Assembly: GCF_900103285.1 (NCBI RefSeq)
Contig: NZ_FNGS01000008.1
Span: forward strand, 240,094-304,093
DNA: 64,000 bases
Source: Siphonobacter aquaeclarae
Lineage (GTDB): Bacteria; Bacteroidota; Bacteroidia; Cytophagales; Spirosomataceae
Reading direction: 5' to 3'
Shown here one piece after another: positions 1 to 64,000 of this stretch. The notes below the pieces were generated by a model that did not search any database, was not told the origin of the DNA, and saw nothing but the letters and a program-made list of their open reading frames with translations. The position numbers and the translations under genes are program-made. The first letter of the stretch is position 1. The number at the start of each line of letters is the position of its first letter.

Positions 1-1
1 T

Positions 2-643
2 ACCCGTCTGATCGGTGTAGAGCCGGCCGGGGCCGCTTCAATGCAGGCCTCTCTCCGGCAGGGAGAAGTAGTGACGCTTGATGATATCGACAAGTTCGTG
101 GACGGTGCTGCCGTCAAACGGGTAGGCGATATGACCTACCGGATCTGCCGGGATAACCTCGATGGCATCGTACCTGTGCCGGAAGGCAAGGTATGTACGA
201 CCATCATGCAGCTGTATAACGAAGAGGCGATTGTAGCCGAACCGGCCGGCGCCCTGAGTATAGCCGCGCTTGATTTTCTGAAAGATGAAATCCGTGGAAA
301 AAACGTCGTCTGCCTCGTCAGCGGCGGTAACAATGATATTACCCGGATGGAAGAGATCAAGGAACGGTCTCTCCTCTATGAAGGCCTGAAACACTATTTC
401 ATCATCCGGTTCCCGCAGCGGGCCGGCGCCTTCCGGGAGTTCCTGAACGTACTTGGCCCGACCGACGACATTACCCGGTTTGAGTATGTCAAGAAAACCA
501 ACCGCGAGCAGGGGCCTGCCATCGTGGGTATTGAATTGAAATCCAGGAGTGATTTTGCCAGCCTTATCCAACGCATGGATAACGCCAAAATCACCTATGA
601 ATACCTGAACGACAAGCCGGATTTGTATGGAATGCTGGTTTGA
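2..643 (+). CDS. ilvA: Threonine dehydratase (IlvA), 3' part only
   Basis: PLP-dependent threonine ammonia-lyase, which makes 2-oxobutanoate for isoleucine. The gene enters from the left edge; the frame is open from base 2 and gives 213 residues, about half of the usual 400-500. Visible are RLIGVEPAGAASM near the start, the phosphate-loop-like VSGGNND, and a C-terminal ACT-like regulatory domain beginning HYFIIRFPQRAGAFREFL, which in this family binds isoleucine. It lies upstream of leuCD, as expected for a branched-chain amino acid cluster that continues to the left. The identification is firm; the start cannot be seen. Confidence 0.95.
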   Translation, partial: TRLIGVEPAGAASMQASLRQGEVVTLDDIDKFVDGAAVKRVGDMTYRICRDNLDGIVPVPEGKVCTTIMQLYNEEAIVAEPAGALSIAALDFLKDEIRGKNVVCLVSGGNNDITRMEEIKERSLLYEGLKHYFIIRFPQRAGAFREFLNVLGPTDDITRFEYVKKTNREQGPAIVGIELKSRSDFASLIQRMDNAKITYEYLNDKPDLYGMLV

Positions 644-675
644 ATTAACTCTCGAGACCCGACTACCTGAATTAT

Positions 676-1779
676 ATGAAGAGACAGTTGTTTCTTTTTC
701 TGTTTGCCCTTTTTGCTTTTCCAACTCTTGCGCAGGAGCGCTACAAACCCGGATACATTGTTTCGTTGAACGGAGATACGTTGAAAGGCCATTTACTATA
801 TGAAGACTGGGAGCATAGTCCGGTTGAAGTGCGGTTTAAAAACCCCGACGGAGAAGCCAAGACACTGACCCCGACCGATATCAAGGCTTTTTTTGTGGAG
901 AAGGAGAATTACGAAACCCTGAACGCCCGGATATTGCAAATAGCAGACATGGCGTATGCCACTCCTCCCCAGCATTACGAGATGTTCCGGCTATTTAGCC
1001 GCAGGATGTGGAAAGGCGGAGACATTACCTTGTATCTGGTTCAGATTGACGGCGAAAACAAACAGCGGCTACTCATTCAGCGGGACGGAGAGCCGATGGA
1101 GCTGAACTACTTCCGGTATAAGAGAATGATCAATGGAAAACTGTATTACCAGGAAGTAAGCGAGTATCAGGATCAGCTCGCAACACTGACGAGTGACGTG
1201 CCGGGTTTTTCAGCAAAAGTAAAAGGGTACTCTCCGGAATCGGTTGTCGCCTACCTGGAGGCCTATGCATTGGCACGTAACAGCGGAACGACATCCGGTT
1301 TATTGAAGCGGGAGAAAACGAGGTTCGCAGTCGGTCTAGGCGCAGGAGCGGAGATGTTGAATAGCGATTTTGCCTCTGGGAAGCCGAAGTTGTCGGTCGG
1401 GCTCACTGCCAGGCTGAACTTCCCGAGAGCATTTTACAACACATTTCTGAAAGTCTCCTATTTCGTAACGCCGGGTATCACAACGATCAATGGATACAAC
1501 GGACGCATCGAAACCGGAACAGGACGGGCTGCGGAGATAACATTCGGACGATACATCGGACGCGGCAACATTCAGCCGTTCTGGAACATTGGATTAGGAG
1601 CATATTCCGGGAATATGTCTGTATCCGGGGTTATTTTTCCCGCCCTTGGCATTGCGTACAAAAAGAGCCTGGAAATCGACGTGTCTCATTTTATCAATTT
1701 CTGGGGTGGTACGACTGAAAACTCCCGGTTTTTCATGCCTGCACGCGTAGCAGTTCATTATTACTATTCGTTTAAGTGA
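676..1779 (+). CDS. Secreted hypothetical protein, probable outer-membrane beta-barrel
   Basis: A 367-residue protein with a clear signal peptide (MKRQLFLFLFALFAFPTLAQ, cut near A-Q). The N-terminal half (about 25-200) carries an exported domain with GYIVSLNGDTLKGHLLYED, a form frequent in Cytophagales secreted proteins of unknown role. The C-terminal half (about 210-367) is rich in alternating aromatic and glycine residues and ends HYYYSFK, typical of a small outer-membrane barrel with a terminal aromatic. It sits 32 nt after ilvA, but no link to amino acid synthesis is evident. A function cannot be assigned. Confidence 0.7.
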   Translation: MKRQLFLFLFALFAFPTLAQERYKPGYIVSLNGDTLKGHLLYEDWEHSPVEVRFKNPDGEAKTLTPTDIKAFFVEKENYETLNARILQIADMAYATPPQHYEMFRLFSRRMWKGGDITLYLVQIDGENKQRLLIQRDGEPMELNYFRYKRMINGKLYYQEVSEYQDQLATLTSDVPGFSAKVKGYSPESVVAYLEAYALARNSGTTSGLLKREKTRFAVGLGAGAEMLNSDFASGKPKLSVGLTARLNFPRAFYNTFLKVSYFVTPGITTINGYNGRIETGTGRAAEITFGRYIGRGNIQPFWNIGLGAYSGNMSVSGVIFPALGIAYKKSLEIDVSHFINFWGGTTENSRFFMPARVAVHYYYSFK

Positions 1780-1809
1780 AACCAGCAGGACAATCCTGCT
1801 GTTGGAGAG

Positions 1810-2046
1810 ATGGATCGAAAAGAGGAGCAAGAAAGTATGAATACCCTATCCGAATTACGGGACCTTGCCTCCCGATTGGAGGCATTCCCGACTGAGCAGG
1901 AAAAACTGGAATTCCTGCACCGCCAGTTGGCCGCGTTTTCGAATCTTTCTCCCGAAGAACAAACCCGGCAGCTTCTCGAATGGGAAGCATTCCGCGAAAA
2001 GCACGAAACGTCGCTGAGTTCCATGCAGAACCGGAAAGCGGCCTGA
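1810..2046 (+). CDS. Small helical hypothetical protein (78 aa)
   Basis: A short charged protein predicted to be almost wholly helical (repeated E/R/L/Q pattern, LSELRDLASRLEAFPTEQEK). No signal peptide, cysteine or recognised domain was seen. The start could be the ATG at 1810 or the one at 1837 (MNTLSEL), which is preceded by a purine-rich stretch. A hairpin (1783-1801, eight base pairs, no T run) separates it from the preceding gene, and a strong terminator follows directly. It is probably a real cytoplasmic protein, but its role is unknown. Confidence 0.5.
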   Translation: MDRKEEQESMNTLSELRDLASRLEAFPTEQEKLEFLHRQLAAFSNLSPEEQTRQLLEWEAFREKHETSLSSMQNRKAA

Positions 2047-2050
2047 ATAT

Positions 2051-2082
2051 TCTCCGGAAGATGACCTCTTCCGGAGATTTTT
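2051..2082 (+). terminator. Rho-independent terminator
   Basis: A perfect 11-bp inverted repeat (2051-2061 with 2067-2077, 5-nt loop) followed by a run of five T. It lies just after the 78-residue gene and separates it from the AraC gene. Confidence 0.85.
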
Positions 2083-2098
2083 AACCCCTTCGTCGCGC

Positions 2099-2968
2099 AT
2101 GCTGCGAGTCCCTTCTTTTATCCATGCAGGAGAGTTTGAGTCCCTGAAAATCCAGGAGATGACGTTCGTCGCCTACCGGAATCAGGACCCGCCGCTCCGG
2201 AACGAAGTGTTCTTCGAAGAGCACGCTGTGATTTTCGTGCTGGAAGGGGAGAAGCGCTTTCTGGCTCCGGAACGGGAAATCAGCGTCCGGAAAGGGGACG
2301 TGGTATTCATCCGGCGGGGGTATTATTTCATGCAGGAGGCCGTCGAGCGCGGTTATCGGAGTCTGGTGTTCTTTTTCCACGAAAAACTGTTGAAGTCGTT
2401 CGTCGAACAACACCTCGAAGTTCTCTCCGGGCCGCTGGGAGAGCGGGATATTGAATCGCCGCTGCTCGTATTTCCCGGTCATGAGAGCCTGCAGGCGTTT
2501 GCGGAGGCCATCTTTCCGCTTTTTCAGCGGAAGACGCCCTTTCTCAACCAGTTTCTTCGCCTGAAATCCCATGAGCTGTTGCTGTTGCTGCTGGAACACG
2601 ATTCCTCCGGGCAGTTGCATGCCTTTCTGAACAGTATTTACCAGGGCGAGAAAATGGACCTGGAATGGCTGTTGAAAAACTACTTCCTGAAGCCGTTGAC
2701 ACTGGATGAACTGGCCCGTCTGTCGGGACGCAGCCTGTCGAGCTTCAAGCGTGATTTCGAGAAAGAATTTGGTACCAGCCCCGCTACCTGGATTCGGAAA
2801 AAGCGACTCGAACACGCTGTCTTTCTTCTGGAAACATCTTCCCGAAACGTCTCAGAAATCAGCTATGAGATTGGTTATGAGAGTGTTTCGCACTTCATCA
2901 AAGCATTTAAAGCGCAATACGGTTTAACGCCCGCGTTATATCCAAGAACCAAAAACGCTATTGTTTGA
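2099..2968 (+). CDS. AraC-family transcriptional regulator
   Basis: A 289-residue protein. The N-terminal cupin-like sensor region (about 25-130) contains HAVIFVLEGEKRF and a beta-rich pattern. The C-terminal part has two helix-turn-helix motifs: LTLDELARLSGRSLSSFKR (about 200) and the AraC signature region VSEISYEIGYESVSHFIKAF followed by GLTPALYP (about 250-280). It ends 75 nt before leuC on the same strand, so it could be a local regulator, but AraC proteins with cupin sensors more often answer to sugars or aromatic compounds. The ligand and targets are not visible. A start at ATG 2099 is plausible; Met21 is an alternative. Confidence 0.9.
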   Translation: MLRVPSFIHAGEFESLKIQEMTFVAYRNQDPPLRNEVFFEEHAVIFVLEGEKRFLAPEREISVRKGDVVFIRRGYYFMQEAVERGYRSLVFFFHEKLLKSFVEQHLEVLSGPLGERDIESPLLVFPGHESLQAFAEAIFPLFQRKTPFLNQFLRLKSHELLLLLLEHDSSGQLHAFLNSIYQGEKMDLEWLLKNYFLKPLTLDELARLSGRSLSSFKRDFEKEFGTSPATWIRKKRLEHAVFLLETSSRNVSEISYEIGYESVSHFIKAFKAQYGLTPALYPRTKNAIV

Positions 2969-3043
2969 GCGGAGGGCGTTATAAGACTGTCGCCGGATTC
3001 CTCCACCTTTGTAACATCTTATTTTTTCGAGCATTAATCGCAA

Positions 3044-4453
3044 ATGGATATGTCAAATCTGCCGACTACCCTCTTCGACAAAGTGTGGGATGCCCACGTT
3101 GTCCGCAAGATTGAAGACGGACCCGATGTCTTGTTTATCGACCGTCACTTTATTCATGAAGTAACCAGCCCGGTCGCGTTTCTCGGTCTGGAAAGCAGAG
3201 GTATCGGCGTGCTGTTTCCGAACCGGACGTTCGCGACGGCCGACCACAATACGCCTACGATCAACCAGCACCTGCCGGTTGCAGATCCCCTGTCTGCCAA
3301 TCAGCTGAAGGCGCTCGAAACCAATACGGCGAAATACGGTATTTCTCACTGGGGCCTCGGTCACCAGAAAAACGGTATCGTGCACGTGGTGGGACCGGAA
3401 AACGGCATCACTCTCCCGGGTATGACCATCGTATGCGGTGACTCCCATACGTCTACGCACGGTGCGTTTGGCGCGATTGCCTTCGGTATCGGTACGTCGG
3501 AAGTGGAAATGGTACTCGCTTCCCAGTGTATCATGCAGCCGAAGCCGAAGAAGATGCGCATTACCATCAATGGCAAGGTAGGCAAAGGCGTACTGCCGAA
3601 GGACGTTATTCTCTACGTTATTTCGCAGATTTCGGCGAGTGGTGCTACGGGTTATTTTGTGGAATATGCCGGTGACGTATTCGAAGACATGAGCATGGAA
3701 GGCCGGATGACGGTCTGCAATATGTCAATCGAAATGGGCGCCCGCGGCGGTATGATCGCTCCGGATGAAAAGACGTTTGCGTACCTGAACGGTCGCGAGC
3801 AGGCTCCCAAGGGCGAAGCCTGGGACAAGGCGGTCGCCTACTGGAAGACACTGAAGACCGATGAAGGTTCTTCCTTCGACGTGGAATACACCTACCTGGC
3901 GTCTGATATCGAGCCGCAGATTACCTACGGAACGAACCCGGGCCTCGGTACCGGTATTTCGAAGCATATTCCGAAGGCCGGTCAGGTACTGGACGGCGCT
4001 GCTTCCTATGCCAAGTCGCTGAACTACATGGGTTTTGCGGAAGATGAAAGCATTCTCGGCAAGCCGATTGATTTTGTCTTCCTCGGAAGCTGCACCAACG
4101 GTCGTATTGAAGATTTCCGGGCGTTTGCCTCGGTCGTCAAAGGACATAAAAAAGCAGACAATGTGACAGCCTGGCTGGTACCGGGTTCACACATCGTGGA
4201 GGCGCAGATCAAGGAAGAAGGTATTCTGGATATTCTGACCGAGGCTGGTTTCCAGCTCCGTCAGCCGGGATGCTCTGCCTGTCTGGCGATGAACGATGAC
4301 AAAATTCCTGCCGGTAAATATGCCGTCAGTACTTCCAACCGGAATTTCGAAGGTCGCCAGGGACCGGGAGCCCGCACCCTGCTGGCCAGCCCGCTCGTTG
4401 CCGCCGCCGCCGCGATTACGGGGAAGGTGACGGATCCGAGAGAGTTTTTGTAG
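3044..4453 (+). CDS. leuC: 3-isopropylmalate dehydratase large subunit
   Basis: 469 residues, the usual length. With LeuD it isomerises 2-isopropylmalate to 3-isopropylmalate in leucine synthesis, and in many bacteria it also processes citramalate on the route to isoleucine. The [4Fe-4S] ligands are visible as C350 (in [11 protein letters not shown]), C410 and C413 (in GCSACLAM). Substrate-loop motifs such as [20 protein letters not shown] are intact. Normally leuD follows within a few bases; here 563 nt intervene, holding a repeat-flanked, frameshifted S23 gene, so co-transcription may be affected. Confidence 0.98.
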
Positions 4454-4460
4454 GGGAGGC

Positions 4461-4502
4461 AGGCTTTAGGCTATACGCTTTAAGCAGTAGGCAGTAAGCC
4501 GG
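4461..4502 (+). repeat. Heptad-period repeat, left flank of S23 gene
   Basis: Six successive degenerate 7-nt units in one register: AGGCTTT, AGGCTAT, ACGCTTT, AAGCAGT, AGGCAGT, AAGCCGG. Parts are inverted relative to the run at 4952-4986 on the other side of the S23 gene (for example the 3' end here against GGCTTAC, AGCCTAA there). Two more such units (AAGCTTA, TAGCCTA) lie at 4561-4574 just before the S23 start. Confidence 0.6.
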
Positions 4503-4590
4503 TAGATAGCTCGGTCTTTTAGCTTGGAGAGAATGTGCCGAAATTGCCCGTGAAAGATCAAAGCTTATAGCCTAGCCAACCCTCTAGCTT

Positions 4591-4945
4591 ATGCGGGATT
4601 TCCGGAAATACGAAGTCTGGCGCCTTGCTCATGCATTGGTATTGGAAGTCCTATTCGTCCTCGAATACTTTCCCCAGAAGTGAACTGTATGGGTTGACCA
4701 GCCAGATTCGCAGAGCTGCCCTTTCCATTCCAGCAAATATCTGCGAAGGGTGTGGCAGAAATACAGACAATGAGTTCGTCCGATTTCTACATATCGCTTT
4801 GGGATCTGCGCATGAAACGGAGTACTTACTTCAATTGTCCTGTGAACTTGGTTTTCTGAATGAAGAAATCTACCGATCACTGGACAGGAAGGTAAATGAG
4901 CTGAAGAAGAAACTGTACCATTTGGAACAAAAGATCGGTAAATGA
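4591..4945 (+). pseudogene. Four-helix-bundle (S23/bIVP) protein gene with +1 frameshift
   Basis: From ATG 4591 the product starts MRDFRKYEVWRLAHALVLEV and runs into TGA at 4681. In the frame one base on, it continues PRSELYGLTSQIRRAALS, IPANICEGCGRNTDNEFVRF and so on to 4945. Removing one C from the CCCC run at 4672-4675 joins the two parts into a 117-residue protein, the normal size for the S23 four-helix-bundle family (first known from 23S rRNA intervening sequences; also related to the Avd protein of diversity-generating retroelements). Function in such settings is unknown. The gene splits leuC from leuD and is bordered by heptad repeats. It could be a real pseudogene, a base-calling error in a C run, or less likely +1 slippage at a proline codon. 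Confidence 0.75.
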
Positions 4946-4951
4946 TCCCCT

Positions 4952-4986
4952 GGCTTACAGCCTAAAGCATAGAGCGTAAAGCATTC
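4952..4986 (+). repeat. Heptad-period repeat, right flank of S23 gene
   Basis: Five units in a 7-nt register: GGCTTAC, AGCCTAA, AGCATAG, AGCGTAA, AGCATTC. It is partly the reverse complement of the left-flank run at 4461-4502. It ends 30 nt before the leuD start codon. Confidence 0.6.
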
Positions 4987-5016
4987 GCCGACAATTACCA
5001 AACACGCAAAAAAACA

Positions 5017-5613
5017 ATGGCTTACGATAAATTCACCCAGTTAACCTCCCCGGCAGTACCGCTGCCGCTGGAAAACGTAGATACGGACCAGATCATCCCG
5101 GCGCGGTTTTTGAAGGCGACGGAGCGCAAGGGTTTCGGTGATAACCTCTTCCGCGACTGGCGCTACAACGGCGACGATACGCCGAAGGCCGATTTCGTCC
5201 TCAATAACCCGCAGTACAGCGGCAAGATTCTTGTAGCCGGCCGCAATTTCGGTAGCGGTTCCAGCCGCGAACACGCTGCGTGGGCTATTTATGATTACGG
5301 ATTCCGTTGTGTGGTGTCGAGCTTCTTCGCCGATATCTTCAAAAACAACGCAATCAACGTCGGTATCCTCCCCGTGCAGGTAACCCCTGAGTTTCTGGAC
5401 AAAATCTTCCAGGCCATCGAGAAAGATGCGAAGGCGGAACTGACGGTTGATCTGGCGGCGCAAACCATTACCATCGTTTCGACGGGTGAATCAGAGTCAT
5501 TCGCGATCAACGGATACAAAAAACACAATCTCATCAATGGCTATGACGATATCGACTATCTGCAAGCCATGAAAGGGGAAATTGCTACGTTCGAAGCTGC
5601 CCGGCCTTACTGA
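5017..5613 (+). CDS. leuD: 3-isopropylmalate dehydratase small subunit
   Basis: 198 residues, the standard size for LeuD. It forms the swivelling domain that completes the LeuC active site. The hallmark NVDTDQIIPARFLK is near the N-terminus and GRNFGSGSSREHAAWAI at about 70-86. It is followed after 5 nt by a second acyltransferase gene, suggesting one transcription unit. Confidence 0.98.
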   Translation: MAYDKFTQLTSPAVPLPLENVDTDQIIPARFLKATERKGFGDNLFRDWRYNGDDTPKADFVLNNPQYSGKILVAGRNFGSGSSREHAAWAIYDYGFRCVVSSFFADIFKNNAINVGILPVQVTPEFLDKIFQAIEKDAKAELTVDLAAQTITIVSTGESESFAINGYKKHNLINGYDDIDYLQAMKGEIATFEAARPY

Positions 5614-5618
5614 TTTCT

Positions 5619-7130
5619 ATGAGGTATATTGAGATCATGGATACGACACTCCGCGATGGCGAACAGACCAGCGGAGTGTCTTTTTCGGCTTCGGAGAAGC
5701 TGGCACTCGCCCAGATCCTTCTCACCGAAGTCAAGGTAGACCGCATTGAAATCGCTTCGGCACGGGTGTCGGAAGGGGAGTTCAAGGCAGTACAAAAAAT
5801 TACGAGCTGGGCTCAGGAAAACGGCTACATCGATAAGGTGGAAGTGTTGACGTTTGTAGACGGCGGCGTGTCCATCAACTGGATGCTGGAATCCGGCGCG
5901 AAGGTGATGAACCTGCTGACGAAAGGCTCGCTCAACCACCTGACCTATCAGCTCAAGAAAACGCCGGAAGAGCATTTTGCCGATATCCGGAAAGTCATCG
6001 AAGACGCGGCGTCGAAAGGTATTTCGGCAAACGTGTACCTGGAAGACTGGAGCAACGGCATGCGTAATTCACCGGAGTATGTGTTTCAATACCTCGATTT
6101 TCTGACGACGCTGCCCATCCGGCGCATTTTGCTTCCGGATACACTCGGCGTACTGACGCCGGCGGAGTCGTACACGTTTGTCAAAGCGATTGTGGACCGC
6201 TACCCCGGCCGGCATTTCGATTTTCACGCGCATAATGACTACGACCTGAGCATCGCCAACATCATGGAAGCGGTGCGGGCGGGTGCAAGCGGCCTCCACC
6301 TGACTGTTAACGGAATGGGCGAACGCGCGGGCAATGCCCCGCTGGCGAGCGCCATTGCCGTCCTGAAAGACTTTATGCCGGAAGTGGAAACCGGCGTAGC
6401 AGAAGGGTCTCTGTATTCGGTCAGTAAAATTGTTGAGACTTTCTCCGGGTTGCGTATCCCGGCCAACAAGCCGGTTGTAGGCGATAATGTGTTTACGCAG
6501 ACGGCCGGTATTCACGCCGACGGAGACAAGAAAAACAACCTGTATTTCAACGAGTTGATGCCTGAGCGGTTCGGACGGAAACGCTCCTATGCGCTCGGAA
6601 AGACTTCCGGAAAAGCCAATATCGAGAACAACCTCCGCGAGCTGGGTATCATGCTGGCGGATGAGGATCTCAAAAAGGTTACCCAGCGGATTATTGAGCT
6701 TGGCGACCGCAAGGAGGTCGTTACCCGGGAAGATCTCCCGTACATCATTTCCGACGTACTGGATACGAATGCAATCGAGCTCAAGATCGAGGTGCTGAAC
6801 TATGTGCTGACGCATTCGAAGGATCTTCGCCCTTCGGCAACGCTGAAGGTGAGAATCGAAGACGAAACCTTTGAAGCCAACGCCCAGGGAGACGGCCAGT
6901 ACGATGCCTTTATGAATGCCCTGAAGAAAATCTACGGGCGTAAAGGGCTGGATCTTCCGGTGCTGACAGACTATGCCGTGCGGATTCCGACCGGCGGAAA
7001 AACTGACGCACTTTGCGAGACGGTCATTACCTGGCACTGGAATAACAAGGAGTTCAAAACGCACGGACTGGATTCTGACCAGACCGTTTCGGCTATCATC
7101 GCGACGCAGAAAATGCTGAACCTGATGTAG
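5619..7130 (+). CDS. Alpha-isopropylmalate/citramalate synthase family protein with regulatory domain
   Basis: A 503-residue DRE-TIM metallolyase that condenses acetyl-CoA with a 2-oxo acid. The HMGL-like barrel covers about 1-270, with [15 protein letters not shown] (DRE motif) and the metal-binding FHAHNDYDLSIAN. The communication region follows, then a C-terminal LeuA dimerisation/allosteric domain (about 380-503). The window holds a second, short LeuA (8569-9708), so this one may be a (R)-citramalate synthase (CimA) feeding isoleucine, or a leucine-regulated isopropylmalate synthase. Sequence alone does not settle substrate choice. ilvA is also present, so a citramalate route would be redundant with threonine deamination. 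Confidence 0.9.
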   Translation: MRYIEIMDTTLRDGEQTSGVSFSASEKLALAQILLTEVKVDRIEIASARVSEGEFKAVQKITSWAQENGYIDKVEVLTFVDGGVSINWMLESGAKVMNLLTKGSLNHLTYQLKKTPEEHFADIRKVIEDAASKGISANVYLEDWSNGMRNSPEYVFQYLDFLTTLPIRRILLPDTLGVLTPAESYTFVKAIVDRYPGRHFDFHAHNDYDLSIANIMEAVRAGASGLHLTVNGMGERAGNAPLASAIAVLKDFMPEVETGVAEGSLYSVSKIVETFSGLRIPANKPVVGDNVFTQTAGIHADGDKKNNLYFNELMPERFGRKRSYALGKTSGKANIENNLRELGIMLADEDLKKVTQRIIELGDRKEVVTREDLPYIISDVLDTNAIELKIEVLNYVLTHSKDLRPSATLKVRIEDETFEANAQGDGQYDAFMNALKKIYGRKGLDLPVLTDYAVRIPTGGKTDALCETVITWHWNNKEFKTHGLDSDQTVSAIIATQKMLNLM

Positions 7131-7221
7131 CAGCCCGGAACAGGCCGATAAACGTCTTATTCAAATCTGAAATAAATCCGGTGTCGGATAGCGCCGCAAA
7201 GGCTCCGATACTTCTCAAAAA

Positions 7222-8292
7222 ATGAAAAAACACATCCTTATCGTTCCCGGTGACGGAATCGGGCAAGAAGTTACCGCCGTTGGCAAGCAGGTACTGGATC
7301 GCATCGCCGAAAAGTTCAACCACGAGTTTACCTACGACGAAGCCCTCATCGGTCACGTAGCCATCGAAGCAACGGGCGATCCGCTGCCGGAAGAAACGCT
7401 CGTGAAAATGCGTGCTTCGGATGCCATTCTGTTCGGAGCGGTAGGTCACCCGAAATACGACAACGACCCTTCTGCCAAAGTACGCCCGGAGCAGGGATTG
7501 CTGAAAATGCGCAAGGAACTCGGATTGTATGCCAACCTCCGTCCGATCAAGCTGTTTGACGAACTGCTCGAAGCGTCCAGCATCAAAGCAGATATCCTGC
7601 GCGGCGCAGATATCCTGTTTTTCCGGGAACTGACGGGCGACGTGTACTTCGGCAAGCGCGAGCGCCTGGAAGACGGCAATACAGCCTATGACACGATGAT
7701 CTACCACAAGTACGAAGTAGAGCGTATCGCCCGCAAAGCCTTTGAAGCGGCCCGTACCCGGAGCAAAAAGCTCATGTCGGTAGACAAAGCCAACGTACTC
7801 GAATCCAGCCGTCTCTGGCGCGAAGTCATCCAGAAACTGGCCCCGGAATACCCGGACGTGGAAGTAGAACACCAGTTTATCGACGCGGCGGCAATGCTGC
7901 TCATCAAGGATCCGCGCCGCTTTGACGTGGTTGTAACCGGAAACCTCTTCGGTGACATCCTGACGGACGAAGCCAGCCAGATCGCCGGTTCGATGGGTAT
8001 GCTCGCGTCCGCTTCTGTCGGCGACAGTACAGGCGTATACGAACCCATCCACGGTTCAGCACACGATATTACGGGCAAGGGCGTAGCCAACCCCCTCGCA
8101 TCTGTTTTGTCTGCTGCGCTTATGCTGGATATTTCCTTTGGATTGAAGGCAGAAAGCGAAGCGATTATCGCTGCGGTAGACGGCGTGCTGAAGGATGGAT
8201 TCCGGACCCGCGACATCGCTGATACCACGACGGACGCATCCAAAATTCTCGGTACTGACGCCATGGGAGCCGAGCTGCTCAAACGTCTCTGA
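7222..8292 (+). CDS. leuB: 3-isopropylmalate dehydrogenase
   Basis: 356 residues, the normal length. It oxidatively decarboxylates 3-isopropylmalate to 2-oxoisocaproate with NAD+. Seen are the N-terminal VPGDGIGQEV, the substrate loop GLLKMRKELGLYANLRPIK, the metal-site segment NLFGDILTDEASQIAGS, and the nucleotide site EPIHGSAHDITGKGVANPLA. It lies 91 nt after the citramalate/isopropylmalate synthase and just before the leuA leader region. Confidence 0.98.
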   Translation: MKKHILIVPGDGIGQEVTAVGKQVLDRIAEKFNHEFTYDEALIGHVAIEATGDPLPEETLVKMRASDAILFGAVGHPKYDNDPSAKVRPEQGLLKMRKELGLYANLRPIKLFDELLEASSIKADILRGADILFFRELTGDVYFGKRERLEDGNTAYDTMIYHKYEVERIARKAFEAARTRSKKLMSVDKANVLESSRLWREVIQKLAPEYPDVEVEHQFIDAAAMLLIKDPRRFDVVVTGNLFGDILTDEASQIAGSMGMLASASVGDSTGVYEPIHGSAHDITGKGVANPLASVLSAALMLDISFGLKAESEAIIAAVDGVLKDGFRTRDIADTTTDASKILGTDAMGAELLKRL

Positions 8293-8314
8293 GCAGCGAA
8301 TCGAACGGAAAAAA

Positions 8315-8345
8315 TTTGTCCGAATCAAATTTCCGGCTATTTTTG
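8315..8345 (+). promoter_or_regulatory. Promoter of the leuA leader transcript
   Basis: TTTG at 8315-8318 and TATTTTTG at 8338-8345 with exactly 19 nt between, which fits the Bacteroidota primary sigma consensus (-33 TTTG, -7 TAnnTTTG). Transcription would start near 8350, about 20 nt before the leader-peptide ATG. Confidence 0.75.
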
Positions 8346-8371
8346 TCCTTATAAGCGTAACCGCCTGTGTC

Positions 8372-8425
8372 ATGTTTGCTCAGAAACTCAACCTTGCTCT
8401 TATTCTTCTCAGTCGTTGTGTCTGA
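8372..8425 (+). CDS. leuL: Leucine leader peptide
   Basis: A 17-codon reading frame, MFAQKLNLALILLSRCV, with five leucines plus one isoleucine and one valine. Four Leu and one Ile codon are packed into codons 8-13. It starts about 20 nt after the predicted transcription start and is followed 26 nt later by an intrinsic terminator, all upstream of leuA. This is the layout of classic amino acid attenuators. The gene is named by position and composition; the peptide itself is expected to have no function beyond ribosome pausing. Confidence 0.7.
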   Translation: MFAQKLNLALILLSRCV

Positions 8426-8479
8426 GGATGGGACCTGGTGTTGATATACCGAACCCTTTCTCAGACTTGAGAAGGGGTT
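8406..8479 (+). promoter_or_regulatory. Leucine attenuator with alternative 1:2, 2:3 and 3:4 pairings
   Basis: Segment 1 (8406-8412, within the Leu codons) and segment 3 (8458-8466) share TTCTCAG. Both can pair with segment 2 (8420-8428, which holds the leader stop codon). Segment 3 also belongs to the terminator stem (segment 4, 8468-8479). A ribosome stalled on the Leu codons would cover segment 1, let 2:3 form and prevent the terminator. A ribosome reaching the stop codon would cover segment 2 and let 3:4 terminate. The pairings were read directly from the sequence; the mechanism is inferred by analogy with enterobacterial leu and trp leaders. Confidence 0.7.
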
Positions 8480-8484
8480 TTTTA
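8452..8484 (+). terminator. Attenuator terminator before leuA
   Basis: A 12-bp stem (8452-8463 with 8468-8479, one G-T pair, GACT loop) followed by T residues to 8483. It lies between the leader peptide and leuA, so it would stop transcripts before the structural gene. Confidence 0.85.
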
Positions 8485-8568
8485 TTGAGCCTTTCTTTCG
8501 GCGATGTTACCGCGAGTACCGGTTCCTAACCAATGTAATTTACCAGTTCATCGAACCACTGTTTACCC

Positions 8569-9708
8569 ATGAGTCAGCGAATTCAAGTTTTCGACACTAC
8601 CCTGAGAGATGGCGAGCAAGTGCCTGGTTGCCAGCTCACAACGGAAGAAAAGGTGGTGGTCGCCAAGGAACTGGAAGCCTTGGGGGTTGATGTCATCGAG
8701 GCAGGTTTTCCGATTTCCAGTCCGGGTGATTTCCGTTCGGTCGTGGAAATCTGCAAGGCCGTCACCGAACCGACAATCTGCGGCCTTACGCGCGCCGTGG
8801 AAAAAGATATCGAAGTCGCTGCGGATGCGCTTAAATGGGCGAAACGCCCGCGTATTCACACGGGTATCGGGTCTTCGGATGTACACATTCAACACAAGTT
8901 CAACTCGACCCGCGAGCAGATTCTGGAACGGGCAGTGGCCGCGGTGAAGTATGCAAAGAAATTTGTCGAAGACGTCGAGTTTTTTGCAGAAGATTCGGGC
9001 CGGGCTGACCTCCAGTTCCTGGCAAAGCTGACGGAAGCTGTCATCGGCGCCGGGGCGACGGTTGTCAACCTCCCCGACACGACGGGCTACCTTCTGCCGG
9101 ATCAGATGTATGACCGGATCAGCTATCTCTTCGAAAACGTATCGAATATTCACAGGGCGACGATCTCCATGCACTGCCATAACGACCTTGGGCTGGCAAC
9201 AGCGAACACGCTGGCCGGTATACGGGCGGGGGCGCGGCAGGTGGAAGTCACCATCAACGGGATCGGAGAACGGGCCGGAAACACGTCGCTGGAAGAAGTA
9301 GCGATGGCGCTCAAGGTCCATAAGGATCTGGGCTTCGAAACCGGTATTGATTCCCGCCGTCTGTATCCGATGTCCAAACTGGTCTCGGAAATGATGCGGA
9401 TGTCTGTGCAGCCGAATAAGGCCATTGTGGGCCGGAATGCCTTCGCACACTCGTCCGGGATTCACCAGGACGGGCACCTGAAAAACGCATCCAATTACGA
9501 AATCATCACCCCGGAAGAAGTGGGCGTGCCGCAGTCGGAAATCATCCTGACGGCCCGCAGCGGTCGCGCTGCCCTGCGCCACCGCCTGCAATTGCTCGGC
9601 TTCCAGTTTGAAAAACTGGATCTCGACCGGTTGTATGACCGCTTCCTCCTCATGGCCGACGAACGGAAAATGATCCACGACCGGGACCTGATGGAGCTGG
9701 TAGGTTAA
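8569..9708 (+). CDS. leuA: 2-isopropylmalate synthase, short form lacking the allosteric domain
   Basis: A 379-residue catalytic DRE-TIM barrel that condenses acetyl-CoA with 2-oxoisovalerate, the first committed step to leucine. Visible are [16 protein letters not shown], the metal ligands in [28 protein letters not shown], and [12 protein letters not shown]. The protein ends at about the position where the C-terminal leucine-binding domain begins in 500-residue LeuA proteins, so end-product inhibition of the usual kind should be absent. Control by the upstream attenuator may compensate (inference). The gene stands 276 nt after leuB, behind its own promoter. Confidence 0.95.
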
Positions 9709-9735
9709 CGGGTTTTGGTACTAAATTATCCAGTT

Positions 9736-9768
9736 AAAGGCGCCGGCTTGTTCGGCGCCTTCTTTTTT
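9736..9768 (+). terminator. Rho-independent terminator after leuA
   Basis: AAGGCGCC and GGCGCCTT arms around a 9-nt loop, then C and a run of six T. It ends the leucine cluster. Confidence 0.9.
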
Positions 9769-9896
9769 GCCGTTCTGTGTCTGTTTTAATGTAAATTCCG
9801 CCTGAAAATTTTTATACTTGATCCCTGATTTACAATTGTCGCTGGAGTTTAATGAGATTATCCGGGTAATAAATTAAACTATTGCGGCAAATGCAG

Positions 9897-9904
9897 TAAC
9901 TTTG
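9897..9904 (+). promoter_or_regulatory. Probable -7 promoter element of the ECF sigma gene
   Basis: TAACTTTG matches the Bacteroidota -7 consensus TAnnTTTG, 24 nt before the start codon. No good TTTG is present at the expected 19-nt spacing upstream, so the assignment is moderate. Confidence 0.45.
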
Positions 9905-9928
9905 ATTAGTTTACCCTGAAACTCTATC

Positions 9929-10543
9929 ATGAAAGAAAACGCTATGATTCAGGTAGGTGAGGAAATCCTGCTTTGGAGACGGTTCACCGGGGGAGACCGC
10001 ATAGCGTTTCAGGAGATTATCGTCACCCATTACCGCATTCTTCACAATTACGGCACGCGCTTCTGTCGCGACAGCGATTTCATTGAAGATGTTATCCAGG
10101 ATTTGTTTGTCTATCTCTGGGAGCGTAAACAGGACCTGACCGATACACCCCCTTCTCTCCGCAATTACCTGCTCAAGGCTTTCCGCAACCGGATTGTCTT
10201 TGAACTCAAGCAGCATCAGCGCTATACAGATCTTTCCGAAAGCGAGGAAGAGTCTACCTTCGAACCCAGTATTCAGGAGACGTTGCTCCGGAACGAGTCA
10301 GAAGGCGAAATCGCCAGCCAGCTTTCGCTGATGCTGGCCCAACTTCCTGAACGTCAGCGGGAAGCCTTGTATCTCAAGTACTACGAAGACTGTGATATTC
10401 AGCAGATTTCGGAGATCATGGGCATTACCCGCCAATCCGTTTCCAACCACCTTCAAAAGGCGATGACATACCTGCGCATGCATTGGCAGAAGTCGGTCGT
10501 TTCGCCGCTATACCTGTTTATTCTTTCTGCTTTTTTGGGGTAA
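9929..10543 (+). CDS. ECF RNA polymerase sigma factor, FecI-like
   Basis: 204 residues. Sigma-70 region 2 is seen at about 20-90 (YRILHNYGTRFCRDSDFIED, VIQDLFVYLWERKQDL) and region 4 at about 135-190 (LPERQREALYLKYYEDCDIQ, then IMGITRQSVSNHLQKAM). It lies 181 nt before a FecR gene and the SusC/SusD pair, the usual arrangement of Bacteroidota sigma/anti-sigma-controlled uptake systems. It would direct polymerase to the downstream operon when released. Its target promoter sequence is not known to me. Confidence 0.93.
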   Translation: MKENAMIQVGEEILLWRRFTGGDRIAFQEIIVTHYRILHNYGTRFCRDSDFIEDVIQDLFVYLWERKQDLTDTPPSLRNYLLKAFRNRIVFELKQHQRYTDLSESEEESTFEPSIQETLLRNESEGEIASQLSLMLAQLPERQREALYLKYYEDCDIQQISEIMGITRQSVSNHLQKAMTYLRMHWQKSVVSPLYLFILSAFLG

Positions 10544-10724
10544 TATCCTGAGGAATAGGAATATAAATGCTTCCTGAATGTGTCGGCATAACACATAGAT
10601 GTTGCAAAGACACCGGGTGGAAGCAATGGGTTTAAAAAAAAATTGAAAAACTACTATTTCTGAAGGGTATGACGGGCTGCCCTTTTCCTAATCAGAGTGG
10701 AATAGGTGCCTATTTGATTATTCC

Positions 10725-11834
10725 ATGCAGAGCTATAACCATTTTAAGGTCGAAGATTTTCTGAACGACCCTTCTTTCCGGAGATGGGTATTGGGCCGTT
10801 CGTCGGAAGAGGAGTCTGCCGACTGGGAAACGTATGTGTACAGTCGCCCTCCTTCTCTGAAAGCGCTGGAGCGCGCCAGAGGCGTTCTGGCCGGCATGGC
10901 TCCGGCTACCGTACTCACAGACGAGTACGTACTGGAAAAATCGGAGCAAATACTTGCGTATACCGTACCCCGACGACGCCTTGCGTTCTCCCGGGGGCTG
11001 GCTGCGTCCGTCAGCGGCTTTCTGCTGATCGCCGGGCTTGCCTGGTGGGGATTTGGCCGGACGTACCTGACGGCGCCCGGGCCGCCCGCGCCCGCAGTTT
11101 CGTACCAGGCGCTGAAAAAGGAGGTTGGAAAAGAATTGAAAGAGGTAGTCAATGCCTCCGAAAAACCCCGGGTAGTCCTCCTGCCGGACGGCAGTTCAGT
11201 CCTGCTTCAGGCCAACAGTCGGATCAGTTTTCCGACCCGGTTTGAAAAGGAAAAACGGGAAGTATTCCTGAGCGGCGAGGGTTTCTTTGAAGTGAAGAAA
11301 GACCGGAGCCAGCCATTTTATGTGTATGCAAACGAGGTAGTGGCCCGGGTACTGGGGACCAGCTTTACCGTACGGGCATTTGACCACGATACCCAGGTTC
11401 AGGTATTGGTCAAAACCGGCTCGGTTTCGGTGTATCAGCGCGAGGAAACGGTGGAACAGGAAACGGTGGAGCCGTCGGCAACGACACCCATGCTGGTTCT
11501 TTCCCCGAGTCAGAAAGCAGTGTTTCAGCGGCAGGATTTCAAACTGACCCTGTCGGAAGTAAAGGCGCCGGAATTACAACCGATTGAACAGGAGACATTT
11601 ATCTACCTGCGGACTCCGATCAGCGCGGTATTCCGGGCAATGGAAAAGACCTATGGCGTACGGATTGAATTCGACGCCGACGTGACAAAAAACTGTACCC
11701 TTACGGCTACGCTGGGGGATAAACCCCTGACCGACAAGCTGGACATGATCTGCGCAGCGATCGAGTCCAGTTATGTGTATGAAAACGGGTCGGTCATGAT
11801 CAAAAGTAAGGGCTGCCAACATCTCAACCCCTAA
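10725..11834 (+). CDS. FecR-family anti-sigma factor
   Basis: 369 residues. A cytoplasmic N-terminal part of about 90 residues (sigma-binding side) is followed by one membrane segment (about 88-108, LAASVSGFLLIAGLAWWGFG). The periplasmic FecR domain (about 145-240) contains RVVLLPDGSSVLLQANSRIS and GEGFFEVKKD. A C-terminal DUF4974-like domain (about 290-365) resembles a secretin/STN fold and could meet the STN domain of the adjacent SusC protein. It is the membrane link that passes the outer-membrane signal to the ECF factor encoded just upstream. Confidence 0.93.
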   Translation: MQSYNHFKVEDFLNDPSFRRWVLGRSSEEESADWETYVYSRPPSLKALERARGVLAGMAPATVLTDEYVLEKSEQILAYTVPRRRLAFSRGLAASVSGFLLIAGLAWWGFGRTYLTAPGPPAPAVSYQALKKEVGKELKEVVNASEKPRVVLLPDGSSVLLQANSRISFPTRFEKEKREVFLSGEGFFEVKKDRSQPFYVYANEVVARVLGTSFTVRAFDHDTQVQVLVKTGSVSVYQREETVEQETVEPSATTPMLVLSPSQKAVFQRQDFKLTLSEVKAPELQPIEQETFIYLRTPISAVFRAMEKTYGVRIEFDADVTKNCTLTATLGDKPLTDKLDMICAAIESSYVYENGSVMIKSKGCQHLNP

Positions 11835-12028
11835 GTCGAATCTTTGTCTCTTTTTCTTATTCGTGCCTATGTAGCAAACGACTAACCCTTATCCCATGAA
11901 AAAGCCCCCGATGGTACCAGCATCGGAGGCGAGAAAATCCCCCCTTTTACAGTTGCTTGATCTCATCCCGACAACGAGGATGACAGGGGTTCTTTTGTCA
12001 ATTGGTTTATTAAAAACCTTTCAAATCT

Positions 12029-15000
12029 ATGCAAAAATTTGTCTACTCAAACAAACTGCTGTACGACGTTATGAAAGTCAGTCTTGTGCAGTTTTTCATG
12101 GCAGTGGTGTTTGTTGGAGTGAGTCATGCCCACGAGAGTTCGGGGCAGGACTTTCTGGCACACCGAGTGACCATTGCCGTTAAAAATCAGGACTTAGAGA
12201 GTGTATTAGACAGAATTTCGAAGATCGCCAACGTTCGGTTTCTTTACAGCCATGAGATGGTTTCGGCCGAGCGTAAGGTTAGCCTGCGTTTGAAGAATAC
12301 GACGGTAGGAACCGCCCTCGAAGAGCTGCTTCATCCGCTTAACCTGACCTATCAGGTAATCGGCGAGCAGATCATCCTGAAACGCCTGTCCGCAAAGAAT
12401 GTCAATACATCCTCGATGCCGGCGGAAGCTTCGTCAGACGAAGCGGCCACGACCTCGTTCAATGTCGCACCTGCCGATGTTTCGGTGACAGGTACGGTAA
12501 CGGACGAAGAAGGTAACGCATTGACCGGTGTGAGCGTACTCGTCCAGGGAACTTCTCAGGGAACGACGACAGACGCCTCCGGGAAATACAAGATTTCCGT
12601 GCCCAACGGAAACTCCGTGCTGGTCTTCAGCTACGTTGGTTTCCTCAAGCAGGAAATTACGGTAGGAACGCGTACCACGATCGACGTGAAGCTTCAGAAC
12701 GACATCAAAGCGCTGTCTGAAGTAGTCGTTGTGGGTTACGGCGAGCAAAAGAAGGAAACGGTAACGGGTTCTGTCGTGAGCGTGAAAGGCTCCGACCTGG
12801 TAAAATCACCGTCCGTCAACCTCTCCAACTCACTGGCCGGCCGTATGCCGGGGGTTATCGCTACCCAGGGCGGCGGCGAGCCGGGTTACGATGGTTCAAC
12901 CATCCGTATCCGTGGCGTCAATACGCTGGGTAACACCGGAGCGCTCGTCGTAATCGACGGTATTCCGGCACGGAACGGTGGTTTTGACCGCCTGAACCCG
13001 GCCGATATCGAAAGCGTATCCGTTCTGAAAGATGCTGCGGCCTCTATCTACGGGTCACGCGCAGCAAACGGCGTTATCCTCATCACGACCAAGCGCGGCA
13101 AAACGGGTAAGCCCGAGCTGTCGTACTCGTTTAACCAGGGGTTTGCGCAACCGACGGTTGTTCCGAAGCTGGCCAATGCTACCCAGTACGCTGAAATGCG
13201 GAACGAGCTGGAAGTATTCAACCTGCCGACGGCAGAATGGAAAGGTGCTACCGATGCATTCAAGTCGACCGGTTCTTACACCCGTCCTGACGGAAGCGTA
13301 AAGGCTGCTCCGTTTGGTCCGACCGATTTCCAGAAGTTTGCAGATGGTTCCGATCCCTGGTTCCACCCCAACACCGATTGGTATAAATCTGCACTGAAGA
13401 CCTGGTCTCCGCAGGTTCGCCACACGCTGCAACTGTCCGGCGGCAACGAAAACGTCAAGTACATGACCTCACTGGGCTACCAGAATCAGGATGCGTACTA
13501 CAAGAACGCCGCTACCGGTTACAAGCAGTATGATCTTCGTATCAACGTAGATGCGAAAGTCAACGAATATGTCAACGTGAAAGTCGGCGCCCTGGCCCGC
13601 GAAGAATTCCGTTTCTTCCCGACCCAAAGCGCAGGCGCGATCTTCCGGATGCTGATGCGCGGTCTGCCGACGTCTCCGGCTTATTGGCCCAACGGCAAGC
13701 CCGGTCCGGATATCGAAAACGGTCAGAACCCGGTTGTCATCACGACCAACCAGACGGGTTACAACCGCGATTACCGCGATTACCTCCAGACCAACGGTTC
13801 TGTTGAAATCAAGATCCCCGGTGTGAAAGGCCTGAAACTGACGGGTACCGCTGCTGTCGATAAGTACATCCAGCGCACGAAGCAGTGGCAGACGCCCTGG
13901 TTCCTCTACACCTGGCAGGGCAAGTACGAAGCCGACGGCAAGACGCCGCTGCTCGTAAAAGGTCAGCGTGGTCCGGCCGAGCCGAACCTGAACCAGTATG
14001 ACGAAAGCAAACTCAACATTCTCCTCGGTAGCTTGCTGTCGTACGACCGTACCTTCAAGGATCACACGGTAACGTTCCTGGCGGGTATCAACAAGGAAAC
14101 GGTGAAGGACGATTATTTCAGCGCCTACCGCCGCTTCTTCATCTCGTCAGCGATTGACCAGATGTTTGCCGGTGGAGACGCCCAGAAAGACAACGGCGGC
14201 GGCGCTTACAACCAGGGCCGTCTGAGCTACTTCGGTCGTATGGCGTACAACTACAAGGAGAAGTACCTCGCCGAGTTCCTCTGGCGGTATGACGGTTCGT
14301 ACAACTTCCCGGCCAACAAGCGTTTCGGCTTCTTCCCGGGTATCATGGCCGGCTGGGTTATTTCGGAAGAAAACTTCTTCAAGAACGGAGTACCCGCGAT
14401 CAACTACCTGAAGCTGCGCGGTTCTTACGGACAGATGGGTAACGACCAGATCTTCTACAACGGATCACTCCAGGAGTATCAGTACCTGTCGACGTTCGGC
14501 TTCAACACGTACATCATCAACGGCCAGCCGGTGAAAACGCTTCGTGAAAGCCGCGTACCGAACACGAACATCACCTGGGAAGTGGCGAATAACCTCGACG
14601 TAGGTCTCGAAGGACAACTGCTCAATGGCAAGCTGAACTTCGAATTCGACTACTTCAACAACAAGCGGACGAACATCCTGTGGCCGCAAAATGCTTCTGT
14701 TCCGCAAACGACGGGTATGACCCTGCCGGCTGTGAACATCGGTATTCTCCGCAACCAGGGTTTTGAATTCAAGGTAGGATATGCCGGCAATGCAGGCGAC
14801 TTCAAGTACAACGTCAGCGTAAACGGCGGTTATGCCAAGAACAAGATCGTTTTCTGGGATGAAGCTCCGGGTGCTCCTTCTTATCAACGTACTACCGGCA
14901 AGCAATACGGCGCCTACCTGTTCTACCAGTATGACGGCGTATTCAAGGATCAGGCTGACATCGACGCCAACAAGCTCGATTACACCGCGATCACCAAAAC

Positions 15001-15556
15001 GCTCCGCCCCGGTGACATGAAGTACAAGGATTACAACGGCGACGGTAAAATCACGCCGGACGATCAGTTCCGCGGTGACAAAACCAGCACGCCGACGCTC
15101 CAGGGCGGTATCAACGGCTCCTTGCAGTACAAGGGCTTTGACATGACCATCCTGTTCCAGTACGCAACGGGCGCTCAGTCATACGTGAGCACGGGTGAAT
15201 CCGGAAGTATCGGTAACTACCTCCTCGACGTGTACAAGCACCGCTGGACGGTAAACAACCCGAGCTCGGTTGATCCGCGTATCGCCGACCGCAGCAACCA
15301 GTACTACTCAAACGGTAATACCTACTGGCTGCGCAGCACGGACTACATCCGTCTCAAAAACCTGGAAGTAGGTTACACCATTCCGCAGACCCTGACGAGA
15401 AAAGTAGGCGTCAACAGCCTCCGTGTCTACGTGAACGGTCTGAACCTGCTGACTTTCGATAAACTGAAAGTGTACGATCCTGAATCAAGCAGCACCACGG
15501 GCCAGTACTACCCGCAGTCGCGCATCATCAACACCGGTTTATCGCTCACCTTCTAA
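12029..15556 (+). CDS. SusC/RagA-type TonB-linked outer-membrane transporter with STN domain
   Basis: 1175 residues. After the signal region come an STN (secretin/TonB N-terminal) domain at about 48-115, a carboxypeptidase-like regulatory domain at about 155-230 (GTVTDEEGNALTGVSVLVQG), a plug domain from about 235 (SEVVVVGYGEQKKETVTGSV, with PGVIATQGGGEPGYDGSTIR), and a long 22-strand barrel ending in GLSLTF. The STN domain marks a signalling transporter that works with the FecR protein encoded before it. The start at ATG 12029 gives MQKFVYSNKLLYDVMK, typical for this subfamily. Its mate SusD follows at once. The imported ligand cannot be read from sequence. Confidence 0.95.
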   Translation: MQKFVYSNKLLYDVMKVSLVQFFMAVVFVGVSHAHESSGQDFLAHRVTIAVKNQDLESVLDRISKIANVRFLYSHEMVSAERKVSLRLKNTTVGTALEELLHPLNLTYQVIGEQIILKRLSAKNVNTSSMPAEASSDEAATTSFNVAPADVSVTGTVTDEEGNALTGVSVLVQGTSQGTTTDASGKYKISVPNGNSVLVFSYVGFLKQEITVGTRTTIDVKLQNDIKALSEVVVVGYGEQKKETVTGSVVSVKGSDLVKSPSVNLSNSLAGRMPGVIATQGGGEPGYDGSTIRIRGVNTLGNTGALVVIDGIPARNGGFDRLNPADIESVSVLKDAAASIYGSRAANGVILITTKRGKTGKPELSYSFNQGFAQPTVVPKLANATQYAEMRNELEVFNLPTAEWKGATDAFKSTGSYTRPDGSVKAAPFGPTDFQKFADGSDPWFHPNTDWYKSALKTWSPQVRHTLQLSGGNENVKYMTSLGYQNQDAYYKNAATGYKQYDLRINVDAKVNEYVNVKVGALAREEFRFFPTQSAGAIFRMLMRGLPTSPAYWPNGKPGPDIENGQNPVVITTNQTGYNRDYRDYLQTNGSVEIKIPGVKGLKLTGTAAVDKYIQRTKQWQTPWFLYTWQGKYEADGKTPLLVKGQRGPAEPNLNQYDESKLNILLGSLLSYDRTFKDHTVTFLAGINKETVKDDYFSAYRRFFISSAIDQMFAGGDAQKDNGGGAYNQGRLSYFGRMAYNYKEKYLAEFLWRYDGSYNFPANKRFGFFPGIMAGWVISEENFFKNGVPAINYLKLRGSYGQMGNDQIFYNGSLQEYQYLSTFGFNTYIINGQPVKTLRESRVPNTNITWEVANNLDVGLEGQLLNGKLNFEFDYFNNKRTNILWPQNASVPQTTGMTLPAVNIGILRNQGFEFKVGYAGNAGDFKYNVSVNGGYAKNKIVFWDEAPGAPSYQRTTGKQYGAYLFYQYDGVFKDQADIDANKLDYTAITKTLRPGDMKYKDYNGDGKITPDDQFRGDKTSTPTLQGGINGSLQYKGFDMTILFQYATGAQSYVSTGESGSIGNYLLDVYKHRWTVNNPSSVDPRIADRSNQYYSNGNTYWLRSTDYIRLKNLEVGYTIPQTLTRKVGVNSLRVYVNGLNLLTFDKLKVYDPESSSTTGQYYPQSRIINTGLSLTF

Positions 15557-15571
15557 TTGGTGCTTCTACTC

Positions 15572-17428
15572 ATGAAAAAACTGTATAAGAAAATTGGATT
15601 GATCGTATGCCTTGCGTTGGTGAGCCAGGCATGCAGCACGGACTTCATGAATATCAAGCCCCTGGGTGAAGTATCACAGGAAGACGTGTGGTCGGACGCC
15701 GGTCTGGCCGAAGCATTCGTAACCGAAATCTACAACGGCTTTCAGAACGGCGGGTTCGACGAGCAGATGAACGCTTCTCTTACCGATGAAGCGCTCTTTA
15801 CGCACCCCGGCCGCGGGATCAACACCATCACGGAGTCCCGGTCAAACCCCGCCGATATCGGTTGGGTAAACGGTTCCTGGAGCTGGCAGAACATGTACCT
15901 GCGCATCCGCGCCTGTAACCTCGCTATCCAGAACCTGGCCAGTCCGAAGTTCGACAACGCCGCTATGGTAGAGCGTCTCCTCGGCGAAGCCAAGTTCCTG
16001 CGGGCCTTCTACTACCACCAGCTGATGCGTTTCTACGGTGGAGTACCCCTGATGGACAAGGTCTCTACGCTGGGTGAAGCGGACTATACCGTTCCCCGGA
16101 ACACGTACGAAGAAGGCGTCAACTTCATCGTCAAGGATCTCGACGATGCGGCAAAAGCCCTCGACGGCAAATCACTTGCTCAGGGCCGCGCTACGAAAGG
16201 CGCCGCGCTCGCGCTGAAGTCACGCGTGCTGCTTTACGCCGCGAGTGACCTGCACGATGTACCGACTGCGAAGCAGACTTCATCGGTTATCGCCGGCTAC
16301 TCCAACCCCGAATTCCTCGGGTATGTGAGTGGCGACCGCAAAGCACGCTGGCAAAAGGCCAAGGAAGCGGCGAAGGCTGTTCTGGATCTTTCCGGATATG
16401 GCTACAGCCTCAACCTGACGGCTCCCGTTACGGCGGCAGCCGGTACCCAGAACTACATCAATGTAGCAACTGCGAAGAACGGCGGCGAAGCCGAACTCAT
16501 CCTCGGCCGTTATTTCTCGGCTGTGAAAGATGAAAACGGTCAGCACATCGGTCTCTACAACGGCCCGAACGGATACCACAACTGGGCAGGTAACTCGCCG
16601 ATCCAGAACCTGGTAGACGACTATGAAATGATGGACGGTACGAAGTTCAGCTGGTCGAACCCGGCTCATGCTGCAGCTCCGTATACCAACCGTGACCCCC
16701 GTTTCAAAGGCACGATTCTGCATGACGGCGCTGATTGGAAGCCCCGGCCCTCTGACGCGGCCGGAAAGGATCCCTACAACCAGATCCAGACCGGTCAGTA
16801 CCAGATCAACGACGCGACCGGCAAAGTCGTCAACGCGTTTGGTCTCGACACCCGTCAGAGCTCCATCGAAGACTGGAACGGTACCCGCTCCGGTTACTAC
16901 ATGCGTAAGTTCATTGATCCGAACCCGGCAATTATCGATCAGAACGGTCAGCAGCAGATTCCCTGGCCGCTGTTCCGATACACCGAGGCTGTCCTGAACT
17001 ACGCCGAAGCCTGTATCGAACTGGGTGAAGAAGCAGAAGCTACGCTCTGGCTGAACAAGGTCCGTTTCCGGGCAGGTATGCCGGCCATTACCGACAAGGG
17101 AACGGCCCTCCGTGACCGCTACCGCAACGAACGCCGTGTCGAAATGGCGTACGAAGAGCAGCGTTTCCACGATGCCCGCCGCTGGATGATCGCGCCGACG
17201 ACCATCGGCAAGCAAGCCAGAATTATACAGATCAACGGTACGCTGAAAGCCGGCAAAAACGTGACACTGTATAAATACGACCCGACCAGCTACGATTACG
17301 CGTACAAGGTCACCGACATTGATCCGGGTATCGAAAACCGGAACTGGTCCGACAAGATGTACTTCATCCCCATTCACCGGGATGAAATGAACCGGAACAA
17401 GAAGCTCGTTCAGAACCCCGGTTATTAA
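15572..17428 (+). CDS. SusD/RagB nutrient-binding outer-membrane lipoprotein
   Basis: 618 residues from ATG 15572 (MKKLYKKIGLIV), 15 nt after the SusC stop. A lipobox LVSQAC puts the mature N-terminus at the Cys. The N-terminal SusD-like domain (about 25-220, with TPR-type helices such as FLRAFYYHQLMRFYGGVPLM) and the C-terminal RagB/SusD domain (about 300-615, with YRNERRVEMAYEEQRFHDAR) are both present. It forms the lid over the SusC barrel and captures substrate at the cell surface. An upstream in-frame TTG would add a few residues but spoils the signal peptide. Confidence 0.95.
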   Translation: MKKLYKKIGLIVCLALVSQACSTDFMNIKPLGEVSQEDVWSDAGLAEAFVTEIYNGFQNGGFDEQMNASLTDEALFTHPGRGINTITESRSNPADIGWVNGSWSWQNMYLRIRACNLAIQNLASPKFDNAAMVERLLGEAKFLRAFYYHQLMRFYGGVPLMDKVSTLGEADYTVPRNTYEEGVNFIVKDLDDAAKALDGKSLAQGRATKGAALALKSRVLLYAASDLHDVPTAKQTSSVIAGYSNPEFLGYVSGDRKARWQKAKEAAKAVLDLSGYGYSLNLTAPVTAAAGTQNYINVATAKNGGEAELILGRYFSAVKDENGQHIGLYNGPNGYHNWAGNSPIQNLVDDYEMMDGTKFSWSNPAHAAAPYTNRDPRFKGTILHDGADWKPRPSDAAGKDPYNQIQTGQYQINDATGKVVNAFGLDTRQSSIEDWNGTRSGYYMRKFIDPNPAIIDQNGQQQIPWPLFRYTEAVLNYAEACIELGEEAEATLWLNKVRFRAGMPAITDKGTALRDRYRNERRVEMAYEEQRFHDARRWMIAPTTIGKQARIIQINGTLKAGKNVTLYKYDPTSYDYAYKVTDIDPGIENRNWSDKMYFIPIHRDEMNRNKKLVQNPGY

Positions 17429-17438
17429 TGGATTACCC

Positions 17439-17500
17439 TTCAGTACGTGGTGTCCGTTCCGGTATTGCCGGGACGGGCATCCCGTACTGAATCTTTTTTA
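17439..17500 (+). terminator. Terminator after the SusCD pair
   Basis: A long stem-loop: outer arms 17439-17447 with 17483-17491 (9 bp), an inner CCGTTCCGG-type stem, then CTTTTTTA. It separates susCD from the following lipoprotein genes, so those may need readthrough or a separate start. Confidence 0.75.
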
Positions 17501-17559
17501 GTGCTGCTTATCCTGCTTAACCTCCCTTCATTGTTCTCACCCCTCCCTTAACTTTTGAA

Positions 17560-20500
17560 ATGGTACGCGCACTTTCCCTGTTGCTGGCCGGCAGTCTGTT
17601 GCTGTCTGCCTGCCAGAAAAAAGAAAAAGAACAGGTTCAGACCGGAAAGGAAGAAGAGCCTCTCTTCTCGCTTTTAACCCCCGAACAGACACAGATTACC
17701 TTTACGAATACGCTTACCGAAGGCCTGAATACGAATATTCTGATGTATGAATATTTTTACAACGGCGGTGGCGTAGCGGCCGGAGACCTCAACGGCGATG
17801 GCCTCGACGATTTGTATTTTACCGCGAACATGACTCCGAACCGGTTGTACCTCAACCGGGGAAACATGCGCTTCGAAGACATTACGGACGCTTCCGGCGC
17901 CGCCGGACGTCCCGGTCCCTGGAAAACCGGGGTGACAATGGCGGACGTCAACGGCGACCGCCTCCTCGATATCTACGTCTGCTATTCCGGCAGCGTAGCT
18001 GCCGAAAACCGGACCAATCAGCTTTTCATCAATCAGGGTGCGGATGCGAAGGGTATCCCGCATTTCAGGGAAGAATCGGAAGCCTACGGGCTGAACCACC
18101 CGGCGACCAGCACGCACGCCGTTTTTTTCGATTCTGATCGCGACGGCGACCTGGATCTTTTCCTGCTTAACCATAACCCCAAGTCATTGCCGGTTCTCGA
18201 CGAAGCATCGACGGCAGCAATCCTGAAACAGGAAGATGCGTCCGCAGGATGCCGCTTTTTCCGGAATGATAAGGGGAAATTCAAAGACATTACCCGTCAG
18301 TCCGGTATCCAGAGTGTTGCGCTTTCGTATGGACTGGGCGTAAACGTGGCCGACGTCAACGGAGACGGATGGCCGGATATCTACGTGGGCAACGACTACA
18401 CCGTTCCCGATTTCCTGTACCTCAACAACCGGAACGGTACCTTCACCAATCAGATTCAGCAGCAGCTCCGGCATACCTCCCATTTTTCGATGGGAAATGA
18501 TATCGCGGATATCAACAACGACGGCTATCCGGATATCTATACCCTCGACATGCTCCCCGAGGATAACCGTCGCCAGAAACTCCTCATGGCGCCGGACAAC
18601 TATGAAAAGTTCGACCTCAACCTGCGCTCCGGCTTCTACTACCAGTACATGCGCAATATGCTGCATGTCAACAACGGAAACGGAACCTTTAGCGAAGTAG
18701 GCCAGCTGGCCGGCATCTCAAATACCGACTGGAGCTGGGCGCCGCTGTTTGCCGATCTGGATAACGACGGTTGGAAGGATCTCTTCGTCACCAATGGCTA
18801 TCCCAGGGACTATACCAACCAGGATTTCCTGAAATACATGGGCGATTTCATGAAAAACCGCCAGGGAAATATTCACCGGGAAGATGTACTCAGCCTGGTC
18901 CAGCAAATCCCTGCTTCGAATCTTCCCAATTATGTGTTCCGGAATAACGGAGACCTCACGTTTACGCCGAAGTCCTGGGGCCTGCGCCAGCCTGTCAACA
19001 GCAGCGGTGCTGTTTTTTCCGATCTCGATAATGACGGAGACCTCGATCTCATCGTCAATAATACCAACCAACCCGCAGCGGTTTACCGGAACGATGCCAA
19101 AGCACACTACCTGGCCGTTCGCCTCGAAGGAGAGCAGCACAACAGCCAGGGGATAGGCGCGAAGATACGCCTCCGGGCAAAAGGCCAGACGCAATACCTG
19201 GAGCAGTCGCCCTCAAGGGGATACCAGTCCAGCGTCACGCCGGTATTGCACTTCGGACTGGGGACGCAGGCGTTGGTAGATACCCTGGAGATCACCTGGC
19301 CCGACGGCAAAACCGAAGTACGCTACCAGGTCAAGGCTGATCAGACGCTGGTATTGAAGGAATCGGCGGCGAAAGCGGCCAAATCTGTCTTTGCTCCGGC
19401 AGCAATGGCCTGGTATGAAGCCGTCGCCTCACCGGTAAACTACGTGCCGGCAACGAGTACGCTGAACGATTTCAAGCGCCAGCCGCTGATGGTCAATCCG
19501 CAGTCGTTTGCCGGACCGGCACTCGCCAAGGCAGATGTGAATGGCGATGGGAGGGAAGATGTGTACGTCGGCGGTGGTAACGGCAAGGGCGGCGCGCTCT
19601 ACCTGCAACAGGCCGGCGGTACGTTCTCGAAAAAGACCGATTTTGCCCCCGGCGCAGACGAGACGGCTGTTCTCTTTTTCGACGCCAATAAAGACGGCTT
19701 CCCGGATTTATATGTGGCCGCTGGCGGATACGGAGACCTGCTTCCGGACGACGCCCGGTTGCAGGATAAGCTTTACTTCAACGATGGCAAAGGAAACTTT
19801 CAGCCGGCGGCTCTTCCGCCCGTAAAAGGAGCGAAGGGATGCGTGAAAGCGGCGGACATAAACGGTGACGGCGCTCCGGATCTTTTTGTCGGCGGAAAGA
19901 CAGTACCCGGCCGGTACCCGGAGAGCTCGCCGAGCTACCTGCTGATCAATGACGGAAAAGGGCATTTCACCGATCTTACCGACAAACTGGCTCCCGGTCT
20001 CCGGCAGATTGGGATGGTTTCGGATGCGGCCTGGCTGGACTTGAACCGGGATAAAACGCCTGAACTATTGCTGGTGGGCGAGTGGATGCCGCTGACTGTA
20101 CTGGGAAACCAGGGCGGAAAATGGGTAGATAAAACTGCTGATTACTTTCCTAAATCCTACAAAGGATGGTGGAACCGCCTGTTGGTGGATGATCTGAATG
20201 GCGATGGCCGCCCGGATCTGATCGTCGGCAATCAGGGAACAAATACCCAATGCCGCGTATCGGAAAACGAACCGGCAGAATTGTATGTCAAGGATTTTGA
20301 TGACAACGGGGCAATCGATCCCATACTCTGTTTTTATATCCAGGGAAAAAGCTACCCGTACGTCACCCGGGATGAGTTACTCGACCAGCTGAGCATCATG
20401 CGGACGCGTTTCCCGGACTACAAAAGCTACGCCGAGGCGACACTCACGGATATTTTTACGGAAGAAGAGCGGAAAGACACCCGCAAACTGGAAGCGAACT

Positions 20501-20862
20501 GCCTGCATACCATGTACTTCCGGCAGGGCGCCGACGGCAAATTCTCCGAGCAGAAGCTGCCCCTGGAAGCGCAGATGGCGCCGGTCATGGCGATGACTGT
20601 TTTTGACGTCGACCGGGATGGCCGCAAAGATCTTCTTCTCGCCGGAAACATCAACCGGGCGCGCCTGCGCTTCGGCAACTACGATGCGAATTACGGGGTT
20701 GTACTGCGCGGCGACGGGAAAGGCGGATTCAGCTACGTTCCCCAGCATCACTCCGGCTTCCGCATCATCGGAGACGTCCGCAACATCCTTACTCTCAACG
20801 AAACCCTGCTGCTGGGCATCAATGAAAAGCCGCTGGTAGCGTATCGTCCGGCAAAAAAATGA
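17560..20862 (+). CDS. CRTAC1-like FG-GAP/VCBS repeat lipoprotein with ASPIC/UnbV domain
   Basis: 1100 residues with a lipoprotein signal (LLAGSLLLSACQKK). Many calcium-binding FG-GAP/VCBS blades of the form DLNGDGLDDLYF, DVNGDRLLDIYV, DVNGDGWPDIYVGN are seen, arranged as two propellers (about 70-470 and 640-1080). Between them is an ASPIC/UnbV domain at about 520-600 (VRLEGEQHNSQGIGAKIRLR, ITWPDGKTEVRY). Proteins of this kind are often encoded beside SusCD and are thought to sit on the cell surface, but the ligand is unknown. It overlaps the next gene by 4 nt, so the two are translationally coupled. Confidence 0.9.
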   Translation: MVRALSLLLAGSLLLSACQKKEKEQVQTGKEEEPLFSLLTPEQTQITFTNTLTEGLNTNILMYEYFYNGGGVAAGDLNGDGLDDLYFTANMTPNRLYLNRGNMRFEDITDASGAAGRPGPWKTGVTMADVNGDRLLDIYVCYSGSVAAENRTNQLFINQGADAKGIPHFREESEAYGLNHPATSTHAVFFDSDRDGDLDLFLLNHNPKSLPVLDEASTAAILKQEDASAGCRFFRNDKGKFKDITRQSGIQSVALSYGLGVNVADVNGDGWPDIYVGNDYTVPDFLYLNNRNGTFTNQIQQQLRHTSHFSMGNDIADINNDGYPDIYTLDMLPEDNRRQKLLMAPDNYEKFDLNLRSGFYYQYMRNMLHVNNGNGTFSEVGQLAGISNTDWSWAPLFADLDNDGWKDLFVTNGYPRDYTNQDFLKYMGDFMKNRQGNIHREDVLSLVQQIPASNLPNYVFRNNGDLTFTPKSWGLRQPVNSSGAVFSDLDNDGDLDLIVNNTNQPAAVYRNDAKAHYLAVRLEGEQHNSQGIGAKIRLRAKGQTQYLEQSPSRGYQSSVTPVLHFGLGTQALVDTLEITWPDGKTEVRYQVKADQTLVLKESAAKAAKSVFAPAAMAWYEAVASPVNYVPATSTLNDFKRQPLMVNPQSFAGPALAKADVNGDGREDVYVGGGNGKGGALYLQQAGGTFSKKTDFAPGADETAVLFFDANKDGFPDLYVAAGGYGDLLPDDARLQDKLYFNDGKGNFQPAALPPVKGAKGCVKAADINGDGAPDLFVGGKTVPGRYPESSPSYLLINDGKGHFTDLTDKLAPGLRQIGMVSDAAWLDLNRDKTPELLLVGEWMPLTVLGNQGGKWVDKTADYFPKSYKGWWNRLLVDDLNGDGRPDLIVGNQGTNTQCRVSENEPAELYVKDFDDNGAIDPILCFYIQGKSYPYVTRDELLDQLSIMRTRFPDYKSYAEATLTDIFTEEERKDTRKLEANCLHTMYFRQGADGKFSEQKLPLEAQMAPVMAMTVFDVDRDGRKDLLLAGNINRARLRFGNYDANYGVVLRGDGKGGFSYVPQHHSGFRIIGDVRNILTLNETLLLGINEKPLVAYRPAKK

Positions 20863-22172
20863 AACGTTATTTCCTCCTTTTTCTCTGGCTCCTGGCCGGA
20901 TGTGCGGGCAAGGAGCCCGAAGTACCGCAGGCTGCGATTACGCGCGTCGTCGAAGAGATGACCGAAATCATGATTCACGACGTCAGCAACCCGCCGCTGG
21001 CAGCGCGGTTTTTCTCCTACGCGTGCCTGTCGGGCTACGAGATCATTGCCCGCCATGACTCCGTTGGCGGCAGCATGGCCGGAAAACTCAACGGATTTCC
21101 GGTAATTCAGCATCCGACAGAAATCAAAGCCTATTCCGCTCCGCTGGCAGCGCTGCTGGCCATGATGGAAACGTCCCAGAAAATGCAGCCGTCGGGCAAG
21201 CGCATGGCCGGCTATGAAGCGAAATTCCTGGATTCCTGCCGGACAGCCGGGTTTTCGGAAGACGTACTCGCCGGCTCCCGCGCCTATGCGCAGGCGATCA
21301 GCAAACAGATACTGGCCTATGCGAAGAAAGATCGTTATAACCGCATTAGCAACTATCCCCGCTACCAGCCGGTAAAGGGCGACGGCATGTGGTATCCGAC
21401 GCCGCCGGGTTATTTCGCACCTGTAGAGCCGTATTTCAAAACCGTGCGGCCGTTTACCCTCGATACCTGCTCGCAGTTCAGGCCTGCGCCGCCGGCCGCC
21501 TATTCGACCGACAAAAACTCTGCCTTCTACAAGCTGATGAAGCAGAACTACGACGAAAAGCTCGACGGAGATCACAAAGAGATCGCTGCTTTCTGGGATT
21601 GTAATCCATTCGCTTTGGAAGACAACGGCCACCTCATGGTTGGCATGAAAAAGATATCTCCGGGTGCACACTGGCTGGGAATTGCCGGTATCGCCTGTGA
21701 GAAAGCGAAGGTTCCGTTCGGACGGGCCATGAAGATCAATACCGTACTGGCGCTGGCGCTGACAGACGGGTTCATTTGCTGCTGGGACGAAAAGTACCGC
21801 AGCAATCGTATTCGCCCGGAAACGGCTATCCGTCAGTGTATTGACCCCGGCTGGAAGCCTTTTCTACAGACGCCGCCTTTTCCGGAATACCTCAGCGGGC
21901 ACTCGACGATTTCGTCTGCCGCCGCCGAAGTACTGACCTACTACCTGGGTGATAATTTTGCTTATACGGATACCGTGGAAGAGCCTTTCGGCTTGAAAGC
22001 GAGGTCCTTCCGTTCCTTCCGGCACGCCGCCGAGGAGGCGGGTATTTCCCGGCTCTATGGCGGTATCCACTTCATGGATGCCATCGATAACGGACGCGAA
22101 CAGGGGACGAAAGTAGGCGTCTGGGTATTGAAGACAGTCGAAGGAAAGACGGCGCTCGTCGCGAAGCAGTAA
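20859..22172 (+). CDS. Vanadium-dependent haloperoxidase / PAP2-type lipoprotein
   Basis: 437 residues with a lipoprotein signal (LLAGCAGK). All three signatures of the vanadate/phosphate pocket are intact: K312-x6-R319-P320, S346-G347-H348 in YLSGHSTISS, and SR(397-398)-x5-H404-x3-D407 in SRLYGGIHFMD. The fold is shared by vanadium haloperoxidases and acid phosphatases; sequence alone does not tell whether halide oxidation or phosphoester cleavage is the real activity. It begins inside the stop of the FG-GAP protein, a pairing that implies joint function at the cell envelope. Confidence 0.88.
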   Translation: MKRYFLLFLWLLAGCAGKEPEVPQAAITRVVEEMTEIMIHDVSNPPLAARFFSYACLSGYEIIARHDSVGGSMAGKLNGFPVIQHPTEIKAYSAPLAALLAMMETSQKMQPSGKRMAGYEAKFLDSCRTAGFSEDVLAGSRAYAQAISKQILAYAKKDRYNRISNYPRYQPVKGDGMWYPTPPGYFAPVEPYFKTVRPFTLDTCSQFRPAPPAAYSTDKNSAFYKLMKQNYDEKLDGDHKEIAAFWDCNPFALEDNGHLMVGMKKISPGAHWLGIAGIACEKAKVPFGRAMKINTVLALALTDGFICCWDEKYRSNRIRPETAIRQCIDPGWKPFLQTPPFPEYLSGHSTISSAAAEVLTYYLGDNFAYTDTVEEPFGLKARSFRSFRHAAEEAGISRLYGGIHFMDAIDNGREQGTKVGVWVLKTVEGKTALVAKQ

Positions 22173-22299
22173 TCAACCCCCTTCGCGGGAATGCCCGGGC
22201 CGGGTATATTTACAGGATTTTTCCCTTCCGTTGGTGCGGAAGCCGGAGAAATCGCGCTTCATCGCCACGAATGTATCTCATCCCATTTAACCATTACTC

Positions 22300-25200
22300 A
22301 TGCTGTACTCAGGACTCCCGCTCCGAAGCGGAAAATGGCGTGCGGGCTTGTTGGTCGCACTCGCCGGAGTAGGTGTTGTTGTCGGTTGTAAAACCGGAAA
22401 AACGCCCGCTCCCTCTGCGCAGTCGACGCCCGTTGTTGCCGTCGCCGCCGAACCGGCGCCCAAACCCGTCGAAAAAAAGAAGCCCCGCATCCTGGTTTTT
22501 TCCAAGACGGCGGGTTTCTACCACACGTCGATTCCCTCCGGTATTGCGGCCCTGCAGAAGCTGGGCGAGGAAAACGGTATTCTCGTTGATACCACGAAAA
22601 ATGCCGCGCTTTTCAACGAAGAAAACCTGAAGAAGTACAACGCGGTTGTCTTCCTCAGTACCACCATGAATGTGCTCGATCCCGATCAGCAGGTGGCCTT
22701 TGAGCGGTACATTCAGGCCGGCGGCGGCTTCGTGGGTATTCACGCCGCGACGGACACGGAATACAATTGGCCCTGGTACAACAAACTCGTAGGCGCTTAC
22801 TTCGCCAGTCACCCGCACCAGCAGAAGGCGGGAATTGATGTACTGGATAAAAAGCACCCGTCGACCAGCTTCCTGCCCGACCGGTGGGAGCGCTTTGACG
22901 AGCTCTACAATTTCAAGAATATCAACCCCGATGTGCACGTTCTGATGAACCTGGACGAAGACAGCTACGTCGGCGGGATCAACGGCAGCAACCACCCCTT
23001 TGCCTGGTACCATGAGTACGACGGCGGACGGGCGTTTTACACTGCCGGCGGCCATACCAATGAAAGCTTCAGTGAACCGCTCTTCGTGAAGCACCTGCTC
23101 GGCGGTATTACCTGGGCTATCGGCGACAAGGAGCTGGATTATTCAAAAGCCTATTCTGTCCGGACGCCGGAGGAAAACCGCTTTGTGAAAACGGTCCTTT
23201 CGAACGACCTCAACGAGCCCATGGAGCTTTCCGTCGCGCCTGACGGCCGGGTATTTTTTGTGGAACGGGGCGGGAAGTTTTACCAATTCGATCCGAAAAC
23301 CCAGAAGACGCGCCTGGTGTATGATTTTCCGGTGAAAGCTGTGGAAAAGTACCTCAACGGGATGCTGGGGATGACGATCGACCCGAATTTCAAGGACAAT
23401 CACTACCTCTATTTCTTCTATACCATTCAGGAAGGAGACCAGACCCGGCAGCGCATCGCACGTTTTGTGATGGGTGATGACGGTACCCTGGATGTCGCCT
23501 CCGAAAAGCCGATTATTGAGTTTCCGATTGACCTGGAAGTCAGTGCGCATACCGGCGGTTCGATGGCGTGGGATGCACACGGCAACCTGTTTATTTCTAC
23601 AGGAGACAATACCGTTCCGTTCGAATCGAGCGGTTTTGCGCCGATCGACGAGCGCAAGGGCCGGATTACTTTCGATGCGCAGCGCTCGGCCGGTAACCCG
23701 AACGACCTTCGTGGAAAAATCCTTCGAATCCATGTCGAAAAAGACGGCTCTTATACCATTCCTGACGGCAACCTGTTCCCGAAAGGTACTGCCGGCACAC
23801 GGCCGGAAATCTACGTCATGGGCTGCCGGAACCCGTACCGGATTTCGGTAGATCCGGCGACGGGATATGTCTACTGGGGAGAAATCGGCCCGGACTCCGG
23901 CGTAGATGGCCCGCAGGGTCCGCGCGGGTATGACGAGTTCAACCAGGCGAAGAAGGCGGGCAATTTTGGCTGGCCGTATTTCGTCGGCGACAGCAAGCCG
24001 TACAAGGCCTATAACTTCGAAACCAAGGCAGTAGGCGAGTATTTCGACGCCAATGCGCCGGTTAATAAGTCGGTCAATAATACCGGTATCCAGAACCTCC
24101 CGCCGGCACAAAAGGCGATGATCTGGTATCCGTATAACAAGTCGGCGGAATTTCCCGAACTCGGCGCCGCCGGCCGCTGCGCCATGGGCGGGCCGGTGTA
24201 CCACTTCGATCCGAATCTGAAGTCAACCGTAAAACTCCCGGCTTATTACGATAAGGCCGTGTTCTTCTATGACTGGATGCGGAACTGGGTATTTGCCGTT
24301 CGCCTTGATGAAAAAGGCGACTACAAACGCATGGAACCGTTTATGCCGACGCTTGGCGATTTCCGCCGCCCGGTAGACATGGAAATCGGCCCGGACGGAG
24401 CCGTCTACATGCTCGAGTATGGCTCGGTTTACGGTATTGACAACGACGATGCCCGCCTGGTCCGGATTGATTACAACCCCGGCAACCGTGCGCCCGTCGC
24501 TCGTATCTGGGCGAAAGATACCATCGGCCTTGCTCCGCTGAAGGTAGCGTTCAACAGTTCGAAGAGCTATGATTTTGACGAGGAAGACAAGCTGTCATAC
24601 GAATGGCGTTTCGAAGGGAATCAGGTAGCATCTACGGAAGCCAACCCGACGTATACCTTCCAGAAAAACGGTATCTACAAAGCTATTCTGAAAGTCAGCG
24701 ATCCGACCGGCGCCTATGGTCTTGATACCCTGGAAATCAAAGTGGGGAATACCCTGCCGCAGGTAGCGATTTCGACAGAAGAAAACAGCTCGTTCTTCTT
24801 CCCCGGAAACAACCCGCTGAAGTACCAGGTAACGGTGAAGGACAACGAAGACAAAGTCATCGACAAAAAGCGCGTAAAAGTTTCCCTCAATTACATTCCG
24901 AAAGTCGCTGACAACGGTCCGCAGATCGGGCACCAGCAGATTTCGGCGTCGTTTAACCTGGGCAAGTCGCTGATGGAGGGCTCTGACTGCAAGGCTTGCC
25001 ACCAGATCAACAAGAAGTCGGTCGGTCCGGCGTTCATGGACGTATCGAAGAAGTATACGAACGACAAGGGTGCGCTGACCCGCCTGGCCAACAAGGTAAT
25101 TACCGGCGGCGGCGGCGTATGGGGTGATCACGCGATGAATGCGCACCCGCAGTTGTCGAAAGAAGACGCAACCGAAATCGTGAAATATGTACTCTCGCTG

Positions 25201-25737
25201 TCGAACCAGAAAGTAGAAGTACGCCTTCCGCAACAAGGCAGTACGGTTCTAAAAGATCACGCCGGCAAGACGCCGATCGAAGGACGCTACCTGCTGACAG
25301 CTTCCTATACCGACAAAGGCGGCGCGATTACTCCCCTCACAACGAGCCAGACGCTCATCCTCCGCCCCAACCGGGTGCAGGCAGGTGAAGCGGACGCCGT
25401 CTCCAACATAGTTAGCCAGGACAAGCGCCTGGGTGCGGTGCATCACAAGTCGTACTTCGTGCTGAAAAACATCGACCTGAAAGGTATTCAGAAGCTGACG
25501 TACCGGTATGCTTCCCAGAACCGGGACGCGACCATCGAGGTGCATACCGATTCGCCGAAGGGCGCGGTCATCAGCACGCTGAACTACACCGCTACCGGCG
25601 GCTGGAACAAATTCGCCGAACTGAGTGCCCCGATCCAGGACCCCGGCGGCAAGCACGATCTCTACTTCGTATTCGTGAAGAAAGAGAAGCCTAATGAGCA
25701 TTTGATTTATTTGGATGCGGTGACGTTTGAAAAGTAA
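22300..25737 (+). CDS. ThuA - sugar dehydrogenase (PQQ-type propeller) - PKD - cytochrome c - CBM fusion
   Basis: A 1145-residue lipoprotein (Cys near residue 30 in VGVVVGCKTG). Domains in order: ThuA-like (about 62-285, RILVFSKTAGFYHTSIPSG and GGFVGIHAATDTEYNWPWY), a glucose/sorbosone dehydrogenase-like six-bladed propeller (about 300-725), PKD (about 730-820, SYDFDEEDKLSYEWRF), a class I cytochrome c (about 885-970, haem motif CKACH near 898), and a C-terminal carbohydrate-binding-like domain (about 1020-1145). The cytochrome domain suggests that electrons from sugar oxidation are handed directly to a periplasmic or surface carrier. Preference for a keto-sugar or glycoside is unknown. Confidence 0.9.
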   Translation: MLYSGLPLRSGKWRAGLLVALAGVGVVVGCKTGKTPAPSAQSTPVVAVAAEPAPKPVEKKKPRILVFSKTAGFYHTSIPSGIAALQKLGEENGILVDTTKNAALFNEENLKKYNAVVFLSTTMNVLDPDQQVAFERYIQAGGGFVGIHAATDTEYNWPWYNKLVGAYFASHPHQQKAGIDVLDKKHPSTSFLPDRWERFDELYNFKNINPDVHVLMNLDEDSYVGGINGSNHPFAWYHEYDGGRAFYTAGGHTNESFSEPLFVKHLLGGITWAIGDKELDYSKAYSVRTPEENRFVKTVLSNDLNEPMELSVAPDGRVFFVERGGKFYQFDPKTQKTRLVYDFPVKAVEKYLNGMLGMTIDPNFKDNHYLYFFYTIQEGDQTRQRIARFVMGDDGTLDVASEKPIIEFPIDLEVSAHTGGSMAWDAHGNLFISTGDNTVPFESSGFAPIDERKGRITFDAQRSAGNPNDLRGKILRIHVEKDGSYTIPDGNLFPKGTAGTRPEIYVMGCRNPYRISVDPATGYVYWGEIGPDSGVDGPQGPRGYDEFNQAKKAGNFGWPYFVGDSKPYKAYNFETKAVGEYFDANAPVNKSVNNTGIQNLPPAQKAMIWYPYNKSAEFPELGAAGRCAMGGPVYHFDPNLKSTVKLPAYYDKAVFFYDWMRNWVFAVRLDEKGDYKRMEPFMPTLGDFRRPVDMEIGPDGAVYMLEYGSVYGIDNDDARLVRIDYNPGNRAPVARIWAKDTIGLAPLKVAFNSSKSYDFDEEDKLSYEWRFEGNQVASTEANPTYTFQKNGIYKAILKVSDPTGAYGLDTLEIKVGNTLPQVAISTEENSSFFFPGNNPLKYQVTVKDNEDKVIDKKRVKVSLNYIPKVADNGPQIGHQQISASFNLGKSLMEGSDCKACHQINKKSVGPAFMDVSKKYTNDKGALTRLANKVITGGGGVWGDHAMNAHPQLSKEDATEIVKYVLSLSNQKVEVRLPQQGSTVLKDHAGKTPIEGRYLLTASYTDKGGAITPLTTSQTLILRPNRVQAGEADAVSNIVSQDKRLGAVHHKSYFVLKNIDLKGIQKLTYRYASQNRDATIEVHTDSPKGAVISTLNYTATGGWNKFAELSAPIQDPGGKHDLYFVFVKKEKPNEHLIYLDAVTFEK

Positions 25738-25751
25738 GAGAAGTTGGAATG

Positions 25752-25916
25752 TTTAGAGTTTAGGGTTTAGAGTTTTGACACGGTGGTATTCGTTGTTAAT
25801 TGACATAAAATTTTGATTTTGAGTGAATTAATTTTGAAACCAGGCAGGGGCCATACCGCCGAACCCGAGTCGCCCTCTAAACTCTAAACTCTAAACTCTA
25901 AACTCTAAACTCTAAA
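25752..25916 (+). repeat. Heptad inverted repeat (TTTAGAG / CTCTAAA)
   Basis: Left arm 25752-25772 has three 7-nt units (TTTAGAG, TTTAGGG, TTTAGAG). Right arm 25875-25916 has six exact copies of CTCTAAA. The arms are complementary and 102 nt apart; the spacer is AT-rich and codes for nothing visible. It lies between the ThuA fusion and GH92 genes and resembles the other heptad elements in this window by architecture but not by sequence. Confidence 0.85.
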
Positions 25917-25939
25917 CTTTTCCATAAGTCTTTCAAAAC

Positions 25940-25978
25940 CAGGCGTCTGTCCCGCATTTTATGCAAAACAGACGCCTG
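25940..25978 (+). terminator. Strong intergenic stem-loop, possible terminator
   Basis: A perfect 11-bp stem (25940-25950 with 25968-25978) enclosing a smaller GCAT/ATGC hairpin. It is followed by ATTGAGTTTTA rather than a clean T run, so termination is uncertain. It lies 61 nt before the GH92 start. Confidence 0.5.
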
Positions 25979-26038
25979 ATTGAGTTTTACAGGGATATTT
26001 GCCTCTATTTCCTTTAAACACTAACTGACAGCTGATTG

Positions 26039-28315
26039 ATGAGACGTTTCCTCGTACTCGGTCTGGTAGCCCTGGCGACGTGTCGCGCGGGGGCACAGAC
26101 GGCCTCTGAACAGCCCGCCGACTGGGTCAATACCCTGATGGGCACCGAATCCAAATTCAGCCTTTCGACCGGAAATACCTATCCCGCCATTGCCCTGCCC
26201 TGGGGAATGAACTTCTGGATGCCGCAAACCGGCAAGATGGGCGACGGCTGGGCCTACACCTATACCTCCGACAAGCTCCGGGGCTTTAAGCAGACGCACC
26301 AGCCGAGCCCGTGGATCAATGACTACGGCCAGTTTGCCGTCATGCCCGTGACCGGAAAGCTGCGTTTTCATGAAGATGAACGCGCGAGCTGGTTCTCGCA
26401 TAAGTCAGAAGTAGCCCGTCCGTATTACTACAAGGTATACCTCGCCGATCACGACGTGACGACGGAAATCGCGCCGACGGAACGCGCCGCGGCCCTGCGG
26501 TTTACGTTCCCCAAAAGCGATGAATCCCGCGTGGTGATCGATGCGCTCGACAAGGGTTCGTACATTAAGATTATTCCGGGAGAACGGAAGATTATCGGCT
26601 ATACCACCAAAAACAGCGGCGGCGTCCCGGCCAATTTCAAAAACTACTTCGTGCTGGTGTTCGACCATGCATTTGCCGAAACAACCGTCTGGAAAGAAAA
26701 GGAAGTTGTGGCAAACAAGCTGGAACTCCAGGACAACCACGTCGGTGCAGTCGTGACGTTCAAAACAGCGAAAGGTGAGAAAGTATATGCCCGCGTTGCT
26801 TCTTCGTTCATCAGCCCCGAGCAGGCGGAGCGAAACCTGAAAGAAATCGGCAACGACAGTTTTGATACCGTTAAAGAAAAGGCCCGCGCCATCTGGAACA
26901 GGGAGCTCAGCCGGATCAGGGTAGAAGGCGGTTCAACCGATCAGACGCGTACTTTCTACTCCTGCCTGTACCGGACGATGCTCTTCCCCCGGAAGTTCTT
27001 CGAATTCGACGCCAATGGCAAAGTGGTCCACTACAGCCCGTACAACGGCCAGGTACTACCCGGATACATGTTTACGGACAATGGCTTCTGGGATACCTTC
27101 CGGGCAGTATTTCCATTCTTCAACCTCATGTATCCGTCGCTCAACAGCCAGATCATGGAAGGGCTTGCCAATGCCTACAAGGAGAGCGGCTTCCTGCCTG
27201 AGTGGGCGAGTCCGGGTCACCGGGACTGCATGATCGGTTCCAATTCTGCTTCCCTGATTTCAGACGCCTATATCAAGGGCGTTCGTGGATATGATATTGA
27301 AAAACTGTATGAAGCCGTCCTCAAAAACACGGAAAACGAAGGCCCGCTGAGTTCCGTAGGCCGGAAAGGCGTGAAGTATTACAACCAGCTCGGGTATGTT
27401 CCGTACGACGTAAAAATTCCGGAAAACGCCGCCCGCACGCTCGAATATGCCTACGATGATTTTGCGATCTATCAGTTGGCGAAAGCCCTGAAGCGTCCTC
27501 AATCCGAGATTGATCTCTTCGCCAAACGGAGCCAGAACTACCGGAACCTCTTCGATCCCGAAACAAAACTCATGCGGGGCAAGAACCAGAATGGTATGTT
27601 CCAGTCGCCGTTTAACCCCTTCAAATGGGGCGATGCGTTTACCGAAGGAAACAGCTGGCACTATACCTGGTCGGTATTCCACGACGTACAGGGCCTGGCC
27701 AACCTCATGGGTGGTAAGAAGGAGTTTGTGAAGATGCTCGATTCGGTATTTGTCGTACCTCCGGTTTTCGACGATTCCTACTACGGTGGCGTCATCCATG
27801 AAATCCGCGAAATGCAGATCATGAACATGGGGAACTATGCCCACGGCAACCAGCCCATCCAGCACATGATCTACCTCTACAACTATGCCGGCGAACCCTG
27901 GAAAGCTCAGTACTGGCTCCGCGAGGTCATGAACCGTCTTTATAGCCCAACCCCGGACGGGTACTGCGGCGACGAAGACAATGGTCAGACCTCAGCCTGG
28001 TATGTTTTCTCGGCCCTTGGTTTCTATCCTGTTTGCCCGGGTACGGATCAGTATGTACTGGGTAGTCCGCTGTTTGGCAAGACGACGCTCACGCTGGAAA
28101 ACGGCAAGACCGTTTCCATTACGGCGGCCAATAACAGCGATGATAACCGCTATATCCAGTCTCTTCAGCTCAACGGCACGGCCTATGGCAAGAACTGGAT
28201 CAGCCACGGCGATCTGATGAAAGGCGGCTCGCTCAAGTTTACGATGGGAGCGAAGCCTAACAAAACCCGCGGTACGAAAGACGAAGACGCTCCGTTTTCG
28301 TTTTCGAAGAAGTAA
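26039..28315 (+). CDS. GH92 family alpha-mannosidase, secreted
   Basis: 758 residues from ATG 26039 (a TTG directly before it is less likely). A signal peptide is present (MRRFLVLGLVALATCRAGAQ). GH92 features: the N-terminal beta-sandwich (about 25-260, WVNTLMGTESKFSLSTGNTY) and a catalytic (alpha/alpha)6 barrel with FTDNGFWDTFRAVFPFFNLM, EWASPGHRDCMIGSNSAS and CGDEDNGQTSAWYVFSALGF. Known members are calcium-dependent exo-mannosidases, mostly alpha-1,2, acting on N-glycans or yeast mannan. With SusCD nearby it suggests that the locus can act on mannose-containing glycans, though GH92 may be transcribed separately after the repeat region. Confidence 0.95.
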   Translation: MRRFLVLGLVALATCRAGAQTASEQPADWVNTLMGTESKFSLSTGNTYPAIALPWGMNFWMPQTGKMGDGWAYTYTSDKLRGFKQTHQPSPWINDYGQFAVMPVTGKLRFHEDERASWFSHKSEVARPYYYKVYLADHDVTTEIAPTERAAALRFTFPKSDESRVVIDALDKGSYIKIIPGERKIIGYTTKNSGGVPANFKNYFVLVFDHAFAETTVWKEKEVVANKLELQDNHVGAVVTFKTAKGEKVYARVASSFISPEQAERNLKEIGNDSFDTVKEKARAIWNRELSRIRVEGGSTDQTRTFYSCLYRTMLFPRKFFEFDANGKVVHYSPYNGQVLPGYMFTDNGFWDTFRAVFPFFNLMYPSLNSQIMEGLANAYKESGFLPEWASPGHRDCMIGSNSASLISDAYIKGVRGYDIEKLYEAVLKNTENEGPLSSVGRKGVKYYNQLGYVPYDVKIPENAARTLEYAYDDFAIYQLAKALKRPQSEIDLFAKRSQNYRNLFDPETKLMRGKNQNGMFQSPFNPFKWGDAFTEGNSWHYTWSVFHDVQGLANLMGGKKEFVKMLDSVFVVPPVFDDSYYGGVIHEIREMQIMNMGNYAHGNQPIQHMIYLYNYAGEPWKAQYWLREVMNRLYSPTPDGYCGDEDNGQTSAWYVFSALGFYPVCPGTDQYVLGSPLFGKTTLTLENGKTVSITAANNSDDNRYIQSLQLNGTAYGKNWISHGDLMKGGSLKFTMGAKPNKTRGTKDEDAPFSFSKK

Positions 28316-28331
28316 ACGCGTGAAAGAAAAG

Positions 28332-28363
28332 AAGGGGCCGGCGAATACATTCGCCGGCCCCTT
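28332..28363. terminator. Bidirectional terminator between convergent genes
   Basis: A 14-bp perfect stem (28332-28345 with 28350-28363, TACA loop). It lies between the converging GH92 and rtcB genes; a T-rich tail exists on the minus strand (CTTTTCTTTC) and a weaker one on the plus strand. Confidence 0.85.
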
Positions 28364-28382
28364 GTGTTTGGCAGAATAAGGA

Positions 28383-29906
28383 TCAGTCTTCCGCTTTCTC
28401 CTTCCCGTCTGCCATGCGGACGATACGGGGGGAGAACCGGGCAAGTACCTCTACCAGTGCCGTCTGTTCGGCCATGACCTGCTCGAGGTTTTTGTAAGCC
28501 ATAGGCGCTTCGTCGAGCCCGGCGCCGATCAGCTGCACGCGGGCCTCTTCGAGGGCTTTGCGGACTTCAGCCGGTTGAATGGTCTGGATCGCCTTCGTCC
28601 GGGACATTTGCCGGCCTGCGCCGTGAGACGCCGACCGGAGCGAAGCCGCCAGCCCTTTTCCCCGAACCACATACCCCGGCTGGGTCATTGAACCCGGGAT
28701 GATGCCAATGTCTCCTTCCGCAGCAGGCGTGGCGCCTTTGCGGTGGACAATCACTTCCCGTCCGTCCGTCAGTGTTTCTTTCCAGGCGAAGTTGTGGTGG
28801 TTTTCGATCCGGATCAGCGGTTGCTGACCGAGCGCTTTCGCAATCTTGTTATGGATTTCGTGGTGATTGGCAGAGGCATAGTCGCCCGCCAGGTTCATCG
28901 CGATCCAGTATTCAATTCCTTCCTGAGAATCAAGTTCCAGCCACGCCAGGTGTTGGGCTTCTTTCGGAAGCCGGGTCTTCTCCATCGCCACTTTTGAGTA
29001 GTGATTGGCGATGCCTCCTCCGAACCCGCGGGAACCGGAGTGGGAGAGAAGGGCCAGATACCGGCCCTCGGGCAGGCTTTCGTCCGGCGTCAGTACTTCC
29101 AGTTCACCCCATTCAACGAAGTGGTTACCGGTTCCGGACGTTCCCAACTGCCGGTAGGCTTTGTCCATCAGCTGCCGGATCGGTTTGGTGGCCGTCCATT
29201 CGGGCCGGTCAAATAACGTGGTTTCGAACTTTTTCCCCGACTCGCTGCCCATTCCGAAAAAGGTATGCTCGCCCAGCAACGACTTCAGCCAATGCGTCTG
29301 GGTGTCAATCGCAGACGCCGGGAGGTCGAAAACGCTCAGGCACATACGGCAGGCAATATCCACCCCGACGGCATACGGAATCACTGTATTGGCATCTGTG
29401 GCAAGGACCCCGCCGATCGGCAGGCCATAGCCCTGATGGGCGTCAGGCATGAGCGCACCGGCCGCGGCGATGGGCAGGCGCATCGCGGTATTCATCTGGT
29501 TGAGTGCTCCCTGCTCGATTTGATTTGCGCCGAAAACAGCATACGGCAGCGCTTCCTCCCGGAGGAGAAATTCACGGCTTACCTGACCCGGCAGCGACGG
29601 CAGCTCGTATACGGGTTGCTTCGCGCGGTCTTCGGCGAGAAGGGATAGTCCCCATTCGCTCAGGATGACGGGCTGACCTTCGTCAGCCGCTTTTTTAACA
29701 GCCACACCCAGATTTGTCACCTTATTCTTCGAAAAGGCGAATTTCTTAGGCCGTTCGATCACCTCGGCAAACAGCACGAGGAGCTTCTCTTTCGGGTAGA
29801 TACCGTTGGACAACAATCCGTTCGCTACCCGTAAAAACGCTTTCTGGAGATCTTCCGAAAGCAAACCCAGGGCGATTAGTTCTTCCCTGGTAATCTGTGT
29901 TTCCAT
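28383..29906 (-). CDS. rtcB: RtcB RNA-splicing ligase
   Basis: 507 residues. RtcB joins 2',3'-cyclic phosphate or 3'-phosphate RNA ends to 5'-OH ends using GTP and Mn2+. Visible are GVDIACRMCLSVF (metal ligands), TSGTGNHFVEWGEL, LSHSGSRGFG, and SASHGAGRQMSR with the guanylate-accepting His428. It is somewhat longer than the roughly 400-residue classical type because of an N-terminal extension of about 90 residues, a form common in Bacteroidota. In bacteria it repairs cleaved tRNA or rRNA. No rtcA or RtcR is nearby. It is transcribed alone on the minus strand. Confidence 0.95.
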   Translation of the reverse strand: METQITREELIALGLLSEDLQKAFLRVANGLLSNGIYPKEKLLVLFAEVIERPKKFAFSKNKVTNLGVAVKKAADEGQPVILSEWGLSLLAEDRAKQPVYELPSLPGQVSREFLLREEALPYAVFGANQIEQGALNQMNTAMRLPIAAAGALMPDAHQGYGLPIGGVLATDANTVIPYAVGVDIACRMCLSVFDLPASAIDTQTHWLKSLLGEHTFFGMGSESGKKFETTLFDRPEWTATKPIRQLMDKAYRQLGTSGTGNHFVEWGELEVLTPDESLPEGRYLALLSHSGSRGFGGGIANHYSKVAMEKTRLPKEAQHLAWLELDSQEGIEYWIAMNLAGDYASANHHEIHNKIAKALGQQPLIRIENHHNFAWKETLTDGREVIVHRKGATPAAEGDIGIIPGSMTQPGYVVRGKGLAASLRSASHGAGRQMSRTKAIQTIQPAEVRKALEEARVQLIGAGLDEAPMAYKNLEQVMAEQTALVEVLARFSPRIVRMADGKEKAED

Positions 29907-29996
29907 TGATTTGGATATTGGTTGGTTGACGTTCAGGATGCGGTGTCAGAAGGTTAAAGGGGCCCGACTCTACACTTCAGACCTGAAGTCCTAAAC

Positions 29997-30026
29997 AAAA
30001 AAAGCCCGGAACACGCAGTTCCGGGC
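29997..30026 (-). terminator. Rho-independent terminator (minus strand)
   Basis: A 9-bp stem (GCCCGGAAC at 30004-30012 with GTTCCGGGC at 30018-30026) followed on the minus strand by seven T. It ends the candidate small RNA described next. Confidence 0.9.
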
Positions 30027-30176
30027 CAATATGGGTACTTAACGATTAAGTCATCCCGTTGGTGCTATGGTTTTCGTCCGGAACCATCATGATACTCGCG
30101 TCCAAAGTCGTTCGACAGACTTTGACGCTCGTTCCAATCCTGATCGTATGCTGGGACGAATAATTTCATAGCGGGC
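29997..30176 (-). ncRNA. Candidate structured small RNA, possibly 6S-like
   Basis: On the minus strand a -7-like element (CATCTTTG, 30178-30185) would start a transcript of about 175 nt ending at the terminator. Its body folds as a long imperfect rod. In plus coordinates the pairs are 30055-30057/30173-30175, 30064-30069/30167-30172, 30073-30079/30154-30160, 30080-30084/30131-30135, 30098-30102/30124-30128 and 30104-30109/30118-30123, 32 bp in all. A second hairpin (30037-30042/30046-30051) precedes the terminator. Unequal bulges in the rod recall the open-complex mimic of 6S RNA, but no sequence hallmark was confirmed. A 34-codon frame (30065-30169) runs through it and is probably accidental. 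Confidence 0.5.
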
Positions 30177-30217
30177 GCAAAGATGCAACTTTTTTGAAAT
30201 CTGATAATCACGGATAT

Positions 30218-30865
30218 TTATTTTTTGTTGGATGCGTCCGACGGCTTTTCTTCCCCTGTGGCCAGGCGGAAGGAGCTGGAATTGGAGGCAAGTCCGTCGC
30301 TGTCACGAAGTATGCGTCCCTGGCCTACCGGGATCAGGGTTTCGCCCGGATCGTTTTTATCCTTCATGATCAGAGCGGTGTACAGGTTTTTGATGCCGGT
30401 ATCTGTCCATTCGCCCGAGAATACGCGTATCTGCGTGCTGGTGACAACGCCGTCCGTCGCTTTAATCTCCGCAAACAGTGTGAAGAAATTACCATGTCCG
30501 GATAGAAATGCGCCGATACCGGTGCCGGTGGTACTGCCTTTCAGGTCGGCGCGGATGCTGAGATCCTTGTCATTCTGTTCAGAGAATTTGATCTTCAGAT
30601 CGTTGAATTTGTAGCCTTTGGAGTAGCTGTCTCCGTCATAGGGACTGAACAGTTCGTGAGGCGAAGAGACATAAATACCTTCTACTTTGGGAGGAGCAGT
30701 ACCTTCGTAAACCGGCATTCCGCGGTCTTTCAGGTTTTGGATGATCGATTCGGGGACAATGTTGCGGATCTGAGCCGAAAATCCGGCAGCGGGATCTTCC
30801 CTGGAGGACTTACAACCGGTAAAAAGCGAAAGAACCACCAGGGAGACAAGAGCGATGTTTTTCAT
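30218..30865 (-). CDS. Hypothetical lipoprotein (215 aa)
   Basis: Starts MKNIALVSLVVLSLFTGCKS, a clear lipoprotein signal with Cys at residue 18. The rest is soluble, with no domain that I recognise; it mixes beta-rich and charged stretches (GYKFNDLKIKFSEQNDKDLS) and ends in a Ser/Lys-rich tail. It is divergent from the sensor kinase gene at 30984 and upstream of the small RNA candidate. Location in the periplasm or outer membrane is inferred from the signal. Function unknown. Confidence 0.8.
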   Translation of the reverse strand: MKNIALVSLVVLSLFTGCKSSREDPAAGFSAQIRNIVPESIIQNLKDRGMPVYEGTAPPKVEGIYVSSPHELFSPYDGDSYSKGYKFNDLKIKFSEQNDKDLSIRADLKGSTTGTGIGAFLSGHGNFFTLFAEIKATDGVVTSTQIRVFSGEWTDTGIKNLYTALIMKDKNDPGETLIPVGQGRILRDSDGLASNSSSFRLATGEEKPSDASNKK

Positions 30866-30971
30866 AAAAGTAAAGGTTGAAGATTGGTTCTGACAGCTTA
30901 GTCGTATTGGTCGGGGAAACGGAAACAGGTTAATGAAATGTTAACGACCCGGCGCCTAATCCGGAACCTGT

Positions 30972-30979
30972 TATTTTTG
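30972..30979 (+). promoter_or_regulatory. -7 promoter element directly before the kinase start
   Basis: TATTTTTG matches TAnnTTTG but ends only 4 nt before the ATG at 30984. If used, the transcript would start at or next to the start codon. No TTTG is present 19 nt upstream. Confidence 0.4.
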
Positions 30980-30983
30980 TTTC

Positions 30984-32264
30984 ATGCCGAGCCGTACCCT
31001 TCGCATATTCACCGTGTTGTCGGTCCTGCTGTTGCTGGGCCTGGCGTCCGTTCAGTTCTACTGGTTTCGCCAGGCATACCGGATGGAAGACCGTGACTTC
31101 GATCAGCGGGTTACTGCTTCGCTGCGGGTTGTCTGCCGGCGGCTTATCGATTTCAACAACCGGCCCAATAACCCGCCGATCCGTCCGGTGGAGCGGGTTA
31201 CCTCCAACTACTATACCGTCCAGATCAACGACCGCATCGACCCGTCGGCGCTCGAAGTATTTCTGCGCCAGGAGTTTGCCCGGCAGGACCTCAAAGCCAA
31301 TTTTGAATATGCCATTTATGACTGTGAGCAAAGCGAAATCCGCTACGGCGGGTTTGTCTGCCATACAGCCAATTGCGACAGTACCCTTGCCCTGAAGTAT
31401 ACCTTTCCTCAGGTACGGAGGCAGAACTACTACTTCGGGGTTTTTTTTCCGGAGAAACGGCAGTACCTGCTCAACCAGCTGAACCTGTGGGCGGTATCAA
31501 CCGGCGCTGTCCTGCTCGTGATTGTGTTTTTCAGCTATGCGCTTTGGGTTATCTTCCGGCAAAAAAAGCTATCCGAATTGCAGTCTGATTTTGTGAATAA
31601 CCTGACGCACGAATTCAAAACGCCGCTGTCGACCATCCTGATTTCAACCGATGTCCTGGCCCGGCCGGACCAGCCGCGGGAACGGCTGGCGAGCTATGCG
31701 ACGATCATCCGGAAAGAAGCGCTCCGACTGAAGCAGCAGGTAGATACTGTTTTGCAAACCGCGCAGCAATCCAACGGGACTACTTCCCTGCATCCCGAAA
31801 CAGTCTCGATCCGGGACGCACTGAACGAACTGCTGGAGCGTTCGGCGGAGCGGATCCGGGAAACCGGTGCGGCCGTATCGCTGGATCTTTCGGAAGAAGA
31901 GGTTTCCCTCTATGTAGACCGGCTGCATTTTTCCAATATTCTTTTTAATCTCCTCGATAACGCCCTGAAATATTCCTCCGGCCAGCCGGATATCCGGATC
32001 TCGGCCATGCCTGAAAAAGATAAACTGCTGATCCGGTTCGAAGACCGGGGAGCGGGTATTCCGCCCGAGTACCTGGGGAGGGTATTTGACCGGTTTTTCC
32101 GGGTTCCGACAGGCCCCGTTCACAATGTCAAAGGTTTCGGACTCGGATTGTACTATGTCCGGACGATGACCGAGGCGATGAACGGAACCGTTCGCGTCGA
32201 AAACCGGGAGGGCGGAGGCAGCCGGTTTCAGTTGCAATTTCCCTTCAACCCGAAAAAAGTATGA
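30984..32264 (+). CDS. Sensor histidine kinase
   Basis: 426 residues: membrane segment 1 at about 8-27, a periplasmic sensor region at about 28-168 with four Cys, membrane segment 2 at about 170-192, the HisKA domain with phospho-acceptor H209 in NLTHEFKTPLSTILIS, and the HATPase domain (about 310-425; N box FNLLDNALKYS, G1 box EDRGAGIPPEY, G2 box GFGLGLYYV). There is no HAMP domain between membrane segment and HisKA. It overlaps the response regulator gene by 4 nt, so they form a translationally coupled pair. The signal sensed is unknown; the Cys-containing sensor might be redox- or metal-sensitive (inference). Confidence 0.95.
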   Translation: MPSRTLRIFTVLSVLLLLGLASVQFYWFRQAYRMEDRDFDQRVTASLRVVCRRLIDFNNRPNNPPIRPVERVTSNYYTVQINDRIDPSALEVFLRQEFARQDLKANFEYAIYDCEQSEIRYGGFVCHTANCDSTLALKYTFPQVRRQNYYFGVFFPEKRQYLLNQLNLWAVSTGAVLLVIVFFSYALWVIFRQKKLSELQSDFVNNLTHEFKTPLSTILISTDVLARPDQPRERLASYATIIRKEALRLKQQVDTVLQTAQQSNGTTSLHPETVSIRDALNELLERSAERIRETGAAVSLDLSEEEVSLYVDRLHFSNILFNLLDNALKYSSGQPDIRISAMPEKDKLLIRFEDRGAGIPPEYLGRVFDRFFRVPTGPVHNVKGFGLGLYYVRTMTEAMNGTVRVENREGGGSRFQLQFPFNPKKV

Positions 32265-32950
32265 GCCAACCCCGCATTCTGCTGGTGGAGGACGACGAAA
32301 CTCTTGGATTTGTCGTCAAGGATAACCTTGAGCAGGAAGGTTACGAGGTAGACTGGAAACAGGACGGCAGGACAGCCCTCGAAGCGCTGCAGACCGAAAT
32401 ATATGAGTTGTGCCTTTTTGATGTCATGCTCCCGGAAATGGACGGTTTTTCCCTTGCGGAGGAAGTCCGCCGGGAAGGAAATCCGGTGCCTATTATTTTC
32501 CTGACGGCGCGTTCGCTGAAAGAAGACCGGATACGCGGATTTCGCGCCGGTGGCGACGATTACCTCGTCAAGCCTTTCAGCATGGAAGAGCTGGTACTGC
32601 GGATGGAGGCGATTCTCCGGCGGACATCCGGCAAGGAAAAGCGCAACTTCTCCATCGGCCGGTATCGTTTCGACAGCGCAAACCAGCGCCTGTCGAGCGG
32701 GGATTTTTCCATCGACCTGACCGCCCGGGAAGCGGCCTTGCTGAAGTTGTTGGCCGAGCGGGTCAATGAAGTCGTTTCACGCGATGAAATCCTCGTACGC
32801 CTGTGGGGCAAGAAAGACTACTTCCTCGGCCGCAGCCTCGATGTCTTTGTCAGCCGGCTGCGGAAATACCTGCGTGAAGACGAAAACCTCCGCCTGGTGA
32901 GTGTTCACGGCGTTGGTTTCCGTCTCGAAAACAGTCCTCAGAACTTATAA
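32261..32950 (+). CDS. OmpR/PhoB-type response regulator
   Basis: 229 residues. The receiver domain (1-118) has acidic E10/D11/D12, phospho-acceptor D54 in LCLFDVMLPEMDGF, the T/S switch in IFLTARS and Lys in DYLVKPFS. The C-terminal winged helix (about 132-225) includes LTAREAALLKLLAERVNEVV and a recognition region ending in SVHGVGFRL. It is the partner of the kinase that precedes it. Its 3' end overlaps the convergent beta-barrel gene by 13 nt, leaving no room for a separate terminator. Confidence 0.96.
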   Translation: MSQPRILLVEDDETLGFVVKDNLEQEGYEVDWKQDGRTALEALQTEIYELCLFDVMLPEMDGFSLAEEVRREGNPVPIIFLTARSLKEDRIRGFRAGGDDYLVKPFSMEELVLRMEAILRRTSGKEKRNFSIGRYRFDSANQRLSSGDFSIDLTAREAALLKLLAERVNEVVSRDEILVRLWGKKDYFLGRSLDVFVSRLRKYLREDENLRLVSVHGVGFRLENSPQNL

Positions 32951-33696
32951 CCAAGGTCGAGGAAAAAGCAGTTGTGTTTGATGGTCAGGTCTCCTGCCCG
33001 GGACACGTTCGTTAGTCCCCGCTGGTAGCTGATGCCGAAAAACAGGGCGTCACTGCCAGCAAGCGCATATTCTCCGCCCGCTGCGAGCAGTAAATCCAGG
33101 TCTCCGAAACTGAATGCCCGGGTCCGGCCTTTGGATGCATTGTAGAGATACAGCGCATTCAGGGGGCGGTTGATAGGCTTTTCTGCCAGTTTAATATCGG
33201 CGAGGGCGCCGAACTGGACATAAATCCGGAAGCGATCCGCGACTTCATTCGTAAACATCTTGAACGTCAGCGGAATCTGCAGGTATTGCAGGTTGTAGGT
33301 AGATGTGGTGGCGGCTGTGGGCGGCGTCACATCTGCGACAAAGGACGCTGCGCTCCGGAGGCTTACCCGCTTGACGGTGTACCAGAGCCCGGTACTGAAA
33401 GCATATTTCTCGGCGAAGAAAATATCGGCAACCGGTCCGAGACTGATCCGCCCTCCCGCGCCGTTACTTTCAAAGGAACGGTACTGGTTGATTCCCTCGA
33501 CGCTGTGGCCTGAAATAAAGGGAGAAAACTTGAAGCCCATCTGAATCCGTGAACCGTGATACCGGATCATTCCCCGACGGTCGTCCAGGCCCGTCTCGCC
33601 GCTCTGCGCCCGCGTCAGGAACGAAACCAGCAGTAAAACGCCGGAGAGGACAATTTTTTGCCTAATTTTGCACGATTTTTTGAAGGTCTTTTTCAT
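32938..33696 (-). CDS. Outer-membrane beta-barrel (porin/PorT-like) protein
   Basis: 252 residues. A signal peptide follows a basic start (KIVLSGVLLLVSFLTRAQ). The mature part has many alternating amphipathic strands (YHGSRIQMGFKFSPFISGHS, YAFSTGLWYTVKRVSLR, YLQIPLTFKMF) and ends DLGYKF with a terminal Phe, typical of 8-stranded barrels of the PorT/outer-membrane beta-barrel family in Bacteroidota. Its start codon shares the palindrome CATG at 33694-33697 with the divergent gldB. Specific function unknown. Confidence 0.8.
   Translation of the reverse strand: MKKTFKKSCKIRQKIVLSGVLLLVSFLTRAQSGETGLDDRRGMIRYHGSRIQMGFKFSPFISGHSVEGINQYRSFESNGAGGRISLGPVADIFFAEKYAFSTGLWYTVKRVSLRSAASFVADVTPPTAATTSTYNLQYLQIPLTFKMFTNEVADRFRIYVQFGALADIKLAEKPINRPLNALYLYNASKGRTRAFSFGDLDLLLAAGGEYALAGSDALFFGISYQRGLTNVSRAGDLTIKHNCFFLDLGYKF
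33663..33670 (+). promoter_or_regulatory. -7 promoter element for gldB
   Basis: TAATTTTG fits TAnnTTTG and would start transcription near 33676, about 19 nt before the gldB ATG and inside the 5' end of the opposite gene. No TTTG lies at the expected spacing upstream. Confidence 0.45.
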
Positions 33697-34717
33697 GAGA
33701 AAAATTTTGATTTTCAGCTTTTTGGCTGGAATCGCCGGTGTACTGACGGGCTGTCATGAAGAGACAGATTCGGTCCGCCATACCCCCAAATCTCTTCCCG
33801 GTGCCGACACGATTTCCATTCACCTGGTTATCCAGCGGTTGGATTCGTCCCTTTTTGCCTGCCGCACCCGTACGGACGTCGAAGCCTGGGTCACCGCGAA
33901 TCCTGCCTTTGTCCGTTCCTATTTTCCGGAAGCCGGAAAGCGGGAACAACTGGTTTCGGAGCTTTTCAGAAGAGTCAACGAACCAAGTCTCCGCGAATTT
34001 TACGGACAAACCAAGGAAAGTTTCGGCAACTTCGATACGCTGCGGCGCGAATTAACGACGGCATTCCGCCACCTGAAAGCCTATGACCCTGCTTTCCGGG
34101 TGCCGGAGATCCGGCTGGCCTTTACCGGATTCCTCGGTTCTGACCTGGTTTTAACAGATAGTACCATCACCATCGGGACTGATTACTTTCTGGGGAACAA
34201 GGCCAAATTCCGGCCGGACGTCTACGGATACCAGCTTTGGCGGTATAATCCGAAGGCGCTGGTTCCGCAGATTCTGTTCATTCTGTCGGAAAAATACGTG
34301 GAAACCAATCGCCAGGATAAATCGTTGCTCAACGAGATGATCGGATACGGCAAAGCCTATGAATTTGCCCAGACCCTGTTGCCTGAAACACCCGACAGCC
34401 TGCTGATCGGATATACGGGAAAACAGCTCGCTGAAACAGAAATAGCCCAGGATTTAGTTTGGGCACACCTCATCGACAACAAACTGCTGTACGAAACCAA
34501 CCCGATGAAGAAGGTGAAGTATACCGGCGACCGGCCTACGACCTTCGAAATCGGTCCCCGCTGTCCAGGCAGTATAGGCCGTTGGGTAGGCTGGCAGATT
34601 GTGCGTTTTTATAAGGAGCAGAATCCGGACGTCACGGTCAGGGAACTGATGCAGAACAAAGACGCCCGGCAGATTCTGGAACTTTCGAAATACCGGGGCC
34701 AAACGCCCGAATCCTAA
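33695..34717 (+). CDS. gldB: Gliding-motility lipoprotein GldB-like
   Basis: 340 residues from ATG 33695, which gives a lipoprotein signal (MRKILIFSFLAGIAGVLTGC, the Cys being acylated). The GldB family is recognised by the conserved core (RLAFTGFLGSDLVLTDSTIT, GTDYFLGN) and the C-terminal CPGSIGRWVGWQIVRFYKEQ. GldB is needed for gliding and type IX secretion in Flavobacterium; here no other gld genes are adjacent. An upstream in-frame TTG at 33668 is less likely because it would displace the signal peptide. Confidence 0.85.
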   Translation: MRKILIFSFLAGIAGVLTGCHEETDSVRHTPKSLPGADTISIHLVIQRLDSSLFACRTRTDVEAWVTANPAFVRSYFPEAGKREQLVSELFRRVNEPSLREFYGQTKESFGNFDTLRRELTTAFRHLKAYDPAFRVPEIRLAFTGFLGSDLVLTDSTITIGTDYFLGNKAKFRPDVYGYQLWRYNPKALVPQILFILSEKYVETNRQDKSLLNEMIGYGKAYEFAQTLLPETPDSLLIGYTGKQLAETEIAQDLVWAHLIDNKLLYETNPMKKVKYTGDRPTTFEIGPRCPGSIGRWVGWQIVRFYKEQNPDVTVRELMQNKDARQILELSKYRGQTPES

Positions 34718-34730
34718 TTTTCCGATTTCT

Positions 34731-35174
34731 ATGTTTTTACTTTTTGCTTTTGCCTTTGTCGTTCTGCTGGCGCTCGGTGCGGTGACGTTTTTTCTGGTAG
34801 CCGCTTCTCAGGGAGAATCCTTCCGCGGAAAGCGCCTGCAAACGCTTTCCGGTAAGCGCCCGTCGCTGTCGGAAGGAGCCTTTATCGAAGCGCTGACAGA
34901 AAAAGGATATGACGATTCCCTCGTCCGCAAACTCTATACCGAGCTGCAATGGTACCTCTCCGAGCAGCCGCAGTTTGGTCTCAACCCTTCTGACAATGCC
35001 GAAAAGGACTACTGGGTGCCGGAAGAAAACGTGAAAGACCTCATCGAGCGGCTTTTCGCGCAGGTGCAGGGCCGGCGGCCGCTGCTGGCCGACTGGGCGG
35101 CGTGGGATCAGCGGACCAACAAGGCGCCGGTGGCAGTACTTGAAAACATGCTCCGCTTCGCAACCGGACGGTAG
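34731..35174 (+). CDS. Hypothetical membrane-anchored protein (147 aa)
   Basis: An N-terminal membrane anchor (FLLFAFAFVVLLALGAVTFF) is followed by a soluble helical part facing the cytoplasm or periplasm. No known domain was identified; RPSLSEGAFIEALTEKGYDD and the Trp-rich LLADWAAWDQRTNK are its most distinctive stretches. It lies 13 nt after gldB on the same strand, so co-transcription is likely. Function unknown. Confidence 0.7.
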   Translation: MFLLFAFAFVVLLALGAVTFFLVAASQGESFRGKRLQTLSGKRPSLSEGAFIEALTEKGYDDSLVRKLYTELQWYLSEQPQFGLNPSDNAEKDYWVPEENVKDLIERLFAQVQGRRPLLADWAAWDQRTNKAPVAVLENMLRFATGR

Positions 35175-35199
35175 GAGAGCACCTCCTTAATATATATAG

Positions 35200-35258
35200 C
35201 AGTTTTGAGTTTCTTTCGGATCCCGGAACATTAAACCCAAAACGCAAAACGCAAAACT
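35200..35258 (+). repeat. Heptad inverted repeat before the ABC exporter
   Basis: Left units CAGTTTT, GAGTTTC, TTTCGGA (35200-35220) and right units TTAAACC, CAAAACG, CAAAACG, CAAAACT (35231-35258) lie in 7-nt registers and are partly complementary (AGTTTT with AAAACT). The right arm ends 12 nt before the ATG at 35271, so it would fall in the 5' untranslated region. Confidence 0.7.
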
Positions 35259-35270
35259 CATTTTACACGC

Positions 35271-37079
35271 ATGGCAAAGCGCTCCTTTGGCGAAGAGCCT
35301 TCTCCCGAAGACAAAAAGAAGGTAAACCGGGAAGGGTTGAATAAAGCTCTCCGGATTTTCCGTTTCGTAAAACCATACCGCGGCCTGTTTCTGATCGGGC
35401 TGGTTTTTCTTGCGTTGTCACAGGTGACGATGATGTCGTTTCCCCTGCTCATCCGCGAGATAGTAGCGGTACTGGAAAAGAAATCACAATTCACGCTGAA
35501 TCATGTACTGATGGCATTGTTCGCGGTATTGATCGGGCAGGCACTGTTTTCGTTTGGCCGGATTTACTACTTCACGCGTGTGAGTGAACGGACAATGGCA
35601 GACGTACGTCGGTCACTTTATAGTAAAATCGTTACACTGCCGATACGTTTTTTCGAACAGCGCCGCGTAGGGGAGTTGATGAGCCGGATGACGTCCGACG
35701 TTACCCAGCTTCAGGATGTCCTGACCATTACGCTGGCCGAGCTATTGCGCGGCGTCGCAACGCTGGTGATCGGTACCGTTGTTATCGTGACGATTTCCTG
35801 GAAGCTGACGCTTTTCATGCTCGCGACGTTTCCGGTACTCGTCGTGGCTGCGATGATTTTCGGCCGTTATATCCGTAAAATGTCCAAAGCTGCGCAGGAC
35901 GAACTGGCCGGCGCGAATATTGTAGTCGAAGAAACCCTGCAGTCTATCCAGATTGTCAAAGCGTTTACCAACGAAAACCTGGAAATCAACCGGTATACGT
36001 CGGCGCTCGACCGGGTCGTGAAAACGGCCCTGAAGGCATCCATGTTTCGGGGAACGTTTGTATCCTTCATCATCTTTGCCCTTTTCGGCGGGATTATCGG
36101 AGTGGTATGGTACGGCGCATCCCTCGTGCAGAGCGGGGAAATGATCATGGCAGACCTCTTTGGCTTCGTCCTGTATACGGCATTCATCGGCGGATCGGTC
36201 GGCGGGCTGGGGGATATGTATGCCCAGGTTCAGAAAACGGTCGGCGCGTCTGAGCGTATTCTGGAAATCCTCGACGAGACATCGGAGGTACAGCCCGGCG
36301 TCGGCGAGGCGATTGCCACGCCGGTAGAAGGGGAGATTTCCTTCCGGAATATCCGGTTCAGCTATCCTTCCCGCCCGGACGTACAGGTATTGAAGGACAT
36401 CAGCCTCCAGGTGCGGAAAGGGGAGAAGATAGCCCTGGTCGGGTATTCAGGCGCCGGCAAATCGACGATCGTACAATTGCTCATGCGCTACCACACACCA
36501 CAGGGGGGGCATATTTTTGTCGACGGCAAAGACATCGCCGGTTTTAATATTACCGATTACCGGAAGCATATTGCTGTAGTACCTCAGGAGGTCATGCTCT
36601 TCGGTGGCACTATCCGGGAAAATATCGCTTACGGCCGGCCGGGCGCGACCACTGCCGAAATCGAAGAAGCAGCCCGGAAGGCAAATGCCTATCAATTCAT
36701 CCTGTCTTTCCCGGAAGGGTTTGAAACGGTAGTGGGTGAGCGGGGCGTGAAGCTCTCCGGCGGGCAGCGGCAGCGGATTGCCATTGCCCGTGCGATTCTG
36801 AAAGACCCGGCGATTCTGATTCTGGATGAGGCAACGTCGTCGCTGGATGCCGAATCGGAAAAGCTCGTACAGGAAGCACTGGACGGTTTAATGGAAAACC
36901 GGACGACGATCATCATTGCACACCGGCTCGCCACCATCCGCAACGTCGATCAGATTTACGTGCTGCAGCAGGGAGAAATTGTCGAGCAGGGAACGCACGA
37001 AGAATTATCTTTGCTCGAAGCGGGTTTATATAGCGGATTGGTTAAGCTTCAGTTCGAGAATGCGCTGAATCTGGAGTAA
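35271..37079 (+). CDS. ABC exporter, fused permease and ATPase (MsbA/LmrA-type)
   Basis: 602 residues: six membrane segments in the first 330, then an ATP-binding domain with Walker A LVGYSGAGKSTIVQLL, Q-loop region VVPQEVMLFGGTIRENIAYG, signature LSGGQRQRIAIARAI, Walker B ILILDEATSSLD and H-loop IIIAHRLATI. As a half transporter it should work as a homodimer. The family exports lipids, peptides or drugs; the substrate is not evident from its setting. The start at 35271 is chosen because a soluble charged N-terminus (MAKRSFGEEPSPEDKKKVNR) precedes the first membrane helix, as is common in Bacteroidota members. Confidence 0.95.
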   Translation: MAKRSFGEEPSPEDKKKVNREGLNKALRIFRFVKPYRGLFLIGLVFLALSQVTMMSFPLLIREIVAVLEKKSQFTLNHVLMALFAVLIGQALFSFGRIYYFTRVSERTMADVRRSLYSKIVTLPIRFFEQRRVGELMSRMTSDVTQLQDVLTITLAELLRGVATLVIGTVVIVTISWKLTLFMLATFPVLVVAAMIFGRYIRKMSKAAQDELAGANIVVEETLQSIQIVKAFTNENLEINRYTSALDRVVKTALKASMFRGTFVSFIIFALFGGIIGVVWYGASLVQSGEMIMADLFGFVLYTAFIGGSVGGLGDMYAQVQKTVGASERILEILDETSEVQPGVGEAIATPVEGEISFRNIRFSYPSRPDVQVLKDISLQVRKGEKIALVGYSGAGKSTIVQLLMRYHTPQGGHIFVDGKDIAGFNITDYRKHIAVVPQEVMLFGGTIRENIAYGRPGATTAEIEEAARKANAYQFILSFPEGFETVVGERGVKLSGGQRQRIAIARAILKDPAILILDEATSSLDAESEKLVQEALDGLMENRTTIIIAHRLATIRNVDQIYVLQQGEIVEQGTHEELSLLEAGLYSGLVKLQFENALNLE

Positions 37080-37115
37080 ATACAGGGGAATAGACCCCCG
37101 AAAACAGGAAAGCCT

Positions 37116-37541
37116 ATGAATGCACGCGTGCCCCAGATGCTCAAGCAATACAACCTCCGGCATACCGAAGCCCGGGAGGATGTACTGGATTTGTTCTATA
37201 ACCGGGACTTCGCCCTTTCGCACGGTGACCTGGAAAGCCAGCTCGATGCACGGTTCGACCGGGTGACGATCTACCGGACCCTGAAGACATTTCTCGATAA
37301 GGGTATTCTGCACAAGGTACTGGATGATGAGGGAACGGTGAAGTATGCCATGTGCAAGGAAGTATGCCAAGCCGAGGATCATGTGCACCACCATGACCAT
37401 GTACACTTCAAATGCCTGGTGTGCGGTCATACTACCTGCCTGGACGAGGTTCGTATCCCTGCCCTGGCATTGCCGGAAGGGTACAAACGCCAGGAAATTA
37501 ATCTTCTTGTGCAGGGCGTGTGTCCTGACTGCCACAATTGA
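37116..37541 (+). CDS. Fur-family metal-responsive regulator
   Basis: 141 residues: a winged-helix DNA-binding half (about 1-80, LKQYNLRHTEAREDVLDLFY, VTIYRTLKTFLDKG) and a dimerisation half with the metal-site stretch HVHHHDHVHFKCLVCGHTTC. Cysteine pairs CLVC and CPDC form a structural zinc site. It could be Fur, Zur or PerR; the His-rich HHHDHVHF is shared by several subgroups. It lies 36 nt after the ABC exporter. Confidence 0.9.
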   Translation: MNARVPQMLKQYNLRHTEAREDVLDLFYNRDFALSHGDLESQLDARFDRVTIYRTLKTFLDKGILHKVLDDEGTVKYAMCKEVCQAEDHVHHHDHVHFKCLVCGHTTCLDEVRIPALALPEGYKRQEINLLVQGVCPDCHN

Positions 37542-37563
37542 TACTTTTTTTGTTGCAATAAGG

Positions 37564-37597
37564 TCCCCCGGATTTCCGATCCGGGGGATTTGTTTTT
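37564..37597 (+). terminator. Terminator after the Fur-family gene
   Basis: A 10-bp stem (37564-37573 with 37579-37588, 5-nt loop) followed by TTTGTTTTTT. The rest of the 368-nt gap up to actA is AT-rich with no visible gene; it holds the act promoter. Confidence 0.9.
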
Positions 37598-37820
37598 TAG
37601 GGAGATAAAATTGGACGGCAGGGAGAAAAATGCTGTCGGTTTTGCCTTATTTCGCTGATAAACAATAGGTTATCGTGTGAATTTAGAACTTGAATAAACA
37701 AGAAAATCGCATACAAACCAGTCGTTGAAATCGCAAACGAAGGGGGTCTCTAAAACTTCTTTAGAATGATTTTAAATAGATATTTTTACCCTACTTTTAA
37801 TGTCATGGAAAAATGCAGAG

Positions 37821-37851
37821 TTTGAAGAACAACGATCCGATTGTAGTTTTG
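37821..37851 (+). promoter_or_regulatory. Promoter of the respiratory (act-cox) operon
   Basis: TTTG (37821-37824), 19 nt, TAGTTTTG (37844-37851): a full match to the Bacteroidota primary sigma consensus. The predicted start near 37857 leaves a leader of about 53 nt before actA. Confidence 0.8.
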
Positions 37852-37909
37852 TGGGCCCGGAATGGGTCTATACGGCTAACCCGTACTGAAAATAAAAGTT
37901 GAAAAGTTT

Positions 37910-39136
37910 ATGATCAAACGAGCACTCAGCTACTTCCTATGGGCCGCGACGGCAATCGTACTGACGATTTGGAGTAGCACGTCCAGCTTTGCCCAGGACT
38001 CCGCTAAAGGCGAGAAGCTCTTCACCCAAAACTGTGCATCATGCCATAATGTAGGGGAACAGAAGTTGATCGGACCCGGTCTGAAAGGCGTAGACACGCG
38101 TCACGACGAGGCCTGGTTGATCAAATGGATCAAGAACCCCGCCGGGATGGTGGCCAGTGGTGATGAGGCAGCTGTCAAGCTGTACGACCAGTTCAAGCCG
38201 ACGATGATGACGGCGTTCGGCAGTATGTCTGACGATGACATCAAGAGCATCCTGGCATACATTAAGGAAAAGAATGCTGCTCCTGAGCCGACAACAGGTC
38301 CGACAGGTGGTGGTGGTGGCCAGGCCGTTGCAGCAGCGGCCGGCGATCAGTCTTCCGGCTTCTTCAGTGTCGTACTGGTAGCCCTGCTCGTGGTGATGAT
38401 CCTGATGCTGGCAGCGCTGCTCGGTATCCTGGGTGTTCTGAACCGCTTGTCTTCGGTAGATCCGAACTCTCCTGAAGCTGAAAAGATTCCCTTCTTCGCT
38501 CGTTTGAAGGAAAACGCCGGAAAGCTTGGCAATAGCCCTGCCTTCCGTACCGGAGCACTTCTTCTCTTCGTATTGCTGGCAGGTAAGGCAACCCTCGATG
38601 GCATGTACGGCATCGGTATTCACCAGGGATACGCGCCGAAGCAGCCGATTGCCTTCTCTCACAAGCTTCACGCCGGCGAATACAAAATCGATTGCAACTA
38701 CTGCCACACCGGCGTCAACAAAGGCAAGCAGGCTAACATTCCGTCTGCCAACATTTGTATGAACTGCCACAACTCGGTGAAGGCTTCTTCTCCCGAAATC
38801 CAGAAGATCTACCGCGCGATCGAAAAAGATCAGCCGATCGAATGGATCCGGGTGCATAACCTGCCTGACCTGGCCTACTTCAACCACTCACAGCACGTGA
38901 ACGTCGGAGGTCTCCAGTGCCAGCAGTGCCACGGGGAAGTGCAGACGATGGAAGTGATCGAGCAGCGGTCTACGCTGACGATGGGCTGGTGTATCGACTG
39001 CCACCGGAAAACCAACGTCAACTCAAAAGACAACAAGTACTACGACAAGCTTGTTGAGTTGCACGCTTCCAAAGGCGTAAAGGAAATGAAAGTGGCGGAT
39101 ATCGGCGGACTTGAATGTTCGAAGTGCCACTATTAA
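37910..39136 (+). CDS. actA: Alternative complex III subunit ActA: cytochrome c plus multihaem domain
   Basis: 408 residues with signal peptide. An N-terminal class I cytochrome c domain (haem motif CASCH, C42-H46) is joined through a Gly/Pro/Ala linker and a membrane helix (about 147-176, VVLVALLVVMILMLAALLGI) to a five-haem ActA domain (CNYCH, CMNCH, CQQCH, CIDCH and CSKCH), six CXXCH motifs in total. It takes electrons from menaquinol oxidation toward a terminal oxidase. It is the first gene of the actABCDEF-cox cluster. Confidence 0.95.
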   Translation: MIKRALSYFLWAATAIVLTIWSSTSSFAQDSAKGEKLFTQNCASCHNVGEQKLIGPGLKGVDTRHDEAWLIKWIKNPAGMVASGDEAAVKLYDQFKPTMMTAFGSMSDDDIKSILAYIKEKNAAPEPTTGPTGGGGGQAVAAAAGDQSSGFFSVVLVALLVVMILMLAALLGILGVLNRLSSVDPNSPEAEKIPFFARLKENAGKLGNSPAFRTGALLLFVLLAGKATLDGMYGIGIHQGYAPKQPIAFSHKLHAGEYKIDCNYCHTGVNKGKQANIPSANICMNCHNSVKASSPEIQKIYRAIEKDQPIEWIRVHNLPDLAYFNHSQHVNVGGLQCQQCHGEVQTMEVIEQRSTLTMGWCIDCHRKTNVNSKDNKYYDKLVELHASKGVKEMKVADIGGLECSKCHY

Positions 39137-39192
39137 TATAATCTCGGGGCGGGTCCGCAAGGAGCCGCCTTTCCCCAACACGAGTTTTTCTA

Positions 39193-42100
39193 ATGGAAAA
39201 TACTACGAAAAGATACTGGCGAGGTCTGGAAGAACTGCGGAATGATCCGGAATTCGTTAAGAACTCACACCGCGAGTTTGCCGATGCCAGTGACATCACC
39301 GATGGGGGAGGAACGTACCGTCGGGACTTTCTGAAGATGCTTGGCTTCGGCGTGGCAGCTGTTTCCCTGGCTGCCTGTGAAGCTCCTGTTAAGAAAGTAA
39401 TCCCTTACCTGAATAAGCCTGTTGACGTAGAGCCGGGCGTAGCCAACTACTACGCTTCTTCTTTCGTTGACGGTGGAGAATATTGCTCTGTCCTGGTGAA
39501 AACCCGGGAGGGGCGGCCCATTTTCATCGAGGGTAACCCCTTGTCGGGCATTTCGCAGGGCGGCGTCGGAACGCGTGTACACGCTTCCGTACTCAGCCTC
39601 TACGACAACGAGAAACTGAAAGAGCCCCATAAAGGTGGAAAGAAAACCGAATGGGAAACGCTCGATAAAGAAGTAGCAGCGGCACTGGCGAAGTCTCAGA
39701 ATATCCGCCTCGTAACGGGTACTGTTCTGAGCCCGACCACGAAAGCGGTTATTGAGGCCTTCAAAGCCAAGTACCCGTCGACCGTTCATGTTTCCTACGA
39801 TCCGGCCTCTGCTTACGGGCTGACGCAGGTTCACGGTGGTCAGCTTCCTGCTTTTGATTTCAGCAAAGCCAAGGTAATCGTCAGCCTCGACGCGGATTTC
39901 CTCGGCACCTGGATTTCTCCGGACGAGTTTGCCAAGCAATGGGCAGCCGGCCGGAAAGTGTCGTCAGGCAAAGGCGGTAACCGCCAGATGTCCCGTCACT
40001 ATGACTTCAGCTCTATCATGTCCCTGACCGCTTCCAATGCGGATTACCGGGGTCGCCTGAAGCCTTCCCAGCTTGGTCTGGTAGCTTCTACGCTGCTGAA
40101 GCTTATCGGCGGTTCTGCTTCGACGGCTGACGTAAAAGTTGAATTCCTCGAAAAAGCAGCAAAGGATCTGAAAGCAGCTGCTCCGGGTTCTACGCTGGTA
40201 GTGAGTGGTTCGAACGACGCCAATGTTCAGGCTGTCGTTGCTGAAATCAACAAACTGCTCGGCAACTACGGAACGACGATCGCCGGCACTGCCAATTACA
40301 AGCAGGGTAACGACGACGCGTTCAACACCTTCGCAACGGAACTGAAGGCCGGCAAAGTAGACGCTGTTATCTTCTACGGCGCTAACCCGGTGTACAACAG
40401 CCCCCGCGGAAAGGAAATCGCAGAGGCTCTGCCGAACGTGAAACTCAGTGTTTCCTTCGCAGACCGCGCCGAAGAAACCGCTTCCCTTTGCCAGTACATT
40501 GCTCCGGATTCACACTTCCTCGAATCATGGGGTGACGCAGAGCCGAAGCCGGGTTACTTCTCGATCATTCAGCCGACGATCTCCACGATCTTCAACACCC
40601 GCCAGGCGCAGTCTTCTCTGTTGACCTGGGCTGGTCAGAACGGAGATTTCTACGAATTTCTGAAGAAGAACTGGGCGGCTACTATTCTCAAAACCAACAG
40701 CAAGGAAGCCTGGAACAAGGCTGTTTACGACGGCGTATTCGAGCCGGCCAAGGGTACTACCCCGGCTGCTCCTTCTACGACGTATGACCTGCTGACCGCA
40801 CTCGGCAAAGTGAGCGGCACCTACCGGGCCAACTCCGACAAGCTCGAGTTCATCGCCTACGAAAAAGTAGGGATGGGTACCGGTTCGCAGGCCAACAACC
40901 CCTGGCTGCAGGAATTCCCCGATCCGATCTCAAAAGCCTGCTGGGATAACTACGCTACTCTTTCACAGAAAACGGCTGAAAAGCTGAACGTGAAGCAGAA
41001 CGACGTAGTGAAGCTGGAAATCGCCGGCAAAGAAGCCATCGAGCTTCCGGTGCTGATCCAGCCCGGCCAGGTAAACGATACTGTTGGCGTGGCCATCGGC
41101 TACGGCCGGACCAAAGCCGGTAAGGCTGCTGACGGTGTTGGTAAGAACGTATTCCCCTGGATCAACGCGACTGGCGCTGATATTACTGTAACGCCGACGG
41201 GCAGCACCTACAAGTGGGGCATCGCTCAGACCCAGACGCACAACACGGTAATGGCCCGTGAGTCGGTTGTACAGGAAACGGTTCTGGCCAAGTACCAGGA
41301 AAATGCGCAGGCCGGTCGTTTCTTCCCGAAGGTGGCTACGTCTGAAGGTGCGAAAGCTCCGAACGATATTACCCTCTGGAACGGTCACAAGAAGAACAAT
41401 CACAGCTGGGGTATGGTCATTGACCTCAACCTCTGTACCGGTTGCGGCGCTTGTGTGGTTGCCTGCCAGTCAGAAAACAACGTGCCGGTTGTCGGCCGTA
41501 AAGAAGTGGTGATGCGCCGTGAAATGCACTGGATCCGCATCGACCGCTACTATTCTTCGGTTCAGCCGAAAGAAGATGAAAGCGTCTTCCAGGAGCTGAA
41601 AACCCTGGAGCTTGCTTCTGAAAACCCGGAAGTAGTGTTCCAGCCGATGATGTGCCAGCACTGCTCAAACGCTCCGTGCGAAACGGTTTGTCCGGTACTC
41701 GCTACCACGCACAGCAACGAAGGGCTCAACCAGATGACGTACAACCGTTGCATCGGTACGCGTTACTGCGCCAACAACTGCCCTTATAAAGTACGCCGTT
41801 TCAACTGGTTCAAATATTTCGACGAAGACCAATTCCCCTACCACTTCAACAATGACCTCGGCAAGATGGTCATCAACCCGGAAGTAACGGTTCGCAGCCG
41901 CGGGGTAATGGAAAAATGTTCGTTCTGCGTGCAGCGTATCCAGGCTGGTAAACTTTCTGCCAAGAGAGAGCGCCGTTCCCTGTACGCCAACGAGGTGAAG
42001 GCAGCCTGCTCGGCTTCCTGCGCCACCGGTGCGATCGTCTTTGGCGATATGAACAACCCGGAAAGCGACATCTTCAAAATCCTCGCCGACGAGAAGGAAG

Positions 42101-42261
42101 GCCGGGCTTTCACCATGCTCGAAGAAATCAACGTTCTTCCGCAGGTGAACTACCTGACCAAGATCCGGAACAAGGATGAGGCCGATGCGCAGGCGATCCA
42201 CAAGGGCGGCCACGAGAAGCCCAAGAAGGAAGCGCACAAGCACGAGAAAGAACACGCGTAA
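39193..42261 (+). CDS. actB: Alternative complex III subunit ActB: molybdopterin-like fold plus iron-sulfur domain
   Basis: 1022 residues. A twin-arginine-like signal (RRDFLK, residues 43-48, then MLGFGVAAVSLAAC) marks export to the periplasmic side. The large N-terminal part resembles a molybdopterin oxidoreductase, but ActB is not expected to hold the cofactor. The C-terminal ferredoxin part (about 735-980) has four-Cys clusters: CTGCGACVVAC (near 748), CQHCSNAPCETVCPV, CIGTRYCANNCPY and CSFCVQ with CSASC. It ends in a His/Lys-rich tail (about 1005-1022). Typical ActB size is about 1000. Confidence 0.95.
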   Translation: MENTTKRYWRGLEELRNDPEFVKNSHREFADASDITDGGGTYRRDFLKMLGFGVAAVSLAACEAPVKKVIPYLNKPVDVEPGVANYYASSFVDGGEYCSVLVKTREGRPIFIEGNPLSGISQGGVGTRVHASVLSLYDNEKLKEPHKGGKKTEWETLDKEVAAALAKSQNIRLVTGTVLSPTTKAVIEAFKAKYPSTVHVSYDPASAYGLTQVHGGQLPAFDFSKAKVIVSLDADFLGTWISPDEFAKQWAAGRKVSSGKGGNRQMSRHYDFSSIMSLTASNADYRGRLKPSQLGLVASTLLKLIGGSASTADVKVEFLEKAAKDLKAAAPGSTLVVSGSNDANVQAVVAEINKLLGNYGTTIAGTANYKQGNDDAFNTFATELKAGKVDAVIFYGANPVYNSPRGKEIAEALPNVKLSVSFADRAEETASLCQYIAPDSHFLESWGDAEPKPGYFSIIQPTISTIFNTRQAQSSLLTWAGQNGDFYEFLKKNWAATILKTNSKEAWNKAVYDGVFEPAKGTTPAAPSTTYDLLTALGKVSGTYRANSDKLEFIAYEKVGMGTGSQANNPWLQEFPDPISKACWDNYATLSQKTAEKLNVKQNDVVKLEIAGKEAIELPVLIQPGQVNDTVGVAIGYGRTKAGKAADGVGKNVFPWINATGADITVTPTGSTYKWGIAQTQTHNTVMARESVVQETVLAKYQENAQAGRFFPKVATSEGAKAPNDITLWNGHKKNNHSWGMVIDLNLCTGCGACVVACQSENNVPVVGRKEVVMRREMHWIRIDRYYSSVQPKEDESVFQELKTLELASENPEVVFQPMMCQHCSNAPCETVCPVLATTHSNEGLNQMTYNRCIGTRYCANNCPYKVRRFNWFKYFDEDQFPYHFNNDLGKMVINPEVTVRSRGVMEKCSFCVQRIQAGKLSAKRERRSLYANEVKAACSASCATGAIVFGDMNNPESDIFKILADEKEGRAFTMLEEINVLPQVNYLTKIRNKDEADAQAIHKGGHEKPKKEAHKHEKEHA

Positions 42262-42269
42262 TTATTTGA

Positions 42270-42305
42270 TTCCGGCTGCTGGTCTGACCCGACCGGCAGC
42301 CGGAA
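42270..42305 (+). promoter_or_regulatory. Intercistronic hairpin between actB and actC
   Basis: A 10-bp stem (42270-42279 with 42296-42305) without a T run. It could protect or segment the polycistronic mRNA. Confidence 0.55.
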
Positions 42306-42337
42306 CCTAACTTTTGAAACTCTGAAAATTTAGAAAT

Positions 42338-43747
42338 ATGTCACACGTCAGTGCTGTCGTAAGACCTCCCTTGGTGACAGGTGGAAAATCCTACCATGAT
42401 ATTACGGAGGATGTCTGCCGGCAGGTGGAAGGTAAACCTACCGCTTCCTGGAAAATCGTTTTCGGTATTTCCTCCGTGGTCCTGTTTCTGGGTACCTGTT
42501 CCGTATTCTGGACCTGGTGGGACGGCTTGGGTAACTGGGGATTGAACAAGACAGTTGGCTGGGCATGGGATATTACGAACTTCGTGTGGTGGGTAGGTAT
42601 CGGTCACGCCGGTACGCTTATCTCCGCGATCCTTTTGCTGTTCCGTCAGAAATGGCGGACATCTGTCAACCGGGCGGCGGAAGCGATGACGATCTTCGCC
42701 GTTATCTGTGCGGCCAGCTTCATTCTGATGCACGCCGGCCGCGCGTGGCTCGCCTACTGGTGTATTCCTTTCCCCAATACGTTCGGTTCGCTGTGGGTTA
42801 ACTTCAACTCTCCGCTTATCTGGGACGTATTTGCGATCTCGACGTACTTCTCGGTATCCTGCCTCTTCTGGTATTGCGGTCTGATTCCTGACCTCGCTAC
42901 CATCCGCGACCGGGCCAAGAGCAAGGTTTCGAAATTCATCTACGGCCTTCTTTCAATGGGCTGGAACGGAAATACCAAGACCTGGTTCCGCTACGAGTAC
43001 GTCTCACTTATCCTCGCCGGTATTTCTACCCCCCTCGTACTTTCCGTACACACGATCGTATCCTTTGACTTTGCAACCTCGGTGATTCCGGGATGGCACA
43101 CGACGATCTTCCCTCCCTACTTCGTGGCAGGGGCTATCTTCTCAGGATTTGCGATGGTAAACAACCTCCTGCTGATCGTCCGCTGGACGTTCAAACTCCA
43201 GGACTACATTACCATCGAGCACATCGAGACGATGAACAAGATCATCACCGTAACGGGTTCCATCGTAGGTATCGCTTACATCACCGAGTTCTTTATTGCT
43301 GCTTATTCAGGCGTAGAATACGAACAGTATGCGTTCATCAACCGGGCCTTCGGTCCGTACTGGTGGGCTTACTGGGCGATGATGACCTGTAACGTAGTAA
43401 CGCCCCAGCTTTTCTGGATCCAGAGCATCCGCCGCAGCATCATGTGGACGTTCGCGCTCTCGGTTGTCGTAAACATCGGGATGTGGTTTGAGCGTTTCGT
43501 GATCATCGTGACGTCCCTCCACCGGGATTATATTCCCTCCAGCTGGGCTATGTTCTCTCCGACGATCATCGACATCGGCGATTACGTTTTCACCTTCGGT
43601 CTGTTCTTCTTCCTCTTCCTGTTGTTTGCCAAGTACCTCCCGGTTATCAACATGGCGGAAGTGAAGGCGGTTATGAAGAGCTCGTCCGAGCGCTTCCCGT
43701 ACAAAGTGAAGCCCGGTAAAAGCACAGGAGAAAAAGTCACTGAATAA
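42338..43747 (+). CDS. actC: Alternative complex III subunit ActC (NrfD-like membrane subunit)
   Basis: 469 residues with about ten membrane helices of the NrfD/PsrC type (IVFGISSVVLFLGTCSVFWT, WWVGIGHAGTLISAILLLFR, TNFVWWVGIGHAG). It forms one of two quinol-facing membrane subunits of the complex. It begins 76 nt after actB and is followed by actD. Confidence 0.95.
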   Translation: MSHVSAVVRPPLVTGGKSYHDITEDVCRQVEGKPTASWKIVFGISSVVLFLGTCSVFWTWWDGLGNWGLNKTVGWAWDITNFVWWVGIGHAGTLISAILLLFRQKWRTSVNRAAEAMTIFAVICAASFILMHAGRAWLAYWCIPFPNTFGSLWVNFNSPLIWDVFAISTYFSVSCLFWYCGLIPDLATIRDRAKSKVSKFIYGLLSMGWNGNTKTWFRYEYVSLILAGISTPLVLSVHTIVSFDFATSVIPGWHTTIFPPYFVAGAIFSGFAMVNNLLLIVRWTFKLQDYITIEHIETMNKIITVTGSIVGIAYITEFFIAAYSGVEYEQYAFINRAFGPYWWAYWAMMTCNVVTPQLFWIQSIRRSIMWTFALSVVVNIGMWFERFVIIVTSLHRDYIPSSWAMFSPTIIDIGDYVFTFGLFFFLFLLFAKYLPVINMAEVKAVMKSSSERFPYKVKPGKSTGEKVTE

Positions 43748-43759
43748 ATAAAGGAATTG

Positions 43760-43781
43760 GCAGGCGGGTTCAACCGCCTGC
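43760..43781 (+). promoter_or_regulatory. Intercistronic hairpin between actC and actD
   Basis: GCAGGCGG and CCGCCTGC arms (43760-43767 with 43774-43781) around a 6-nt loop, no T run. Confidence 0.55.
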
Positions 43782-43797
43782 TGCAATCCGTCTCACA

Positions 43798-44337
43798 ATG
43801 GATACTAATAAGCGATTTCTGGTTGGAGTTTACGACGACGATGACGAAGTTCTGGCAGCGGTGAAAAGCGTCCGGGCCAGCGGCATCAAGGTACATGACG
43901 TATACACGCCTTTCCCGGTTCACGGACTGGACAAAGCGATCGGACATCCCCGTACCCGGATCCCTGTCGCGGCGTTTATGTTCGGCGCGCTGGGTCTGAC
44001 CTGTATGTTTCTCCTGACCCTGTATACAATGGCACTCGATTGGCCGATGAACATCGGGGGTAAGGATTTTTATGCACTTCCGGATTTCATCCCGGTAATG
44101 TTTGAGTTTACGGTACTCTTTACCGCTTTCGGGATGGTGTTTACCTTCTTTATCTCAAACGGACTGTGGTGGGGTGTGAAGCCGGTGATTTTCGATCTCC
44201 GCGCGACAGATGATAAGTTTGTCGTAGCCATCGACACCGGAGCCAACCGGAAAACGGAAGCCGAAATCGAGAAAGCCCTTCGCGATACAGGTGCGACGGA
44301 AGTGAATATCAAGGAAGTGGTAGAAGAAGCAGCGTAA
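43798..44337 (+). CDS. actD: Alternative complex III subunit ActD (DUF3341)
   Basis: 179 residues. A soluble N-terminal part (FLVGVYDDDDEVLAAVKSVR) is followed by two membrane helices (about 60-80 and 98-120) and a soluble C-terminal domain. This is the usual DUF3341 layout in the third small subunit of alternative complex III. Confidence 0.93.
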   Translation: MDTNKRFLVGVYDDDDEVLAAVKSVRASGIKVHDVYTPFPVHGLDKAIGHPRTRIPVAAFMFGALGLTCMFLLTLYTMALDWPMNIGGKDFYALPDFIPVMFEFTVLFTAFGMVFTFFISNGLWWGVKPVIFDLRATDDKFVVAIDTGANRKTEAEIEKALRDTGATEVNIKEVVEEAA

Positions 44338-44386
44338 GATCTGAAATCACGAAACTGTCTATCTATCACATCAACTTATTGTACCA

Positions 44387-45013
44387 ATGAAAAAATACCT
44401 ACCGTTCGTATGGATTGCCGCTTCCCTCGTGGTTGTGATTCTGGCATCCATGAAACGCGACCCGCAGCATCAGGCATGGGAATACGCGCCGAACATGTAC
44501 AATTCCGTCGGATACGAACCGCTGACCCAAATCAAGCCGAACCCGATCAACAGTGAGACGGGCAAAGGCAATGGCAACATGCGCGTACCGGTGAAAGGGA
44601 CCATTCCCCGTCAGGCGTACGTGACGACCGACGGCGATACGGTGATCTCTGCTCTGGAAAAAATGGAATTGATTTTCCGGAATATCCCGGCTGACAGCCT
44701 CGAGATGTCTGCCGCTGTGCTGAAGAACCCGCTGCCTGCCAGCGAAGCAACTGCCAAACAGGGCCAGGTGCTGTACGGCAAGTATTGCCAGCACTGCCAC
44801 GGTGAAAAAGGCAAGGGCGATGGTCTGGTCGGAAAGAAATACGGCGGGGTTCCTGTCTATTCAAGCGACGCACTTAAAGATCTCAACGACGGTCATATCT
44901 TCCACGTCATTACGTACGGAAAAGGACGGATGTGGCCCCACGGTTCACAGGTTTCTCCCGAAGACCGCTGGAAGATCATTCAGTACGTCCACAAACTTCA
45001 GCAAGAACCCTAA
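44387..45013 (+). CDS. actE: Alternative complex III subunit ActE (monohaem cytochrome c)
   Basis: 208 residues. An N-terminal membrane segment or anchor (YLPFVWIAASLVVVILASM) precedes a class I cytochrome c domain (about 115-205) with CQHCHG and axial Met likely in GRMWPHG. It would accept electrons from the complex and pass them on. Confidence 0.94.
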   Translation: MKKYLPFVWIAASLVVVILASMKRDPQHQAWEYAPNMYNSVGYEPLTQIKPNPINSETGKGNGNMRVPVKGTIPRQAYVTTDGDTVISALEKMELIFRNIPADSLEMSAAVLKNPLPASEATAKQGQVLYGKYCQHCHGEKGKGDGLVGKKYGGVPVYSSDALKDLNDGHIFHVITYGKGRMWPHGSQVSPEDRWKIIQYVHKLQQEP

Positions 45014-45031
45014 TTTCCAGAGTTGACTGTC

Positions 45032-45062
45032 GTCCGGCAGCAAGGGCAACCGGCTGCAGGAC
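45032..45062 (+). promoter_or_regulatory. Intercistronic hairpin between actE and actF
   Basis: GTCC plus GCAGC (45032-45041) pair with GCTGC plus GGAC (45053-45062) with one internal mismatch. Confidence 0.45.
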
Positions 45063-45086
45063 ACATAACCGAATAACGTAAGTACA

Positions 45087-46400
45087 ATGGCAGAGCACAA
45101 TCACCATTTTGATCCGGCTGAGATGGAGGAGTGGTATGACTTTACCTCCTCTTCAAAGCGGAAGTTGATCATCGGTATGCTGGCGGGCCTCGCAATTCTC
45201 CTGATCGGAGCGTTTATGGTGTCCAAAGGTATTGGTATCGGCATCGAGCACGCACACGAGCATGCCGGCCACGGACACGAAGGGCATGAGCACGGGCTGC
45301 CGGGCTGGGCCAAGCGTGTGGTTGCCAACCTGTGGATGAATGCCGAGTTCTTTACCGGCATTTCCGTCATCGGGATGTTTTTTGTATGTATTCAGTACCT
45401 GTCCTGGGCTGGCTGGTCTTCTATTCTGAAGCGCGTGCCCGAGGCATTCCCAGCTTTCCTCCCGATTTCGGGCGGTATCCTGATCATCCTTTACTTCGCT
45501 TTCGGACAGGAACTGTTCCACTGGCGTCATGAAGGCGTGATGGATCCGGAAAGTGAGCATTACGATGCGATCATCGCCGGCAAGAGCTGGTACCTTAATA
45601 ACGCTTTCTTTATTGTCCGGACTGTTTTGTACATCGGTCTCTGGTACGGTCTCTGGGTAGTACTCCGGAACCTGTCCAAGCAGGAGGATGCCGTTGGCGG
45701 AACCGAGTGGTGGTATAAGATGAAGAACCTTGCGCGGGTATTTATCCTCGTGTTTGCGGTAACGTCTTCTACCAGTGCCTGGGATTGGGCCATGTCGATC
45801 GATACCCACTGGTTCTCGACGATGTTCGGCTGGTACCACTTCGCTTCCTGGCACGTGACCGGTCTGGCAGTAACTACGCTGGCGGTTATCAGCCTGAAGG
45901 AAAAAGGTTACCTGCGCTGGGTGAATGAGAACCACCTTCATGACCTCGGCAAGTTTATGTTTGCGTTCTCTATCTTCTGGACCTATGTATGGTTTGCTCA
46001 GTTCCTGCTGATCTACTATGCCAACATGCCGGAAGAAACGATCTACTTCCGCGAGCGTTTCAGCGGTTACGGCGGAATTTACAAGGCTCCGTTCTTCATC
46101 AACCTGCTTCTGGGATTCCTCTTCCCGTTCCTCTGGTTCATGACCCGCGACGCCAAGCGTAACCAAACGTTCCTGAAGGTCGGCGCCTCCGTTATCATCA
46201 TCGGTCACTACTTCGACTTCTATCAGATGATGATGCCGGGTCTGGTCGGTGCCAACGCCGGATTCGGACTCATCGAGTGGGGTACCACCCTGTTCTTTGC
46301 TTCTGCATTCATCTACGTGATTTCGGCGCAGCTGACGAAAGCATCTATCGTGGCGAAGAACCACCCGATGCTCGAGGAAGCCGTCCACCACGATATTTAG
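45087..46400 (+). CDS. actF: Alternative complex III subunit ActF (second NrfD-like membrane subunit)
   Basis: 437 residues with about ten membrane helices (LIIGMLAGLAILLIGAFMVS, FFTGISVIGMFFVCIQYLSW). Related to ActC. A His-rich loop (about 53-70, HAHEHAGHGHEGHEHGLPGW) lies between the first two helices. It ends 56 nt before coxB, so the act and cox genes are probably one operon. Confidence 0.95.
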   Translation: MAEHNHHFDPAEMEEWYDFTSSSKRKLIIGMLAGLAILLIGAFMVSKGIGIGIEHAHEHAGHGHEGHEHGLPGWAKRVVANLWMNAEFFTGISVIGMFFVCIQYLSWAGWSSILKRVPEAFPAFLPISGGILIILYFAFGQELFHWRHEGVMDPESEHYDAIIAGKSWYLNNAFFIVRTVLYIGLWYGLWVVLRNLSKQEDAVGGTEWWYKMKNLARVFILVFAVTSSTSAWDWAMSIDTHWFSTMFGWYHFASWHVTGLAVTTLAVISLKEKGYLRWVNENHLHDLGKFMFAFSIFWTYVWFAQFLLIYYANMPEETIYFRERFSGYGGIYKAPFFINLLLGFLFPFLWFMTRDAKRNQTFLKVGASVIIIGHYFDFYQMMMPGLVGANAGFGLIEWGTTLFFASAFIYVISAQLTKASIVAKNHPMLEEAVHHDI

Positions 46401-46455
46401 TCCGGAGCATTCCGTCTGAGTTTAGCATTTGAAGTATTAAAAACTAAAGATTGTC

Positions 46456-47568
46456 ATGGTTTATATCGTTGGTTTGCTGGCGGCCGTACTCCTGGTACTC
46501 ACTCTCGTGGTACTGAACCGGATGTCCGTTTTTACCAAGGGTTTTGCTGCCGGTGCCGGTAGCGACAAGCCCGGGGTGGCAAACAAAATCAATGGAGCGC
46601 TGCTGCCGATCGTATTCTTCGGCGGTTCTCTCGCCGGCGTATGGTCGTTCATCGAGTCGGCTCCCAAGTTCCTCCCGGCTTCCGCTTCCGAGCACGGTGT
46701 TCATACAGACACCATGTTCTGGTGGTTCATGGCCATCGTTACGGTTGCCTTTTTCCTGACCAGCGCACTGCTGTTCGTTTTCGCGTTCCGGTATCAGTAC
46801 GATCCGAAGCGCCGTGCGACGTTCTACCCGGATAACCACCGGCTGGAGCTCGCCTGGACAGTGATCCCGGCAGTGGTCATGGCGATCATGGTTTTCATGG
46901 GCTGGCGCGTTTGGCGTGATATCACGCAGGAAGCTCCTGCCGATGCTTATGTAGTGGAAGTAACCGGTAAGCAATTCAACTGGATTGCCCGTTACCCGGG
47001 TGTCGACGACAACAAGCTCGGCTCCTACAACTACAAACTCATCGACGCAACGAACGAAGTCGGTATCGACATGAGCGATGAAGCTTCTTTCGATGACGTT
47101 GTGAGCTCAACGCTTTACATTCCGAAAGGCGTGCCGGTTCTGCTCAAGATCCGTGCCCGCGATGTGTTGCACAGTGTGTTCCTTCCCCACCTTCGTGTGA
47201 AGATGGATGCCGTTCCGGGTATGCCGACCAAGTTCTGGTTCAAGGCTACCAAGTCGACGGACGAAATGAAGGCAGAAACGAACGATCCGAACTTCGAGTA
47301 CCGTCTCAACTGTACCGAAATCTGCGGTCCCGGTCACTTCTCTATGAAGATGAACGTGGTAGTACTGGAAGAAGACGAATTCAAGGCCTGGCTGAAGTCG
47401 CAGAAATCATTCCTTGCGATGAATACCGGTTACCTCGAGCGCGTTCCTGCCCGTCTGAAAGCGAAAGCAATGAAGTATGCAGGTGAGGCGGAGGAAGCTC
47501 CTGCCGAAGAAGCGGCTCCTGCCGATAGCACTGCCTCTGCTGCCGGCGCTGCGGCTTCACTCCGTTAA
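46456..47568 (+). CDS. coxB: Cytochrome c oxidase subunit II
   Basis: 370 residues with an N-terminal membrane part, then the CuA cupredoxin domain. The CuA ligands are visible as C286, C290, H294 and M297 in CTEICGPGHFSMKM, with a further His in DVLHSVFLPH. There is an extended Ala/Glu-rich C-terminal tail. No haem c domain is fused, unlike caa3 subunit II of some bacteria. It receives electrons from cytochrome c and passes them to subunit I. Confidence 0.96.
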   Translation: MVYIVGLLAAVLLVLTLVVLNRMSVFTKGFAAGAGSDKPGVANKINGALLPIVFFGGSLAGVWSFIESAPKFLPASASEHGVHTDTMFWWFMAIVTVAFFLTSALLFVFAFRYQYDPKRRATFYPDNHRLELAWTVIPAVVMAIMVFMGWRVWRDITQEAPADAYVVEVTGKQFNWIARYPGVDDNKLGSYNYKLIDATNEVGIDMSDEASFDDVVSSTLYIPKGVPVLLKIRARDVLHSVFLPHLRVKMDAVPGMPTKFWFKATKSTDEMKAETNDPNFEYRLNCTEICGPGHFSMKMNVVVLEEDEFKAWLKSQKSFLAMNTGYLERVPARLKAKAMKYAGEAEEAPAEEAAPADSTASAAGAAASLR

Positions 47569-47594
47569 TATTGGATCTTTAAACTTCACACGAT

Positions 47595-49493
47595 ATGGCA
47601 ACTGCTGCAACGACTCACGACGCTCATGCACACCACGAGCACGACCATGAGCATGAGCATCACGAGCAAAATTTTATTCAGAAGTATGTCTTCTCGGAAG
47701 ATCACAAGATGATCGCCAAGCAATACCTGATTACGGGTATTATCTGGGCCTTCATCGGTGGTTTGCTGTCGATACTTTTCCGTCTTCAACTCGGTTTCCC
47801 CGATCTGAAGCTGGAAGGACTCCGCTGGCTCCTCGGCAACTGGATAAGCGCCGAAGGCAAGCTCGAACCTGAATTCTACCTCGCACTGGTGACGATGCAC
47901 GGTACCATCATGGTATTCTTCGTGTTGACGGCCGGTCTGAGCGGTACGTTCTCCAACTTCCTCATTCCCCTGCAGATTGGTGCCCGCGACATGGCATCCG
48001 GCTTCCTGAACATGCTTTCCTACTGGTTTTTCCTGGTAGCAAGTGTGATCATGCTGTCGTCTTTGTTCCTGTCGACCGGTCCCGCTTCCGGTGGCTGGGT
48101 TATCTACCCGCCGCTTTCAGCGTTACCGCAGGCTTCGCCCGGTTCGGGTATGGGGATGACCCTCTGGCTCGTAGCGATGGCGCTGTTCATCGTCTCGCAG
48201 CTGATGGGTGGTCTGAACTACGTCACTACGATCATTAACCTGCGTACCCGCGGAATGTCGTTCAGCAAACTTCCGCTGACGATCTGGTCGTTCTTCTTTA
48301 CGGCTGTCCTGGGTATCCTGTCGTTCCCGGTACTTTTCTCAGCGGCGCTGCTGCTGATCTTTGACCGCAGCTTCGGTACGAGCTTCTATATCTCCGAAAT
48401 TTATATCGGTGGTGAGGCGCTTCCGCAGCAGGGCGGTTCCGCTATCCTGTTCCAGCACTTGTTCTGGTTCCTCGGCCACCCGGAAGTATACATCGTACTT
48501 CTTCCGGCACTGGGTATTACGTCTGAAGTAATCGCGACCAACGCCCGCAAGCCGATCTTCGGTTACCGTGCGATGATCGGTTCCATGCTCGGTATTACGT
48601 TGCTCGCGTTCATCGTATGGGCGCACCACATGTTCGTGACCGGTATGAACCCGTTCCTCGGTTCTGTCTTTATGTTCCTGACGCTGATCATTGCCGTGCC
48701 TTCTGCGGTAAAAGGCTTCAACTACATCACGACGCTCTGGCGCGGTAACATCATCTTCACGCCGGCGATGCTGTTCTCGATCGGTCTGGTTTCGCTGTTC
48801 GTTGCAGGTGGTATTACCGGTATTATTCTGGGTAACGCTGCCCTCGATATTCAGCTCCACGATACGTACTTCGTCGTCGCTCACTTCCACCTGGTAATGG
48901 GTTCGGCGTCGTTCTTCGGACTGATGGCAGGGGTATACCACTGGTTCCCCAAGATGTTCGGTCGTATGATGAACCCGACGCTCGGATACATCCACTTCTG
49001 GATTTCCTTTATCGGTGTGTTCTGCGTCTTCCTGCCGATGCACTACATCGGGATCGCCGGTTTCCCGCGTCGCTACTATTCATTCTCGACGTATGACCTG
49101 ACGAACTCGTTCGCAGACATGAACATGTTCATCTCGGCAGCAGCTATCGTGACGTTTGCGGCACAGGCGCTGTTCGCTTGGAACTTCTTCTACTCGATCT
49201 TCAAAGGCAAGAAGTCTGTACAAAACCCCTGGCATTCCAACACGCTGGAATGGACGGCTCCCATCAAGCCCGGTCACGGAAACTGGGAAGGTCCTATCCC
49301 CGCTGTTTACCGCTGGCCGTACGACTATTCGAAGCCGGGCGCCGTGGAAGATTACATTCCGCAGACCGTACCGTTCTCAGCTACGCCTGAGTCGAACCTG
49401 CCCGAAGAAACCGAGCAAATCGCACTCGAAAAGGATATCGACGAACTGCACACAGAGCAGCGGATCGTTTCTGCCAAGTCCGGCGGACATTGA
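47595..49493 (+). CDS. coxA: Cytochrome c oxidase subunit I
   Basis: 632 residues with twelve or more membrane helices. The A-type haem-copper core is seen in VTMHGTIMVFFVLTAGLSG (haem His), FWFLGHPEVYIVLLPALGIT (CuB His with the cross-linking Tyr), WAHHMFVTGM and DTYFVVAHFHLVMGSASFFG (haem a3 and CuB His pair). A His/Glu-rich N-terminal tail precedes the first helix (residues about 6-26). It reduces oxygen and pumps protons. Confidence 0.97.
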   Translation: MATAATTHDAHAHHEHDHEHEHHEQNFIQKYVFSEDHKMIAKQYLITGIIWAFIGGLLSILFRLQLGFPDLKLEGLRWLLGNWISAEGKLEPEFYLALVTMHGTIMVFFVLTAGLSGTFSNFLIPLQIGARDMASGFLNMLSYWFFLVASVIMLSSLFLSTGPASGGWVIYPPLSALPQASPGSGMGMTLWLVAMALFIVSQLMGGLNYVTTIINLRTRGMSFSKLPLTIWSFFFTAVLGILSFPVLFSAALLLIFDRSFGTSFYISEIYIGGEALPQQGGSAILFQHLFWFLGHPEVYIVLLPALGITSEVIATNARKPIFGYRAMIGSMLGITLLAFIVWAHHMFVTGMNPFLGSVFMFLTLIIAVPSAVKGFNYITTLWRGNIIFTPAMLFSIGLVSLFVAGGITGIILGNAALDIQLHDTYFVVAHFHLVMGSASFFGLMAGVYHWFPKMFGRMMNPTLGYIHFWISFIGVFCVFLPMHYIGIAGFPRRYYSFSTYDLTNSFADMNMFISAAAIVTFAAQALFAWNFFYSIFKGKKSVQNPWHSNTLEWTAPIKPGHGNWEGPIPAVYRWPYDYSKPGAVEDYIPQTVPFSATPESNLPEETEQIALEKDIDELHTEQRIVSAKSGGH

Positions 49494-49519
49494 TTTCCGG
49501 TTGCTGACTGATATTCCCG

Positions 49520-49554
49520 TCGCGGAGCCTCTTTCGGGGCTCCGCGATTTTTTT
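49520..49554 (+). terminator. Terminator after coxA
   Basis: A 10-bp stem (49520-49529 with 49538-49547) followed by seven T. It separates the act-coxBA operon from the assembly genes, which may have their own promoter. Confidence 0.9.
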
Positions 49555-49648
49555 GTGATCAACCGGTTGAAAAAGAAGGTTTTGAGAGCGAAATTTGCGG
49601 CTCGAAACGCCGTCATACCGACCGCGTACCATTTTAGTTGAAGGAAGC

Positions 49649-50656
49649 ATGTGGTTTAGAAAACTGGGAATAGCGACGATCGTTGTCGTGTATCTGGTGG
49701 TAGTAGCCGGTGGAGTAGTGAGAAGTACGGGAGCCGGAATGGGCTGCCCTGACTGGCCGAAATGCTTTGGTACCTGGGTACCGCCTACTGACGCGTCACA
49801 GCTCCCGCCCGATTACCAAGAGATTTTCGGGGCAAAACTCAAGGGAGAAGTCGTTTTCAATGCCGTTAAAACCTGGACGGAATACGGGAACCGGTTGGTT
49901 GGCGCCCTTGCCGGAATTTTTGTCTTCGCTACTTTTCTTGCCTCTTTGTCGTATTGGCGTAAGGACAGACCGCTTGTGTGGTTATCTTTGTGGGCGTTTT
50001 TGCTGATGGGTTTTCAGGGCTGGCTCGGAGCGAAGGTTGTGGCAACGGAGCTGAAGCCGCTCATGGTGACGGTACACATGCTGGTCGCCATTGTGATTCT
50101 GTTTATCCTGATTTATGCCGTTTCCCGGGCTTATTCCATTAGCTGGGAAGTCGGACAAATACAGCGGAAGTCTTACCTGAACCGCATTCTGGGTCTTGCG
50201 ATAGGCCTTTCTGTTCTTCAGGTATTGCTTGGGACGCAGCTGCGGGAAGCAATTGACGAGGTGGTTTTCCGGATCGGATACGAAGCCCGGGACCGCTGGA
50301 TCGACGAAGTTTCCCAATCCGGACTGGCTTTTTACATTCACCGGTCTTTTTCTCTTGTGATTCTGGGTGTGCACCTCTGGTTACTGCGCGCACTCTTCCG
50401 GAATACGTCAAGAGAAGGATTGGTCAACCGCTACACGCGCGCCATGGTGGCGCTGGTAGCAACAGAAGTACTGACAGGTATCGGGATGGCCTATTTCGCC
50501 ATTCCGGCGTTTCTCCAGCCTGTTCACCTCACACTGGCGCTGATCCTCCTGGGAGTCCAGTTTGTGGCGTTTCTATTGTTGAACTCCGAGCAGGTCTTCG
50601 GAAAGATTAACAGGCCTTCCGGGAAACCGGCGGCGCCGTTTGCGAGCAATGTCTGA
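49649..50656 (+). CDS. ctaA: Haem A synthase (CtaA/COX15)
   Basis: 335 residues from ATG 49649, preceded by GAAGGA, an unusually good ribosome site for this phylum. About eight membrane helices. Conserved His-bearing segments (NRLVGALAGIFVFATFL, VTVHMLVAIVILFILIYA, FYIHRSFSLVILGVHLWL, QPVHLTLALILLGVQ) are as expected. It oxidises the haem O methyl group to haem A for the oxidase. An earlier in-frame start at 49595 would add 18 non-membrane residues and is less likely. It overlaps ctaB by 8 nt. Confidence 0.93.
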   Translation: MWFRKLGIATIVVVYLVVVAGGVVRSTGAGMGCPDWPKCFGTWVPPTDASQLPPDYQEIFGAKLKGEVVFNAVKTWTEYGNRLVGALAGIFVFATFLASLSYWRKDRPLVWLSLWAFLLMGFQGWLGAKVVATELKPLMVTVHMLVAIVILFILIYAVSRAYSISWEVGQIQRKSYLNRILGLAIGLSVLQVLLGTQLREAIDEVVFRIGYEARDRWIDEVSQSGLAFYIHRSFSLVILGVHLWLLRALFRNTSREGLVNRYTRAMVALVATEVLTGIGMAYFAIPAFLQPVHLTLALILLGVQFVAFLLLNSEQVFGKINRPSGKPAAPFASNV

Positions 50657-51539
50657 AGTAAAAACGAACGTTTGGGAGCTTACCTGGCAGGAAAAGGCGA
50701 AAGCCTATTTTGAACTGCTGAAGCACCGGCTGAGTACCTTCGTTGCCCTGTCCGGCACGTTTGGCTACTACCTCGCGGTGGATCAGGTGGAATGGATGCA
50801 CCTGCTGCTGATCACCCTGGCCGGGTTTGGTATCACCGGAGCAGCCAATATCATCAATCAGATCTATGAAAAAGATTCAGATCTGCTGATGAAACGGACG
50901 CGGAACCGGCCCATTCCTTCAGGCCGGCTTTCGGTCACGGAGGCGACGGTGTTCTGCCTCATTCTGCTGGCAGGAAGCCTGTTCCTGTTCGTACATTTTT
51001 TCAACTTCCGTTCGGCGATTGTCGCCCTTCTCTCGGTCATTCTTTACGGATTTGTTTATACGCCGCTGAAGCGTTCGGGGCCGATTGCCGTCTTTGTCGG
51101 CGCAATCCCCGGAGCCTTTCCTCCGATGATCGGGTGGGTGGCGGCCACGAACCAGTTTGGCTGGGAGCCTGGCGTATTGTTTGCCATTCAGTTTTTCTGG
51201 CAGTTCCCGCATTTCTGGGCGCTTGCCTGGATGATCGACGACGACTACCGGCAGGCCGGTATCCGGTTGCTGCCTTACAACGGCAACAAAGGGCTTAAAA
51301 CGGCCCGCGCGATTATGCTGTATACGGTTTTCCTGGTACCCCTCGGATGGATTCCGTACGAAATGGGTATTACCGGGATTACTTCCGCCATTCTGGCGAC
51401 GCTGGGCGGGGTATTGCTCCTCGGGCATACGTTTTACCTCATGCGGGAAATCAGTGACGCAGCAGCCCGGCGCCTTTTCTTTGTAGCGATTGCGTATCTG
51501 CCCATTTTGCAGATCGTGTTTTTGTTGGATAAAGCCTGA
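50649..51539 (+). CDS. ctaB: Protohaem IX farnesyltransferase (haem O synthase)
   Basis: 296 residues from ATG 50649, overlapping the end of ctaA by 8 nt. A UbiA-type prenyltransferase with NxxxD-type motif AANIINQIYEKDSDLLMKRT and a second motif DDDYRQAGIRLLPY. About eight membrane helices. It makes haem O, the precursor used by CtaA. The clustering with the oxidase subunits supports the role. Confidence 0.95.
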   Translation: MSEVKTNVWELTWQEKAKAYFELLKHRLSTFVALSGTFGYYLAVDQVEWMHLLLITLAGFGITGAANIINQIYEKDSDLLMKRTRNRPIPSGRLSVTEATVFCLILLAGSLFLFVHFFNFRSAIVALLSVILYGFVYTPLKRSGPIAVFVGAIPGAFPPMIGWVAATNQFGWEPGVLFAIQFFWQFPHFWALAWMIDDDYRQAGIRLLPYNGNKGLKTARAIMLYTVFLVPLGWIPYEMGITGITSAILATLGGVLLLGHTFYLMREISDAAARRLFFVAIAYLPILQIVFLLDKA

Positions 51540-51565
51540 AAAAACGGGCTGCGGCCTGTGTAGAA

Positions 51566-52162
51566 ATGATGAATACGGAATTACCGCACCTGCGGAATTT
51601 GTCGGAAGAACCGAAACCTACGTTTTCGTTCCACCCGAAGAAATTCATGCTCTGGCTGGGAATCGCCAGCATTACCATGTCATTTGCCGGCTGGACGAGC
51701 GCCTATCTGGTGCGCCGTGCGGAGGGTAACTGGCTTGAGTTTGAAATACCGGCCATTTTCTGGTACAGTACCGGCGTCCTGCTGGTCAGCAGTATTTTTA
51801 TGCACTTGTCCCTGCGTGCTGCAAAAAAAGACAAATTCGGCCAACTCAAAACGGCTATTTCGATTACTTTTGCACTCGGCTTGGTCTTTCTGTATCTGCA
51901 GATTCTTGGCTTCTACGAGCTGGTTAGTCAGGATCTGTATTTGGTGGGAAACCCTTCTGTCTCCTTTTTTGACGTACTGATTTTTATCCACGGGGTTCAC
52001 GTGATCAGCGGATTGATCGTCCTGATCGTTTCCTTTGTCTCGGCCTGGCGGATGAAAATTCATGCCAAAAAACTGGATCGTCTGGAAATGGCTGCTTTAT
52101 ACTGGCACTTTCTGGATGGGTTGTGGTTGTACCTGTTCGTTTTCCTGCTGAATTTCCGCTGA
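51566..52162 (+). CDS. Cytochrome c oxidase subunit III, first paralogue
   Basis: 198 residues with five membrane helices. COX3 features are SPSF-like FSFHPKKFMLWLGIASITMS, FDVLIFIHGVHVISGLIVLI and ALYWHFLDGLWLYLFVFLL. A second subunit III gene follows; tandem copies of this kind are common in Bacteroidota. The start could be either of two consecutive ATG codons (51566 or 51569). Confidence 0.92.
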   Translation: MMNTELPHLRNLSEEPKPTFSFHPKKFMLWLGIASITMSFAGWTSAYLVRRAEGNWLEFEIPAIFWYSTGVLLVSSIFMHLSLRAAKKDKFGQLKTAISITFALGLVFLYLQILGFYELVSQDLYLVGNPSVSFFDVLIFIHGVHVISGLIVLIVSFVSAWRMKIHAKKLDRLEMAALYWHFLDGLWLYLFVFLLNFR

Positions 52163-52253
52163 AACGGACGAACCCCGGAAGGCGGGTCATCGCCAACACG
52201 TCTCTTACGGAGCGAAAAAACGAAATTGTTAACTGTAAAACGTATTTGAGTAC

Positions 52254-53015
52254 ATGGCAACACACGCTGCTGCTGAACCGAAACACTTATGGCTGGGCGG
52301 TGCAGAACCAATGAAGGCCAGTTATGGTAAACTGATGATGTGGATTTTCCTCCTCTCAGATGCCTTTACTTTTTCAGGTCTTCTCATTGCGTACGGCTTG
52401 GTGAGATACAGCCACCCCGCCTTCGAAGGTGCCCCCCACGATTTCGTTTTTTCCCCTCAGTACTGGCCGATTCCTGAAAAGGTATTTGAGGCCGTTCCTT
52501 TCTTCCACGGCCAGTCCATGCCGCTGGTCTTCGTCGGTCTGATGACGTTTATCCTTATCTTCAGCTCGGTGACGATGGTACTCGCGGTAGAAGCCGGCCA
52601 CCGGAGAGACAAGGCTGACGTTGAAAAATGGATGCTCTGGACGATTCTCGGTGGTTTTACCTTCCTGGGTTCTCAGGCATGGGAGTGGGCTCACTTTATC
52701 CACGGAGCGGAGAAGCCGACCCTGGTAAATGACATCGTGAATGGTGTTCAGATTACGAAGGAAGTTTTTGGCGCCAACCTGCACATCAATCAGTACGGTC
52801 CGCAGCCGTTCGCCGACTTCTTCTTCTTCATCACCGGATTCCACGGTACGCACGTATTCTCAGGAGTACTCCTCAATGTTATCATCTTCTTCAACGTGTG
52901 TATGGGTCTGTACGAGCGCCGCGGCCATTATGAAATGGTTGAAAAAGTAGGTCTCTACTGGCACTTTGTCGACCTCGTCTGGGTATTCGTCTTCACGTTC
53001 TTTTATCTGGTTTAA
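52254..53015 (+). CDS. Cytochrome c oxidase subunit III, second paralogue
   Basis: 253 residues, longer than the preceding copy. Membrane segments plus HGTHVFSGVLLNVIIFFNV and GLYWHFVDLVWVFVFTFFYL mark COX3. The central loop (about 140-200) is longer than in the first copy. It could be the main structural subunit III, with the shorter one replacing part of it. Confidence 0.93.
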   Translation: MATHAAAEPKHLWLGGAEPMKASYGKLMMWIFLLSDAFTFSGLLIAYGLVRYSHPAFEGAPHDFVFSPQYWPIPEKVFEAVPFFHGQSMPLVFVGLMTFILIFSSVTMVLAVEAGHRRDKADVEKWMLWTILGGFTFLGSQAWEWAHFIHGAEKPTLVNDIVNGVQITKEVFGANLHINQYGPQPFADFFFFITGFHGTHVFSGVLLNVIIFFNVCMGLYERRGHYEMVEKVGLYWHFVDLVWVFVFTFFYLV

Positions 53016-53034
53016 TTGAAAAGCTCATTGTCTC

Positions 53035-53367
53035 ATGGCAACTGAATATACTGAATTTGTTGAGAAGGATGGCAAAGTGATTGCCAAGCCCCAAACCAAG
53101 GTTATCTGGCGTACATTCTGGATTCTGCTGATCATCACGGTACTGGAATTCGTCGTTGCATTTACACTGCCGCACCACATGCACCTGCTGAAGGTTGCGA
53201 TCTTCGTCGGTATGACGATCCTCAAAGCGGGATACATCATCGGAGAGTTTATGCACCTTGCCCATGAAGTGAAGAGCCTGTTCTGGACGATCCTCGTACC
53301 GGTAGTCTTCATCGCCTGGCTGGTACTGGCCCTTCTCCTCGAAGGCGGCTTTATCGCTTCGTATTAA
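53035..53367 (+). CDS. Cytochrome c oxidase subunit IV family protein
   Basis: 110 residues, three membrane helices (IWRTFWILLIITVLEFVVAF, KVAIFVGMTILKAGYIIGEF, LFWTILVPVVFIAWLVLALL). Prokaryotic subunit IV (CoxD/CyoD-like) with the typical FMHLAHE. It lies 19 nt after the second subunit III gene. Confidence 0.92.
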   Translation: MATEYTEFVEKDGKVIAKPQTKVIWRTFWILLIITVLEFVVAFTLPHHMHLLKVAIFVGMTILKAGYIIGEFMHLAHEVKSLFWTILVPVVFIAWLVLALLLEGGFIASY

Positions 53368-53380
53368 GAATTTAAAAGGA

Positions 53381-53398
53381 GGGAGCCTTCGGGCTCCC
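53381..53398 (+). promoter_or_regulatory. Intergenic UUCG-loop hairpin
   Basis: GGGAGCC and GGCTCCC arms closed by a TTCG tetraloop, without a following T run. It lies between coxIV and the SCO gene; it may trim or stabilise the mRNA rather than terminate it. Confidence 0.5.
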
Positions 53399-53414
53399 TG
53401 CCTGTTTGCACACT

Positions 53415-54137
53415 ATGTGGAATTGGAAAAAAGCCGGACTCCTTACGTTACTGTTGGTAGGTCCGGTTTTGACTTTTGTATGGATCCGGTTCGGAAGTAC
53501 CAACCATTTTTCCCTGCCACGGTATTTCCCCCTGAAGGATACATTATCCGGGCAGGTATTAATCCGGGAGCTTGGACCCGGCCGGGCCTGGTGGGAGCCG
53601 GAGCGTGATACCCTGTTTCATACCATTCCGGCGTTTTCGCTGCTGTCGCAGGATAGCGTTGCTGTCACGAATGAAACGTTCAAAGGGAAAATCCGCGTCG
53701 CCGACTTTTTCTTTTCCCGGTGCCCGACTATATGCCCGAAACTGTCTGCGCAACTGGCCCGTGTACAGGATGTTTTTGCATCCGATCCCGATGTTGTGCT
53801 GGTTTCGCATACCATCGACCCGCAGCACGATACCCCTTCCGTCCTCAAGCGATATGGCGGGCAGTTCGATGCACAACCCGGCCGGTGGTATTTCCTGACC
53901 GGAAACAAAGCCGATCTGTATGCCCTTGCTATCAAAGGATATAAACTGGCCGTGCAGGACGACAGCGAAAAAACACCCGCTTCGGAAACCTTCACGCATG
54001 ACAGTAAGTTGGTACTCGTAGATAAGGAAGGCGTGATCCGGGGATATTACGACGGAGAAGACCGGGAAGAAGTAGATCGCCTCATTCTCGAGATCCGTAT
54101 TCTGGAAGATATTTACAAGAAGCGTCAGTCAAAATGA
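53415..54137 (+). CDS. SCO1/SenC copper-delivery protein
   Basis: 240 residues from ATG 53415, with an N-terminal membrane anchor (GLLTLLLVGPVLTFVWI) and a thioredoxin-like domain. Copper ligands C103 and C107 are in SRCPTICPKL and a His is in DTPSVLKR-following region (HTIDPQHDTP). SCO proteins place copper into the CuA site of subunit II. It overlaps the next gene by 4 nt. Confidence 0.92.
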   Translation: MWNWKKAGLLTLLLVGPVLTFVWIRFGSTNHFSLPRYFPLKDTLSGQVLIRELGPGRAWWEPERDTLFHTIPAFSLLSQDSVAVTNETFKGKIRVADFFFSRCPTICPKLSAQLARVQDVFASDPDVVLVSHTIDPQHDTPSVLKRYGGQFDAQPGRWYFLTGNKADLYALAIKGYKLAVQDDSEKTPASETFTHDSKLVLVDKEGVIRGYYDGEDREEVDRLILEIRILEDIYKKRQSK

Positions 54138-54685
54138 ATCAAATGGTCATTCCGGAAGAAAAACAAAAAGGGTATCTTCTCTGGATCCGCATACTATCTG
54201 TTGCCATTCCCCTGGCCGTGGCAATCTTGCTGAATCCACGTTTCCCAAAACTCCACCTGGGCGAATGGACACGGATATTGCCCCATATCAACGGCCTTAT
54301 CAACACGGCGACGTCCCTGCTGCTGATAGCCGGATTCTATTTTGTGAAGAAGGGAAATGTAGCAGCGCACCGCCGGAGCATGCAAACCGCTTTTGTACTC
54401 GGGTCGCTATTCCTGGTGTCATATGTTTTGTATCACCTGACAAATGAGTCTACGACCTTCGAAGGGAAGGGAGCGCTGCTCCGTGGCTTTTATTTCTTCA
54501 TTCTGATCAGCCACATCCTGTTGTCGATTGTCGTGGTGCCGTTTGTACTGCTGGCTGTTTACTATGCCTGGAGCAACCAGATCCGCCGGCATAAGCGGAT
54601 TGTAAAGGTGACGTACCCGTTGTGGTTGTACGTTTCCGTTACCGGAGTCATTGCCTACCTGATGATCAGTCCTTATTACGCCTGA
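54134..54685 (+). CDS. DUF420 membrane protein
   Basis: 183 residues with about five membrane helices (LSVAIPLAVAILLNPRF, GLINTATSLLLIAGFYFVKK, TAFVLGSLFLVSYVLYHLTN). DUF420 proteins are encoded beside oxidase assembly genes (related to CtaM-type proteins) and are thought to help oxidase maturation. Exact role unknown. Confidence 0.88.
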   Translation: MNQMVIPEEKQKGYLLWIRILSVAIPLAVAILLNPRFPKLHLGEWTRILPHINGLINTATSLLLIAGFYFVKKGNVAAHRRSMQTAFVLGSLFLVSYVLYHLTNESTTFEGKGALLRGFYFFILISHILLSIVVVPFVLLAVYYAWSNQIRRHKRIVKVTYPLWLYVSVTGVIAYLMISPYYA

Positions 54686-54690
54686 GCGAT

Positions 54691-54963
54691 ATGAAGAGAT
54701 TCTTTTTTTCTTTGCTGCTGCTGGTCGTGACGACCGTTTCTTCTTTTGCCCAATGCGCGATGTGCCGGGCGTCGGTGGAAAGTACCTATAACGACGGGCG
54801 CTACCTGAGTGGATCGGGCCTTAATACCGGTATCCTGTACCTGCTGGCAATGCCATACCTCATCGTCGGGCTGATTGCTTATCTGTGGTACCGGCAGAGC
54901 CGCAAGGAGCATTCCCGCAAGATGGCAATCTGGCAGCGGCTACGTGGCGTCGCCCATTCCTGA
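54691..54963 (+). CDS. Small exported CxxC membrane protein (90 aa)
   Basis: From ATG 54691: a signal peptide (MKRFFFSLLLLVVTTVSSFA), then QCAMCRASVEST with C22 and C25 right at the predicted mature N-terminus, then one membrane helix (about 48-68, YLLAMPYLIVGLIAYLWYRQ). A longer upstream frame from 54622 overlaps DUF420 and lacks the signal. It is probably in the same operon as SCO and DUF420. The CxxC pair and position suggest a metal or thiol role in oxidase assembly (inference). Confidence 0.75.
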   Translation: MKRFFFSLLLLVVTTVSSFAQCAMCRASVESTYNDGRYLSGSGLNTGILYLLAMPYLIVGLIAYLWYRQSRKEHSRKMAIWQRLRGVAHS

Positions 54964-54999
54964 ACAAGACATTTTGTGTTTGATCAATTGCCGATAGAT

Positions 55000-55048
55000 A
55001 GCCTCCCGTTCTCCGGATCGGGGGGCTTTGTTTTTGTTTTTTACTGAT
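55000..55048 (+). terminator. Terminator at the end of the respiratory cluster
   Basis: An AGCCTCCC / GGGGGGCT stem (55000-55007 with 55020-55027) followed by TTGTTTTTGTTTTTT. Confidence 0.85.
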
Positions 55049-55142
55049 TTGACAAATCGTTGCCTATTTTTCGGAAACCGATGCAACCTTTTGTCATATC
55101 CCCGCATCTACCTGCTGAAGTTGGAAACCCTTATCCCAGGTC

Positions 55143-55709
55143 GTGAAAATTCTACCCTTGTTTCAAACGGAGGAGCAGCTGGTCAAAGCCTGTCAGAAGG
55201 CAGACCCCAAAGCTCAGCGAAGAGTGTACGACAAGTACGCTTCGCGGATGCTCTCTGTTTGCCGGCGGTATTTCAACGACGAGTACGAGGCAGAAGAAGC
55301 CATGATCGAGGGATTTGTGAAAGTGTTTGAGAAAATCGCACAGTTCAAACTGGAGGGGAGTTTCGAAGGATGGATCAGGCGGATCGTGGTGAATGAATGC
55401 CTGATGGCGCTGCGGGCCAAAAAGCAATTGGGCTGGCAGACAAGCTACGACGATGTACTGGAGGAGCCCACTCCGCAATTACCCGAAACATCACTCGAAG
55501 CGGCCGATCTGATGCGGTTGATTGAATCGCTGCCGATCGGGTACCGGACGGTCTTCAACCTGTATGCTATCGAAGGTTACAGTCACGAGGAAATCGCCCG
55601 TACCCTGCAAATAACAGAAAGTACCTCGAAGTCGCAGTTACACCGGGCCAGGGCTTTGTTGCAGCGAATGATCGTTGAAGCAGATACCCGGCAATCCATT
55701 AACTACTGA
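55143..55709 (+). CDS. ECF RNA polymerase sigma factor
   Basis: 188 residues from a GTG start. Region 2 (about 15-85, RRVYDKYASRMLSVCRRYFN, EAEEAMIEGFVKVFEKIAQF) and region 4 (about 125-180, LPIGYRTVFNLYAIEGYSHE, IARTLQITESTSKSQLHRAR) are clear. It is followed by a single-pass protein and a beta-barrel gene in an apparent operon, a different type from the FecI-like factor at 9929. It may answer envelope stress (inference). Confidence 0.92.
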   Translation: MKILPLFQTEEQLVKACQKADPKAQRRVYDKYASRMLSVCRRYFNDEYEAEEAMIEGFVKVFEKIAQFKLEGSFEGWIRRIVVNECLMALRAKKQLGWQTSYDDVLEEPTPQLPETSLEAADLMRLIESLPIGYRTVFNLYAIEGYSHEEIARTLQITESTSKSQLHRARALLQRMIVEADTRQSINY

Positions 55710-55710
55710 C

Positions 55711-56520
55711 ATGAAAAACGAAGAAAGGAAACACCCCGTCGATGAGCTCTTTTCCCGGAAGTTACGGGAGCTGGAGTCGAAGCCCCGTCCGGAAGCCTGG
55801 ACGAGGCTGGAGGGACGGCTGGCGCACCCGCCCCGGCGGATAGTCCCTGCCTGGGTGAAATACTCGGCGGCTGCGTCCGTGCTTCTTATTGCCGGGTGGT
55901 GGATGATTCGTCCCGACGCGCCATCCGGCGCCGAAGTAGCGTCGGTTCCTTCTGTAAAGACAGCACCGGCCGGCCGCGTGGAAAAGCCGGTGGAAGAAGT
56001 TGCTCAAACCGCAACGAAGGCCGCACAGCCTGAAAGCGTTGTGCCGGAAAAAGCGGGACGGCCGGCAGCTTCGCATAAAGAGGAGAAAGTCAGGTACCAA
56101 CTGGATGCCGTTCCCCGGCGTACGGAGATGACGGCACAGCCTAAACGTGTCCTTCGCGCTGAAACACTGGAAAGCCGGCCGGTCGTGCAGGTCACGCCTG
56201 AGCCGGTGATTCGCCAGGAAGAAGTTGCCGTGAAGCCTGTTGAGTCTGTCAAACCGCTGGAGGCCGTCAAGCAGCCGGCCGCGGCCAGCCTGGCGAAGGC
56301 ATCAGAGGAGAAAGTGTTCGTAGTAAATGTCACTGCGCCGAACTTGGGGGAAGCAGCAGGAAGCGAACCGGATACAACGGAAAAGCGGCCGAAGGGCAAG
56401 TTTCTCGCCCGGCTTGCCAAGGGCTGGAAACATATCCAGGATGGAGAGTGGAGCGAAGTAGGGCTGAAGAAAAAAGGCATTCTGGCCCGTGCCGAAGATA
56501 ATCTGTTCAACAAACGGTGA
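55711..56520 (+). CDS. Single-pass membrane protein, probable anti-sigma factor
   Basis: 269 residues from ATG 55711, one base after the sigma-factor stop codon. A cytoplasmic N-terminal region (about 1-48, DELFSRKLRELESKPRPEAW) precedes one membrane segment (about 49-65, YSAAASVLLIAGWWMI). A long, low-complexity Val/Glu/Pro/Lys-rich periplasmic part (about 70-230) follows. Similar proteins sit next to ECF factors in Cytophagales and are taken as their anti-sigma partners; no conserved zinc motif is seen here. Function is inferred from position. Confidence 0.7.
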   Translation: MKNEERKHPVDELFSRKLRELESKPRPEAWTRLEGRLAHPPRRIVPAWVKYSAAASVLLIAGWWMIRPDAPSGAEVASVPSVKTAPAGRVEKPVEEVAQTATKAAQPESVVPEKAGRPAASHKEEKVRYQLDAVPRRTEMTAQPKRVLRAETLESRPVVQVTPEPVIRQEEVAVKPVESVKPLEAVKQPAAASLAKASEEKVFVVNVTAPNLGEAAGSEPDTTEKRPKGKFLARLAKGWKHIQDGEWSEVGLKKKGILARAEDNLFNKR

Positions 56521-56548
56521 GACAACCATCTCTTTTTCTTACTAAGTT

Positions 56549-57550
56549 ATGAAAGCAGTATTTGCAACCCTGCTGGCCGTTATCGGATCGCTGGGTATCG
56601 CTTCGGCGAAGACGACCGACATGAAACGGGATTCAGTGATTGTCGTCATGGGAGACAAGTCGAGAATCATCATCTACGGGGAGAACAAGGAAGAGCTGAA
56701 GAAGCTGATGAAGTACGACATCAATCGCCTCCTGAAAGATGTGGGAGCGAAGATTGACTCAACTTCGGAGCAGGGGACGACCAAAATCGTTCTGGGAGAG
56801 ATGGACGGTACGAAGTATGCCGCGAAACAAAACGCATCCATACGCATCACGCGGAAAGGTATTGAGATTGAAACGGCAAATACTGATTCGACGGGTAACA
56901 AATCTGTAAAGCGTTTGCGTCCGTCGCGGCCATGGTATAAAAACGATCAGGACAATTTTGTTCTTTCGCTTGGCTTGAATGTATACGGAAAGAACGACGG
57001 AGGCAGCCAGTATGCCGACCCGAACCTGTACGACCTGCGCCCGCTGGGCTCACGCTATGTTTCGTTGGGTTTCTACCGGAATCCGGCGATTATCCCGGGG
57101 CAGAATGTAGCGCTTCGATTAAAACTGGGGTTCGATTTTTCCTGGTACAACCTGATGTTTGAAGGCAACAATGTAGCTACCAAAGGGCCGGATCGCATCG
57201 AGTTTCCGGAAAGCACTACTCCGCTGAAAAAGAGCAAACTGACGGCCTGTTATTTCAATATTCCGGTAATGCCGACAATCGCTTTCCGGAAGGGTATTGT
57301 TTCACATATTGCCATCGGAGGTTATGCGGGGTACCGGATCGACAGCTACACCAAAACCAAGACCGAAGGCGGCAAGAAGGACCACAAACACGCCGGCTAC
57401 TGGCTGGAGAATTTCCGGTATGGAGTAGGGGCGGAGCTTGGTTTCCGGAACTCGGTGGATTTGTTTGTACAATACGACCTCAACAAGCTCTACCAGGCTA
57501 ACCGCGGCCCGGAAGTGCAGATGGTGAGTTTCGGCGTCCGGTTTAATTGA
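56549..57550 (+). CDS. Outer-membrane beta-barrel hypothetical protein
   Basis: 333 residues with a signal peptide (AVFATLLAVIGSLGIASAKT). The first part (about 25-125) is soluble and charged; the rest has barrel-like strands (FVLSLGLNVYGKNDGGSQYA, YVSLGFYRNPAIIPGQNVAL) and ends MVSFGVRFN. It follows the ECF/anti-sigma pair and may be its target or signal source (inference). Confidence 0.72.
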   Translation: MKAVFATLLAVIGSLGIASAKTTDMKRDSVIVVMGDKSRIIIYGENKEELKKLMKYDINRLLKDVGAKIDSTSEQGTTKIVLGEMDGTKYAAKQNASIRITRKGIEIETANTDSTGNKSVKRLRPSRPWYKNDQDNFVLSLGLNVYGKNDGGSQYADPNLYDLRPLGSRYVSLGFYRNPAIIPGQNVALRLKLGFDFSWYNLMFEGNNVATKGPDRIEFPESTTPLKKSKLTACYFNIPVMPTIAFRKGIVSHIAIGGYAGYRIDSYTKTKTEGGKKDHKHAGYWLENFRYGVGAELGFRNSVDLFVQYDLNKLYQANRGPEVQMVSFGVRFN

Positions 57551-57560
57551 GATTTTGCTG

Positions 57561-57597
57561 AAAGCGGGCCGTCCGGAGGGGCGGCCCGCTTTTTTTT
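57561..57597 (+). terminator. Terminator after the beta-barrel gene
   Basis: A strong stem of AAAGCGGGCCG with CGGCCCGCTTT (57561-57571 with 57581-57591 approx.) and eight T in a row. Confidence 0.92.
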
Positions 57598-57718
57598 GAA
57601 GAAATTTCTGTCGTACTGCAAAGTCGGAAATGTGATTGAACTGGTTGGTACTGAAATCATTAGGCTCGGATAGAAACAGGGGTATGGTTCATTCCAAAAT
57701 ATTTTTTTCACGAAGGTG

Positions 57719-57750
57719 TTGACAAGGGGCCCCAAACTGATATACCTTTG
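57719..57750 (+). promoter_or_regulatory. Promoter of the tRNA-Tyr/Gly/Thr operon
   Basis: TTG at 57719-57721 and TACCTTTG at 57743-57750, 21 nt apart, in front of tRNA-Tyr. The -7 element is a full consensus match. Confidence 0.65.
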
Positions 57751-57812
57751 CGACTCCAAAGCCGACGGTAATGGGAAAGTTCTCTGAAAAGAGTTTGAAA
57801 TTTTAACCATTT

Positions 57813-57895
57813 GGGGCGATACCAGAGTGGCCAAATGGGGCAGACTGTAAATCTGCTGGCGTATGCCTACGGTGGTTCGAATCCATCTCGCCCCA
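57813..57895 (+). tRNA. tRNA-Tyr (GTA)
   Basis: An 83-nt class II tRNA: acceptor GGGGCGA with TCGCCCC, anticodon GTA at 57847-57849 in a CTGTAAA loop between GCAGA and TCTGC, long variable arm and GGTTCGAATCC T-arm. CCA is not encoded. First of three tRNAs upstream of tuf. Confidence 0.97.
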
Positions 57896-57937
57896 CAATT
57901 CAGGACGGATATCTTGCCGGTATCCGTCCCTGATCAT

Positions 57938-58010
57938 GCGGGCGTAGCTCAGTTGGTAGAGCGGCAGCCTTCCAAGCTGCAGGTCGCGGGTTCGAGCCTC
58001 GTCGCCCGCT
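57938..58010 (+). tRNA. tRNA-Gly (TCC)
   Basis: 73 nt: acceptor GCGGGCG with CGCCCGC, anticodon TCC in a CTTCCAA loop between GCAGC and GCTGC, and T-arm GCGGGTTCGAGCCTCGT. CCA not encoded. Confidence 0.97.
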
Positions 58011-58123
58011 CTCGAGTAGAGCAAGTCTTCATAGTTCTTTTAGGAGACAGCTTCCGATTTACGGCAACAGGCAGTTCGCTGCTTTTCCGTGAAATCCATC
58101 AGGCAACTTGTAGTCAAGATTTT

Positions 58124-58195
<72 letters not shown>

Positions 58196-58241
58196 CTGAA
58201 ACTTTCCGGCCTGAATTTGCCAGAGAGATCAGAATTGCGAA

Positions 58242-58274
58242 ATCCCTCTTCCGTTGTGGAGAGGGAATTTTTTC
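58242..58274 (+). terminator. Terminator-like hairpin between tRNA-Thr and tuf
   Basis: An 8-bp stem (58243-58250 with 58259-58266) followed by AATTTTTTC. It may end the tRNA transcript or reduce readthrough into tuf. Confidence 0.6.
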
Positions 58275-58357
58275 GTAACGAAAGGTGCAAGTGACTCATC
58301 GCAGGTAACTTTCATCCAAATAAAACCCAATAGCGAAACCGATAATTCTTTCAAACA

Positions 58358-59542
58358 ATGGCAAAAGAGACTTTTGACCGCTCGAAACCACACGTAAACA
58401 TTGGTACGATTGGTCACGTTGACCACGGTAAGACGACCCTGACTGCTGCCATCACGAAGGTTCTTTCTGAAAAAGGTCTGGCAGAGAAAAGAGATTTCTC
58501 TCAAATCGACAATGCACCTGAAGAGCGTGAGCGTGGTATCACCATCAACACGGCACACGTCGAATACCAAACTGTGAATCGTCACTACGCGCACGTTGAC
58601 TGCCCTGGTCACGCCGATTACGTGAAGAACATGGTTACGGGTGCTGCTCAGATGGACGGTGCCATCCTCGTGGTAGCTGCTACCGACGGTCCGATGCCCC
58701 AGACGCGTGAGCACATCCTTCTCGCCCGTCAGGTTGGTGTACCCCAGCTGGTAGTGTTCATGAACAAGGTTGACATGGTTGACGATCCCGAGCTTCTCGA
58801 ACTCGTCGAAATGGAAATCCGTGACCTCCTGAGCTTCTACCAATTCGACGGCGACAACATTCCGGTTATCCAGGGTTCTGCACTGGGTGGTCTGAACGGC
58901 GAGCCGAAGTGGGTTGAAACCATCGACAAACTGATGGAAGCAGTTGACTCATGGATCCCGACTCCTCCGCGTGAAACGGACAAGCCGTTCCTGATGCCGG
59001 TAGAAGACGTGTTCTCTATCACGGGTCGTGGTACGGTAGCTACCGGCCGGATCGAAACAGGTGTTATCAACTCTGGTGACCCGGTTGAAATCCTCGGTAT
59101 GGGTGCTGAAAACCTGAAGTCTACGGTAACGGGTGTGGAAATGTTCCGCAAGATCCTCGACCGCGGTGAAGCTGGTGACAACGTAGGTCTCCTCCTCCGT
59201 GGTATCGAAAAAACCGATATCCGTCGCGGTATGGTTATCTGTAAGCCCGGTTCTGTGAAGCCCCACAACCACTTCAAGGCTGAGGTGTATATCCTCTCCA
59301 AAGAAGAAGGTGGCCGTCACACGCCGTTCTTCAACAAGTACCGTCCCCAGTTCTACTTCCGTACCACGGACGTAACAGGCGAAATCAAACTTCCCGAGAA
59401 CGTGGAAATGGTTATGCCGGGTGACAACATTACGATCGACGTAACCCTGATCAACCCGATCGCTATGGATAAGGGTCTCCGTTTCGCTATCCGCGAAGGT
59501 GGCCGTACCGTAGGTGCTGGTCAGGTAACGGAAATCCTCTAA
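58358..59542 (+). CDS. tuf: Elongation factor Tu
   Basis: 394 residues, the standard length. GTPase motifs are [10 protein letters not shown] (G1), [11 protein letters not shown] (G2), [11 protein letters not shown] (G3) and [10 protein letters not shown] (G4). Domains 2 and 3 follow to the end [20 protein letters not shown]. It delivers aminoacyl-tRNA to the ribosome. Position between three tRNAs and tRNA-Trp/secE matches the ancient gene order seen in E. coli (tufB locus). Confidence 0.99.
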
Positions 59543-59567
59543 TCAGGATTCTCTGATATACCTTTCT

Positions 59568-59601
59568 AAAGAGGCTGTTTCATTCGTGAGACAGCCTCTT
59601 T
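59568..59601 (+). terminator. Terminator after tuf
   Basis: A stem of about 14 bp (59568-59581 with 59588-59601, one G-T pair). A short TTTGATTG follows, so efficiency is uncertain. Confidence 0.6.
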
Positions 59602-59626
59602 GATTGTTAGAAACGACCGTACGCTT

Positions 59627-59695
59627 TTTCTGTGAAGTCTGTGTATTCTGTGAGAAATAAAATTATTCTCACAGAATACACAGACTTCACAGAAA
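59627..59695 (+). repeat. Perfect 30-bp hairpin with 9-nt internal period
   Basis: Arms 59627-59656 and 59666-59695 are perfectly complementary with a 9-nt AT loop. Each arm contains three TCTGTG units spaced 9 nt apart. It codes for no protein and has no terminator T run. It lies between tuf and the trnW-secE promoter. Confidence 0.95.
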
Positions 59696-59773
59696 GCTAG
59701 CCGGAAGAAGGGGTAGCGGAGCCGGGTGTAGGAAGAGGGGCTAAAAAATATCTGAAAAAAGTTGAACGTTTTA

Positions 59774-59804
59774 TTTGATCTGACTCGTTCAAACGCTATT
59801 TTTG
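59774..59804 (+). promoter_or_regulatory. Promoter of tRNA-Trp, secE, nusG and ribosomal genes
   Basis: TTTG (59774-59777), 19 nt, TATTTTTG (59797-59804): a full consensus match. The transcript would begin near 59810, about 20 nt before tRNA-Trp. Confidence 0.8.
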
Positions 59805-59830
59805 CAGTCCCAAATCGAGTATTAAAGTAC

Positions 59831-59901
59831 ACGGGCATAGTATAAGGGTAGTACAGAGGTCTCCAAAACCTTCGGTCTGGGTTCGAATCCTGGTGCCCGT
59901 G
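59831..59901 (+). tRNA. tRNA-Trp (CCA)
   Basis: 71 nt: acceptor ACGGGCA with TGCCCGT, anticodon CCA in a CTCCAAA loop, T-arm GGGTTCGAATCC and discriminator G. The 3' CCA is not encoded. It is the first gene of the secE operon, as in many bacteria. Confidence 0.96.
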
Positions 59902-59910
59902 CAGTGAATT

Positions 59911-59978
59911 TCAGGTTTAAGGTTTAAAAGGAAGTTGGCTTCCAGTGGAGGCCGGCGCGTTTTAAACTTTAAACCTGA
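59911..59978 (+). repeat. Heptad inverted repeat before secE
   Basis: Left arm 59911-59929 pairs with 59960-59978 over 19 nt with one G-T pair. The arms are in 7-nt register (TCAGGTT, TAAGGTT, TAAAAGG; AAACTTT, AAACCTG on the right). The loop has its own GGAAG/CTTCC hairpin (59930-59943). The right arm ends 19 nt before the secE ATG. Confidence 0.8.
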
Positions 59979-59997
59979 AGAGTTTAAACCAGAAACA

Positions 59998-60192
59998 ATG
60001 GAAAAGGTCACGTCTTTGTTCAAGGCCTCCTGGGAGGAAGTTACGCAGCATATTACCTGGCCTCCTTTCAAGGAGCTGCAATCCAGCTCCTGGCTGGTGT
60101 TGATCGCATCACTGATCTTTGCCCTGGTGGTAGGTCTGATGGACGCCGGTTTCCAGAATGTATTGAACGCTTTCTACAGTCTCTCCAAGTAA
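59998..60192 (+). CDS. secE: Preprotein translocase subunit SecE
   Basis: 64 residues from ATG 59998, a usual short SecE. One membrane helix (about 38-58, SSWLVLIASLIFALVVGLMD) follows an amphipathic N-terminal region with EEVTQHITWPPFKEL. It is part of the SecYEG channel. A longer frame from 59935 would read through the heptad repeat and is rejected. Confidence 0.94.
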   Translation: MEKVTSLFKASWEEVTQHITWPPFKELQSSSWLVLIASLIFALVVGLMDAGFQNVLNAFYSLSK

Positions 60193-60202
60193 GCTGAGTA
60201 GC

Positions 60203-60274
60203 TGTTTCGTGTTTTGAGTTTCGCGCCCGGTGTGCGGTTCAAAACGCAGGACTCCCAACTCAAAACGTCAAAGA
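60203..60274 (+). repeat. Heptad inverted repeat before nusG
   Basis: Left units TGTTTCG, TGTTTTG, AGTTTCG (60203-60223); right units CAAAACG, CAGGACT, CCCAACT, CAAAACG, TCAAAGA (60240-60274), all in a 7-nt register. GTTTTGAGTT (60211-60220) pairs perfectly with AACTCAAAAC (60257-60266). The right arm abuts the nusG ATG (60278). Confidence 0.8.
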
Positions 60275-60277
60275 ATT

Positions 60278-60841
60278 ATGAGCAACGTGAATTGGTATGT
60301 TTTGCGGGCTGTGTCAGGGCAGGAGAAGAAGGTGAAGTCCTATCTGGAAAACGAAGTAGCCAGACAGGGACTGACCGAATCGGTACCGCAGATTCTGATT
60401 CCGACGGAGAAGATCGTGGAGATGCGTAACGGAAAGAAGCGGATTCGCGAGAAGGCTTTTTTTCCGGGGTATATCATGATTTCAGCCGATTTGTCCAACG
60501 GAGAAGTCATGCACTTGATCACCAGTATGCCGGGCGTAATCGGCTTTCTGGGCAGTAATGACAAGGACAAAAATGCGGCGAAAATACCCGTACCCCTCCG
60601 GGCTTCTGAAGTAAAGCGGATGCTGGGTCAGGTGGACGAGGTCGTAGAAGAAGCGGCTGTCGCTTCGGTATCCTTCCTCAAGGGTGAATCGATCAAGGTA
60701 ATGGACGGCCCGTTCAGCGGCTTCTCCGGTACGATCGAGGAAATTTTCGACGATAAGAAAAAGCTCCAGGTGACCGTCAAAATCTTCGGACGGAATACAC
60801 CGGTAGAATTGAGCTACGCTCAGGTAGAAAAAGAAAGCTAG
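60278..60841 (+). CDS. nusG: Transcription termination/antitermination protein NusG
   Basis: 187 residues from ATG 60278. The N-terminal NGN domain (NWYVLRAVSGQEKKVKSYLE, FFPGYIMISADLSNGEV) and the C-terminal KOW domain (GESIKVMDGPFSGFSGTIEE) are both present. It binds RNA polymerase and couples transcription to translation. An upstream in-frame GTG or ATG would run through the repeat and is not preferred. Confidence 0.97.
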   Translation: MSNVNWYVLRAVSGQEKKVKSYLENEVARQGLTESVPQILIPTEKIVEMRNGKKRIREKAFFPGYIMISADLSNGEVMHLITSMPGVIGFLGSNDKDKNAAKIPVPLRASEVKRMLGQVDEVVEEAAVASVSFLKGESIKVMDGPFSGFSGTIEEIFDDKKKLQVTVKIFGRNTPVELSYAQVEKES

Positions 60842-60967
60842 TACAGACTCCGTTGAGTGAGCTTCGGAGTAGCAGGCAAATCCGGCTTCCACAGAATTGT
60901 CTCGTTGTACCGCTTCTTTCGATAGATGCAACAGGGCTGCCCGGCAGCCTCAAATTTTATCCAAACA

Positions 60968-61411
60968 ATGGCTAAGCAAATCACTGGATACGTTAAACTG
61001 CAGGTGAAAGGTGGTCAGGCAAACCCGTCGCCCCCGATCGGTCCGGCGCTGGGTTCCAAGGGTCTGAACATCATGGAATTCTGCAAGCAGTTCAACGCCC
61101 GTTCCCAAGACAAAATGGGTCAGGTGCTGCCGGTCTTGATTACGTACTACTCGGACAAATCGTTCGATTTCGTTATCAAGACTCCTCCGGCTGCCAACCT
61201 GCTGCTGGAAGCTGCAAAGGTGAAACTGGGTTCTGCCCAGCCTAACCTGAAGAAAGTAGGCTCCGTCAGCTGGGACCAGATCCGTACCATCGCCGAAATC
61301 AAAATGCCGGATCTCAACTGCTTCACCATCGAAGCAGCGATGAAGATGGTTGCCGGTACTGCCCGTTCTATGGGGATCACCGTTTCCGGTACCGCCCCCT
61401 GGCAGGCTTAA
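60968..61411 (+). CDS. rplK: 50S ribosomal protein L11
   Basis: 147 residues from ATG 60968. Typical [20 protein letters not shown] and [20 protein letters not shown] are seen. It forms the GTPase-associated region of the 50S subunit with L10 and L12. The start matches the usual MAK. Confidence 0.99.
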
Positions 61412-61489
61412 TTTTTCGCAAACGGGGGAGAACAAGGGGTGATCGTTTGATCACGTACGTTCGTCACTTACCCCAAAAACACCATTCCA

Positions 61490-62188
61490 ATGGCGAAGTT
61501 AACCAAGAAGCAAAAAGAAGCGCGCGCCAAGTTTGATCAGGCAGCCGCGTATGACCTGGAAAAGGCAGCTTCCATTCTGAAGGAAATCTCTTACACCAAG
61601 TTCGACGCATCTGTTGATATCGATGTTCGTCTCGGCGTAGACCCCCGTAAGGCAGACCAGATGGTCCGTGGCGTTGTTGCCCTGCCGCACGGAACCGGGA
61701 AAGATGTCCGTGTTCTCGTTCTCTGTACACCTGACAAGGTAGAAGAAGCCAAGGCTGCCGGAGCCGACCACGTCGGTCTCGATGATTATATCGAGAAAAT
61801 CATGGCAGGCTGGACTGATATCGACGTGATCATCACCATGCCGACCGTAATGGCAAAAATCGGCCGTCTGGGTAAAATCCTCGGTCCCCGCGGATTGATG
61901 CCCAACCCGAAGTCTGGTACGGTAACACTGGAAGTAGGTAATGCGGTGAAGGAAGTGAAGGCTGGTAAGATCGATTTCAAAGTCGACAAGACCGGTATCA
62001 TTCACACTTCTATCGGTAAAGTTTCTTTTGAACCGGGTAAACTGGCTGAAAACGCGCAGGAGGTAATCAACACCCTCATGAAGCTGAAGCCGTCCTCGGC
62101 AAAAGGTACCTATGTGAAGAGCATCTTCCTGTCAAGTACCATGAGCCCGAGTGTGCAAATTGATAAAAACACTGTAAACGGTCTGTAA
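61490..62188 (+). CDS. rplA: 50S ribosomal protein L1
   Basis: 232 residues. Conserved [20 protein letters not shown] near 130 and [20 protein letters not shown] are present. In many bacteria L1 represses its own L11-L1 mRNA. It lies 78 nt after rplK and 3 nt before rplJ. Confidence 0.99.
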
Positions 62189-62191
62189 GTC

Positions 62192-62728
62192 ATGACAAGA
62201 GAAGAAAAAGGTGTGATCATCGAGGAGCTGGCTGAAAAGTTCAAGACCACTCCGTATTTCTATATTACCGATGCAGGCGGCATGTCCGTTGCGCAGACGA
62301 ACGATCTTCGCAGAAAATGCTTCCAGGCCGGAATCGAGTACCGTGTTGTAAAAAACACCCTCATTGCGAAAGCACTCGAGCAACTCGACACCGACTACGT
62401 TGAATTCACCGAGAATGTTCTCAAAGGATTCAGCGGCATCATGTTCCATCCGGAATCGGGTAAAGCTCCTGCCAAACTGATCAAGGACTTTATCAAGGAA
62501 TCCGGAAAAGCCAACAAGCTCAAGTTCAAGGGTGCTTCTGTTGACTACAGCGTATTCATCGGCGAAGATCAGCTCGAAACGCTCCTCAACCTGAAGTCCA
62601 AGCAAGAACTCGTCGGCGAAATCATCGGCCTTCTCCAGTCTCCCGCGAAGAACGTTATCAGCGGTCTTCAAGGTGGTGGAAACAAGATCGCCGGTATCCT
62701 CAAGACGCTCGGCGAGCGTCCCGAGTAA
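62192..62728 (+). CDS. rplJ: 50S ribosomal protein L10
   Basis: 178 residues, the normal length. TREEKGVIIEELAEKFKTTP and YRVVKNTLIAKALEQLDTDY are typical. It carries the L7/L12 dimers. Only 3 nt separate it from rplA, so the long rplJ leader known from E. coli is absent here. Confidence 0.98.
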   Translation: MTREEKGVIIEELAEKFKTTPYFYITDAGGMSVAQTNDLRRKCFQAGIEYRVVKNTLIAKALEQLDTDYVEFTENVLKGFSGIMFHPESGKAPAKLIKDFIKESGKANKLKFKGASVDYSVFIGEDQLETLLNLKSKQELVGEIIGLLQSPAKNVISGLQGGGNKIAGILKTLGERPE

Positions 62729-62839
62729 CCTTCGGTTCATTCGGCTCCGGCCGGGAACTGAACTCCGATTTGGCTTCCAAGCCTGAATATAAATCACTCT
62801 GTTTTTAACTCATTTCGAAAAAATTTAACGAATAATAAA

Positions 62840-63223
62840 ATGGCAGATTTGAAAGCATTTGCTGAGCAGCTGGTAAACCTGACGGTTAAGGAAGTTAACG
62901 AACTCGCACAAATCCTGAAGGATGAGTACGGTATCGAGCCTGCTGCTGCTGCTCCTGTAGTTGTAGCTGGTGGCGCTGCTGCTGGTGGTGATGCCCCGGC
63001 CGCTGAAGAAAAGACTTCTTTCGACGTAATCCTGAAGAGCCCCGGCGCTGGTAAGCTGCAAGTGGTGAAGGTTGTGAAAGATCTGACCGGTCTTGGCCTG
63101 AAAGAAGCGAAAGAACTGGTTGACGGTGCTCCGAAGCCGGTGAAAGAAGGCGTTACGAAAGACGAAGCTGAAGCACTGAAGAAAGCTCTCGAAGAGGCTG
63201 GTGCTGAAGTTGAAGTGAAGTAA
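62840..63223 (+). CDS. rplL: 50S ribosomal protein L7/L12
   Basis: 127 residues. An N-terminal dimerisation part, an Ala-rich hinge (about 35-60), and a C-terminal domain with [20 protein letters not shown]. It recruits translation factors. 111 nt separate it from rplJ, with a partial hairpin. Confidence 0.99.
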
Positions 63224-63252
63224 TTGCTTCCTTTCCGATTGCAAAGCAGAAT

Positions 63253-63280
63253 AGACCCAGTCTCCGGGCTGGGTCTTTCC
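63253..63280 (+). terminator. Partial terminator between rplL and rpoB
   Basis: An 8-bp stem AGACCCAG with CTGGGTCT (63253-63260 with 63269-63276), then TTCC. The short T run suggests partial readthrough into rpoB, similar in position to the rplL-rpoB attenuator of E. coli. Confidence 0.6.
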
Positions 63281-63643
63281 TGCGTTCATACGGGAAGGCG
63301 ATAGCATACACTTGCCGGTCGACGTAGTGTGCTGATTATCAGTATATGTGGCGACAGGTAGGGTAAGGAAGTCCGGATTTGAACAAAAAACGGATTTCCC
63401 GGGTTATACAAGTTGCGTGCCGGAATTTTCCTGTTTCCGGCCCACCGGATGAATCTCATCCGACAGGTTCTTACCCCAGGGGTTTATTTCCGAAACACGA
63501 TTCCATTTCGTAGGGGAATCCAAGAGGGAAATACACCCGTCAACTACGAGGTACTCATTTGGGAAAGACGCTGTTACCGCTTTCCCGGCTTGGCATCACC
63601 CGATGTCAAATTGTCAAAATCGGACTATTAAAACCGTAGTGCC
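63281..63643 (+). other. Intergenic region before rpoB, no confident gene
   Basis: About 360 nt without a recognisable gene. It has a CGGATGA/TCATCCG hairpin (63446-63462) and no full TAnnTTTG promoter in the part examined. A 72-codon frame (63413-63631) has no family resemblance and is probably chance. The region may act as a long rpoB leader. Confidence 0.5.
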
Positions 63644-64000
63644 TTGGCAAACAACAAAACTCACAGACACAACTTCGCCCGCATCCGGCCGGTCATCGAC
63701 TACCCCGACTTTCTGGATCTGCAGGTGAAGTCCTTCAAAGAGTTTTTCCAACTGGAGACTCCGGCTGACCGCCGAAAAAATGAAGGTCTTTTTAAAGTAT
63801 TTGCGGAAAACTTTCCGATTACAGACTCACGCGAGAACTACATTCTCGAGTTTGTCGACTTCTCGATCGACCCGCCGAAGTACTCGGTAGACGAATCGAT
63901 CGATCGCGGGCTGACCTATGCGCTCCCGCTCAAAGCCAAGCTCCGTCTCCGGAGCGAGGACCCGGACAACGAAGATTTCGAAACCATTGAGCAGGAAGTA
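63644..64000 (+). CDS. rpoB: DNA-directed RNA polymerase beta subunit, N-terminal part
   Basis: Begins at a TTG codon (63644); an in-frame stop at 63629 leaves no other start upstream. The product starts [20 protein letters not shown] and runs off the right edge after 119 residues, with [20 protein letters not shown] typical of the beta-subunit N-terminus (protrusion). Full RpoB would have about 1,290 residues in this phylum. It continues the rplKAJL block as in E. coli. Confidence 0.96.

Follow-up and report, generated by a model that had tools for sequence, protein, structure and literature searches.

The window, by which we mean the whole 64,000-nucleotide stretch of Siphonobacter aquaeclarae DNA analysed here, carries on its plus strand leuB, encoding 3-isopropylmalate dehydrogenase (7222–8292; NCBIfam TIGR00169, score above the cut-off), followed by leuA, encoding a 379-residue 2-isopropylmalate synthase (8569–9708; NCBIfam NF002086, score above the cut-off). 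LeuA contains the Pfam HMGL-like and HCS_D2 domains and lacks the C-terminal allosteric LeuA_dimer domain (PF08502); feedback inhibition of the enzyme may be absent. The citramalate-synthase-like protein encoded at 5619–7130 has the LeuA_dimer domain that LeuA is without. Farther upstream, a gene for a 23S rRNA intervening-sequence-type protein (PF05635; 4625–4945) lies between leuC and leuD.

The leuB–leuA interval holds an upstream TTTG element of the Bacteroidota type (8315–8318), which lies in an ungapped alignment in all six sequences of the genus and is followed, after a 19-nt spacer, by the TAnnTTTG element TATTTTTG (8338–8345). The promoter, TTTG-N19-TATTTTTG, was assigned by consensus only; in the part of PMC9723704 consulted, the consensus for sigma-A reads TAnnTTTG. 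Transcription would be expected to start a few nucleotides 3' of TATTTTTG. A scan of 8200–8700 with the E. coli sigma-70 consensus returned no promoter.

Downstream lies a 17-codon leader peptide frame, MFAQKLNLALILLSRCV (8372–8425), with its ATG at 8372, its TGA at 8423–8425 and five Leu codons at 8387, 8393, 8399, 8405 and 8408, three of them CTT and two CTC. In 12 coding sequences of the window the commonest Leu codon is CTG (48.6% of 553), with CTC at 26.4% and CTT at 11.2%. Four RNA segments can be marked. Segment 1, the putative protector arm (8406–8412, TTCTCAG), overlaps Leu codons 4 and 5 and pairs with 8422–8428; segment 2, the 5' arm of the predicted antiterminator (8420–8432), includes the leader stop codon UGA; segment 3 (8454–8466) is common to antiterminator and terminator; and segment 4 spans 8468–8480. 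In the 2:3 pairing, 8420–8428 pairs with 8458–8466 and can be extended by three pairs (8430–8432 with 8454–8456). The 3:4 hairpin, an intrinsic terminator of −18.0 kcal/mol (8451–8480), joins 8451–8463 to 8468–8480 and runs into a T-run at 8478–8483. The three pairings 1:2, 2:3 and 3:4 are mutually exclusive, and a second copy of TTCTCAG lies within segment 3, at 8458–8464. An earlier sequence-only reading had proposed the consensus promoter just 3' of leuB, the leader with five Leu codons, the three exclusive pairings with a T-run terminator and the repeated TTCTCAG; each was found, base for base, where it had been placed, and the 2:3 extension was added to the pairings.

We propose that this region is very probably a transcription attenuator of the ribosome-mediated, leader-peptide type, with charged tRNA-Leu as its signal and leuA as its target. 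The sensed amino acid matches the product pathway of the regulated gene (Leu and leuA, by NCBIfam). RNA synthesis would begin just 3' of leuB, with a ribosome coming along on the 17-codon leader. If charged tRNA-Leu runs short, the ribosome would wait at the Leu codons and leave segment 2 unpaired; free segment 2 would capture segment 3 as it emerges, forming the antiterminator, and the polymerase would continue into leuA. When leucine is ample, the ribosome would reach the UGA within segment 2 and mask that segment, and the 3:4 terminator would form.

The proposed switch was modelled by blocking the RNA up to 12 nt beyond the A-site codon and ending it at 8467, where segment 3 is out and segment 4 is not. 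The probability of 2:3 was 1.00 for all A-site codons through the last Leu (8408) and 0.00 from codon 8411 onward; a ribosome on the Leu codons therefore permits the antiterminator in the model, and one past them blocks it. The first codon to lose 2:3 was the second after the last Leu with footprints of +9 to +11 and the one directly after it with +12 to +14. With footprints of +15 and +16 the loss already came at the last Leu codon. At equilibrium on a longer RNA, ending at 8487, the terminator had a probability of 0.80–1.00 with the ribosome at Leu codons 2–5 and of 0.34 with the ribosome at Leu codon 1. Because the terminator is favoured at equilibrium with the ribosome on Leu codons 2–5, the decision must be kinetic, and we infer that segment 2 captures segment 3 before segment 4 is available. 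Modelled without a ribosome, the RNA formed 2:3 at 8467 and then 1:2 and 3:4 at 8480.

Tests within the window gave uneven results for the individual elements. The RNA from 8330 to 8500 folded better than 197 of 200 shuffles (z = −2.67), and the 2:3 duplex outdid 200 of 200. Taken alone, five Leu codons in the leader gave p = 0.113 and the 1:2 pairing p = 0.315. On both strands of the 64 kb we counted 33 terminator-like sites and, 5' of them, 10 leader-like frames starting with ATG, among which the leuA leader was the only one with at least four Leu and at least 20% Leu. As evidence for an attenuator, the Leu content of the window by itself is suggestive only.

We then compared the DNA upstream of leuA across the family. 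A LeuA search of 150 genomes gave some match in all of them, 145 strong (E < 1e-170) and five weak or partial, and the window and 109 relatives, 29 of whose loci were returned by search and 80 chosen to cover genera, made up 110 regions from 35 genera; one (L021) offered just 65 nt upstream of leuA. A hairpin of −10 kcal/mol or lower with a T-run, starting 50–175 nt 5' of leuA, was present in 53 of the 110 regions and absent by this rule from the other 57. Two of the 53 were dropped: L086, where the rule had chosen a hairpin overlapping the leader, and L015, whose hairpin has no leader-like frame 5' of it, an omission that favours the attenuator reading by one row. The analysed set thus comprised 51 regions from 18 genera, all five congeners included.

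Promoter, leader and hairpins align across the five congeners and the window. The expectation that relatives would keep the Leu codons was borne out: the leaders of all five congeners are Leu-rich and read MFA..LNLSLILLG or the variant LNLSLLILG, the latter in two congeners, where Leu-Ile-Leu-Leu has become Leu-Leu-Ile-Leu by one Ile/Leu codon swap that leaves the Leu count at 3/4. Summed over the 51 regions, Leu occurs 230 times in the best leader-like frames, 3.65-fold the 63.1 of dinucleotide shuffles, with an excess at p < 0.05 in 24 regions individually. The runner-up residue was Gln (57 against 22.0; p < 0.05 in 8/51), and Asn (78 against 33.7) and Ser (107 against 50.4) each reached that level in 5/51; most residues somewhat exceed the shuffles because shuffled regions often have no qualifying frame. 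Leu-poor leaders also occur, with two to five Leu in g2 and two to six, mostly two to four, in g5 (Spirosoma). The TAnnTTTG motif was present 75–175 nt 5' of the terminator in 46 of the 51 regions, compared with 6.1% of mononucleotide shuffles.

In all six g27 regions (L063, L064, L074, L075, L081 and L109) the Leu-rich frame begins with TTG, and the rule finds no ATG frame. The same start opens the Leu-rich frame of L052 (g25), where a neighbouring ATG frame lacks the Leu enrichment. TTG starts could possibly be a way to lower leader translation.

Compensatory changes, which the sequence-only reading had named as a check, were sought in a 51-row MAFFT alignment with 500 shuffles and seven slides. 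The terminator clearly covaries. Its 3:4 pairing was formed in 89.1% of cells (shuffled, 84.7 ± 0.5; 0/500), with 39 double-changed cells (7.1 ± 2.3; 0/500), nine pairs with double changes (4.2; 0/500) and 22 further pair types (18.3; 11/500), and it ranked above all slides. For 2:3, three of the five measures exceeded every shuffle and were the highest of the seven slides: paired cells (75.9% against 70.2 ± 0.9; 0/500), double-changed cells (41 against 19.9 ± 3.5; 0/500) and the covariation score (0.229 against 0.152; 0/500). The other two, pairs with double changes (7 against 6.0; 151/500) and further pair types (24 against 22.4; 141/500), exceeded neither the shuffles nor all slides. Relatedness is noted to mislead these two measures least, and covariation therefore makes a good though unfinished case for 2:3. 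The 2:3 pairing itself is non-random: its duplex reached p < 0.05 in 39 of the 51 regions and p ≤ 0.01 in 28. The evidence for segment 2 comes from the 2:3 duplex tests, the covariation tests and the masking model, and that for segment 3 from the covariation tests of both 2:3 and 3:4.

The protector pairing fared differently. Over the 51 regions, 1:2 was the best of the seven slides and was paired in 63.1% of cells, not above shuffles (61.7%; 75/500), and its duplex reached p < 0.05 in just five regions. Within the genus it is paired in 42 of 42 cells (six sequences) with zero double changes, and it therefore gains no covariation support there. Much of the family might, in a reading that we consider tenable though somewhat against the odds, use a two-state device that has no protector hairpin and in which the ribosome alone decides whether segment 2 is available. 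An untranslated leader would then read through, the reverse of the outcome in E. coli superattenuation.

These comparisons bear on the simplest alternative to an attenuator, in which the hairpin is an ordinary leuB terminator preceded by a short frame arising by chance, and leuA is expressed from its own downstream promoter or by read-through. The hairpin is a good intrinsic terminator, the Leu count of the window lies within chance, and the 57 family regions in which the terminator rule failed also fit this account. On the other hand, a Bacteroidota-type promoter lies 5' of the leader, no exact TAnnTTTG occurs between the terminator and leuA, and the 2:3 duplex, like the Leu excess, is found repeatedly across 18 genera. 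The family-wide Leu excess in particular makes this alternative improbable.

A second, similar element argues further for ribosome-mediated attenuation by charged tRNA-Leu. The leu genes are preceded, upstream of the window, by a cluster ilvD-ilvB-ilvN-ilvC-ilvA (named by eye, the ilvA end checked by Pfam). In front of ilvD, outside the window, contig C11 carries the leader MIRFASNILVIILLVLIRQSV (233845–233910), in which 12 of 21 residues are Ile, Leu or Val (five, four and three, respectively). The leader is followed by the complementary arm GTGTGAGATAGG and then by a terminator, the whole element spanning C11:233845–233964 (L138:7846–7965). The ilvD operon, some 14 kb upstream, is most likely under the control of the same kind of device, with Ile, Val and Leu codons as its input.

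A search of 61 genomes found IlvD in 60, and the 30 loci that it returned were compared upstream of the gene. A hairpin of −10 kcal/mol or lower was present in 21 of them; L232 was dropped as weak, and 20 regions were kept. The 2:3 duplex reached p < 0.05 in 19 of these 20, and 18 had a leader with at least nine Ile, Leu or Val, as in MFANIIVVVVVILCTQTV (L211) and MIYTSLVVLIIIILLV (L213), with nominal binomial p values up to 0.01, uncorrected for the choice of the best frame. The remaining two of the 20 (L210 and L233) showed no leader rich in these residues. The ribosome-mediated Leu control that the sequence-only reading had put forward is, on the whole, supported by the Leu excess, the 3:4 covariation, most of the 2:3 tests and the ilvD sister element; its 1:2 arm found no support beyond the genus.

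The ilvD leaders also weigh on the idea that the terminator is incidental and that the short frame either makes a small Leu-rich protein with a function of its own or couples translation. The peptides do resemble short hydrophobic helices, and some residues other than Leu are conserved within genera (many g5 leaders share R-L-Q). Visual comparison between genera shows little conservation apart from the Leu (or Ile, Leu and Val) content; the stop codon in the window falls inside the antiterminator arm, and the leaders before ilvD are rich in Ile, Leu and Val instead. We regard such a protein or coupling function as highly improbable. A T-box or a small-molecule riboswitch for leucine or leucyl-tRNA would also account for a conserved 5' leader that holds both a terminator and an antiterminator and precedes a gene of amino-acid synthesis. 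Such a riboswitch or T-box is scarcely credible given the absence of any Rfam family at threshold, the roughly 100 nt from expected start to terminator, half of them leader frame, and the zero T-boxes tabulated for seven Bacteroidetes/Chlorobi genomes in the part of PMC2494555 consulted.

Leader and T-box families are included in Rfam. None of its 4227 models scored above the curated threshold at 8290–8575, and the weak matches were unrelated. The Bacteroid-trp RNA (RF01692), listed as a cis-regulatory RNA of Bacteroidetes in the portion of PMC2864571 consulted, would by its name sit before trp genes; its covariance model had no match in the six genomes of the genus or in the window. In the same genome, we found no cognate leader with a terminator in the stretches directly 5' of hisG and of two aspartokinase genes. 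A trpE-like gene, scoring below the family cut-off, has a strong terminator 5' of it and no Trp-rich frame ending near that terminator.

Similar leaders occur farther out in the class. Sixty leuA regions were taken from other families within the order and class; 11 had a hairpin of −10 kcal/mol or lower, and seven of the nine of these inspected by eye carried a Leu-rich or Ile/Leu-rich leader 5' of it: L158 and L160 (f15), L178 (f16), L161 (f20), L192 and L194 (f53) and L195 (f77). Among 80 named genome contigs, many of which overlap organisms of the earlier samples, 33 had a terminator by the −10 rule. Leaders outside the family include MNNFYTNIILLGIIILLHNKTK in a Porphyromonadaceae MAG (L290), MSTSFNHIILLGLIILLQNKTK in a Bacteroidia MAG (L305) and MLNSILINGFIIILLRNCGWK in a Bacteroidales record (L313).

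We considered whether the attenuator goes with loss of the allosteric domain from LeuA and rejected this, because leuA homologues with open frames of about 500 codons have leaders as well (L161 in f20, L178 in f16, L192 and L194 in f53, and L195 in f77), and because leuA is of the short kind in the family of the window, yet the terminator rule fails in 57 of its 110 regions.

The predicted device resembles the leuL element of the enterobacterial leu operon, which likewise has a short leader in which cognate codons cluster, an antiterminator and a terminator that exclude each other, and a stop codon placed so that the finishing ribosome masks the antiterminator arm. Enterobacterial control of the leu genes by Leu and of ilvGMEDA, through ilvL, by Ile, Leu and Val forms the same pair as leuA and ilvD here. 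In contrast to enterobacterial leu, the promoter is of the Bacteroidota type; the attenuator stands before leuA alone, after leuC, leuD, the citramalate-synthase-like gene and leuB; the protector hairpin is unsupported outside the genus; and the five Leu codons are all CTT or CTC, two of them doubling as segment 1.

In the part of PMC5794164 consulted, a Leu/Ile-rich attenuator is described before ilvD in Staphylococcus aureus, with promoter activity rising on Leu depletion and with leader mutations. That system shares a leader peptide with Leu codons and a terminator with the elements described here, and differs, as far as the same text goes, in its phylum, its putative ribosome-binding site, its control of the whole ilv-leu operon and its RNA folds (PMC5794164). 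Within the phylum, transcriptome mapping in Flavobacterium psychrophilum is reported to give "strong clues" of leader-peptide attenuation upstream of amino-acid biosynthesis operons, with no gene or codon named in the text compared (PMC9723704). Short frames reminiscent of leader peptides are mentioned for B. thetaiotaomicron in the portion of PMC7366714 consulted.

The earlier statement that such control is little described for Bacteroidota fits the present findings for leucine and is too broad for attenuation by leader peptides at large, which the consulted parts of the sources had already inferred (PMC9723704; RF01692). The literature searched yielded no description of a leucine attenuator in Bacteroidota, where an earlier comparative prediction is possible, for instance in the 2004 comparative work of Vitreschak and colleagues, which reportedly mentions Bacteroidetes/Chlorobi, or in a 2010 study by Lopatovskaya and colleagues. 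The comparison supports well the view that the element is a new leuA attenuator of an already known mechanism type.

The comparative evidence points to an E. coli-style pair of attenuators, responding to Leu before leuA and to Ile, Leu and Val before ilvD, that is conserved in a family of Bacteroidota. Translation starts in this phylum use signals other than Shine-Dalgarno sequences, and a natural sensor makes the coupling of transcription and translation testable there. If the pair operates as proposed, ribosomes in Bacteroidota would load well on these leaders and follow RNA polymerase closely. Leucine-tunable control parts could be drawn from it for organisms with few genetic tools.

A further element appeared in sister genera. 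The palindrome AGCGAAATTTCGC was considered as part of the window attenuator and rejected: its 12-base core, common in sister genera, occurs in the window with two mismatches at best (one site, 24145), and its 13-mer is absent from genomes G000 and G020. The palindrome GCGAANNTTCGC, not found in the genus of the window, occurs no more than 330 nt from leuA in 40 of the 110 family regions; 32 of these belong to the 51 attenuator regions and eight to the 59 others. In sister genera it is located between the promoter and the leuA leader (for example, L130:1501–1513), and it precedes ilvD in 15 of 30 regions (for example, L113, L117, L120, L125 and L134). GCGAANNTTCGC is perhaps the operator of a branched-chain regulator acting together with the attenuators. 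In L115 (g2), GCGAANNTTCGC lies between a malate synthase gene and a divergent gene for a regulator with HTH and IrrE domains, which offers a lead to a candidate GCGAANNTTCGC-binding protein.
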